A stretch of 43,920 bases of DNA from Candidatus Liptonbacteria bacterium. Its GTDB lineage: Bacteria; Patescibacteriota; Minisyncoccia; UBA6257; 2-01-FULL-56-20. Of the stretch, positions 1 to 43,920 are shown in pieces. Positions within the stretch are counted from its first letter, which is position 1; each line of letters opens with the position of its first letter. The translations under genes and the position numbers were made by a program. The notes beneath the pieces were generated by a model that made no database searches, was not told the origin of the DNA, and worked only from the letters and a program-made list of their open reading frames with translations. Where the stretch lies: contig JACQKT010000014.1 of the NCBI GenBank assembly GCA_016204355.1, positions 1 to 43,920 of the forward strand, written 5' to 3'.

Positions 1-89
1 AAGTGGCTACGAAGGCCGAGTCGAAGGGCAAGCAGGACTCGCTCTTTCAATCAAGGGAGCCGCGGCATTTACCCCGCACCACCCCTTTG

Positions 90-161
90 CTCCGGGAGCA
101 GGATTCGAACCTGCGGCATCCTCCTTAACAGGGAGGCGTTCTACCGCTGAACTATCCCGGA
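90..161 (-). tRNA. tRNA-Asn(GTT)
   Basis: Minus strand TCCGGGA-TA-GTTC...CTCCCTGTTAAGGAG...TTCGAAT...TCCCGGA-G; full cloverleaf, anticodon GTT; no encoded CCA. Confidence 0.95.
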
Positions 162-208
162 ATCGCTTAATGTTTATCAGCTGATTCGAAAAAATCAAAC
201 GAATTACT

Positions 209-928
209 TTATTCTTTTTCTGGTTCTTCGTATTTTGTTATTCTGTCCTTTCCGTTTTCTTTCGATTTATAAAGAGCCCCGTCGGCGCGCTTTATCGCCC
301 GTTCAAGATTTTCTCCGCCCCTGTAATCCGTTACTCCGCCGCTCAAAGTTATTTTTATCGGACCTTCCTTCGTCTGAACATCGAGCGAGACCCGCGGCAT
401 CATTGCCCGCTTGTCGAAAAATTTGTTAACCACGTCCTGCTCGCTTCCCTGGAATGCAACGAGAAATTCCTCTCCTCCCCAGCGTGAAACGATGTCGTAT
501 TTTCTGAACGTATGCTTCAAAAAATCCGCCGTTGCCTTAAGGGCGGCATCTCCTGCTTCGTGCCCGAGTGTGTCGTTTATTTTTTTGAAATCGTCTATGT
601 CGAGCAATAAAAAGCTCATCTCGCGCGCGGGAATTTCTTCGTGCTTTCTCCCGCCTCCCTTTTCGGCCTCGGCGTCCGCCATTAAAAGCTCCATTTCTTC
701 CGTAGCGCCCCGACGATTTAAAATGCCGGTAAGGCCGTCGTACGTACTTAACTGTTCCAAGTGCCTGACTTCATCCTTCAGGCGGGCGATTTCCTCTTTT
801 TGCGATTTATTCTCGGCCCTGAGCCTTTCAAGCTCTTCTTCCGGCGTTTCGGCGGCTGCTCTTTGAAGATTCTCGCCGTTCATTTCCACCAATTTCCCCA
901 TAATTTCGATTATACAATAAAAACTCAA
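209..928 (-). CDS. GGDEF-domain diguanylate cyclase with N-terminal coiled coil
   Basis: YDGLTGILNRRG ... FLLLDIDDFKKINDTLGHEAGD ... RWGGEEFLVAF ... ADGALYKSKENGKDR; the N-terminus is rich in E/K/L heptads. The true start may be an internal ATG. Confidence 0.9.
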   Translation of the reverse strand: MSFYCIIEIMGKLVEMNGENLQRAAAETPEEELERLRAENKSQKEEIARLKDEVRHLEQLSTYDGLTGILNRRGATEEMELLMADAEAEKGGGRKHEEIPAREMSFLLLDIDDFKKINDTLGHEAGDAALKATADFLKHTFRKYDIVSRWGGEEFLVAFQGSEQDVVNKFFDKRAMMPRVSLDVQTKEGPIKITLSGGVTDYRGGENLERAIKRADGALYKSKENGKDRITKYEEPEKE

Positions 929-950
929 AAACGCCCGTAAAGGCGTTTTT
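927..950. terminator. Bidirectional intrinsic terminator hairpin
   Basis: AAAAACGCC-CGTAAA-GGCGTTTTT perfect inverted repeat with A/T flanks. It sits just upstream of the GGDEF gene and downstream of nrdJ. Confidence 0.75.
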
Positions 951-1026
951 GTTTCAACGGATTTTATTTATTTACATACAGCGGGAAAATCCGCCCTTCA
1001 ACAAAATTCAGGACGGATTCGCTTTT

Positions 1027-3528
1027 TTACATACATCTTGAGAACCCGCAGCTTCTGCAGCTCAGGCATCCTTCGCTGACAATAAGATTCGCCCCGCAAT
1101 CCGGGCATCCGGGCATCATGCCGTAATCTGCCAGAGATTTTTTGGAAGCGCTTTCGTCGTGTCCGGAAAGCGCGCTGACCGCGGCCGATTCTTTTCCTTC
1201 TACAACCACCGGTTCACTTTCCTTGTGTTCGACAAGAAGCGGATTGTGATAGCCGTTCGCGCGGACATGTTCCTCAAGAACCTGTCCGATGGCGTCGGGA
1301 AGAGAAAGTATCGTTCCCTTGTCGCTAAGCATAGGCATCGGCCCGCGGATTCCTTTGAGGTTGTCAATTATTTCCTCAAGCTTCACTCCCGCGCGCAGCG
1401 CCACGGAAATCAAACGGCAGATGCCTTCGCTTTGTTCCTGGAAAAATCCGCCGCTTTTTCCGATGATCGCGAACACTTCGAACGGCGCGCCGCTCTCATC
1501 GTTGTTCACCGTCACATAAAGATTTCCGTAACCAGTTTTCATCTTATAAGTCTTGCCGGTGAGAATTTCCGGGCGCCTTCTTGCTCCAAGCCTGTTCTTG
1601 TCCATCGGGAGGTCGGTGTGCGCGGGCTCGGCGGTTTTAGTCTTGCCGCCGAATCCGATCTCGCTCGGAGCTTTGATGTTTTCTCCGGTGCCGATGTTGA
1701 GTATCTGCACTTCGCGGCTGCCGTCGCGGTAGACGGTGCATGCCTTGCACTTCATCTTCCACGCCATCACGAATCCGTTCAAAACATCTTCTTTTGTCGC
1801 GTTGTTCGGGAAGTTGATCGTCTTCGATATCGAGTTGTCGACGTTCTTCTGGAAAGCGGCCTGCATCTTTATGTGCGCTTCGGCGGAAATATCCATCGCG
1901 ACCACGAAAGTCTTTCTCAATTCTTCCGGCAGGTCTTTCAGTCCCTGAATACTGCCTGTCTTTACTATTTCTTCTTTTATCTCTTTTATCTTTTCATCGC
2001 TTAACTTGAGCGAAAAAAAAGCTTTTTCGAAATATTCGTTGAAGTAGTTATACTTTTGCCCGTCTTTGTCCTGTTTGATGAAGGAAAGCGCGAAGTTTGG
2101 TTCGACGCCAGAAGACGCGTCGAGCATCATCGATATCGAGCCGGTGGGAGCGACGGTCGTCAACGCGGCGTTTCTCATTTTTGAAGCCTTTTCCTTCGCA
2201 AAAACGCTCAAATTCCAGTTGGCGAATGCTCCTTTCTCTTTGGCAAGCTCCCGGGACATCTCATGGGCGGAATCCGTTATGGTTTTCATAGTTTTCTCGC
2301 CCAGTTTATAGCCTTCTTCCGAGTCGTATGCCACTCCGAGCTGATAAAGCATGTCGGCAAATCCCATTATCCCGAGACCGATGCGCCTGTTTTTCCTCGC
2401 GAGGTCGGTTACCTGTTTCACCGGGAAGTCGAACATGTCTATGACATTGTCCATGAGGCGGACGGAAACTTTTGTCACGCGGCGGAGGCGGTTCCAGTCC
2501 ATTTTTCCGGTTTTCACGAATTGCGCGAGATTGATGGAACCCAAATTGCAATTGTCGTAGTGGTGCAGGAATTGTTCGCCGCAGGGATTCGAGCAGTCTA
2601 TCGGGCCGAGTCCCGGCAGCGGATTGGTCCTGTTCACTTCGTCTATAAAAACGATACCGGGTTCGCCATTATGCCACGCATACTCGACAAGCTCGTCGAA
2701 AACTTCTTTCACAGTTATATCCAATTCTTCTACGCCTATCACCGAGCCGTTCGGAGCGCGGAGAACTTTGTGAGGTTTAACTTTTTCCCCTTTCCACTCG
2801 CACATCCACTTTTCTTCCGGCTTCTCCACGAGTTTTTTCATGAACTCGTCCGTTGCTTTCACCGAGATGTTGAAGTTTCTTATTTCTCCTTCGATTTTTT
2901 TCGCGCGAATGAAGTCCAAAACGTCAGGATGAGTCACTTCCATCATCGCCATGTTCGCTCCGTGCCTCCCCTGCTGTTTGATCGTGCCGAAAGCCGCGTC
3001 GTAAACTTTCAAAAACGAAACGGGACCGGAAGAAACTCCTCTCGATTTTTTTGTCGGCCACATTGACGGACGCAAATGCGAAAAATCGAAACCGAGTCCC
3101 GAACCGGCCTGTTGAAGAAGCGCGGCGTCTTTCAAAGTTTGGAAAATGCTTTCCATCGAGTCCATCACGGGAAGCACGATGCAGTTCGCGATGAGCGGAG
3201 TCGGCCCGCCTGCATTCGTCAGAGTGCGTCCCGCGGGCGTGTATTCTTTTGTCGAAAGAATTTCCCAAAAATCTTTCTCGACTTTCGATATGAATTTGTC
3301 ATCGTGGCCGTATTTTCTTTCAGCTTCGGAAAGCGCGTGCGCTACGCGATGGAACATGTCTGCCGGAGTTTCCTGTTTTCCGTTTTCATCGGTAACAAGA
3401 TACCGTTTTTTCATCATCCGAAGCGCGTTTTCCGAAAATGAAGAATTGACCTTTTCTTTTTCAGCCTTTGTCATCCAGTCGTGGCCCGAAGCGGTCGATG
3501 TCCGAGAAGTTTTTGCTGTTTTTTTCAT
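1027..3528 (-). CDS. nrdJ: Adenosylcobalamin-dependent (class II) ribonucleoside-diphosphate reductase
   Basis: NCIVLPVMDSMESIF, QAGSGLGFDFSHLRP, NPCGEQ, TVAPTGSISM; C-terminal Cys cluster CPDCGANLIVSEGCLSCRSCGFSRCM. Confidence 0.93.
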   Translation of the reverse strand: MKKTAKTSRTSTASGHDWMTKAEKEKVNSSFSENALRMMKKRYLVTDENGKQETPADMFHRVAHALSEAERKYGHDDKFISKVEKDFWEILSTKEYTPAGRTLTNAGGPTPLIANCIVLPVMDSMESIFQTLKDAALLQQAGSGLGFDFSHLRPSMWPTKKSRGVSSGPVSFLKVYDAAFGTIKQQGRHGANMAMMEVTHPDVLDFIRAKKIEGEIRNFNISVKATDEFMKKLVEKPEEKWMCEWKGEKVKPHKVLRAPNGSVIGVEELDITVKEVFDELVEYAWHNGEPGIVFIDEVNRTNPLPGLGPIDCSNPCGEQFLHHYDNCNLGSINLAQFVKTGKMDWNRLRRVTKVSVRLMDNVIDMFDFPVKQVTDLARKNRRIGLGIMGFADMLYQLGVAYDSEEGYKLGEKTMKTITDSAHEMSRELAKEKGAFANWNLSVFAKEKASKMRNAALTTVAPTGSISMMLDASSGVEPNFALSFIKQDKDGQKYNYFNEYFEKAFFSLKLSDEKIKEIKEEIVKTGSIQGLKDLPEELRKTFVVAMDISAEAHIKMQAAFQKNVDNSISKTINFPNNATKEDVLNGFVMAWKMKCKACTVYRDGSREVQILNIGTGENIKAPSEIGFGGKTKTAEPAHTDLPMDKNRLGARRRPEILTGKTYKMKTGYGNLYVTVNNDESGAPFEVFAIIGKSGGFFQEQSEGICRLISVALRAGVKLEEIIDNLKGIRGPMPMLSDKGTILSLPDAIGQVLEEHVRANGYHNPLLVEHKESEPVVVEGKESAAVSALSGHDESASKKSLADYGMMPGCPDCGANLIVSEGCLSCRSCGFSRCM

Positions 3529-3664
3529 TTAACTTTTTTAATCTTCGACTTTTGTTTTTGCCTCAACCTCGCCAAGCTATTTTCCCTCCGAGACTGAAAC
3601 AGCGCAACCGGGGTGTTATCCCCAAAAAATCATAGAAAGACACTTTTTTGATTTTTTTGCAACT

Positions 3665-3684
3665 CCTGCCCGCAGGCAGGCAGG
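3665..3684. repeat. Short GC-rich palindromic repeat (CCTGCCCGCAGGCAGGCAGG)
   Basis: Self-complementary CCTGC...GCAGG unit in noncoding DNA; related unit at 20505-20526. Confidence 0.6.
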
Positions 3685-4020
3685 TTTCTGTTCATCCAGG
3701 CGACTTTTCGTTCGGCCAAAAAATTTTTTTTATGATTTTCGAGGAATTTTTTCATCCGCCCCGAGCTACACCGGTCGGCGGCCGGATAAAATCCCTCCCA
3801 CCGGGTGAAAAAAGGCGCACAAAACACCCCGAAAAACATTTTTATCTTGACCTTTCTTTTTCGGGGTCAAGGCCGACGCTTGTTTTCCCGGCGGGACTCC
3901 TTTTTAGAATCTTCTCGTGGGGCCTCGGTTGTCGGGATGATCTTTTTGTAAATAGAGAAAGACGAGAATAGAATTAGGAGTAATCACACGGCGGCATTGC
4001 GGGAAACTTCCGCCGAAATC

Positions 4021-5550
4021 ATGAAAAAACGGAAAAAGGAAAACCTTTATCCACGCAATAATTCCAATGCTTCGCGCCCCTGCTGTATAGGTTCGAAGCG
4101 CGGTGCATCCACGCTGGCGCTTTTGATATTCGCGGCAGTTTTCACGATAGCTTCGGTATCTTTTGTATCGTTAAAGTTTTCCGGCAAGGATAATTCCGAT
4201 CCCGGGCAAAGCTTCATCGGAAAAACATCGGCCATCATTTTGAAAACTTTCGGCGGGATATTTTCTTCTTCCGGAGAAAAGCCTGCACTTGAAATAGATC
4301 TGACAAATAAATCGGTAGCACAAGAAAAAATTTCTTCTGCTGCAAATGCTTCCCAGACGAAAAACGGAAAAAGTTCCGGTGCAACTTTGCAAAATAATTC
4401 CGCGGCAGAAAATGAAAGTGTCCCGCAGAAAAATTCTTCTGATACTCCTTCGCAGGAGAAAAACGATTCGATGCAATCGCCCGCGCTGGAAATCAAAAAA
4501 GTCTATTCGGCGTGCGATTTTTCCAAATCCGGGAATTCGAGCCGAAAAGTTATCCTCAACGAAATAAATTGGGTCGGAAGCGACACGAGCGCTGGCGACG
4601 AATGGATCGAACTGAAAAATAATTCCGGAAGCGAAATAGATCTCGCCGGGTGGCAGATACTTTCCGGAGACGGAGATATGAAAATAATTCTTGAAGACGG
4701 AAACAAAATTTCTCCGGGAACTTTTTATCTTCTTGAAAGAACCGACGACGATTCCGCTCCGGGAATCGCCGCCGATGCGACATATTCCGGCGCGCTTTCG
4801 AACAGCGGAGAATTTCTCAAAATCTTCGACACCGATTGCAACATTTCCGACGAACTCGACGCGTCGAAAGGATGGCAAGCTGGCAACAGTTCCGAGAGAA
4901 AAACGATGGAGATAAGTTCACTCGATCTCAGCTGGCACACAAGCGCTTCGCCGGGCGGCACGCCGAAAAAAGAAAATTCGATGGCTTTTGTCACGAAAAA
5001 TTTCGAAAGAGATTCGCAATCAACCGGTTCGCAGACAAATTCGAACAACGATTCATCTTCTCAAAACGAACCTTACGGTTCGCAGACGCAAAATCAAACT
5101 TCTACTTCTTCCACCCAATCGCCGGCAAAAATATTAATAAGTGAAATTTTCTATAATCCCGCGGGGTCCGACGCCGGCAAAGAGTTTATCGAGCTTTTCA
5201 ACGCTGGGAGTCAAAACGTCGACCTTTCCGGATGGTCCCTAAAAAACGGCACGAATTCATTGGCCTTAATTGGTTCGAAAAGTGAGGATAAAAAGGCCGT
5301 CGTTCCGGGCGGATACTTCTTAATAGGCCTTAACGGCTATAATTCTGCCCCGTCTGCCGACGTGATACGTTCCACCCCCTTGCCGAACACGACCGCTACG
5401 ATAAATTTATACGACTCGAGCGTCAGCCTGATCGAATCGGTGAGTTACAATAACTCCGTTGCCGAAGGAGAGAGTTACGAACGCGTTTCCTGGGACAGCG
5501 GTGAATTTAAAACAGAACCGAACCCCAATCCGCAGAACTCGGGCCAGTAG
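4021..5550 (+). CDS. Lamin-tail (LTD) domain surface protein, two LTD-like repeats, N-terminal TM anchor
   Basis: VILNEINWVGSDTSAGDEWIELKNNSGSEIDLAGWQIL and ILISEIFYNPAGSDAGKEFIELFNAGSQNVDLSGWSLKN; S/T/N/Q-rich linkers. The ORF track starts at TTG 3997; ATG at 4021 is preferred. Confidence 0.85.
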   Translation: MKKRKKENLYPRNNSNASRPCCIGSKRGASTLALLIFAAVFTIASVSFVSLKFSGKDNSDPGQSFIGKTSAIILKTFGGIFSSSGEKPALEIDLTNKSVAQEKISSAANASQTKNGKSSGATLQNNSAAENESVPQKNSSDTPSQEKNDSMQSPALEIKKVYSACDFSKSGNSSRKVILNEINWVGSDTSAGDEWIELKNNSGSEIDLAGWQILSGDGDMKIILEDGNKISPGTFYLLERTDDDSAPGIAADATYSGALSNSGEFLKIFDTDCNISDELDASKGWQAGNSSERKTMEISSLDLSWHTSASPGGTPKKENSMAFVTKNFERDSQSTGSQTNSNNDSSSQNEPYGSQTQNQTSTSSTQSPAKILISEIFYNPAGSDAGKEFIELFNAGSQNVDLSGWSLKNGTNSLALIGSKSEDKKAVVPGGYFLIGLNGYNSAPSADVIRSTPLPNTTATINLYDSSVSLIESVSYNNSVAEGESYERVSWDSGEFKTEPNPNPQNSGQ

Positions 5551-5607
5551 TCCGCAACCGGAAAATTCCCAATTTAATTTCTCCCGCTTTTTTGGGTTAA
5601 CGATTTC

Positions 5608-6180
5608 TCAGTTTCTTTTCTCAACACGCTCAACGTACTCGCCGGTTTCCGTATTCACTCTTACGATATCGCCTGTGTTTATAAAAAGAGGTGCAGAAAT
5701 TTTCGCGCCGGTTTCGAGGGTAACCGATTTTGTTCCTCCTTGCGCGGTATTTCCTTTTATCGAAGGCGGTGCTTCCGTGACTTTCAAATCCATTTTTATC
5801 GGAATATTTATCTTTATTACTTTCCCGTTGAAAGAAACGGAATTGATGACGGTATTTGATTTCAAAAAGTTCGCGGCTTCACCGAGAACTTCTGCGGGAA
5901 GAGAGAATCTGTTTTTCGGATTCCCTTCTTCGTGGAACCAAAACTCTCCGCGATTGGAATAAATAAAAACAGCGGAACTTTTTTCCAATTCGATTTCTTC
6001 CAGCTGATCGCTCGGCTGAAAATTCCTGTCGAGAACTTTTCCCGAAATAAGATTTCTTATTTTCGCCTGAACGACGGCTTTTCTCTGCTGCATGCGCAGA
6101 AAATTGGACTCTAAAACCTCATAGGGCTGATTGTCCATCGAAAAAACAATTCCCTTTTTTAGTTCTGTGTACGAAAGCAT
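5608..6180 (-). CDS. efp: Translation elongation factor P
   Basis: KKGIVFSMDNQPYEVLESNFLRMQQRKAVVQAKIRNLISGKVLDRNFQPSDQLEE; ends with ...TGDIVRVNTETGEYVERV. Confidence 0.95.
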   Translation of the reverse strand: MLSYTELKKGIVFSMDNQPYEVLESNFLRMQQRKAVVQAKIRNLISGKVLDRNFQPSDQLEEIELEKSSAVFIYSNRGEFWFHEEGNPKNRFSLPAEVLGEAANFLKSNTVINSVSFNGKVIKINIPIKMDLKVTEAPPSIKGNTAQGGTKSVTLETGAKISAPLFINTGDIVRVNTETGEYVERVEKRN

Positions 6181-6231
6181 GCTGATCGGATTTATGATTT
6201 ATGCTGTGAAAAATATTCGATTAATTGAAAA

Positions 6232-6272
6232 CCGAGCACATAAATTCTTCGGAACCGAATTTATATGCTCGG
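6232..6272. terminator. Hairpin between khpA-like gene and efp
   Basis: CCGAGCACATAAATTC / GAATTTATATGCTCGG, 16-bp arms with one mismatch, loop TTCGGAACC; followed by TTTT on the minus strand. Confidence 0.6.
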
Positions 6273-6290
6273 CCAATTGCCGTAAATAAT

Positions 6291-6581
6291 TTAAACGTTT
6301 TCCTCTCTTGCCGGTCTTGGCGCGCGCGTGGAACCTTCCGGTTCTTCTATTTTGAGATTTACGCGGGCGTTGTTTTTGACGCCGACTATTCTCAAAAGAG
6401 AGCGGATGGCTTTTGCTGTCGCGCCCTGGCGGCCGACAACCTGCCCCATGTCCTGAGGATTTACCCTCAAAGAAAGAAGCACCCCCATCTCGTCAACCTT
6501 GCGGTCAACTTTGACGTCTTCGGGGTGATCCACAAGGGCTTTCACCACGTATTCCAGGAATTCCTGATCGTTTTGCGTCAT
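6291..6581 (-). CDS. khpA: KH-domain RNA-binding protein (KhpA/YlqC family)
   Basis: LEYVVKALVDHPEDVKVDRKVDEMGVLLSLRVNPQDMGQVVGRQGATAKAIRSLLR; adjacent to rpsP. Confidence 0.88.
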   Translation of the reverse strand: MTQNDQEFLEYVVKALVDHPEDVKVDRKVDEMGVLLSLRVNPQDMGQVVGRQGATAKAIRSLLRIVGVKNNARVNLKIEEPEGSTRAPRPAREENV

Positions 6582-6620
6582 TTGTTCGCTTCTAGGATTC
6601 TTTCATTTCTTTCGACCTTT

Positions 6621-6659
6621 CCAGGTGGTAATCCGCCCGAGAGGCGGATCACTACCTGG
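6621..6659. repeat. Large inverted repeat/hairpin between rpsP and khpA-like gene
   Basis: CCAGGTGGTAATCCGCC-CGAGA-GGCGGATCACTACCTGG, 17-bp arms with two mismatches. Confidence 0.65.
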
Positions 6660-6726
6660 TTTCTTTTCCGTATTTAAGAAGGTTTCTGAACCTGAAAAGA
6701 TTACAATTAACAAGATGAATTGTCAA

Positions 6727-7074
6727 TTAATTCGCTGCTGGCTCGGCCGGCGTTTCGGGCGCTTTCCCGGCGGAAACGGACACTGCAGTTTCTTTGCTTT
6801 CCAATTCTTTCTTTTTTATGGATATTTTTATTTTGGGCCCGCTTACGACTCCCTGTTTGACCAAAAGGTTATGAACGGTCGGCGTTGGCTTGGCGCCGAC
6901 GCCGAGCCAGTAACGGATTCTTTCCTGCGCGAAAGTAGCCGTTTTTGTTGACGGGTTGTATGGACCTAAATCTTCAGCCGGAGGACCTCCGAGCTTGGAG
7001 CGCTTTTCGGCGACAACAAGCCGATAACTCGGCTGATGTTTCCTGCCTACGCGTTTTAGTCTGATGACCAGCAT
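6727..7074 (-). CDS. rpsP: 30S ribosomal protein S16
   Basis: MLVIRLKRVGRKHQPSYRLVVAEKRSKLGG...LGPYNPST; Ala/Pro-rich C-terminal extension. Confidence 0.95.
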   Translation of the reverse strand: MLVIRLKRVGRKHQPSYRLVVAEKRSKLGGPPAEDLGPYNPSTKTATFAQERIRYWLGVGAKPTPTVHNLLVKQGVVSGPKIKISIKKKELESKETAVSVSAGKAPETPAEPAAN

Positions 7075-7137
7075 TGTTTAAAGCCTATTCGACGCTGCTC
7101 AGGACTAATTTGGAACATGCGTCAAATTAGTCAATAT

Positions 7138-7166
7138 AAGATAGCACGCTCTTTTTTATTTTGCAA
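7138..7166 (-). promoter_or_regulatory. Sigma70-like promoter of rpsP
   Basis: Minus strand TTGCAA (7166-7161) - 17 nt - TATCTT (7143-7138) upstream of rpsP. Confidence 0.5.
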
Positions 7167-7211
7167 CTTTATTTGTTGCGGGTCCGCCTGGATTCGTCCC
7201 TCACCTTTTTG

Positions 7212-7283
7212 CGGGCCCACTCCGATTCGAACGGAGAACTTCGGTTTTGGAGACCGACATTTTGCCATTAAAACTATGGACCC
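7212..7283 (-). tRNA. tRNA-Trp(CCA)
   Basis: GGGTCCA...TCGGT-CTCCAAA-ACCGA...CTCCG-TTCGAAT-CGGAG-TGGGCCC-G; anticodon CCA. Confidence 0.94.
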
Positions 7284-7323
7284 AGTTTTTCAATTTTAAA
7301 AGGTGGGGGATTGAAGTCAATCA

Positions 7324-7350
7324 ATATATCGCCATTGAAACTACAGACCT
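7324..7350 (-). pseudogene. Partial 5' half of a tRNA (tRNA-Trp-like relic)
   Basis: AGGTCTGTAGTTTCAATGGCGATATAT aligns without gaps to the tRNA-Trp 5' half GGGTCCATAGTTTTAATGGCAAAATGT; no 3' half follows. Confidence 0.5.
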
Positions 7351-7414
7351 GTTAGTTTAAGGATAATATAATCAGCCCCAACCACACAATTGCCAAATTG
7401 CTCAATTGCTATTA

Positions 7415-7594
7415 TCACTTCCCCGTTATCCTTGTTTCCTTGTGAGTCGTTTGCTTGCGGCATTTCTTGCAGTACTTTTTGAGCTCGATTTTCCTTTCAA
7501 CTTTTTTCTTGTTCTTGCGAGTGTAATAGTTGCGGTGGCCACAAACGGAGCACTTCAGCGCTATTAAATTTTCCGAATATTTGGACTTCGCCAT
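7415..7594 (-). CDS. rpmG: 50S ribosomal protein L33 (59 aa, absent from the ORF track)
   Basis: Translation MAKSKYSENLIALKCSVCGHRNYYTRKNKKKVERKIELKKYCKKCRKQTTHKETRITGK; two CxxC zinc motifs. Confidence 0.93.
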   Translation of the reverse strand: MAKSKYSENLIALKCSVCGHRNYYTRKNKKKVERKIELKKYCKKCRKQTTHKETRITGK

Positions 7595-7648
7595 TCGAGT
7601 AAGTGGAAAAAAGTATATCTCAAGGCGATAAATTTTGCAAAATTTTTG

Positions 7649-7719
7649 AGCCCGAGGGGAGAGTCGGACTCCCGTTTACTCCTTACCATGGATTCGTTCT
7701 GCCGTTGAACTACTAGGGC
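7649..7719 (-). tRNA. tRNA-Thr(GGT), atypical
   Basis: GCCCTAG-TA-GTTC-AACGGCA-GAAC-G-AATCC-ATGGTAA-GGAGT-AAAC-GGGAG-TCCGACT-CTCCC-CTCGGGC-T; anticodon GGT; mismatches in acceptor and anticodon stems, non-canonical T-loop. Confidence 0.8.
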
Positions 7720-8327
7720 TTTTCATTTAGTCCGACCATTATATTCCGTAATTTCGTATTTGAAAAGTAAAGCGTCAAAACGCCATATTTGCTTTTCTTA
7801 CAATAAGTGCCTAATTTCCCGGTTTTGGTAATTGTCGGCTTATAAAATTGGCTTCGCTTTATTCCCAGGTTTTTTGACCAAAAGAACATTGCTTCTTCAA
7901 AATTAATGTCGCTAAATAAATGCAAATGAAATTTAAACATGCTTTTGTCGATTCCATAAAACTTATGCATAAATTCCATAAACTTTTTTATAAGCCGCGG
8001 ATCAGAATTGCCGATTTTCACGGTATTCTTATCCGCCCTGGTCCCTTCGCCCCAATATAGTCCTATCCCCAAGCCGAACAATTTAGCTTCTTCAATATTG
8101 CGCGGAACGCTGAGGCTGAAGGGATCGCCGTCCGGATTATTCAAGGCGTAAATCGCTTCGCTAATACTCCGCTTTGGAATTACGTTTTTCTCAAGCCAAT
8201 AGTTTACTTTGTGCTCCGAGCAACCAAGCAGTTTGGCAATTTGCGCCGAGGACTTCCGTTCCCGCACATACAGTTTCTTTAACAAGTCGCCATCAATGGA
8301 ATTTTTGTCGGTATATTTCTTCATCAC
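7713..8327 (-). CDS. HTH plus LAGLIDADG-like domain protein (possible homing-endonuclease-derived)
   Basis: N-terminal HTH RKSSAQIAKLLGCSEHKVNYWLEK; then FGLGIGLYWGEGTRADKNTVKIGNSDPRLIKKFMEFMHKFYG, resembling LAGLIDADG-type core helices. Confidence 0.55.
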   Translation of the reverse strand: MMKKYTDKNSIDGDLLKKLYVRERKSSAQIAKLLGCSEHKVNYWLEKNVIPKRSISEAIYALNNPDGDPFSLSVPRNIEEAKLFGLGIGLYWGEGTRADKNTVKIGNSDPRLIKKFMEFMHKFYGIDKSMFKFHLHLFSDINFEEAMFFWSKNLGIKRSQFYKPTITKTGKLGTYCKKSKYGVLTLYFSNTKLRNIMVGLNEKP

Positions 8328-8441
8328 AATTCAATTACAACAATGATACCATATTGTTTGGTTGAGTTCAATCTGTGCAAGCAATAGCTCAACCAAACGT
8401 GGATTTTATCAGGTTTTTAAGGTGCGGCGGAGAAGTATTTT

Positions 8442-8852
8442 TCAAGCGCCCGCTTTGAATACGCCTCTGTCGATTAGTTCTTTGAGATACACATCGAGAT
8501 TCGGCAACGATTTCATCTCTTCAAAACTTACCCATCTGAATTCATCGTGCTCCGCAGGATTCAAGTCGGGCATCCCGTCCATCTCTATTATGTAAGTCAG
8601 CCGAACAATGTGCCGTCCGCCGTAGGAAGGGAAAATGTCCTGGGCGGCGATTATTTTTTCCTTGCCGTCGAAATCAAGTCCCGTTTCCTCTCTTATCTCG
8701 CGGATAAGGTTGTCGCGGAGCGGAATGCCCGGCTCTATCCGCCCGCCGGCTATATCCCAAACCCCTTTGGCTTCGCTCCCGGAACGTCGAAGCAAAAGGT
8801 ATTTGCCTTCTTTGTTTCGAATAACGGCCTTGACTCCAACTTGTAAATCCAT
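8442..8852 (-). CDS. NUDIX hydrolase
   Basis: NUDIX box GGRIEPGIPLRDNLIREIREETGLDF. Confidence 0.92.
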   Translation of the reverse strand: MDLQVGVKAVIRNKEGKYLLLRRSGSEAKGVWDIAGGRIEPGIPLRDNLIREIREETGLDFDGKEKIIAAQDIFPSYGGRHIVRLTYIIEMDGMPDLNPAEHDEFRWVSFEEMKSLPNLDVYLKELIDRGVFKAGA

Positions 8853-8856
8853 TTTG

Positions 8857-8928
8857 AGCCGGAGGCGAGATTCGAACTCGCGACTTGCTGTTTACAAAAC
8901 AGCTACTCTACCACTGAGTTACTCCGGC
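8857..8928 (-). tRNA. tRNA-Thr(TGT)
   Basis: GCCGGAG-TA-ACTC...GCTGT-TTTGTAA-ACAGC...GCGAG-TTCGAAT-CTCGC-CTCCGGC-T; anticodon TGT. Confidence 0.95.
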
Positions 8929-8998
8929 AATTGTGCGTTAAACTCTACCAAAAACGAGGTTTGGTGTAAATTGCGGCTGCCGCCGACTTCCTGCTAAA

Positions 8999-11900
8999 AT
9001 GAAGCAGAATTCGATGCCTAAATTTACTCATTTACATACACATTCGCACTATTCCCTTCTTGATGGGCTTTCCAAAATCGACGGGCTCGTAAGCCGCGTA
9101 AAGGAGCTTGGAATGGATTCTCTTGCCGTTACCGACCACGGAACGCTTTACGCCGCAGTTGAGTTTTACAAAAAAGCTAAGGCTGCCGGAATCAAACCGA
9201 TATTGGGTGTCGAAACTTACGTGGCTCCGCGCGACCGCTTTAGCCGCGAGCCGAACGAAAAATATTTCCATCTTACTCTTCTTGCCCGAAACAACACCGG
9301 CTGGAAAAATCTCATAAAACTGATTACCAAAGCCCACCTTGAGGGATTTTATTACAGGCCGCGTGTCGACAAAGATTTGCTGCGCAAATACCACGAAGGG
9401 CTTATAGCGCTTTCAGGATGCTACTCCGGCGAACTCGCGAGGGCGATACTCGACAATAAAGACGCCGAAAAAGTAATCGGAGAATACAAAGAAATTTTCG
9501 GCCCGGAAAATTATTACATCGAAATCGGACATCATCCCAATTTCAATCCCGCATGGCACGAAAAAGTATGGAAGACACTTATCGAATTGAGTAAAAAAAC
9601 CGGAACTCCGCTCGTCGCGACGCAGGACAGTCATTACCTAAGGAAAGAAGACGCCGAATATCACGACATCCTCCTCGCGGTGCAAACCGGAAACAAGCTT
9701 CAGGACGAAGACCGCATGTCCATGAAAGCCGACGATTTCTCAATTACGTCGCCGGAACAGATGGCGGAAATTTTCAAGGAAATCCCCGAAGCGGTCGAGG
9801 AATCGCACAAAATCGCCGAAAAATGCAATGTCGAACTGGAATTGAATAAAATCCTGCTTCCGAACTTCCCTACGCCGAACGGACAAAGCGCGAATGATTA
9901 CATCAAAGAGCTTATCGAACAGAAAATAGGAGAACGCTTCTCGCCAAAAGAACAAACCAAGGAACTCAGGGAGCGTCTTGAATATGAACTCGGCGTTATC
10001 ACCAAAACTGGTTTCGCCGATTATTTCCTCATTGTCCAGGACCTTATTTCATGGGCCAAAATACATGGCATAACCGTCGGACCCGGACGCGGTTCGTCCG
10101 CAGGGAGCCTTGTTTCCTATATCCTCGGCATAACGGACGTCGATCCTCTAAAGTATGAGCTAATCTTCGAGCGTTTTTTGAATCCGGAAAGAATACAGAT
10201 GCCCGATATCGACATTGACTTCGCCGACAAGCGCCGGGACGAAGTACTTGCTTACGCGCGCCAGAAATACGGCGAAGACAGAGTTGCGCAGATAATAACT
10301 TTCGGAACAATGGCCGCGCGGGCGGCGATACGCGACGCCGGACGGGCGATGGGAATCTCCTACGGGTTCTGCGACCAAATCGCGAAGCTCATTCCTTTCA
10401 ATCCTACGCAAGGGATGAAAGAGGGATGGCTTGAAAAATGTCTCGAGAAAGTCGATGACCTGAAAGAGATGTACAAAGAAAACGCGGATGCAAAAAGGCT
10501 GATAGACGCGGCTATGCATCTTGAAGGAGTCGCCAGGCACGCTTCCGTCCACGCCTGCGGCACGGTCATATCGAAAGACTCTTTGACAGAACACGTTCCG
10601 CTCCAGTTCGCGCCACAAGACAAGGACATAGTAATCACGCAGTTCGAAATGCACAGCGTCGAAGACCTAGGGCTTTTGAAAATCGATTTTCTCGGATTGA
10701 AAAACCTCACGATAATAGAGGAAACTATCCGTCTTATAAAAGAGCTTAGGGACGAAGACATAAAAATATCCGAGCTGCCGCTCAACGACAGAAAAACTTT
10801 CGAACTTTTGCAACGCGCGGACACAACAGGTGTTTTCCAGCTCGAAGGCGACGGGATGCGGAGGTATCTGAAAGATCTCGTTCCGACGGAATTCGAGGAT
10901 ATAGTCGCTATGATTTCGCTTTATCGCCCGGGCACCCTCGAGACCGGAATGGTCCCCCGCTACATCGCGCGCAAGCACAAAAAGGAAAAGGTCACGTACC
11001 TCCATCCCAAACTCGAACCGATCCTGAAAAGAACATACGGGATAATGCTTTACCAGGAACAGCTCATGCAGGTCGCGCGGGAACTTGCCGGGTTTACCTT
11101 TTCAGAAGCCGACACTTTGCGAAAAGCCGTTGGAAAGAAAATAAAATCGCTACTTCTCGAGCAGGAAGAAAAAATGGTGAAAGGAATGATAAAAAACGGC
11201 ATCGTCAAATCAATGGCGGAAGAAATATGGAAATGGTTCGAACCGTTCGCGCGTTACGGATTCAACAGAAGCCATGCCGTTTGCTACGCCCTTATCGGCT
11301 ACAGAACCGCTTATCTCAAAGCGCATTATCCGGAAGAATTCATGGCGTCGCTTTTCAATGCCGAAATCAGCGACATCGACCGCATAGCGTTCCTCGTAAA
11401 TGAGGCAAGGCAAAAAGGAATAGAAATACTCACGCCCGATGTAAACAAAAGCTCGGTCAATTTTTCTCCGGAGGGAGACAAAATACGATTCGGGCTTCTC
11501 GCGATAAAAAACGTAGGCGGCGCGATAGTTCGGGCGATAATCGATGAGAGGCTTGGCCGCGGCGAATTCAAGGATTTCGCGGACTTCCTCAACAGGATCC
11601 AACATAAAGACCTGAATAAAAAGTCTCTCGAAAGTCTCATAAAAAGCGGGGCTCTTGATTCGCTCGGCACGGAACGGAAACAGGCGCTGGAAAACCTCGA
11701 CGAGATACTCCACTTCAGCGCTTTGATAAAAAAGGGAAATCAGCAAACCGGACAATCGCTTTTCGGGAATGTCCCTGCGGCCCCGTCATTCAAGTTTTCT
11801 AAGAACGCCGAACCGGCGACTCCGCTCGAAAAACTCGGTTGGGAAAAAGAGCTTCTCGGACTTTATCTCTCCGGTCATCCTCTCAATTCTTATAAAGAAA

Positions 11901-12205
11901 AAATGGGCAAGCTCGGCATTTGTACGATACGGGAGGCATGTTCCAAAGAAAAGAAAAATCAAGTGGTGAAAATCGCCGGAGCCGTGTCGGAAATAAAAAA
12001 GATATTGACGAAAAACGGCCAGCCGATGATTTTCGTGAAAATAGAAGATTTTTCGAAAGAACCTTTGGAGGTTGTCGTGTTTAACGACACACTTTCGAAA
12101 ACCATCGATGTCTGGAAAGAAAACAGCGTGGTCGCGGTGAAAGGAAAAATGTCTTGGCGGAACGGCGAACCGAATATGGTTTGCGAGAAAGCGATTAAGC
12201 TGTGA
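8999..12205 (+). CDS. dnaE: DNA polymerase III subunit alpha
   Basis: PHP N-terminus FTHLHTHSHYSLLDGLSKI; VGPGRGSSAGSLVSYILGITDVDPL; PDIDIDFADKRRDEV; C-terminal OB-fold region. Confidence 0.96.
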   Translation: MKQNSMPKFTHLHTHSHYSLLDGLSKIDGLVSRVKELGMDSLAVTDHGTLYAAVEFYKKAKAAGIKPILGVETYVAPRDRFSREPNEKYFHLTLLARNNTGWKNLIKLITKAHLEGFYYRPRVDKDLLRKYHEGLIALSGCYSGELARAILDNKDAEKVIGEYKEIFGPENYYIEIGHHPNFNPAWHEKVWKTLIELSKKTGTPLVATQDSHYLRKEDAEYHDILLAVQTGNKLQDEDRMSMKADDFSITSPEQMAEIFKEIPEAVEESHKIAEKCNVELELNKILLPNFPTPNGQSANDYIKELIEQKIGERFSPKEQTKELRERLEYELGVITKTGFADYFLIVQDLISWAKIHGITVGPGRGSSAGSLVSYILGITDVDPLKYELIFERFLNPERIQMPDIDIDFADKRRDEVLAYARQKYGEDRVAQIITFGTMAARAAIRDAGRAMGISYGFCDQIAKLIPFNPTQGMKEGWLEKCLEKVDDLKEMYKENADAKRLIDAAMHLEGVARHASVHACGTVISKDSLTEHVPLQFAPQDKDIVITQFEMHSVEDLGLLKIDFLGLKNLTIIEETIRLIKELRDEDIKISELPLNDRKTFELLQRADTTGVFQLEGDGMRRYLKDLVPTEFEDIVAMISLYRPGTLETGMVPRYIARKHKKEKVTYLHPKLEPILKRTYGIMLYQEQLMQVARELAGFTFSEADTLRKAVGKKIKSLLLEQEEKMVKGMIKNGIVKSMAEEIWKWFEPFARYGFNRSHAVCYALIGYRTAYLKAHYPEEFMASLFNAEISDIDRIAFLVNEARQKGIEILTPDVNKSSVNFSPEGDKIRFGLLAIKNVGGAIVRAIIDERLGRGEFKDFADFLNRIQHKDLNKKSLESLIKSGALDSLGTERKQALENLDEILHFSALIKKGNQQTGQSLFGNVPAAPSFKFSKNAEPATPLEKLGWEKELLGLYLSGHPLNSYKEKMGKLGICTIREACSKEKKNQVVKIAGAVSEIKKILTKNGQPMIFVKIEDFSKEPLEVVVFNDTLSKTIDVWKENSVVAVKGKMSWRNGEPNMVCEKAIKL

Positions 12206-12273
12206 ACAACATAATGCGAACGGTGCGAATCGTATGCGAATACCGCGAAAAGATTTTTTTAAATTCGGAAATG

Positions 12274-12307
12274 AAAATAGTGCTATCACGCGTGATAGCA
12301 CTATTTT
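12274..12307. terminator. Perfect 34-bp palindrome, bidirectional terminator between convergent genes
   Basis: AAAATAGTGCTATCACG|CGTGATAGCACTATTTT, between dnaE (+) and the nucleotidyltransferase gene (-). Confidence 0.8.
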
Positions 12308-12322
12308 TACATAGGGGGTTAT

Positions 12323-12730
12323 TTAATCTCCATTTAGAATGGAATTGTGGTACTTCCCCGGTTCGTGCGCTGGAATTATTTTTATTTTAAGCGGCCAGTC
12401 GAAATCCTTCAAAGAATTTTCCAGGTCTTCCTTCAATTCGGTCTGGTCATAACCGAGAGCAACAACGTCGGGGCGGAGTTTTTTTACGATTTCCCACGAA
12501 CCGATCTCGACGTCCCCCTCGACGGCTCCGTCGACGCCATCCTGCGTTTCTATGTGCGCGATTCTTTCGGCTATGTTTCTCGCCGGCCCTCTGCCTTTCA
12601 AAATTTCCACCACTTTGTCCGCCGCGACCACGGCCGTAAGATGATCGCCTAATTTCTTCGCTTCGTTCAAAAAATATCTATGTCCGTCATGAACTCCGTC
12701 AAAGACGCCGAAAACGATCACTTTTTTCAT
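12323..12730 (-). CDS. Cytidylyltransferase/adenylyltransferase-family nucleotidyltransferase
   Basis: VIVFGVFDGVHDGHRYFLNEAKKLGDHLTAVV (HxGH nucleotidyltransferase motif). Confidence 0.82.
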   Translation of the reverse strand: MKKVIVFGVFDGVHDGHRYFLNEAKKLGDHLTAVVAADKVVEILKGRGPARNIAERIAHIETQDGVDGAVEGDVEIGSWEIVKKLRPDVVALGYDQTELKEDLENSLKDFDWPLKIKIIPAHEPGKYHNSILNGD

Positions 12731-12749
12731 ATTGGGAGAATATAACGTT

Positions 12750-14198
12750 CTACGCTTTTGGACGCATCAACGGAAAAATTACTGTCTCTCTGACGGGCTT
12801 ATCCATCAAAACCGCGAAGAGGCGTTCGGAAAGTCCGAAACCGGCTGCCGGAGGCATTCCGTATTCGAGCGCTTCCAAAAAATCTTCGTCGAGGAACTGC
12901 GCTTCTTTGTCCCCCGCCGCGCGCAGTTTCATTTGCTCCTCGAAACGGGCGCGCTGGTCAAGCGGGTCATTCAGTTCCGAGAAGCCGTTACCGAGCTCGG
13001 TGCCGCACGCGATAACCTGGATTCTTTCGACAAGCGCCGGATTTTTTTCCGAACGCTTTGCAAGAGGCGCCACTTCAACAGGTTGGTTTATAAGAAAGCA
13101 GGGCTGAATCAAAGTCGGCCTCACGGTTTTTTTGAAAATTAGATCGATAAGCCGTCCTTTACCCAGATGTTTTTCCGGTCCCAAGCCGAGAGAAACGGCT
13201 TTTTTGAAAAGTTCGTCGCGAGAAGCAGAAATCGGATTGATTTTATTCGCTTTTTCAAAAGCTTTTACATACTCGATCTTCGGCCATTTCTTGGTCCAAT
13301 CGATTGTTTTTCCCTGATGAGAAGTTTTCAGCCCGCCGGTAGTTTTTTTGACGACGGCCTTGTACATCTTTTCGACAAAATCTATCAAGTCGTTGTAATC
13401 GCGGTATGCCCAGTAGAATTCCAACTGCGTGTAATCCTGCAGATGTTCGCGGTCGATTCCTTCATTCCTGAAAACACGGCCGATCTCGAAAACTTTCTCG
13501 TAGCCGGCGACGAGAAGTTTTTTAAGAGGCAGCTCGAGAGAAATGCGGAGATAAAAATCCGTATCGAGAGCGTTATGTCTCGTCTTGAATGGTTCGGCCT
13601 CTGCTCCACCCGGTAAAGCTTCGAGTGCGGGTGTTTCGAGCTCTAAAAATTTTTCTTTCAAAAGAAAATCTCTGAACGACTGCCAAAAAACGCTTTTCTT
13701 CCGAAACATTACTTTCGTTTCCGGATCGAGTATTATGTCTATGTAACGTTTGCGCAGGCGCGTTTCGGTTTCTTCGAGACCGTACCATTGGCTCGGCAAT
13801 GGCCTCAAAGATTTGGCTGCAAACCAGAGTTCCTTTGCCTCGATGCTTTCTTCTCCTTTTTTTGTCTTAAAAACAGTTCCGCCGACCGACAAAAAATCAC
13901 CGCGGTCCAGCGTTTCCTTGAAAAGTTCGAAATTTTTAAGCGCGTCTTTTTTGATGATGGCCTGGATTTTTCCGCTTTCGTCGGTAATGTCCGCAAATAT
14001 AAGGTTTCCTTGGTCGCGTAATCCTGTCACTCTTCCTGCAACACAAATTTTCTTTCCCGCTTTTTCGAGCGCCTTGAATTTATTCCGCGTTTCGCCGATG
14101 GAAATTGTCCTTTTTACGGAAGAAGGGTAGGGATTTACTCCGGCTTTTTTAAGCCGGGAAAGTTTTTTAAGCCGTTCCTGAATTATGTCGTCGAGCAT
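12750..14198 (-). CDS. lysS: Lysyl-tRNA synthetase, class II
   Basis: RLKKLSRLKKAGVNPYPSS...VFEIGRVFRNEGIDREHLQDYTQLEFYWAY...GFGLSERLFAVL. Confidence 0.95.
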   Translation of the reverse strand: MLDDIIQERLKKLSRLKKAGVNPYPSSVKRTISIGETRNKFKALEKAGKKICVAGRVTGLRDQGNLIFADITDESGKIQAIIKKDALKNFELFKETLDRGDFLSVGGTVFKTKKGEESIEAKELWFAAKSLRPLPSQWYGLEETETRLRKRYIDIILDPETKVMFRKKSVFWQSFRDFLLKEKFLELETPALEALPGGAEAEPFKTRHNALDTDFYLRISLELPLKKLLVAGYEKVFEIGRVFRNEGIDREHLQDYTQLEFYWAYRDYNDLIDFVEKMYKAVVKKTTGGLKTSHQGKTIDWTKKWPKIEYVKAFEKANKINPISASRDELFKKAVSLGLGPEKHLGKGRLIDLIFKKTVRPTLIQPCFLINQPVEVAPLAKRSEKNPALVERIQVIACGTELGNGFSELNDPLDQRARFEEQMKLRAAGDKEAQFLDEDFLEALEYGMPPAAGFGLSERLFAVLMDKPVRETVIFPLMRPKA

Positions 14199-14202
14199 CT
14201 GG

Positions 14203-14709
14203 TTACTCGATTTTCATTATCTGATAGTCCGCTTTTCCTCCGGGCGTTACAACCATGACTTTCTCTCCGACTTTCCTGTCCAAAAACGCCCGCCCTAGTG
14301 GAGATTCATTGGAGATCCTGCCTTCTTCCGGTTTCGCTTCGTTTGATCCGACTATGCGATATGTAAAAACACTGTCGTCTCTTTTCACTGTGACCGTAGA
14401 GCCAATGAACACGCTATCGCTGGCGCTTTTCTTCTCGCTCTTGATTATCGCTGCTTTCTTGATTATGTCATCAAGTTCCGATATGCGTATCTCGACGCGG
14501 CTTTGTTCTTCACGCGCTTCCGTGTATTCCGAATTTTCGGAAAGATCGCCGAATTCTTTTGCCTGTTTAAGCCGGTCGGCGACTTCACGCCTTTTTTCGT
14601 TTTTCAGCGCGTCGAGTTCTTTTTCCAGTTCTTCGAAACGCTCTTTGGTAAGATAGTATTTGTCCATAGTTTTTACGGTTAATCGCCAATCGCTTATGGC
14701 TAATGGCAT
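14203..14709 (-). CDS. greA: Transcription elongation factor GreA
   Basis: YYLTKERFEELEKELDALKNEKRREVADRLKQAKEFGDLSENSEYTEAREEQ; likely start MDKYYLT. Confidence 0.94.
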   Translation of the reverse strand: MPLAISDWRLTVKTMDKYYLTKERFEELEKELDALKNEKRREVADRLKQAKEFGDLSENSEYTEAREEQSRVEIRISELDDIIKKAAIIKSEKKSASDSVFIGSTVTVKRDDSVFTYRIVGSNEAKPEEGRISNESPLGRAFLDRKVGEKVMVVTPGGKADYQIMKIE

Positions 14710-14729
14710 ATAAAAATTCTGTTTAGGCG

Positions 14730-14756
14730 ATTTGCTATTTGCTATTTGCTATTTGC
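14730..14756. repeat. Heptanucleotide tandem repeat (ATTTGCT)x3+ATTTGC
   Basis: Exact 7-nt period overlapping the 3' end of the GT2 gene. Confidence 0.8.
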
Positions 14757-15496
14757 CCGTTATAAGCGTCCATAATTATCCACCAACGGATTTTAACGTT
14801 CTCCGCGAAAGTTTTCAAGTAAGCCGAAAATTTTACGCGGGACTCGGCGTTATTAACCCAGTGCACCGGCATCTCTTTGATGCGGTATCCGAAATGCCTT
14901 GCAAGCGCAAGCGCTTCTATGTCGAACCCCCAGCCGTTTACTTTCGATGCCCCGAATATCCTTTCGGCGGATTCTTCCGTGAACACTTTGAATCCGCACT
15001 GCGTGTCCCAAATTCCCGGAACGTTGACCGCCTGTATTATCAGATTGCTGAGTTTGCCGAGAAGCTGCCTGTAAAAAGGCTGGGGAGGATCGAGCCTGCT
15101 GCCCTTGACAGCGCGCGAGCCTATGACCACGTCGAATTTTTCGTTCCCGTTCCCTCCCTGCAAATAAGGAAGCATTTTGTCGAAATGATCTATAGACGTG
15201 GAATTGTCGGCGTCGGTAAAAAGACGGTATTCGCCCTTTGCCAAGAGCATCCCTTGTTTTACGACTCCCCCCTTGCCCTGATTCGTTCTGTTGTCTATGA
15301 GCTTTAGATTTTTTATTGCGGGCGACATCTTTTCGACAACCCCCGCGGTATTGTCGGTCGAACCGTCATTGACAACCAGAATTTCGTATGAATATTTGAC
15401 GCGGCTCAGGCGTTTATCCATATCGACAAGAGTCAGCGGGAGGCGTTCTTCTTCGTTATAAGCCGGAATTATAATGGACAAAAAAGGTTTGGACAT
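14735..15496 (-). CDS. Family 2 glycosyltransferase (dolichyl-phosphate sugar synthase-like)
   Basis: LSIIIPAYNEEERLPLTL...ILVVNDGSTDNTAGVVE...DADNSTSIDHFDKML...DTQCGFKVFTEESAERIF. Confidence 0.92.
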   Translation of the reverse strand: MSKPFLSIIIPAYNEEERLPLTLVDMDKRLSRVKYSYEILVVNDGSTDNTAGVVEKMSPAIKNLKLIDNRTNQGKGGVVKQGMLLAKGEYRLFTDADNSTSIDHFDKMLPYLQGGNGNEKFDVVIGSRAVKGSRLDPPQPFYRQLLGKLSNLIIQAVNVPGIWDTQCGFKVFTEESAERIFGASKVNGWGFDIEALALARHFGYRIKEMPVHWVNNAESRVKFSAYLKTFAENVKIRWWIIMDAYNGQIANSK

Positions 15497-15498
15497 TT

Positions 15499-16260
15499 TT
15501 ATATTCTAGTCAAAACTTTCGGCCCGTTTTTCGTTATGGCGAGGGTTTGCTCGAAATGAGCCGAAGCCGAACCGTCGGCGGTGGCAAAGCTGTCGTCATC
15601 CAACTGCTTAATCCTTCCTTTCCCGGCTGCAACCATCGGCTCGATCGCGATTACCATTCCTTCTTTCAGTTCTTCCCCTTCGCCGCGCCTGCCGGAATTA
15701 TAAACGTAGGGATCTTCGTGAAGGTCGCGCCCGACACCGTGCCCGGTCAGGAGGTCTACTACGGAAAATCCTTTTGCTTTCACGCAGTGTTCGATGGCAA
15801 AACCTATGTCGCCCAAAGTCCTGCCGGGACGCGCTTCTTCGATACCCAATTCAAGGGCTTTTTTCGTCGTTTCGATGAGTTCTTTTTTCTTTGCGTCGAT
15901 AGCGCCTACACCCACGGTAACCGCCGCATCTACATAAAATCCTTCGTGCTTCAAACCAAGGTCTATTTTGACGATATCGCCGCTTTTGATGACGTAATCC
16001 GAGGGCACTCCGTGAACTATAACCTCATTCACGGAAACGCATGCGGTCGCCGGATATGCCTTTTTTGCCCCGTGCGGACGGTAATTCAAAAATGCGGGCT
16101 CGCATCCCGCTTCTCTTATCAGGCGGTTGCTTAGCTCGTCTATTTCTTTGGTTTTCATTCCTGCGCGCACACTTTTCGCCGAAGCTTCAAGAACGGACGC
16201 AAGGCGCTTCCCCGCTTCCGCCATTATCTCAATTTCTTCCTCAGTTTTTAAAGTGGACAT
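15499..16260 (-). CDS. map: Type I methionine aminopeptidase
   Basis: GAKKAYPATACVSVNEVIVHGVPS; GDIVKIDLGLKHEGFYVDAA; TGHGVGRDLHEDPYV; EGMVIAIEPM. Confidence 0.95.
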   Translation of the reverse strand: MSTLKTEEEIEIMAEAGKRLASVLEASAKSVRAGMKTKEIDELSNRLIREAGCEPAFLNYRPHGAKKAYPATACVSVNEVIVHGVPSDYVIKSGDIVKIDLGLKHEGFYVDAAVTVGVGAIDAKKKELIETTKKALELGIEEARPGRTLGDIGFAIEHCVKAKGFSVVDLLTGHGVGRDLHEDPYVYNSGRRGEGEELKEGMVIAIEPMVAAGKGRIKQLDDDSFATADGSASAHFEQTLAITKNGPKVLTRI

Positions 16261-16930
16261 TTATTTTTTGAAAAACTCTGTACGGCGGCGGCGTGCCGTC
16301 GATATTTATTATCTTATAACCGCGCTTTCTCAATTTTTCGAAAACCGGCTTGGTGCGGTTTTTGTATTCCTCCAGACGCACTTTTATGGATGCGGGATTA
16401 TCAAGTGTGCGCCTGTAAAGTTTCCCTCCGCAAACGGGGCAGTATTTAGGATTTTTCGACGGATAGAATTTTGTCAAAAGCGGCGCGCCGCAAAAATTAC
16501 AGACGAAACGTTTCGAATTTCTTTTGATGGATTCCGCAACCGGCACATCGATAAAAAAAACATATATATTGCTTCTTCCGTAAAGTTTTTCAAGAAATGG
16601 AGCAAGCTTTTCGGCCTCGTAAGCCGTCCGCGGAGAACCGCTGAAGACAACTCCCCATCCAGCTTTCGCTATGGAAAGAATCTTCTTTTTTATTTCGCCT
16701 ACTACGAAACTCGGCGTAACCAGGCGCCCCGTGTCGAAATTTTTCTTTTCTTTGATAACTGTTTTTTTTTGCCTGTTGACGGGGTCGTTCAGAATCGATT
16801 CCAGGTGCTTCCCGGTATTGAAATGCATGAGTCCAAGTTTGTTTGCCAAAAAATCGGCCTGCGTGCTTTTGCCGCTGCCCGGAACTCCCATTAAAACAAT
16901 AGCCTTTTTAGTCATCGAGAATGACAACAT
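16241..16930 (-). CDS. Adenylate kinase-family nucleoside monophosphate kinase with Cys4 zinc-type LID
   Basis: P-loop GVPGSGKSTQADFLANKLGLMHFNTGKHL; LID CNFCG...YCPVCGGKLYRRTLDNPASIKVRLEEYKNRTKPV; overlaps map by 20 nt. Confidence 0.82.
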   Translation of the reverse strand: MLSFSMTKKAIVLMGVPGSGKSTQADFLANKLGLMHFNTGKHLESILNDPVNRQKKTVIKEKKNFDTGRLVTPSFVVGEIKKKILSIAKAGWGVVFSGSPRTAYEAEKLAPFLEKLYGRSNIYVFFIDVPVAESIKRNSKRFVCNFCGAPLLTKFYPSKNPKYCPVCGGKLYRRTLDNPASIKVRLEEYKNRTKPVFEKLRKRGYKIINIDGTPPPYRVFQKINVHFKN

Positions 16931-17016
16931 TATATATCACCAGCCCGGAAATTTACAATCGGCAGCGAGGAGTAAAGTGAAATTTATTTTCATTTTATAC
17001 GAACGAACCGATTGAA

Positions 17017-17041
17017 GCGATGTCGCTACGCTCGACATCGC
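17017..17041. repeat. Hairpin directly after the copB-like stop codon
   Basis: GCGATGTCG-CTACGCT-CGACATCGC, perfect 9-bp arms; no strong U-tract on the minus strand. Confidence 0.6.
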
Positions 17042-19174
17042 CTAAAGTTTTTTTCCGCGCAGAAGCACGGCGTTAACCGCAACTATAACGGTCGAAAGAG
17101 ACATGAGAATCGCGGCCAGCGCCGGCTCTAAAAGAATTCCTTTGAACGCCAGAACCCCGGCCGCGAGCGGAATGGCAATAACGTTGTATCCCGTCGCCCA
17201 AAAAAGATTCTGTATCATTTTTGAGTATGTAAGTTTCGAGAGGCGGATTATTTTCGCTATGTCGCGAGGGTCGTTGCGCACGAGAATTATTCCTGCCGAT
17301 TCGATAGCGACATTCGTACCTGCACCTATCGCTATACCTAAATCCGCCTGCGCGAGCGCGGGAGCGTCATTGACTCCATCTCCGACCATGGCGACTTTTT
17401 GTCCTTTGCCCTGCAAAACTTTTACCTTTTCCGATTTTTCATGCGGCATAACTTTTGCGAAATATTCGTCGAGACCCAGTTCGCCGGCTACCCATTCGGC
17501 TACATCCACGTCGTCCCCAGTAACCATGGCCGTTTTAACCCCTATTTCGCGGAGAGCTTTCACTGCTTCGCGCGACTCGTCGCGTATAACGTCTGCCATG
17601 GCGAGTGCACCAATCGTTTTTCCGCCGACCATAACGACATTTATGGTCTCGCCTTTTTTTGAAAGAGCGTTTACTTTGTCCTTCAGTTCTCCGCCGACAG
17701 CGCCGTGCTCTTCCGCCAGAGCGATGCTGCCGACGATTATTTCTTCGCCGCCAACTTCCGCCCGGACTCCTTTGCCTGGTATTCTTTGGAAATTTTTTAT
17801 TTCGAACATCCCGAGATTCCTTTTTTTCGCTTCATCGAGCATCGCTTTTGCAAGAGGATGTTCAGAGTGAGCGTTTACAGAAGCGGCGTATTTGAGAACG
17901 TCGGCTTCGCCGCCTGTCGTAACGGAAATAACTTGTTCGACGCCGAATTCGCCCTTCGTCAACGTTCCTGTTTTGTCGAAAAGAACCGTATCTATCCCAC
18001 GGGCGGCTTCCAGGGCAAGACGCTGCTTGACCAAAAATCCGTTCCTCGCAGCCTTAGTTGTGGATATTGACGCGACAAGAGGTATGGCGAGACCCAGCGC
18101 GTGTGGACACGCGATCACAAGAACAGCCACCATGCGGTTGATTGCGAACGCCGCATCAGAAACCGCCAGCCAGGAAACGAGCGTTACGCCGCCCGTTACA
18201 ACGGCGATAATCGTAAGATAATACGCGGCTTTGTCGGAAAGTATCTGTAGGCGCGACTTGGAACTTTGCGCCTCGTTCACAAGGCGCATCACGCCCGACA
18301 AAAACGTTTCTTCTCCGATTTTCGTTACCGCAACACGCAAAGAACCGTCGCCGTTAGTCGCGCCGGCGATAACGCCATCTCCGGCTTTTTTCGTTACCGG
18401 CTTGGATTCGCCCGTTACTATGGATTCGTTGACGTCGGACGTCCCTTCTTCCACGATTCCGTCCGCGGGGATTTTTCCTCCGGGCTTTACAAGAACAATG
18501 TCACCTTTTTTGAGTTCCGACAGCGGAACTTTTTCGGTTCTTTCCCCTCTTACCAGCTCAGCCTCGTCTGGAATGAGTTTCGATATTTCTTTCAACGCGC
18601 TTTGTGCGCCGGAAACGGCTCTCATTTCAAGCCAGTGCCCCAGAAGCATGATGGTGATAAGCGTAGACAATTCCCAGAAAAGCGTATCTGTCCCGCCGGC
18701 AAAAATCACCGCGATGCTGTAGAAATATGCAACGGATATTGCAAGTGCGATAAGCGTCATCATGCCCGGAAGTTTCGCTTTCAGCTCGCGGTAGGCGGAA
18801 GCGACGAATATCCATCCCCCGTAGAAAAATATTATCGAGGAAAGAACGGCGGGCAGATATTGGGAACCGGGAAAAACCGGAGCCCTCCAGCCAAGAAGGG
18901 CCTGTGTTATACCCGAATAAACGACGACAGGAATACTCAAAATAAAACTTACCCAAAACTTCGTCCTAAAAATATTCGTTGAATGCCCTTCGTGCTTATT
19001 GAATCCGCCGCGCTTTTTGTGCGCATCATGCGCATCGCCACCCGTCTTTTTTTCTACGACAAGATTCATTCCGCATTCGGGACAAATCCCCGGCTTATCC
19101 CGCTTTATTTCGGGATGCATGGGACATATATAAGCCGGCACTCCTTCCGGCGCGTTTTCGCGATCGTGATTCAT
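17042..19174 (-). CDS. copB: Heavy-metal P-type ATPase, CopB-type (CPH motif), with N-terminal Cys-rich metal-binding domain
   Basis: YICPMHPEIKRDKPGICPECGMNLV; VLVIACPHALGLAIPL; DKTGTLTKGEF; MVGDGVNDAPALAQADLGIAIG. Confidence 0.92.
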   Translation of the reverse strand: MNHDRENAPEGVPAYICPMHPEIKRDKPGICPECGMNLVVEKKTGGDAHDAHKKRGGFNKHEGHSTNIFRTKFWVSFILSIPVVVYSGITQALLGWRAPVFPGSQYLPAVLSSIIFFYGGWIFVASAYRELKAKLPGMMTLIALAISVAYFYSIAVIFAGGTDTLFWELSTLITIMLLGHWLEMRAVSGAQSALKEISKLIPDEAELVRGERTEKVPLSELKKGDIVLVKPGGKIPADGIVEEGTSDVNESIVTGESKPVTKKAGDGVIAGATNGDGSLRVAVTKIGEETFLSGVMRLVNEAQSSKSRLQILSDKAAYYLTIIAVVTGGVTLVSWLAVSDAAFAINRMVAVLVIACPHALGLAIPLVASISTTKAARNGFLVKQRLALEAARGIDTVLFDKTGTLTKGEFGVEQVISVTTGGEADVLKYAASVNAHSEHPLAKAMLDEAKKRNLGMFEIKNFQRIPGKGVRAEVGGEEIIVGSIALAEEHGAVGGELKDKVNALSKKGETINVVMVGGKTIGALAMADVIRDESREAVKALREIGVKTAMVTGDDVDVAEWVAGELGLDEYFAKVMPHEKSEKVKVLQGKGQKVAMVGDGVNDAPALAQADLGIAIGAGTNVAIESAGIILVRNDPRDIAKIIRLSKLTYSKMIQNLFWATGYNVIAIPLAAGVLAFKGILLEPALAAILMSLSTVIVAVNAVLLRGKKL

Positions 19175-19198
19175 ATTTTTACTTTTTATTGCATTCGA

Positions 19199-19456
19199 TT
19201 ACGTGGTCTGCACGAAACGGTTGTGAAGCCAAGCAAAAACATAAGCAGTAACATAAGTAAGGATAAAGACCTCGATTACTCCGTATATGGCTTCAGGAAA
19301 ACTCACGCCAGCATCAAGGTTAACAAGGTGAACCATCCAGCTGAAAAGCGTGAGAGTCAAATCGGGAGCAAGAGCAACCAGTGCCGCGCAAATAGCTGAC
19401 CACACACCCATTACGGATGCTGCTGCCAAGGCGAATTTTGATTTGTTTAATTGCAT
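19199..19456 (-). CDS. Small two-TM membrane protein, DUF5676-like
   Basis: FALAAASVMGVWSAICAALVALAPDLTLTLFSWMVHLVNL...FPEAIYGVIEVFILTYVTAYVFAWLHNRFV, next to a Cu ATPase. Confidence 0.7.
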   Translation of the reverse strand: MQLNKSKFALAAASVMGVWSAICAALVALAPDLTLTLFSWMVHLVNLDAGVSFPEAIYGVIEVFILTYVTAYVFAWLHNRFVQTT

Positions 19457-19495
19457 TTTTTTAAATATGTTGCCGGCCTTTAAATATTTTACTCT

Positions 19496-20404
19496 TTACA
19501 CTCCGCAGCCTGCGCCATTCGAGCCGTTAACCGGTTCGATTTGCTCGAGTATTTTCTGGAAACCGGAAAAACTCGAAAATTGATATCCGACTATCTGTTT
19601 CGGATCTGCGTTATCCCACTCAATGCCCCTTTTCTCCAAAAGCCTCGCTATCGCAAAATATGTGTCTGGAAACCAATATGAATTTACCTGAAGCGCGATT
19701 TTATACATTTCGTTTTCCGAAACACCCTGCGATGCCATCAATTCCAAAAGTCCCAGCATCGCCATGCCGTGATTGCAGTCGGGAAAATAAACTGAGTTGT
19801 CGCAACAGGGGCGGTAGATATTCTTACTGACGCTCTCCACCATGCGCTGCTGTTCCGGCGTCAATATAACGAACTGGTGGCGACTGTAGTGCGCCATCGC
19901 GCTTCCGCTCGCTATCGTCCAGCCGCCAGTCGACGCAAAATTCGCTGTGCCGCCGTATCTTGGATCCGCCATCGGTCCTTTTTCGAGAATTTCGTTTTTA
20001 TTCCCAAGTCCAGGCGCCCACAAAAGATTCAGCAAAAAATTGGCGTTTTCCGGCGTTATTTTCAGATTTCCGTTATCCGTTCTTTCAAGAAGTTTCTTTT
20101 CGGATGTGCTCAACCCCCCGCGTGCGGTGTAAATCGATTCCAATTTTTCCTTGTCTATGACTCCGGAACTCACGAGTTTTATCCCGAGGTCTCCCCAGCG
20201 CGCCGGTAAAGCAACGCCGTCCGGCGGAAGAACTTTTTCTTGAAGTGAGGCGTAAACGTTCCCGGTATTGTTTTTCTTCCCATCGAGGTTTGTGGAGTAC
20301 GTAAGAGCCCCGCCGATAATCAGGGCGGATACGGTTATGCTGACCGGCAAGAGATATTTTTCTTTCGGTTTTTCTATTTCTCGATTTTCGATTTTTTCTT
20401 CCAT
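19496..20404 (-). CDS. Membrane-anchored protein of unknown function with CC / DCNHG motif
   Basis: N-terminal TM LLPVSITVSALIIGGALTY; NIYRPCCDNSVYFPDCNHGMAMLGLLELMASQG; C-terminal NGAGCGV. Confidence 0.75.
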   Translation of the reverse strand: MEEKIENREIEKPKEKYLLPVSITVSALIIGGALTYSTNLDGKKNNTGNVYASLQEKVLPPDGVALPARWGDLGIKLVSSGVIDKEKLESIYTARGGLSTSEKKLLERTDNGNLKITPENANFLLNLLWAPGLGNKNEILEKGPMADPRYGGTANFASTGGWTIASGSAMAHYSRHQFVILTPEQQRMVESVSKNIYRPCCDNSVYFPDCNHGMAMLGLLELMASQGVSENEMYKIALQVNSYWFPDTYFAIARLLEKRGIEWDNADPKQIVGYQFSSFSGFQKILEQIEPVNGSNGAGCGV

Positions 20405-20420
20405 ATAATTAAGAATAACA

Positions 20421-20813
20421 TCAATCCCGAACTTTCAGAGGACATCCGCTTTCCGAAGACAGCCTATCCAGCCCCTGCTCGCCCTCGAGCTTTCTGCCGT
20501 CCGGCCCGCCTGCCGGCGAGGCAGGGAATGTCCATGTCGGATAACCGTTTATTCCTGCGGCTATGCATTTATCTGGTTCGTCAGGGCATTCTATGTAGGG
20601 AACGAATCTGAAAGAGCTGCCGAAACGGTTTTTTTCATCCTGGCAATGCGGACACCAGTCTGCGCCGTACATAGTTATTCCTTTTGAAGCGAGGCACTTG
20701 GCGAAAGAATCAAGCTGGCTGTATGTCTTTTCTTTTGGATAAAAAACTAATACGGCTGCTATTATTATCGCCGCGATTCCGATGAACGCGATTGCCGATT
20801 GTTTTTTATTCAT
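20421..20813 (-). CDS. Membrane-anchored thioredoxin-like protein, similar to the Trx domain of VKOR-Trx fusions
   Basis: Signal/TM AIAFIGIAAIIIAAVLVFY; LDSFAKCLASKGITMYGADWCPHCQDEKNRFGSSF...YIECPDEPDKCIAAGINGYPTWTF. Confidence 0.88.
   Translation of the reverse strand: MNKKQSAIAFIGIAAIIIAAVLVFYPKEKTYSQLDSFAKCLASKGITMYGADWCPHCQDEKNRFGSSFRFVPYIECPDEPDKCIAAGINGYPTWTFPASPAGGPDGRKLEGEQGLDRLSSESGCPLKVRD
20505..20526. repeat. GC-rich palindromic repeat inside the thioredoxin CDS
   Basis: CCCGCCTGCCGGCGAGGCAGGG (minus: CCCTGCCTCGCCGGCAGGCGGG), encoding the insert ASPAGGP. Confidence 0.7.
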
Positions 20814-21318
20814 CGCAGCAATCCACCAATTTATCGACTATGTCTTTGTACGTCCACGGTTTTTTGTCCTGAGCCGATTCCGAAACAGCCAGTTCTTTGA
20901 AGCCGGCTGCGTCCAATACTTTCAGCCGCACCGCCCAAAAGAGCGAATATGTTTCGTAGGCGCGCCCGAATATTTCTTCCGCTTCTTTTTTCTTGCCGTC
21001 GGAATGAAGCTTAGTCCCAACCTCGATGAGGCGCATCGTCGTTCCAAGAAGGTGCTTTGAGATGCACCATGTTTCGCCTTCGTTCTTGTCCATCATTTTG
21101 GCGAGAAGCTCTTTTCGTATTCCCCGTATCCGATCCAGGAAATCGAAATACTTTGTCTTGCCGGTTTTCGTTCCGGTAAAAAAGAAATGCTCCTCCAAAC
21201 TTATCAGGTTCATTATTGCCAAGCTCAAATCCTCTTCGGTGGAAAGGTCGACACTGCCCGTTTTTTTCATTTCCTCGACTTTTTTTATGATTGATTCGAA
21301 TTTTTCTTTGTCGCTCAT
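20806..21318 (-). CDS. Conserved-looking protein of unknown function (170 aa, mostly helical, C-terminal CC)
   Basis: Open ORF packed between ccdA-like and thioredoxin genes (8-nt overlap with the latter); ends KLVDCCDE. Confidence 0.75.
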   Translation of the reverse strand: MSDKEKFESIIKKVEEMKKTGSVDLSTEEDLSLAIMNLISLEEHFFFTGTKTGKTKYFDFLDRIRGIRKELLAKMMDKNEGETWCISKHLLGTTMRLIEVGTKLHSDGKKKEAEEIFGRAYETYSLFWAVRLKVLDAAGFKELAVSESAQDKKPWTYKDIVDKLVDCCDE

Positions 21319-21322
21319 GCTT

Positions 21323-22105
21323 TTAGAGAATAAAGATTATTAATCCTAAGGCGACCATCGCTATTCCTGTCCAAAGGCGCATATCCCTGTTTTCCCTGTT
21401 TTTCCATTCTTTTACTTTCTCCAACAAATCCCTGTCGCTGGCGGCGAAGAGTATTACAACCAACGGCAAAACGAAAATCAGGTTGTAAAAGAGAAGGTAA
21501 CCGAACCCTCTGAAATACGTCGCCTGGTCATGCAGAAGCCCCAGCACCATCAGGTACGGACCGCCCGTGCAAGGGAATTCGCATATTCCGACAAGGGCGC
21601 CGAGCAAAAATGCCGTCGGCGCCGAAGCTTTTTCCATAAGTTCGGCGATTTTGCCGTGTACCGTCTGCGGTATGCGCAGCTTGATCGGGAATGTCGGGAA
21701 AAGAACACTGACAACGTTAATAGCTCCGAATAAAAGGAGTAGTGAAGCTCCGACTTTTGCCATGAAGTGGGGTGTATTGAAGAGATGAAGCGTCTGGATG
21801 ATGCCCAAACCTATCAGAAGATAGATCATGAAGATGCCCGCGATATAAGCGGCCCCTATTTTAATGATTCCCGAGCGAGACGCGCCCAGACTGAAGAGAA
21901 ATGCAATCGTTACAAGAAGAATGGAAAAGGCACACGGGTTGATGCTGTCGAGCAATGCCGAAACCGTAACCAAAGGAAGCAGCCAGCTCCCTTCTCCACT
22001 AAGATTCCAAACGATTTTTGCTCCTAAGCTTTGCGAGTTAAGAAGCGCTACTGCGCCGACAAAAATCGTGGCAATCGAGGCAAAAATAATTATTTTTTTT
22101 CTCAT
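21323..22105 (-). CDS. ccdA: CcdA/DsbD-type transmembrane thiol-electron transporter
   Basis: LLDSINPCAFSILLVTIAFLFSLG and GALVGICEFPCTGGPYLMVLGLL, the paired membrane Cys motifs; multiple TM helices. Confidence 0.9.
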   Translation of the reverse strand: MRKKIIIFASIATIFVGAVALLNSQSLGAKIVWNLSGEGSWLLPLVTVSALLDSINPCAFSILLVTIAFLFSLGASRSGIIKIGAAYIAGIFMIYLLIGLGIIQTLHLFNTPHFMAKVGASLLLLFGAINVVSVLFPTFPIKLRIPQTVHGKIAELMEKASAPTAFLLGALVGICEFPCTGGPYLMVLGLLHDQATYFRGFGYLLFYNLIFVLPLVVILFAASDRDLLEKVKEWKNRENRDMRLWTGIAMVALGLIIFIL

Positions 22106-22108
22106 GCT

Positions 22109-22615
22109 TCAAGGAGTAACGTTCGACTTTATTTCGAATTCAAGGTATCCGGAATTCGTTTCGGCGCGGACAACTCTTTGAATCGGGCCGATTCCCGCCG
22201 GACCGTGGGCCGCCGGATCGAATATCACTTCCATTTTCGCTTTTTCCCCGGGTGCCAGCGATTCGCTAATGCCGGCGGCGAAGCCGTGTCCCTGCATGCC
22301 GAAGGGGCCGACGCTTTTGTCGCTTTTTATCAACGTTGCGGAAGTGCACATGCACGAAGTATAGATTCTCCCGATCGTCACGGGCGCTGAACCGATATTT
22401 TCGAACTCGAAGCTGTGCGAAACTTTTCCGTTCGCCATGGAAATCGTTCCGAAATCGAAAGTTTTTTCAGCGGACGCAAAACTTTCGGAAGTATTGTCGG
22501 CATTTTGGCCGCCGGTATCCGCTGATCCGTTGCGCGTACTTGAACCGCCGACGAAGTAAAGAGCGATAATTACAATGACCGTAACCAAAGAATAAATTAT
22601 TGTTGATTTTTTCAT
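22109..22615 (-). CDS. DUF1573-domain exported protein
   Basis: ASAEKTFDFGTISMANGKVSHSFEFENIGSAPVTIGRIYTSCMCTSATL; N-terminal signal/TM. Start set at the MKKSTIIYSLV ATG. Confidence 0.85.
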   Translation of the reverse strand: MKKSTIIYSLVTVIVIIALYFVGGSSTRNGSADTGGQNADNTSESFASAEKTFDFGTISMANGKVSHSFEFENIGSAPVTIGRIYTSCMCTSATLIKSDKSVGPFGMQGHGFAAGISESLAPGEKAKMEVIFDPAAHGPAGIGPIQRVVRAETNSGYLEFEIKSNVTP

Positions 22616-22666
22616 TTTTGATTTAACTGGTTTATTTGGCTTGCTTTCCGGTTCGGAAAACAAAAA

Positions 22667-22742
22667 CCGCCTGACACAAAACACGGGTTGCAAAAGACCG
22701 GCGGAATCAAAAGCTTCCGCGCGCAACCCGCGAATCAGACGG
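22667..22742 (-). terminator. Large nested hairpin with U-tract between the TM-protein gene and the DUF1573 gene
   Basis: Minus strand CCGTCTGA..CGGGTTGC..GCGGAA..TTCCGC..GCAACCCG..TCAGGCGG-TTTTTGTTTT: three nested stems (8 bp with one mismatch, 8 bp, 6 bp). Confidence 0.7.
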
Positions 22743-23118
22743 CAATATTTTCTCTGAGAACCGCGAACCAATCCAAAAATCTGTGTCTGCGCGGGAAAAC
22801 AGGTTTTTTTAAAGAATCAAACGAACCGCTTTCTGCCGGCAAAAGTCCGGAAATCAAGCCTGGCAAGATTCCCGCGAAAGCAAACAGGAAGAAAAGCGCT
22901 GCGAAAATCAGCGGGATAACTGCGCTTGAAAAGCTTTTCAAAAAGTCGATATGAAACATCGCGACCGCGACAGCATTGTCCGTCATGCAGGAATTTCCGT
23001 AAGCGGAAGAAGCGAGACATCCATGACCCATGCCGAAATATGTATTCATGGCAAGAAAGCCGAAAACGCCCAAAAAGATGAAACTTGCCGCAACCAATAA
23101 TGCAACGTATGTCTTCAT
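22735..23118 (-). CDS. Small membrane protein with loop Cys residues, unknown function
   Basis: Likely start MKTYVALLVAASFIFLGVFGFLAM; GMGHGCLASSAYGNSCM; second TM AVIPLIFAALFFLFAFAGILPGLI. Confidence 0.7.
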   Translation of the reverse strand: MKTYVALLVAASFIFLGVFGFLAMNTYFGMGHGCLASSAYGNSCMTDNAVAVAMFHIDFLKSFSSAVIPLIFAALFFLFAFAGILPGLISGLLPAESGSFDSLKKPVFPRRHRFLDWFAVLRENIAV

Positions 23119-23196
23119 ATTTGCCGTAATGATATCAAAAATCGCCGAGCGCGGCAAATCCACGCACTTTCGAGCCGCCGCCACTTTGTTTCAAAA

Positions 23197-23670
23197 TTAT
23201 CCCGTTTTTTTCGATCTAAAAAACAGAAATGTCGCCGTCAGAAAAAGAAATGTCGAAGAAAAAGCGGAAATCATGCAGTAAAAGCAAATGTATTTTATTA
23301 CGAAAATCTGAAGATAAACGAAATATGCCGACGCAAAAGACCCTACTGGGGAAAAAATAAGCGCCGCTTTGAAAAACTTTTCAGAATGCCCGGAAAGAAA
23401 GAAAACCGACAGCGAAAAAATCGACAAGTAATAAACGGCCCCGATTATGCCGAGCGGTATGCCGAACATAACGGCATATTCGCTTGAGAGAACCTTGTCG
23501 CACCCCTCAACGATGAAACAATTTACAGCAGAGCCATTATAATGCTCTATCGTAAGATATATAGAATCGGCGAGTCCGACGAAACTTAAAAAAATAAAAA
23601 TCCACGCGGCGCGTTTAAACAAGGCTGAATTCCAAAAACCGACATTTTGAGCTTCGGTGGATATAATCAT
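23197..23670 (-). CDS. Vitamin K epoxide reductase (VKOR) family protein
   Basis: VGLADSIYLTIEHY...NCFIVEGCDKVLSSEYAVMFGIPLGIIGAVYY...KYICFYCMISAF (loop Cys pair plus CxxC). Confidence 0.92.
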   Translation of the reverse strand: MIISTEAQNVGFWNSALFKRAAWIFIFLSFVGLADSIYLTIEHYNGSAVNCFIVEGCDKVLSSEYAVMFGIPLGIIGAVYYLSIFSLSVFFLSGHSEKFFKAALIFSPVGSFASAYFVYLQIFVIKYICFYCMISAFSSTFLFLTATFLFFRSKKTG

Positions 23671-23697
23671 TCCGCAGATTGTACTTCATTCAGGAAT

Positions 23698-25332
23698 TTA
23701 ATTCCAGACTACTTTTATTCTGTTAACGTTGGCCGGCAGTTTTATCAGCCAGAAAGGCCAGAGGGAAATTTTCGCATTTGAAAGGTCTGGGAGCCCTATC
23801 ACTTTTGCCCTCGCCTCGCCCAAACCTTTGCCTGCAATTTCGGCTTTGAGCGCATCTTCCGAAACCCGGGGTTCCAGCGTGCCGTCGACAACTACGATAA
23901 AGGTCAATATACCGGAATTCAGATCGGCTTTCACGTTTTTATAATCGATTTTAAGGTCTGTAAACGTTTTCCCCTGATAATCCCGCGACGCAATCGATTC
24001 GAAAAGCGACTTGAGGTGCTCGTCTTTAAAAGCGATTGCCTGAAAAGACGCCTCTCCGAAAACACTGAAGTTGCCGTTTTCATCGGTAGTTTTATTCGCG
24101 TTCAGTTTGGTTATGGCGATGGACGAAGCCCCATCCAAAATATTGAACCCGTCCGGCCTGCCACTCAAAAAACCGCTCTGAAGCGTATCTTTCAGGCTTT
24201 GCTCGGTTTTGCCTTTTGCCAAGGAAATATCCTGATCCGTCGCCACGGCTTTTTCTCCGATAAAACCGCCCGCCGCCGGCTGGGGCATGGTTCCGTAAAA
24301 ACCTTCGTAACGCGGCGTTCCCTTGAATCCAGGAATCGTAAGCTTTTCGAACGGGCCGATGTTGTAATCCGTCCCGGCTTTATCGGCTGTCACAGAAGCT
24401 TCTATGCTAGATGGAGTTATTTTGCCGTCTTTCGTTACTGCGCCAGGAACAACGACTTGCTTATCGAGGCGGAAAATTTTTCCATCGGGCGTTGCGAAAC
24501 GAGTTGTGGCAACGAGCGTCTGTTTTGTCGAACTATAAACGTTGTAAATGAGTATTCTTGCCGTGGCTTTGTCAGATACCTGCGTCCTTCCCGACGCCGG
24601 AAAAATCCGCGTCATATTCTTTTCCTGCCTGAAAATTTCCGCAGGCAGATTATTTTTCGAAGTGTCTACTGTAGAAAATGTTTTGCTCGCGGTTATCGTT
24701 CCTTCATAATGCCATGGGGTTTTTTTGAAGCTTAAAGATACTTCCGCTTTTCCCCAAAAAGCTCCCGCCGCCCAGCCTGCTCCCAGAACGAAAACGCAGA
24801 CCGTCAGGATCAGGGCTGTGGTCTTTTTCATACCGAACCTGAAACGTTTTTTTTCTTTGTGTTCGCGAACCGGAGCTTCTTCTTTTTCCTCCGCAAAGCG
24901 CTTTTTAGCAATCGATTCCTCTCTCGCTTTTTCCCAGAAAGATTCTCCCGGAGTATTTTCTTCGATTTTGAGTTTTTTCGCAGGCTTGGAGTTCTTGCTT
25001 TCGATTTCCGCTTTTTCTTTATCTCCTTTTTTCAAAGGGAGAATATCGGAAATGAAATGGGAAGAATCCTTTTTCTCCTTTTCGGCCGGGGAAAGTTTTG
25101 TCTGGATTCCCGCCTTTTCCGCGGTCTCAAGAATGTCTTTATCCGGAGAATCAACGGATATTTTCTTGCCCGCCGTTTCCGCCTCTCTTTTTATCAATTC
25201 AAAATCGGGAACAGAGCCCTTCAGTTCCGAATTGGCGGAAATAAACAAAACTATTTCTTTTTTCCTGCTTTCCAGTATTTTTTCGACTATTTTCGGAACC
25301 GAATCTTTTTTTGTTATTGATATTTTTTCCAT
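23698..25332 (-). CDS. Single-TM protein with baseplate-J-like extracytoplasmic region
   Basis: Cytoplasmic charged region, TM TTALILTVCVFVLGAGWAAGAFW; KITPSSIEASVTADKAGTDYNIGPFEKLTIPGFKG reminiscent of baseplate J-like repeats. Confidence 0.65.
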   Translation of the reverse strand: MEKISITKKDSVPKIVEKILESRKKEIVLFISANSELKGSVPDFELIKREAETAGKKISVDSPDKDILETAEKAGIQTKLSPAEKEKKDSSHFISDILPLKKGDKEKAEIESKNSKPAKKLKIEENTPGESFWEKAREESIAKKRFAEEKEEAPVREHKEKKRFRFGMKKTTALILTVCVFVLGAGWAAGAFWGKAEVSLSFKKTPWHYEGTITASKTFSTVDTSKNNLPAEIFRQEKNMTRIFPASGRTQVSDKATARILIYNVYSSTKQTLVATTRFATPDGKIFRLDKQVVVPGAVTKDGKITPSSIEASVTADKAGTDYNIGPFEKLTIPGFKGTPRYEGFYGTMPQPAAGGFIGEKAVATDQDISLAKGKTEQSLKDTLQSGFLSGRPDGFNILDGASSIAITKLNANKTTDENGNFSVFGEASFQAIAFKDEHLKSLFESIASRDYQGKTFTDLKIDYKNVKADLNSGILTFIVVVDGTLEPRVSEDALKAEIAGKGLGEARAKVIGLPDLSNAKISLWPFWLIKLPANVNRIKVVWN

Positions 25333-25345
25333 TCCCTTTAAAAAA

Positions 25346-26455
25346 TTACGTAGACGAGCCGAGCCAATTCAGGCGCCGCTTCAGCCAGTCGTTTATCTCG
25401 CTTTCGCTATTATCATAATAGAATTCGAAGAAAGGCGCGAGCTGTTGAAAAACTTCGGAATCCGGCGATGGTTTTCGCATGTCGATCTCGAATCCCGATT
25501 TTTCGATAAAACCGCGAAAAGGCGGCTCGCAAAAAGGATTTTTGCCTATTAAATCAACCCTAATATTGCCGATTACGTAAATTTTGGCGCTGGTTTTAAG
25601 TTTTTTTATCTGCGATAAAAGGTTTTTTACCGCCTTTGAAAAGATTTTTTTGAAATATCTATCGAGAGATACCGAAACTCCTTCGCCCGCATAATATTCA
25701 TAGACATTCGCGGCGGCTTTTGAATTCAGGTCCCAAATTCCTTTTATTTCGTCCGTCAGCGCGTCAACGGACCACCTGATTTCTTTTCTGGCGGTCGCTT
25801 TATCAGGATCCTCTTCCGGATAGTAAAGGTAACTCTTTTGCTTGCAAACCGATAAAAGATCCGCGCGTTTCGAATCAGTTCTGGCTATCGCCGAAGCCTG
25901 CGCCTGCCACTTTTCGGTAAAGAAGAAATCCTTTTTCTTTCTTACGGCTTTCACTCTTTCGAAAGTATCCCGCCCCGCGAAGGTCATTTTTATAACCGCT
26001 CTTATTTCCGCAGGTTTGAATCCCAATGGGTTTATGACCCTGTGCCCATCGATCTCGAATTCAGAAATATTGCTGTCCGCCAAAATGGTGTCGAGTTCAT
26101 CCATCCCAAGCACCAAACTCGCCTCTCGGCGGCAATGATTGAAAATTTTCGCTATTGCCTGCGCCAAAATATTTTCGAGTTCAGTTCTTTCAATCGGCTT
26201 ATTGGAACTTTCCCTTTTCATCGAAAGAGGCACGAATATCTTAAAGGCGAGCTCCGGCTCGCAGGCAACTATGGTTTTATCGGCAAAAACAGGCACGCGC
26301 GAGCGGCCGGAGGAAAGGTCTTTTTCCATATTTTCCCAAACCTTTTCCTTTCTTATTTTTTTCCGATCATCGAGACTTATCAAAAGTCCGCTTATCTTTT
26401 CGGCAGAAACATCGAGCAACAGAAATTTTTCCTTAGTTTTGAAAATTGGCCACAT
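25346..26455 (-). CDS. PilM/FtsA-like actin-fold protein (weak similarity)
   Basis: LLLDVSAEKISGLLISLDDR start and paired gene order with the single-TM protein; no signature motif read with certainty. Confidence 0.4.
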   Translation of the reverse strand: MWPIFKTKEKFLLLDVSAEKISGLLISLDDRKKIRKEKVWENMEKDLSSGRSRVPVFADKTIVACEPELAFKIFVPLSMKRESSNKPIERTELENILAQAIAKIFNHCRREASLVLGMDELDTILADSNISEFEIDGHRVINPLGFKPAEIRAVIKMTFAGRDTFERVKAVRKKKDFFFTEKWQAQASAIARTDSKRADLLSVCKQKSYLYYPEEDPDKATARKEIRWSVDALTDEIKGIWDLNSKAAANVYEYYAGEGVSVSLDRYFKKIFSKAVKNLLSQIKKLKTSAKIYVIGNIRVDLIGKNPFCEPPFRGFIEKSGFEIDMRKPSPDSEVFQQLAPFFEFYYDNSESEINDWLKRRLNWLGSST

Positions 26456-26464
26456 TAATTTGGA

Positions 26465-28315
26465 CTATGGTTCAACTATGCCCCTGATGCGCCTGACTCC
26501 GCTGCCGACCGCCTCTTCCTTTACTATTTTGAATATTCCGATTTCTCCCGTATGCGCAACGTGCGGCCCTCCGCAGAATTCCTTGCTCCAGGCATTCTCC
26601 AGGTTTTTACCTATGAAATAAACATTCACCGGGTCGGGATATTTTTCCTTGAAGAAAAAGAGGGCTCCGGTTTTTTCGGCTTCCGATTTCGGCAAAACCG
26701 ATTTTTGCATCGGTAAGTCTTCTTTTACTTTCTCGTTAACCCTGTTTTCAACGGCTTTTATTTCTTCGGCTGTAAGTTTCCGAGGAAAAGCGAAGTCGAA
26801 CCGCGTGCGCTCAACCGTTATATCTGAACCCATTTGTTTTACCTCGGGGCCCAAAACGTCTCGCAGCGCCTGTTGGAGCATATGCGTCGCCGTGTGAAGG
26901 CGTGTCACTTTTTTCAGCTCTTCCTCGTTCGCGGCTTTGAGTTCACCCGTATCCAAAAGAAGACCGTGCCCGCCGAATTTCTTTTCCTGTCCGGCGCGGG
27001 AGATTTCCTGGTGTTTTTGAAATTCTTTTTCGAAACCTTCCTCGTCGATGTTGACCTTATGCGAACCTTCTTCGGCGAGGTCTTTTATTATGTCGAGAGT
27101 CAGTCCGTAAGTTTGATGGAAATGAAACACATCTTCGCCGGAAATATTTTTTGGTATATGAAATTTGTATGGCTCGCCTCTGTATTCCTGTGCTTTGAAC
27201 TCGGGATATTTTTTAAAGAATTCCTTTAGGCCTGCGTCCATTGTTTTTTGGAAGCGTTGCTGTTCCTCACTAAAAGCCTTGAGAATCTCGGCGTGTTGGC
27301 TATTGAGTTCTTTATAAAAATTGCCGTAGAAATCGATTATCTTGTTTATAAGCTTGGGGAATGCCTCGGGCGAGCCATAAACCTTTTTTGACCTAATAAT
27401 GGCACGACGAATCAGACGCCTTAAAATATAGCCCGCGCCTTTATTGCCCGGACGAACGCCGTCGGCGAGCAAAAAAACGCTCGCGCGCAAATGGTCTGCT
27501 AAAATCCTACCACTTTCCAAAAGTGCACCTTCAGCGGCTAAGAAAAATGGTTTCGCAAACAAATCCGTCTCAAAAATCGTTTTTGTTTTTTGCATACACA
27601 TTGCCAATCTTTCCAATCCCATACCGGTATCCACGCCCTGTATCCTCAACGGTTCGAGTTTTTTCCCGGGAACGCCGGCGTTTAATTCTTCCCGGGAACC
27701 CGGATATAAATACTGGTTGAAAACTATATTCCAAACTTCTATGTCCTGTCCCGCGCCGTTTTTACAGTAAATTTCAGTAGTCGGCCCACACGGACCGGAA
27801 GAACCGGTTGGACCCCAGAATACATCGTCCATTCCCTGCGAACGTACGTCGGATACTCCGAGAGATTTCCAGATTTCTTCCGATTCCGTATCGCGCGGCA
27901 CGCCGATTTCGTCTTTCCCCTCGAAAACCGACACCCACTCGATTTTAAGACTCATTTCTTTCGTTATGAACTCGTGCGCATAGCTAATCGCTTCTTTTTT
28001 GAAATAGCCGCCAAACGAAAAATTGCCGAGCATTTCGAAAAACGTGAGATGTCTTTCGTCGCCTACCTCGTCAATATCGGACGTGCGGAAAGATTTCTGG
28101 CAGGAGGCGGCGCCGATTTTCCCCGGATAATCTTTTGCAAAATCAAGTTCGCCCGTGAAATACTTTTTGAACTGCTGCATTCCGGCCGTGGTCAAGAGAA
28201 CCGACGGGTCGTCCGGTATCAAGGAAGAAGACGGAACGACAGCATGCCTGTTTTTTTCGAAAAACTCCAGAAACTTTTTTCGTATTCCTTCTGATGACAT
28301 AAAAATATAACGCAA
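26465..28315 (-). CDS. alaS: Alanyl-tRNA synthetase, shortened form ending after the editing domain
   Basis: FLEFFEKNRHAVVPSSSLIPDDPSVLLTTAGMQQFKKYF; LHTATHMLQQALRDVLG; KEFCGGPHVAHTGEIGIFKIVKEEAVGSGVRRIRGIVEP; translation likely starts at MSSEGIRKKF. Confidence 0.95.
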   Translation of the reverse strand: MRYIFMSSEGIRKKFLEFFEKNRHAVVPSSSLIPDDPSVLLTTAGMQQFKKYFTGELDFAKDYPGKIGAASCQKSFRTSDIDEVGDERHLTFFEMLGNFSFGGYFKKEAISYAHEFITKEMSLKIEWVSVFEGKDEIGVPRDTESEEIWKSLGVSDVRSQGMDDVFWGPTGSSGPCGPTTEIYCKNGAGQDIEVWNIVFNQYLYPGSREELNAGVPGKKLEPLRIQGVDTGMGLERLAMCMQKTKTIFETDLFAKPFFLAAEGALLESGRILADHLRASVFLLADGVRPGNKGAGYILRRLIRRAIIRSKKVYGSPEAFPKLINKIIDFYGNFYKELNSQHAEILKAFSEEQQRFQKTMDAGLKEFFKKYPEFKAQEYRGEPYKFHIPKNISGEDVFHFHQTYGLTLDIIKDLAEEGSHKVNIDEEGFEKEFQKHQEISRAGQEKKFGGHGLLLDTGELKAANEEELKKVTRLHTATHMLQQALRDVLGPEVKQMGSDITVERTRFDFAFPRKLTAEEIKAVENRVNEKVKEDLPMQKSVLPKSEAEKTGALFFFKEKYPDPVNVYFIGKNLENAWSKEFCGGPHVAHTGEIGIFKIVKEEAVGSGVRRIRGIVEP

Positions 28316-28390
28316 ATCTACGAATGCATGCGAATGCCGCGAATATAAACTATTTGTAAAATTGGCGGAATTTGCGGCATTCGCATTACG
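28315..28390. repeat. CGAAT-rich inverted-repeat element between alaS and rpoD
   Basis: TGCGAATGCCGC (28329-28340) / GCGGCATTCGCA (28374-28385) perfect 12-bp arms, flanked by further CGAATGC units. Confidence 0.65.
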
Positions 28391-29593
28391 CTACACAAGG
28401 TTCTCGAATCCTTCGAGCGCTTTTGTCTTTCCGTGCTCCCTTATTTTTTCAAGCGCTTTGGCTTCGATTTGTCTTATTCGTTCCCTGGTTACGCCAAAGA
28501 CTTTCCCTACCTCCTCGAGTGTGTGTGTTACTCCGTCCTCCAAGCCGAACCGCATTTTCAAAATTTCCCGTTCGCGTTCGGTCAAGTCGACTATTATTTC
28601 TTTTATAAGGTCGCGTATCAAAGTCTGCGCGGCCTGCTGGACCGGCGTCACGTTCTTTTCGTCCGGAATGAAGTCTGAGAGCGTCGAATCTTCTTCGTCG
28701 CCGACCGGCTGTTCGATTGAAAGGACTTCCTGCGAAATTTTCTGAATCTGCCTTACTTTGTCCACCTCTAAGCCCATTTCCGCGGCAACTTCTTCCGCCA
28801 AAGGATCGCGCCCCAATTCCTGTATCAGCTGGCGCCGCACTTGGGCATACTTGGAAATTGTTTCCACCATATGCACCGGAATTCTTATGGTTCGCGACTG
28901 GTCTGCAAGCGCTCTTGTTATCGCCTGGCGTATCCACCATGTCGCATATGTCGAAAATTTAAATCCTTTGTGATAATCGAATTTTTCCACTGCGCGCGAC
29001 AAACCGATATTGCCTTCCTGAATCAAGTCGAGAAGGGTCAGGTTCGGCGTCCTGTTGGCATAGCGTTTTGCTATCGAAACCACGAGGCGGAGATTCGCTT
29101 TCATTAGTTTCTGCCTCGCTTCTTCGCTCCCTTTGATAATTTTTTTGGCAAGGTCTTTTTCTTCGTCCTTTGTCAAAAGAGGCGTTCGCCCTATTTCTTT
29201 CAGATAAACCTGGACCGCATCCGGCGTTCCGCGCTCGAATTCGAGGGCGTGCTCTAGTTCCGCACTTCCCACCTCCTCTTCTTTCGAAAGATTGATAAGC
29301 CCGCCGGTTTCGATGACTTTTATGTTGGCTTTGTCGAGTCGGTCGTAAATCTCGTCAAGAAGCGAGACTTCTTTTTCTATTTTCGGGAAATAATAAAGTA
29401 TTTCGTTGTCGGTAACGAAACCTCTCGGTTTGCCGCGGTGAATAAGTTCGTTCAGCGCGGATTCATTGATTTTTGAGAGTGCTTTGCCGGCAGCCGGTTT
29501 TTTCCCTTTGGCATGAATTTTGCCTTTTGCAGGCTTGTAGCCAACCCTTCGTTTAGACTTTTTTTGCGCTTTTCTTTTTTTCGCCTTTTTCAT
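28391..29593 (-). CDS. rpoD: RNA polymerase primary sigma factor (sigma70)
   Basis: [58 protein letters not shown]; region 4 [20 protein letters not shown]. Confidence 0.96.
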
Positions 29594-29719
29594 ATAAATT
29601 TAAAGGGATTCTTGGCGAACCCCTGCACTGCACATTCTTATTAATATACTATTAAATTCACATAAATTTCCAGTTTCCGGCGCATTTGGGCCCGGCAACG
29701 CAACAGCCACAGAATGAGA

Positions 29720-31414
29720 TTACAAGCCCGGGAGATTATCCAGTTCCTGCATTGCCTTATCGACAAGTTTTTGATCGTTGGACTGTTCGGCTTCTTTGAT
29801 TATTGACGTCAACTCACGTCTTCTTTCTTTCAGGTATTCCTTGTAAAGTTCTACCTTCAAAGTTTCGAATTCTTCCGTACTTGCCTCCCTTTGCTGAAAA
29901 ACTATTATGTTGAGCAATTCGTCAATCGCAGGATCGTCCGAGCGCCGCACTCCGTCTTTTAAAAGAGAAAATATTTCGCGGTAATTCCCCGGAAGATTGG
30001 AGAAAATTTCTTCGGTTCCGCCGAAGTCGCCCTTGTGAAGCATCCATGCAAGGCAACGCTGTGAAAGAATTTCCCGTCTGTAAAATTTTTTGACTGCAGC
30101 CGGCTCGGAAATCTCCTCTTGTTCCGCTTTTTTGCCCGTCGGCGTTCCCCTTTCCATTTCCTCGACAAGCGTCAATTCGCCGACGCCGGTTCTCTTAGAA
30201 AGCTCTCTTAGCCAGAACGATTTTAAAACGGGACTTGTTACATTCCTGATTTTTTCGAGTACCGCTTTGAGATTCCGGAAATTTTCCCGGTCGCGGACAT
30301 CGAATTTTCCGCCGGGAAGATATTTTTCGAAATAAAACTCCGCCGCAGGCTTGGCGTTTCCTATGATTTTCAAAAAATATTCTTTGTCTGAAAAAGCGGC
30401 GTCCGCCGGATCCTTGTAATCGTGAAATACGGCTACCTTGACGCCGAAATCGGCGGCTTCGGCAAGATCAATGGCCCGCTCTCCCGCCTCCCTCCCCGCC
30501 TCGTCATTGTCGAAACTGACGACTAACTGGTCTGTCAGCCGCCGAAGAAGGCGGAGATGGTCGCCGGTCAGCGCCGTTCCCGAACTCGCGACAACGTTTT
30601 TTAATCCTGCCTGCCAGCTCATCAAAAAATCCATCTGCCCTTCAACCAAAAAAGCGAGTTTGGCGTCGCGGATGAAATTTTTGCTTTTCCAAAATCCGTA
30701 AAGAATCTTAGACTTGCTGAATATCGGCGTTTCAGGACTGTTGACATATTTGCCCGACTTACCGTCATCGAACTGGGGCAGTATCCTCCCCGTAAAACCT
30801 ATTACCTTGCCGAGGTGATTATGTATCGGGAACATTATGCGTCCGCGGAAACGGTCGAACTGCAAACCGCGCTCGGTTTTGAAAGAAAGCCCCGCCCTTA
30901 AAATATCGTCCGGGTGAAAACCGGAATTGATGAGATGCAAAACAAGCGTTTCCGAACCGGATGGAGCGAGTCCTATTTCGAATTCCTTTATCGTTTCTAG
31001 GGTCAATCCCCGCCCCGAAACGTACTCCTTGGCGGATTTCGAGTTTTCGAGTTCCCTTTTGAAAAACTCTTTTGCTTTTTCGTTGATGTCGTAAAGAAGG
31101 CCTATGTGTTTGTACTCCGCAGGGCTTACGCGTCTGAGTTCCACCCCGGCTTTCTCAGCGAGTACTTTCAATGCCTCGCCGAATTCAATATTTTCGTAGC
31201 GCATCAGGAAGGCGAAGATGTCCCCGCCTATGTTGCAGCCGAAACAATGCCAAGTCTGCCGCTCGGGCGAAACCATGAATGAAGGGGTTTTTTCCCTGTG
31301 AAAAGGGCAAAGCGCCTTGAAGTTCTTACCCGCCGGTTGAAGCTGGAGATAACCCTTCAAAAAATCGGCTATGTCGAGACGCTCTTTTATTGTTTCGACA
31401 GGAGTGCTTGCCAT
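29720..31414 (-). CDS. dnaG: DNA primase
   Basis: IKERLDIADFLKGYLQLQPAGKNFKALCPFHREKTPSFMVSPERQTWHCFGC; Toprim LVEGQMDFLMSWQAG. Confidence 0.96.
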   Translation of the reverse strand: MASTPVETIKERLDIADFLKGYLQLQPAGKNFKALCPFHREKTPSFMVSPERQTWHCFGCNIGGDIFAFLMRYENIEFGEALKVLAEKAGVELRRVSPAEYKHIGLLYDINEKAKEFFKRELENSKSAKEYVSGRGLTLETIKEFEIGLAPSGSETLVLHLINSGFHPDDILRAGLSFKTERGLQFDRFRGRIMFPIHNHLGKVIGFTGRILPQFDDGKSGKYVNSPETPIFSKSKILYGFWKSKNFIRDAKLAFLVEGQMDFLMSWQAGLKNVVASSGTALTGDHLRLLRRLTDQLVVSFDNDEAGREAGERAIDLAEAADFGVKVAVFHDYKDPADAAFSDKEYFLKIIGNAKPAAEFYFEKYLPGGKFDVRDRENFRNLKAVLEKIRNVTSPVLKSFWLRELSKRTGVGELTLVEEMERGTPTGKKAEQEEISEPAAVKKFYRREILSQRCLAWMLHKGDFGGTEEIFSNLPGNYREIFSLLKDGVRRSDDPAIDELLNIIVFQQREASTEEFETLKVELYKEYLKERRRELTSIIKEAEQSNDQKLVDKAMQELDNLPGL

Positions 31415-31506
31415 TGGTGAAATTCTAAATTAAAACAATGCTCTCATGCAAATGTTTCCAAAAACGCAGTTTTGGGCTAAAATATGAAAATAAAATAACC
31501 ACTAAT

Positions 31507-32202
31507 ATGCTAAAGGTTACAAATCTTTCGGTTTCTCTGGACGGTGAAGCCATATTCGAGAACATAAATTTTGAGATAAAAAAAGGAGAAAACCTGGCGA
31601 TAATAGGGCCGAACGGCTCCGGCAAAACCGTGCTATTGAAAACATTGCTCGGCTTTTTTCCGTATGAAGGGGAAATAAAATGGGCTGAAAACGCCAGAAT
31701 CGGCTACGTTCCCCAAAAAATAGAGGCCGACCGCCACTTGCCGATTGACTTGGAAAATCTCATAAACGCCAAAGCTGCCGTTTTGGGTCTTGAAAAGTCC
31801 GGCGTAAAGACGGTAATAGAATCCGCCAAAATAACGGAAAAAATTTTGAAAACGCCGATAGGTCATCTTTCCGGAGGGCAATTCCAGCGGGCGCTTATAG
31901 CCTTCGCTCTTCTCGGAAGACCGACCATCATGCTCTTAGATGAACCGACGGCAAGCATAGACCAGCTCGGCGAAGAACAAATTTACGAACTTATCAACGA
32001 ACTTCAGGAAAAATACGGCATAACGATAATCCTCGTTTCTCATGACCTTAGCGTAGTTTATAGATATGCAACGAAAGTGCTTTGTCTTAACAAAACAGGA
32101 ATCTGCTTCGGTCCCCCGGAATCGGCCTTAACCCCGGAAGTTTTCAAAAAATTGTACGGCGAGAAACACAAATACGTTCACCACCACGAAAGTCATGCTT
32201 AA
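31507..32202 (+). CDS. znuC: Zn/Mn-type metal ABC transporter ATP-binding protein
   Basis: Walker A GPNGSGKTVLLKTLLGF; signature LSGGQFQRALIAFALLGRPTIMLLDEPT; start set at MLKVTNLSVS. Confidence 0.88.
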   Translation: MLKVTNLSVSLDGEAIFENINFEIKKGENLAIIGPNGSGKTVLLKTLLGFFPYEGEIKWAENARIGYVPQKIEADRHLPIDLENLINAKAAVLGLEKSGVKTVIESAKITEKILKTPIGHLSGGQFQRALIAFALLGRPTIMLLDEPTASIDQLGEEQIYELINELQEKYGITIILVSHDLSVVYRYATKVLCLNKTGICFGPPESALTPEVFKKLYGEKHKYVHHHESHA

Positions 32203-32962
32203 TGAAACCTATTCGATAGTTTTAGCAATTTTTGCGGCCAGCGCGGCCGGGCTCGTGGGCGCTTTCGCTCTTATGAAAAAAACAGTCCTTGCCGGCGATG
32301 TCATGTCCCATGTGGCCATCCCGGGTATAGGTTTGGCTTTTATATGGCAGACCAATCCGCTCATCGGCGGGGCGTTAACGCTTTTTCTGGGTGCGTTCGT
32401 AATCTCGCGCCTTGAACACAGAACAACGCTTTCCTCGGAAGCGGCGATAGGCGTAATCTTCGCAGCTTCTGTTGCTCTCGGCGCGCTGCTTATAAACTCC
32501 GAAGAAGAGCTGATAGACGCCCTTTTCGGCGGATTCGGAAAATTGTCGCGGGGCGAATTTATATTCGGAATCGTTTCAAGCATTCTTATAGTCGCCGCAC
32601 TATGGGTTTTGAGAAACAAGCTGATAATCAGTCTTTTCTCCAAAGACCTGGCGGCATCAATCGGGATTAATGTGAGGGTTTTGAATTTTTTGTTTCTCCT
32701 CCTTTTTTCTTTGGCAATACTTTTGGGTCTGCGGTTTTTGGGCGCGCTTCTTGCTGGAGCGCTTATAATAGTTCCCGCTTCCGCGGCAAGGCAGTTGTCT
32801 CACAGCTTGGGACTGTTTCTGGCCCTCTCGATGTTCCTCTCGATTCTCTCGATAGTTCTCGGGTTTGTAATTTCGTCCGCTTACGGACTCGACCTTGGAC
32901 CGACAATTGTTGTGGTGGCATCGGCCATTTTTGCCTTCAGCCTGCTGAAAAAGAAGAATTAG
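32195..32962 (+). CDS. znuB: Zn/Mn-type metal ABC transporter permease
   Basis: GLVGAFALMKKTVLAGDVMSHVAIPGIGLAFIWQTNPLIGGALTLFLGA; multi-TM; 8-nt overlap with the ATPase gene. Confidence 0.88.
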   Translation: MLNETYSIVLAIFAASAAGLVGAFALMKKTVLAGDVMSHVAIPGIGLAFIWQTNPLIGGALTLFLGAFVISRLEHRTTLSSEAAIGVIFAASVALGALLINSEEELIDALFGGFGKLSRGEFIFGIVSSILIVAALWVLRNKLIISLFSKDLAASIGINVRVLNFLFLLLFSLAILLGLRFLGALLAGALIIVPASAARQLSHSLGLFLALSMFLSILSIVLGFVISSAYGLDLGPTIVVVASAIFAFSLLKKKN

Positions 32963-33030
32963 CGCACAATTAAAGTCGACATTTGGTATAATTTCACCAA
33001 GAAAAATCTTGGAAGCTGTTTGTTGCGCAA

Positions 33031-34989
33031 ATGCAAAATTTTTCGAGAAATAATTTTTTCACCGCCCCCGTTTTTGTTCTCGCTCTTATTTTGGCCGTTT
33101 CTTTGTCCCTTATGCTTTGGGCGTCTTCGGGCGATTCGGCAATAATGGACGAACTGGCGCATATCCCCGCGGGCTACGGATACGTCAACAATCTCGATTA
33201 TCGCTTGAATCCCGAACACCCTCCTTTGGTAAAGGCGTTGTCGGCTATTCCTCTCGTTTTTTCAGATTTGAATTTTCCGACAACCCAAAACTCCTGGAAG
33301 AATGAAGTTAACGGCCAATGGACGATGGGAACGTCCTTTCTATACGAATCCGGCAATGACGCGGATTACATATTGCGTTCTGCCAGAATTGCTCCGATAT
33401 TCCTGACTTTGATATTGATAATTCTGATTTATGTCTGGTCTGCCAAACTCCTCGGAAACTGGTGGGGGCTTTTGTCGGCTTTCATGTTCGGATTATCACC
33501 GACAATTCTTGCGCACGGCCATTATGTAACAACGGACATCGGTGCGGCTTTCGGAATTGCTCTTTCGACGTATTTTTTTATAAAATTTTTGTTTTCTCCG
33601 TCGCTTTGGCGTCTTTTTGCCGCGGGGCTAGCCTTCGGAGCGGCACAACTAATGAAATTCTCGGCAGCTCTTCTTATCCCCTACCTGGCCGTTGTCATGC
33701 TGTTCTTTTTCGTCTATATGGTTTGCAAAGACTGGGAAAAAACCGCCGCCGGGGCGAGACTGAAAAGATTTTCGTTGCGCGCTTTCCGGTATTTCAAATC
33801 ACTGATAATTATTTTTGTCGTAGGATATATAGTTATAGTTTATCCGGCGTATTTCATCTTCACGTTAAATTATCCCGCCGAAAAACAGGCGTCGGACACG
33901 GAATTCATACTGACGTCGTTCGCGGGCGGCCCCACTCCGGCGGGCGAAATTTGCAGTCCGGCGAGATGTCTTGCGGACCTGGACATTTGGATGTCAAGAA
34001 ATTGGATAACAAGGCCGTTCGCGGAATATCTTTTGGGCCTTTTGATGGTGATACAACGCTCAGATGGAGGAAATACGAATTATTTTATGGGCGAGGTTTC
34101 TTCAGCGGGTTCTCCGGCTTATTTCCCGACGGTTTATCTACTTAAAGAAACGATTCCGGCGTTGATAATAATTTTTACCGGATTCCTTCTCGCCGCAATT
34201 TCGGCATTAAAAAAGTTTTTTGGGGGGATCAGAAATGCCATCAAATATTTTTTTACGGACTATATCGGCTCGAACTTCGCCGAATTTTCGATGTTTGTTT
34301 TTGTTCTTTTTTACTGGTTATACAGCGTTAAAAGCCCGCTTAACATTGGCGTCCGCCATCTCATACCTACCTTCCCTTTCATTTACATACTGGCCGCGAG
34401 CGCCTGGAAAAGATGGCTCTATTCCGGCCTCGCCCTGGAACTGAAACCTTTATCCGAGAGAATTGTTTCCTCAGTTAAATCAATCGGCCCGCTTTTTCTA
34501 AAATTTTCTTTCCTTATGGTGCTTCTTTTCTGGGTGGCTCTTGAAACTGCCGGCAATGCTCCCTATTTTCTTTCGTATTTCAACGAAGCAGGAGGTGGCA
34601 CCGTCGGGGGGTACAGGTTCGTAACGGATTCGAATTACGATTGGGGACAAGACCTTCTTCGCCTGCAAAAATTCGTAGACAGGCATCCGGAAATCGACAA
34701 AATAGCCATCGATTATTTCGGAGGAGGAAATCCCAAATATTATTTGGGCAACAAGGAAGTCGACTGGAGTTCTTCGAAAGGAAACCCTGCAACTCAAAGC
34801 ATGCATTGGCTTGCAGTTTCGGTTAACACCCTACAGGGAGCCATACAGCCCTTGGCGCCCGGACAAACCAGAAATTCCGCAGATGAATACGGTTGGCTTA
34901 ACTCGATAAGGGCCCGCGAACCGGGGCTTGGAGGTTTACCTCTGCCGAATTTCAGGGCAGGAACTTCGATATTCGTATACAAACTTTAA
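33031..34989 (+). CDS. GT39/PMT-like multi-TM glycosyltransferase
   Basis: SAIMDELAHIPAGYGYVNNLDYRLNPEHPPLVKALSAIPLV, FMFGLSPTILAHGHYVTTDIGAAFG, many TM helices, DSNYDWGQDLLRLQKF. Confidence 0.8.
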   Translation: MQNFSRNNFFTAPVFVLALILAVSLSLMLWASSGDSAIMDELAHIPAGYGYVNNLDYRLNPEHPPLVKALSAIPLVFSDLNFPTTQNSWKNEVNGQWTMGTSFLYESGNDADYILRSARIAPIFLTLILIILIYVWSAKLLGNWWGLLSAFMFGLSPTILAHGHYVTTDIGAAFGIALSTYFFIKFLFSPSLWRLFAAGLAFGAAQLMKFSAALLIPYLAVVMLFFFVYMVCKDWEKTAAGARLKRFSLRAFRYFKSLIIIFVVGYIVIVYPAYFIFTLNYPAEKQASDTEFILTSFAGGPTPAGEICSPARCLADLDIWMSRNWITRPFAEYLLGLLMVIQRSDGGNTNYFMGEVSSAGSPAYFPTVYLLKETIPALIIIFTGFLLAAISALKKFFGGIRNAIKYFFTDYIGSNFAEFSMFVFVLFYWLYSVKSPLNIGVRHLIPTFPFIYILAASAWKRWLYSGLALELKPLSERIVSSVKSIGPLFLKFSFLMVLLFWVALETAGNAPYFLSYFNEAGGGTVGGYRFVTDSNYDWGQDLLRLQKFVDRHPEIDKIAIDYFGGGNPKYYLGNKEVDWSSSKGNPATQSMHWLAVSVNTLQGAIQPLAPGQTRNSADEYGWLNSIRAREPGLGGLPLPNFRAGTSIFVYKL

Positions 34990-35020
34990 TTTCAATTATT
35001 ATTTATATAGATTCAGAATT

Positions 35021-35062
35021 AAAGAGAAACCCCCTGTTTTTTGTTGCAGGGGGTTTCTCTTT
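35021..35062. terminator. Strong intrinsic terminator after the GT39-like gene
   Basis: AAAGAGAAACCCCCTG ... CAGGGGGTTTCTCTTT, 16-bp perfect arms, then TTTCCC. Confidence 0.9.
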
Positions 35063-35317
35063 TCCCTTTCGGGGCGGTTCTGCCTGGGCAAGGTTGATCC
35101 CTTATTGGTTAAATTTTTTCCCCTCAACCGCAATCCGGAGATAACGGCGCTTTTGGAGTAAATTTGTTTTTTTATTAAATGGAATCCCTTGTCTTTAAAG
35201 TGAACCTGCCTAATTATGGTTACATTTATCTGAAAAAATCAACAGAAATCAGTGTATTTCGGGTTGATAACTCTATGAATACCTGTTGAGAAATATGTGG
35301 AAAGAGAGGTTTCCCTT

Positions 35318-35860
35318 TCATGAATGCATATTTTTTTGTTCTCTGACTTTTCCGTAGTACCCCGATAGAACCCAATGCACAAGGAGAGCGCTTACAATGC
35401 CGATTGCGGCGCCTGCCACTATATCAAGAGGCCAGTGCACTCCGACAAAAATCCTCGCTAGACCGATTATCAAAGAAAGAATAAAGTACCATATTCCCCA
35501 TCGGCGATTCCATATGTAAATAATCAAAGATAAAGCGAAAAAAAGAGCTGCGTGACCGGAAGGCATGGAACTTCCGCTCTCGGAGATCAAAGCTTGGAAG
35601 CTCAGTGTTTCAAGCGGCCTTGGCGAGTAATAAAAAAAATTGATTATTTCTGTTATAAGACCCCTGCTCAAAATTACGGCGATCGCCGCTTCGCTGGAAA
35701 AGAAAAGTTTTAACCGCCATCCCGGCTGCAGAATAACAAGCCAAATAAATGCCGCGTACAAAAAATAAGGCAGGTATTTGGCGGCAAAAATGCCCACTAC
35801 ATCCAAAAAAAAGCCGCGCCCGCTGAGTCCGTGAATAAAATTGAAAATCAGAGAATCCAT
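35318..35860 (-). CDS. PAP2-family membrane phosphatase (undecaprenyl-PP phosphatase-like)
   Basis: YYSPRPLE; SGSSMPSGHAALFFALSL; RIFVGVHWPLDIVAGAAIG. Confidence 0.92.
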   Translation of the reverse strand: MDSLIFNFIHGLSGRGFFLDVVGIFAAKYLPYFLYAAFIWLVILQPGWRLKLFFSSEAAIAVILSRGLITEIINFFYYSPRPLETLSFQALISESGSSMPSGHAALFFALSLIIYIWNRRWGIWYFILSLIIGLARIFVGVHWPLDIVAGAAIGIVSALLVHWVLSGYYGKVREQKNMHS

Positions 35861-35884
35861 CCTTCAGTCCCCGAAAGCCCTTAA

Positions 35885-36088
35885 TTATTTCCTGGAGAAA
35901 GCCAATAAACCCAAAAACCTTGCTCGTTTTATGGCTTCAGCCAGTTTTCTCTGGTGCTTGGCGCACACACCGGTGTGCCGGGGGTCTATTATTTTTGCCT
36001 GGCTGGAAATGAACTTCTTAAGAAGATCTGTTTCCTTATAATCGATCTCCTTCATATTCTGCGAACAAAAAAAACATTGTTGAGGCAT
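35885..36088 (-). CDS. rpsR: 30S ribosomal protein S18
   Basis: [49 protein letters not shown]; Cys residues CFFC/C. Confidence 0.94.
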
Positions 36089-36131
36089 GATTTTTAATAT
36101 TGTTTGTTGATTGATAAAACTGATTTATTTG

Positions 36132-36596
36132 TCAGAAAGGCAGGTCTTCGGCTTTTATTTCTTCGTTGTCGTCTATATTTATCACCGGTATATCGTTTTC
36201 CTGTTTGCCGACCGTAGAACGCCCTTCCCGAGTTTCTTTTGGTGGGAAATTGCCGTCTGCGGGACGCGCCGGACGTGGACCGAGCTGCATGCGCTCGCAA
36301 ATGATTTCCGTTGTTTTTCTGGCTTGCCCCTGTTTGTCTTGCCATGAACGCGTTTGAATTCTTCCTTCTATCAAAACTACGCTTCCTTTCGTAAGAAATT
36401 GGCTCGCCACTTCCGCCTGCCTTCCCCAGACTACGACATTGTGGAATTCCGTTTCTTCCTTTCTGCTGCCGCTTTTATCGTTCCAAACACGGTTTGTCGC
36501 GACGCTGAAACTGGTAACCGACTGCCCTCCGGGGGTAGTGCGCAATTGAGGATCCGCCGTCAGCCTGCCCAAAATGAAAATTTTATTTAGATTCAT
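36132..36596 (-). CDS. ssb: Single-stranded DNA-binding protein
   Basis: MNLNKIFILGRLTADPQLRTTPGGQSVTSFSVATNR...; acidic C-terminal tip EDLPF. Confidence 0.95.
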   Translation of the reverse strand: MNLNKIFILGRLTADPQLRTTPGGQSVTSFSVATNRVWNDKSGSRKEETEFHNVVVWGRQAEVASQFLTKGSVVLIEGRIQTRSWQDKQGQARKTTEIICERMQLGPRPARPADGNFPPKETREGRSTVGKQENDIPVINIDDNEEIKAEDLPF

Positions 36597-36698
36597 CCCG
36601 TTAGAGATAGGATAAGCTTAAAAAGCGCATCCCTGATGTTATAGTTAAACTTCTTTTAACGGCCTTGTGTGATTGCTCGACAAACATTGCGGGATTCA

Positions 36699-37112
36699 TT
36701 ATTGAAGAATTTCTTTAAGCTGCTTTTCAAGAGCTTCGTTGCTGAGATGCGAAGGCTGTTTTTTTTCAATGGTCGGAGCGACTGAGGGTTTTCTTCTAGC
36801 GGGGTACTGATGTTTTTCCTTCGATTTCATCAACGGCGGAGTGATGATAAGAAATCTCAAGACAATCGGCTGAACGCGCAATTGTTTCTCCAAACCTGCC
36901 ATTTCGGACGGTAAAATGTTGAAGTGGAAATAACCAAAAAAGGCTTCTTCCCTCTTTTCAATGGGATAAGCGAGAGGAATTCTTAAAAGCGGGCTTTCGA
37001 AAATAATTTCTCCGCCGGCACGTTTCAGCGATTCGCCCATCCGTTTAGCGCCCTCTTCGTCGGCCGACACGAAAGAAATTTCGTAGGGTTTTTTATCGTT
37101 AAATTCTTCCAT
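36699..37112 (-). CDS. rpsF: 30S ribosomal protein S6 with C-terminal extension
   Basis: PYEISFVSADEEGAKRMGESLKRAGGEI...YPIEKREEAFFGYFHFNI; rpsF-ssb-rpsR synteny. Confidence 0.87.
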   Translation of the reverse strand: MEEFNDKKPYEISFVSADEEGAKRMGESLKRAGGEIIFESPLLRIPLAYPIEKREEAFFGYFHFNILPSEMAGLEKQLRVQPIVLRFLIITPPLMKSKEKHQYPARRKPSVAPTIEKKQPSHLSNEALEKQLKEILQ

Positions 37113-37150
37113 TTATAGCAATAAAAGAGTAGTTTATTTTCGTATTATCG

Positions 37151-40100
37151 TCAATTTCCGGCAGCTTCTTTATTCTGTTCCGTCTTTTGCGACGACAGCG
37201 GAGACACTCCTTCAGCATAAGTTCTTTCTTCTTTTTCTCTCTTTCCCCCGGTGGGTACAAGCCGGCCGATTATCACGTTTTCTTTCAATCCGCGGAGTGA
37301 ATCGACACGTCCTTCAAGAGAAGCCTGGACCAGTACGCGCGCCGTATCCTGGAAAGAAGCTGCGGAAAGGAAACTTTCCGTGGAAAGAGCGACTCTCGTA
37401 ATACCCAAAAGAAGCTGCTGCGCTCTGGCCGGCTGTTTGCCTTTTCGTTTCAACTCCCTGTTAATTTCAAGGAACTTTGATTTGTCTATGACTTCTCCGA
37501 CAACCAATTCCTGCGCATCGCCGGTTTCTTTAATTCTGAGCCTTGAAAACATTTGTCTTACCATGACCTCTATATGCTTGTTGTTTATCGAAGCTCCTTC
37601 CGCTGAATATATTTTTTGGACTTCGTTGATTATATAGCGAACCACTTCTTTGCTACCTTTGTACTCAAGGAGTTCCTGAAGATCGATATGCCCTTCGGAA
37701 AGCTGTTGTCCGGCGACGACATCATCACCGACCTCAACGAAAAGAAGCGCGGCTCTCGGTACGGAATACTCCATCGTTTTTTTGTTCGCTTTCTTTTTCT
37801 TTGTTTCCCTCTTTTCTTTGACCCCGATGGTTATTATTTTAAGGGCTCCTTTTTGTTCTATTTTTTCGACTTTCCCGTCCGCAGACGACAGAATCGCCTT
37901 ACCTTTCGGAGGGCGCGCCTCAAAAAGTTCTTCTACGCGTGGCAAGCCATGTGTGATATCTAAACCCGCCACGCCTCCGACGTGGAAAGTTCTCAATGTG
38001 AGCTGCGTTCCAGGTTCTCCTATCGACTGCGCCGCGATTATTCCCACTGCTTCGCCCGTCTTTATGGGTTCGTTCTTGCTCAAATCGAGCCCGTAACAGC
38101 GGCGGCAAAAACCGTAAAGCGTTTTACATGAAATCGGCGAGCGGATTTTCACGGATTCAATTTTAGATTCCTGAATAAGTGCCGCGTCGCTTTTTTCTAT
38201 TATATTGCCTGCGCGCACAATTATTTTTTTTCCGGATTTAATATCCTCGGCTGCGGTCCTTGAGAAAAGAAGTGTTTCAACGGACTGGCCGATGTCTTTA
38301 GCGTCTTTCAAAAAGACTTCTATGCCTTCAGTGGTGCGGCAATCGTCATCTTTTATGGTAAGTTCCTGTGAAACATCTACAAGCCTTCTTGTTAGGTATC
38401 CTGCCTGAGCAGTTTTCAGAGCCGTGTCGGTCATTCCTTTCCTGGCGCCTCTCGTGGAAATGAAATATTCAAGGACGCTGAATCCTTCCTTAAAGGATGA
38501 CTTTATCGGCAGCTCCAAAGTTTCGCCCTGCGGGTTTTGAACCAATCCTTTCATTCCCATCATCTGAATAGGCTGGGCCCACGACCCTCTGGAGCCGGAA
38601 TCTATGATTTGATGTATCGGATTTCCTTTCTCGAAAGTCGATGTAACATATTTGGTTACTTCTGTTTTGGCGTTTTCCCAAACGCTTATAACCCTTGCCT
38701 TTCTTTCGGCATCAGTCAGAAGGCCTTGTATGTATTGCTCGCGAATGACGGCTATCTGGTCCTCGGCATTTTTGATAATGCCCTTCTTTTCTTTCGGAAT
38801 CACCAAGTCGGCCATAGCCCATGTTATTCCGGAGCGGGTAGCCATTTTGAAACCGAGATCTTTAACTCTTACGAGAATTTCCGTCGCTTTTTCCAAGCCG
38901 AGATGAACAACGAGCGATTCGATAAATTTGGAAAGTTTACGCTTATTGAATGTATCTTTCGCTTTGAAATTTTCCGGTACTTCTCCCAGAATGCCGTTGA
39001 AAATAGCCCTCCCTAAAGTGGTTTTTTCGCTGCCCATTCTGATCGGAGCATGGAGAGAAACAAACCCGTTTTCATAAGCAATAAGGCCTTCTTCGAGACT
39101 TTCAAAAGCCTTGTCCTTGCCCTTGCCATTTTCGTCGATTCTCGTTAGGTAGTATATTCCCAAAACAACGTCGTTGGTCGGCAATGCCACAAGGTCGCCC
39201 GTGGCGGGTTTCAGAATATTGTGATTGGCGGACATAATCTCGGCGGCTTCCTTTTGAGCCTGATCCGAAAGCGGCAAATGGACGGCCATCTGGTCTCCGT
39301 CGAAATCCGCGTTGAAAGCCACGCAAACAAGCGGCGGTATTTGTATGGCAAGCCCTTCTATAAGAAGCGGTTTGAACGCCTGTATTCCGAGACGGTGCAA
39401 TGTCGGCGCGCGATTCAAAAGAACCCTGCGGTCTTTGATTATTTCTTCGAGTATTGCGTAGATTTCGTCTCCGGCCTGCTCGATAAGCCGATTTGCGTTC
39501 CTTATAGTGTGAGCCATTCCCCTCTTAATTATTTCATGGATGACAAACGGCCGGAAGAGCTCGAGAGCCATTTTTTTCGGCAGACCGCATTCGTCCAAAT
39601 CGAGATTCGGCCCGACGACGATTACGGAACGTCCGGAGTAATCGACACGTTTTCCGAGAAGATTTTGCCTGAACCTTCCCTGTTTCCCCTTCAACATGTC
39701 GGCGAGAGAACGCAGCGGTCTTCTTTGTGCGGACATTTGCTGCGTGCCGAATCTCGTCGAATTGTCTATCAGTGCGTCAACCGACTCCTGAAGCATTCTT
39801 TTTTCATTTTTGATTATCACCTCCGGAGCTTTTATTTCCATGAGCCGCTTCAACCTGTTGTTTCTGTTTATAACGCGGCGATAAAGATCATTAAGGTCCG
39901 AAGTCGCATATCTTCCTCCATCCAGCGCCACCATAGGGCGGAGATCCGGAGGCAGAACAGGCAAGGCCGTGAGAATCAGCCACTCTGGGCGGATTCCGTT
40001 TTTGAACATGGAACGGAAAAGTTTCAACCTTCTCAGGGCTTTGTTCTCCGCCGGTCCGGATTGTTTTGGAGAACCGGTTTCTTTTTCCATTTTTTGGATC

Positions 40101-43100
40101 TCGCTCTTGAGATCCATTTTTTCGAGAATCTTTCTTATCGCTTCCGCGCCGCTGGCAGCAATAAAAACGTTCCCGAACCTTCTGCTCAGTCTGAAATATT
40201 CCGATTCGCTGAGAACGAGTCCCGGCCTGAGATTGAGAAGGGTCGATTTTATCTGACTGGCCGCGTATTCCAGCTCATCGGAGGCTTTCTTGACGACTTT
40301 TTTGGTGTTTCCGGTTCTGACTGTTTTTATTTTTCCTTTAAGTTCACGCTCGATTTCCTCCAGTGCCGCTTTTCGGTTTCCTTCGTCAACCTCAGTGACA
40401 ACGTAATCGACGTAATAAATGACGCGCTCGAGTTTCGAAGAAGGAACGTCGAGCATCAGGCTTAGTCTTGAAGGTATGGCTTTGAAAAACCATATATGCG
40501 CAACCGGTGCCGCCAAATTTATATGCCCGAGCCTTTCGCGTCTCACGGAAGCCCTGGTTACTTCTACGCCGCATCTGTCGCAAACAACGCCCTTATATCT
40601 TATTCTTCTGTATTTGCCGCAATAACATTCGTAATCCTTGACCGGACCGAATATGCGCTCCGAAAAAAGACCGTCTTTCTCCGGGCGCTGAGTCCGATAG
40701 TTTATCGTTTCGGGTTTTATCACTTCTCCGTGTGACCACTTGTTTACTATGTCCTCGGGCGAAGCGGGACTTATTTTCAGCGCCTTGAAATCATCTCTGT
40801 GGCTCGCCTCGGATTCATAAATGGGCTCGATATTCATTGAAAGAGCTTTCAGTTCGCTTACAAGGACATTGAACGTAGCAGGAATGTTTGGTTCCTTTAT
40901 CTGTTCGCCGCGTATTATAGACTCGTAAGCAGCCGAACGCCCCATGACGTCGTCGGATTTGATGGTCAGCATTTCCTGCAAAACATGGCGCGCGCCGTAG
41001 CCTTCCAACGCCCAGACTTCCATCTCTCCGAATCTTTGTCCTCCGAATTGAGCTTTTCCTCCGAGCGGTTGCTGGGTAATCAGCGAGTAAGGGCCTATCG
41101 AACGCATATGCACTTTGTCTTCAACAAGGTGATTGAGTTTCATCATGTAAATTGTTCCTACAGTAACCTTTTGGTCGAAAGACTCTCCCGTTTGCCCGTT
41201 GTAAAGAACCATTTTCCCGTCCTCGGGCAAATTGGCTTTTTTGAGTTCCGCCCTTATTTCCTCTTCGTTGGCCGAATCCAGTCCCGGAGTAACGGCGCGA
41301 TAGCCCTGCTCGGAGGCGGCCCAGCCGAGGTGCGTTTCCAAAATTTGTCCGAGATTCATACGCGAAACCACGCCCAAAGGATTCAAAATTATGTCCACGG
41401 GCGTTCCGTCTTCGAGATAAGGCATATCCTCAACCGGCCTCACCTGCGAAATCACGCCTTTGTTCCCATGCCGTCCCGCCAGCTTGTCGCCAGCCTGGAC
41501 TTTCCTGAGATGCGCTACCTCGACCTGAATTCGTTTGATAACTCCTACCTCCAATTTGTCTCCTTGGTCACGGGAAAATATTTTTACGCCGACAACGCGG
41601 CCGCGTTTGCCGTGAGGCATTGTGAGCGAAGTATCTTTAACGTCGCGAGCTTTTTCTCCGAAAATCGCGCGGAGTAATCTTTCTTCGGCGGTCAGCTCCG
41701 TTTCTCCTTTCGGAGATATCTTGCCCACGAGAATGTCTCCGGCTTTAACTTCGGCGCCCATACGCACTATTCCTTCCTCATCCAAGTTTTTCAGTTTTTC
41801 TTCTGCTACGTTAGGAAGGTCCGGCGTTGTTATTTCCGGACCGAGTTTGGTGTCACGGACGTCGCAATAAAAATCTTCAATATGTATGGAAGTAAAAAGA
41901 TCGTCGCGAGCAACGCGTTCTGATATTATTATCGCGTCTTCGAAGTTCGCGCCTTCCCATGACATGAAGGCAACTTTCAGATTTTGTCCGAGAGCAAGAA
42001 TTCCGTCTTCCGTCGACGGCCCGTCTATCAAAACTTCTCCTTTTTTAACCGCCTGCCCTTGCGAAACAAGAGGTTTTTGGGAAATGCACGTATATTGGTT
42101 AGAACGCTTGAATTTCGTAAGAGTGTGGACTTTCTTTTCTTTGCCGTATTGCACGGTAACCGAACCGGCGTCAACCGCCACTATTTTCCCGTCTGCTTCC
42201 GCGCGCACAACGTATCCGGAATCGCCGGCGGATTTTTCTTCCTGTCCGGTCATCACGTGCGGTGCCTTCGGCTTTATAGAGGGAACGGCCTGCCTTTGCA
42301 TATTCGAGCCCATCAGCGCGCGGGAGGCGTCCGTGTGCTGCAAAAACGGGATAAGCGAGGCGGCTATACTTACGAATTGATGTGGAGAAACTTCTATCAA
42401 GTCAATCTCTTCGGCAGGATAAGTTCCAACCTCTCCGCTGAATCTCGCTTCCAAAACGTCGCCGGAAAGTCTGTCTCCTTCCGTGCGCGGAACAGCCGAG
42501 TGAACTATCTTGTGTTTTTCCTCTTCAAGCGCGTCCAGCCAGACTATTTCATGGGTAACTTTTCCGTTTTTCACTTTGGCATAAGGCGTCACCAAAAACC
42601 CGAAATCGTTCACACGCGCGAATCCGGAAAGATAGTTTATCAAACCGATGTTGGTCCCTTCCGGAGTAAGTATCGGGCATATTCTCCCATAATACGAATG
42701 ATGAACGTCACGGACTTCGAAGCTTGCATGTTCTCTCCTTAGTCCTCCCGGACCGAGGGCGGAAAGGCGTCTCTTGTGCTCGAGTTCGGCCAAAGGATTC
42801 ACCTGGTCCATGAATTGCGAAAGCTGCGAAGAAGCGAAGAATTCCTTAACTACCGCGTTGATGGGACGGAAGTTTATAAGCTGGGCGGGAGTAAGAGAAT
42901 CCTTGTCGAGAGTGGACATTCTGTCCTGGATAATTCTTCTCAGGCGGGCCAAGCCGACGCGAAGACGTCCCTGGAGGAGCTCTCCGACAGACTTGAGCCG
43001 CCGATTGCCGAGATGGTCTATATCGTCGGGCTTTGCCGCTGGATCGTTGTTCAATTTTATAATTTCCCTGACGATGGAGATAAGATCATCAAGCTTAAGA

Positions 43101-43920
43101 AGGCGTTCTTCCTCTTTTTTCTTGTTAACTACCGCAAGCCGCTGGTTGAGCTTGAATCTCCCTACCGGCGAAAGGTCGTAACGTTCGAAGCGCTGAAATA
43201 TGGAATCCACAAGGTTCTTTGCCGTAGCAGGCGTTGCGGGATCTCCCGGCCTCAAACGGCGGTATATTTCGACATAAGATTCGTCGATGTTCTTGGCGAC
43301 ATCTTTTTTCAGAGTGGCGTCCATGTACCGGATGGAACCTTTGTCTATGTCCTGGAATCTCGACTTCAATTCTTCTTCCGACGCTCCGAAAACTCTCAAA
43401 AGGTCCGTCACCGGAACTTTCCTGTTCCTGTCTATTTTTACACCTATCACTCCGTCGGGATCGGTTTCGAACTCGAGCCACGCTCCGCGGTTCGGTATGA
43501 CTTTGGCTCCGAACAACTGGCGGTCGTGCCAAACCGACGAAGTAAAATAAACACCCGACGATCTTATCAATTGCGAAACAACAACTCTTTCAACACCGTT
43601 TATTATAAAAGTTCCTCTGTCGGTCATGGCGGGAAAATCGCCGAAATATATTTCTTGCGAATTGGGCTGTCCCGCTTTCTTGTTTTCTAGCCTTACTTTT
43701 ATATAAAGAGGTATTTCGTATGTTCCGTCTTTATAAATGACTGTTGCTTCGTCGGCTTTCGGTTTTTCAAAACGAAAATCCTCGAAATAAAGTTCGAGTT
43801 CTTTTCCGGTGTGATCGCGTATCGGAGAAACCTCTTCGAGAAGTTCCCGCATCCCCTCCTTCAAAAACCACTGATATGATTTTATTTGTATTTCATTAAG
43901 ATCTGAAGGAACTCCTATCG
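37151..43920 (-). CDS. rpoBC: Fused DNA-directed RNA polymerase beta-beta' subunit (5' end beyond the window)
   Basis: beta: [46 protein letters not shown]; continuous into beta': [46 protein letters not shown]. Frame stays open to the window edge (…[23 protein letters not shown]). Confidence 0.95.

Follow-up and report, generated by a model that had tools for sequence, protein, structure and literature searches.

Copper tolerance is joined to thiol redox control of the envelope in ScsABCD of Salmonella, Proteus and Caulobacter, where the DsbD-like membrane reductase ScsB keeps the Cu(I)-binding, thioredoxin-fold protein ScsC reduced (PMC8900818). Reductant is also exported by CcdA together with anchored thioredoxins of the TlpA, CcmG or ResA type in cytochrome c maturation, P1B ATPases are found in copper operons with CsoR or CueR (copAZ, copB-mco), and VKOR is fused to a thioredoxin (Trx) in cyanobacteria and plants (3KP9). 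Here, we describe a row of nine genes from Candidatus Liptonbacteria bacterium, located in the window, i.e. the whole stretch of 43,920 nucleotides that was analysed. A CcdA-like transporter is accompanied by an anchored Trx, a P1B ATPase is present and many related loci carry a CsoR-type regulator, and both halves of the VKOR-Trx fusion are encoded as separate proteins. In contrast to ScsABCD, the transporter consists of one CcdA-like unit and lacks alpha and gamma domains, the partner is a protein of an unnamed family (CC/DCNHG, in the following CC), and a copper ATPase is part of the set. Since neither the alpha-beta-gamma domains of ScsB nor an adjacent ScsC was found, the module is not a member of ScsABCD. 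Unlike in cytochrome c maturation, the recurrent neighbours are copper genes and no cytochrome c was found in the genome; unlike in CsoR/CueR operons, there is an extra thiol-reducing unit with unnamed families, and the genome gave no CsoR match; and unlike in the VKOR fusion, Trx is unfused and mostly found beside CcdA and CC. We give a probability of roughly 55% to the reading that the module couples copper export to envelope thiol reduction, working like Scs with different parts.

The nine-gene row and its proteins

Reading of the window gave nine ORFs at 17042-23670, all intact and all on the minus strand, as predicted originally. The flanking genes on both sides are on the minus strand too, so co-direction by itself is no evidence and conservation had to decide. 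With corrected start codons, most likely ATG 23118 for the small membrane protein TM2 and ATG 22615 for the DUF1573 protein, the gaps from DUF1573 to CopB are, in order, 3, 4, -8, 16, 39 and 24 nt. That neighbours lie within a few tens of nucleotides is right for most junctions (≤40 nt), but not for VKOR-TM2 (78 nt) and TM2-DUF1573 (119 nt), and VKOR sits nearer to an unrelated upstream gene (27 nt) than to TM2. These two gaps, the strand of the flanking genes and the rare linkage of VKOR are what one would expect if unrelated units had come to lie side by side by chance in a region with strand bias; this is hardly credible, since the same families are found together, with fusions, in many candidate phyla as well as on plasmids of betaproteobacteria, which contradicts it for TM2 to CopB, i.e. 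eight of the nine genes. Directly 3' of the CopB stop, an inverted repeat (17012..17046; 14-nt arms, 86% complementary, 7-nt loop) is a possible transcript end, without a clear T-run; a scan for promoters and terminators gave no excess over shuffled sequences. Elsewhere in the window, a 2237-aa frame (37151-43864, minus strand) contains all RpoB domains and, about 10 residues later, all main RpoC domains without a stop in between, i.e. a natural rpoB-rpoC fusion, and an ABC ATPase is encoded with an ABC-3 permease of the zinc/manganese type at 31438-32962 (plus strand).

VKOR (23197..23670, minus strand, like all genes of the row; 157 aa) was identified correctly: it matches PF07884 above the cut-off (8.1e-27), has the loop Cys pair (Cys51/57) and the CxxC (CFYC, 129/132) of the family and matches 4nv6 in the PDB (9.6e-9). 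It is the sole VKOR found in the genome. TM2 (22735..23118, 127 aa) belongs to an unnamed family in which Cys 34 and 44 are kept in 100% of 53 relatives, with a near-invariant His. The next protein (22109..22615) has a predicted signal anchor and, as expected, the DUF1573 domain (PF07610, 2.4e-14); its CxC (Cys88/90) is conserved in 95%. The Trx (20421..20813) is membrane-anchored and has the motif WCPHC; its best match in the PDB is to the VKOR fusion of Synechococcus, in the part that forms the Trx domain (3kp8, E 2e-17), which bears out its kinship to VKOR-fused Trx domains.

The transporter (21323..22105, 260 aa) is a single-domain protein with Cys58, 175 and 179. Its description as CcdA/DsbD-type holds in part. 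The Cys are 97-100% conserved in 43 sequences, with Cys58 and Cys179 invariant, and this CcdA-type redox pair is in the first and fourth core membrane segments as predicted by hydropathy, but the protein is below every Pfam and NCBIfam cut-off: it did not match Pfam DsbD_TM or DsbD_2, the best Pfam score was SfLAP with 28.8 bits (cut-off 35), NCBIfam DsbD gave 20.7 against a cut-off of 330, and weak matches to ArsG, DsbD and SfLAP were all sub-threshold. A TlpA-like AhpC/TSA protein and a CcdA with DsbD_TM are encoded on contig 22 of the same genome (L270 3657-4199 and 8068-8823), unlinked to the cluster, which is thus not the sole reductant route.

U170 (20806..21318) is a soluble helical protein of an unnamed family with a C-terminal vicinal Cys tail (DCC; vicinal Cys in 19/20 relatives); its AlphaFold (AF2) model has a pLDDT of 79.9 and retrieved only generic helical bundles in a fold search. 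In several loci (L030, L036, L056, L061, L113) its slot after CcdA is taken by f7, a CxxC membrane protein with C31, C34, C145 and C146 invariant in 32 sequences, 31 of which end in vicinal Cys. Away from CC, the gene before U170 encodes f22, a small membrane protein with HCPLC, in 16 of 20 genomes, and in two U170 is paired with CcdA. Apparently, U170 is a general partner of Cys-bearing membrane proteins. The f22-U170 couple is itself a widespread, unnamed two-gene pair (L179-L196), with DUF411 adjoining in three cases.

The last two genes encode a DUF5676 protein with two transmembrane segments (19199..19456; PF18926, 6e-14) and a heavy-metal ATPase of 710 aa (17042..19174), and both were named correctly from the start. 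The ATPase has an N-terminal HMBD and the E1-E2 ATPase domain, aligns end to end with the Legionella Cu-ATPase 3rfu (E 4e-135) and contains VIACPHALGL and FDKTGTLT, which makes it a P1B ATPase of the CopB (CPH) type. In the genome stretches examined it is the only CPx-type ATPase. TM2, U170 and CC match no family of Pfam, NCBIfam or PHROG; the prediction of at least three unassigned components therefore stands.

Neighbours of CC in other genomes

Of 240 genomes sampled across the phylum, 24 encode CC (24 of 210 genera), and the window's own genome is the sole carrier among the sampled genomes of its order and class. At least 574 encoded relatives were confirmed in a profile scan of species-level genomes. 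Neighbours were clustered unsupervised and then profiled. At distances of up to 6 kb from 105 CC genes, we found the P1B ATPase at 82 loci, DUF1573 at 61, TM2 at 54, the CcdA-like transporter at 42, a second CcdA type (CcdA2) at 38, a CsoR-type regulator at 38, f7 at 31, DUF5676 at 30, U170 at 20, Trx at 13 and VKOR at 7, nearly all on the strand of CC. A DUF302 cluster was contaminated by other families and its count is left out. In 400 kb of random stretches of single-contig Patescibacteria the count was zero for the same families, a contrast that is somewhat flattered by profiles trained on these very loci, too little to explain it. The usual order is TM2-DUF1573-CcdA-(U170 or f7)-(Trx)-CC, followed by CsoR, DUF5676 and the ATPase; in most cases f7, CcdA2, Trx, DUF1573 or U170 directly precedes CC, the gaps having medians of 1-18 nt. 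In the reverse direction, all four significant matches of TM2 (E <0.001, own genome excluded) adjoin a CcdA that was found independently. The test named beforehand, whether the unnamed genes recur beside CcdA and CopB in related genomes, was thus answered in the affirmative by the 105 loci profiled. TM2-CcdA-U170-Trx and Trx-U170-CcdA units are also found without adjoining CC or CopB (L177, L189). The reducing half therefore occurs on its own, and there are two separable sub-modules. One CC gene lies on a contig labelled Thermodesulfovibrionia (L108); it adjoins or nests with Nomurabacteria in the CC tree, the contig is probably misbinned, and it was dropped as evidence for another phylum. Among the papers retrieved in searches on copper resistance in Patescibacteria/CPR and on CcdA, DUF1573 and copper, no title or abstract describes the module; copA has been reported in groundwater Patescibacteria in one paper.

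VKOR had been regarded as the oxidising arm of a self-contained system of nine genes. This view has to be given up. Seven of 105 loci against about one expected by chance (a rough estimate, with VKOR in 15 of 35 genomes of the class) is an enrichment, but a rare association, and VKOR was rejected as a core component on these counts. The nine-gene cluster contains no DsbA-like gene, and the single DsbA-like protein found is encoded alone on contig 28 (L223), away from the cluster. Probably, VKOR catalyses disulfide formation in general and adjoins the module by chance. Trx is usually beside CcdA and CC and rarely near VKOR, so that its redox direction may be the reverse.

The regulators point to a metal: 43 of 45 CsoR-type neighbours retain the residues of a metal site, Cys-His-His or Cys-His-Cys. 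In the window's genome (90% complete), this usual regulator is missing, with no match to the CsoR family. The ATPases near CC are of both the CPC and the CPH type, and P1B ATPases are able to move metals other than copper. Further neighbours are DUF411, cupredoxin-bearing proteins, and AhpC/TSA peroxiredoxins beside CcdA2 and CC. Seven to eight CC loci also have f23 as a neighbour, a protein with a Pfam match to lycopene cyclase (L098 11530-12225), which is odd for a copper island.

CcdA-Trx pairs take part in copper-site assembly elsewhere. This would lead to the assumption that CopB and CC supply a secreted cuproenzyme whose copper site is reduced by CcdA and Trx, as in CuA assembly, and NirK has indeed been reported from some Parcubacteria (PMC5581439). 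However, the absence of a cytochrome c that could explain CcdA, noted originally for the window, holds genome-wide (no match to PF00034 in the 90% complete genome, with positive controls), and COX1 gave no match there either. A motif scan, admittedly a weak test, revealed no clear multicopper oxidase and a few loose cupredoxin-motif matches, and no cuproenzyme was seen among the recurrent CC neighbours whose families were looked up. Delivery to a cuproenzyme is, therefore, improbable.

Homologues of CC with 35-38% identity are present on plasmids of Burkholderia contaminans and Paraburkholderia fungorum, and both begin with a twin-arginine (Tat)-like signal. In B. contaminans, the CC gene comes directly after a heavy-metal P-type ATPase, in an island that also encodes CueR, CcdA, peroxiredoxins and thioredoxin. 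The setting in P. fungorum is looser; CcdA, thioredoxin and metal ATPases are encoded no more than about 10 kb away, and the plasmid has DsrE genes.

The CC/DCNHG protein

CC (19496..20404, 302 aa) consists of a predicted membrane anchor and a domain with the motif R-P-C-C-x-N-x5-D-C-N-H-G. The Cys of this motif and the C-terminal Cys300 are the only ones, four in total. R-x-C-C-x-N-x5-D-C-x-H-G is kept in 106 of 106 CC sequences, and 104 of them have a Cys among the last 20 residues. The AF2 model is confident (pLDDT 88.7, pTM 0.81), with a pLDDT of about 94-97 near the motif, which is folded as a loop leading into a helix that begins at N211-H212, and the tail bearing Cys300 is disordered. 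A rigid site in the modelled structure together with a mobile Cys would fit metal handling or thiol exchange. Against the PDB, neither the fold search (best E 3.4, TM ≤0.2) nor the sequence profile gave a match, and CC was not found in the viral contigs and phage records in which it was looked for. Kinship to PCYCGC (PF13798) was considered and is unsupported; there was no Pfam match, and hhalign, run against one member only, gave nothing.

In one genome, the ATPase and CC are a single ORF of 1037 aa, in two genomes an extracytoplasmic rhodanese-like domain is fused to CC, and in four proteins (L049, L051, L052, L053) CC is fused to a multi-TM membrane domain of a CPVCG type that has no Pfam family. 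The rhodanese fusions bring up the main rival, which is a role in sulfur or peroxide stress: the system would mainly serve against thiol and sulfur stress (peroxide, persulfide, repair of envelope disulfides); CC would be a carrier of sulfur or a thiol oxidoreductase, and the metal ATPase would be accessory. The peroxiredoxins beside CcdA2 and CC, the DsrE genes of Paraburkholderia and the reducing units without adjoining CC or CopB are in line with this. On the other hand, CopB is near 82 of the 105 CC loci and once fused to CC, the regulators have metal-type sites, with CueR in Burkholderia, and DUF411 and cupredoxin-bearing proteins are among the neighbours. We regard such a role as rather unlikely. 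It is tempting to speculate, although only as a tentative possibility, that CC is a new extracytoplasmic copper-handling family with a fold not in the PDB, a thiol-dependent receiver of copper from P1B ATPases, and that U170 and f7 are new Cys-tailed adaptors that feed envelope reductant exporters.

A proposed coupling of copper export and thiol reduction

The reading of copper export coupled to thiol reduction builds on the computed gene content, conservation, linkage, fusions and conserved Cys and on the absent matches to cytochrome c, COX1 and CsoR. Copper as the metal is suggested by the type of the ATPase, the C-H-H/C-H-C regulators, CueR in Burkholderia and the ATPase-CC fusion. The module would have two joined halves serving copper tolerance, probably so that copper does not harm the envelope. 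In the copper half, the CPH-type ATPase would pump copper out of the cytoplasm, and DUF5676 and the membrane-anchored CC would act at the outer face. Most likely, CC would receive or sequester Cu(I) via a pre-formed CC...C.H site, and the Cys of its flexible C-terminus would provide a mobile ligand or thiol. In the reducing half, the CcdA-like transporter would send electrons outward to the anchored Trx (WCPHC), and electrons would also reach the Cys of DUF1573, TM2 and CC. The thiols of these three would thereby stay reduced and competent for Cu(I) binding despite copper-driven oxidation. U170, predicted to be cytoplasmic, or its replacement f7 may feed or dock on the transporter via the C-terminal Cys-Cys tail. 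Copper as the metal, the direction of the electrons, CC as a ligand, the role of U170 and VKOR as a bystander are what we infer. Against a copper module speak the presence of both CPC and CPH ATPases near CC, the missing CsoR match here and the free-standing reducing half. Moreover, U170 is mainly found with f22 elsewhere and may act independently of CcdA, and the rhodanese fusions allow sulfur transfer by CC.

Patescibacteria have very small genomes and few known stress systems, and still CC is present in about one in ten of the genomes sampled. With the module, three unnamed families gain a testable job, and since Burkholderia and Paraburkholderia, which can be cultivated, carry CC on plasmids, its biochemistry can be studied before any Patescibacteria are in culture. 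If the module works as proposed, it would show that the logic of Scs, copper together with thiol reduction, can be built from different parts.
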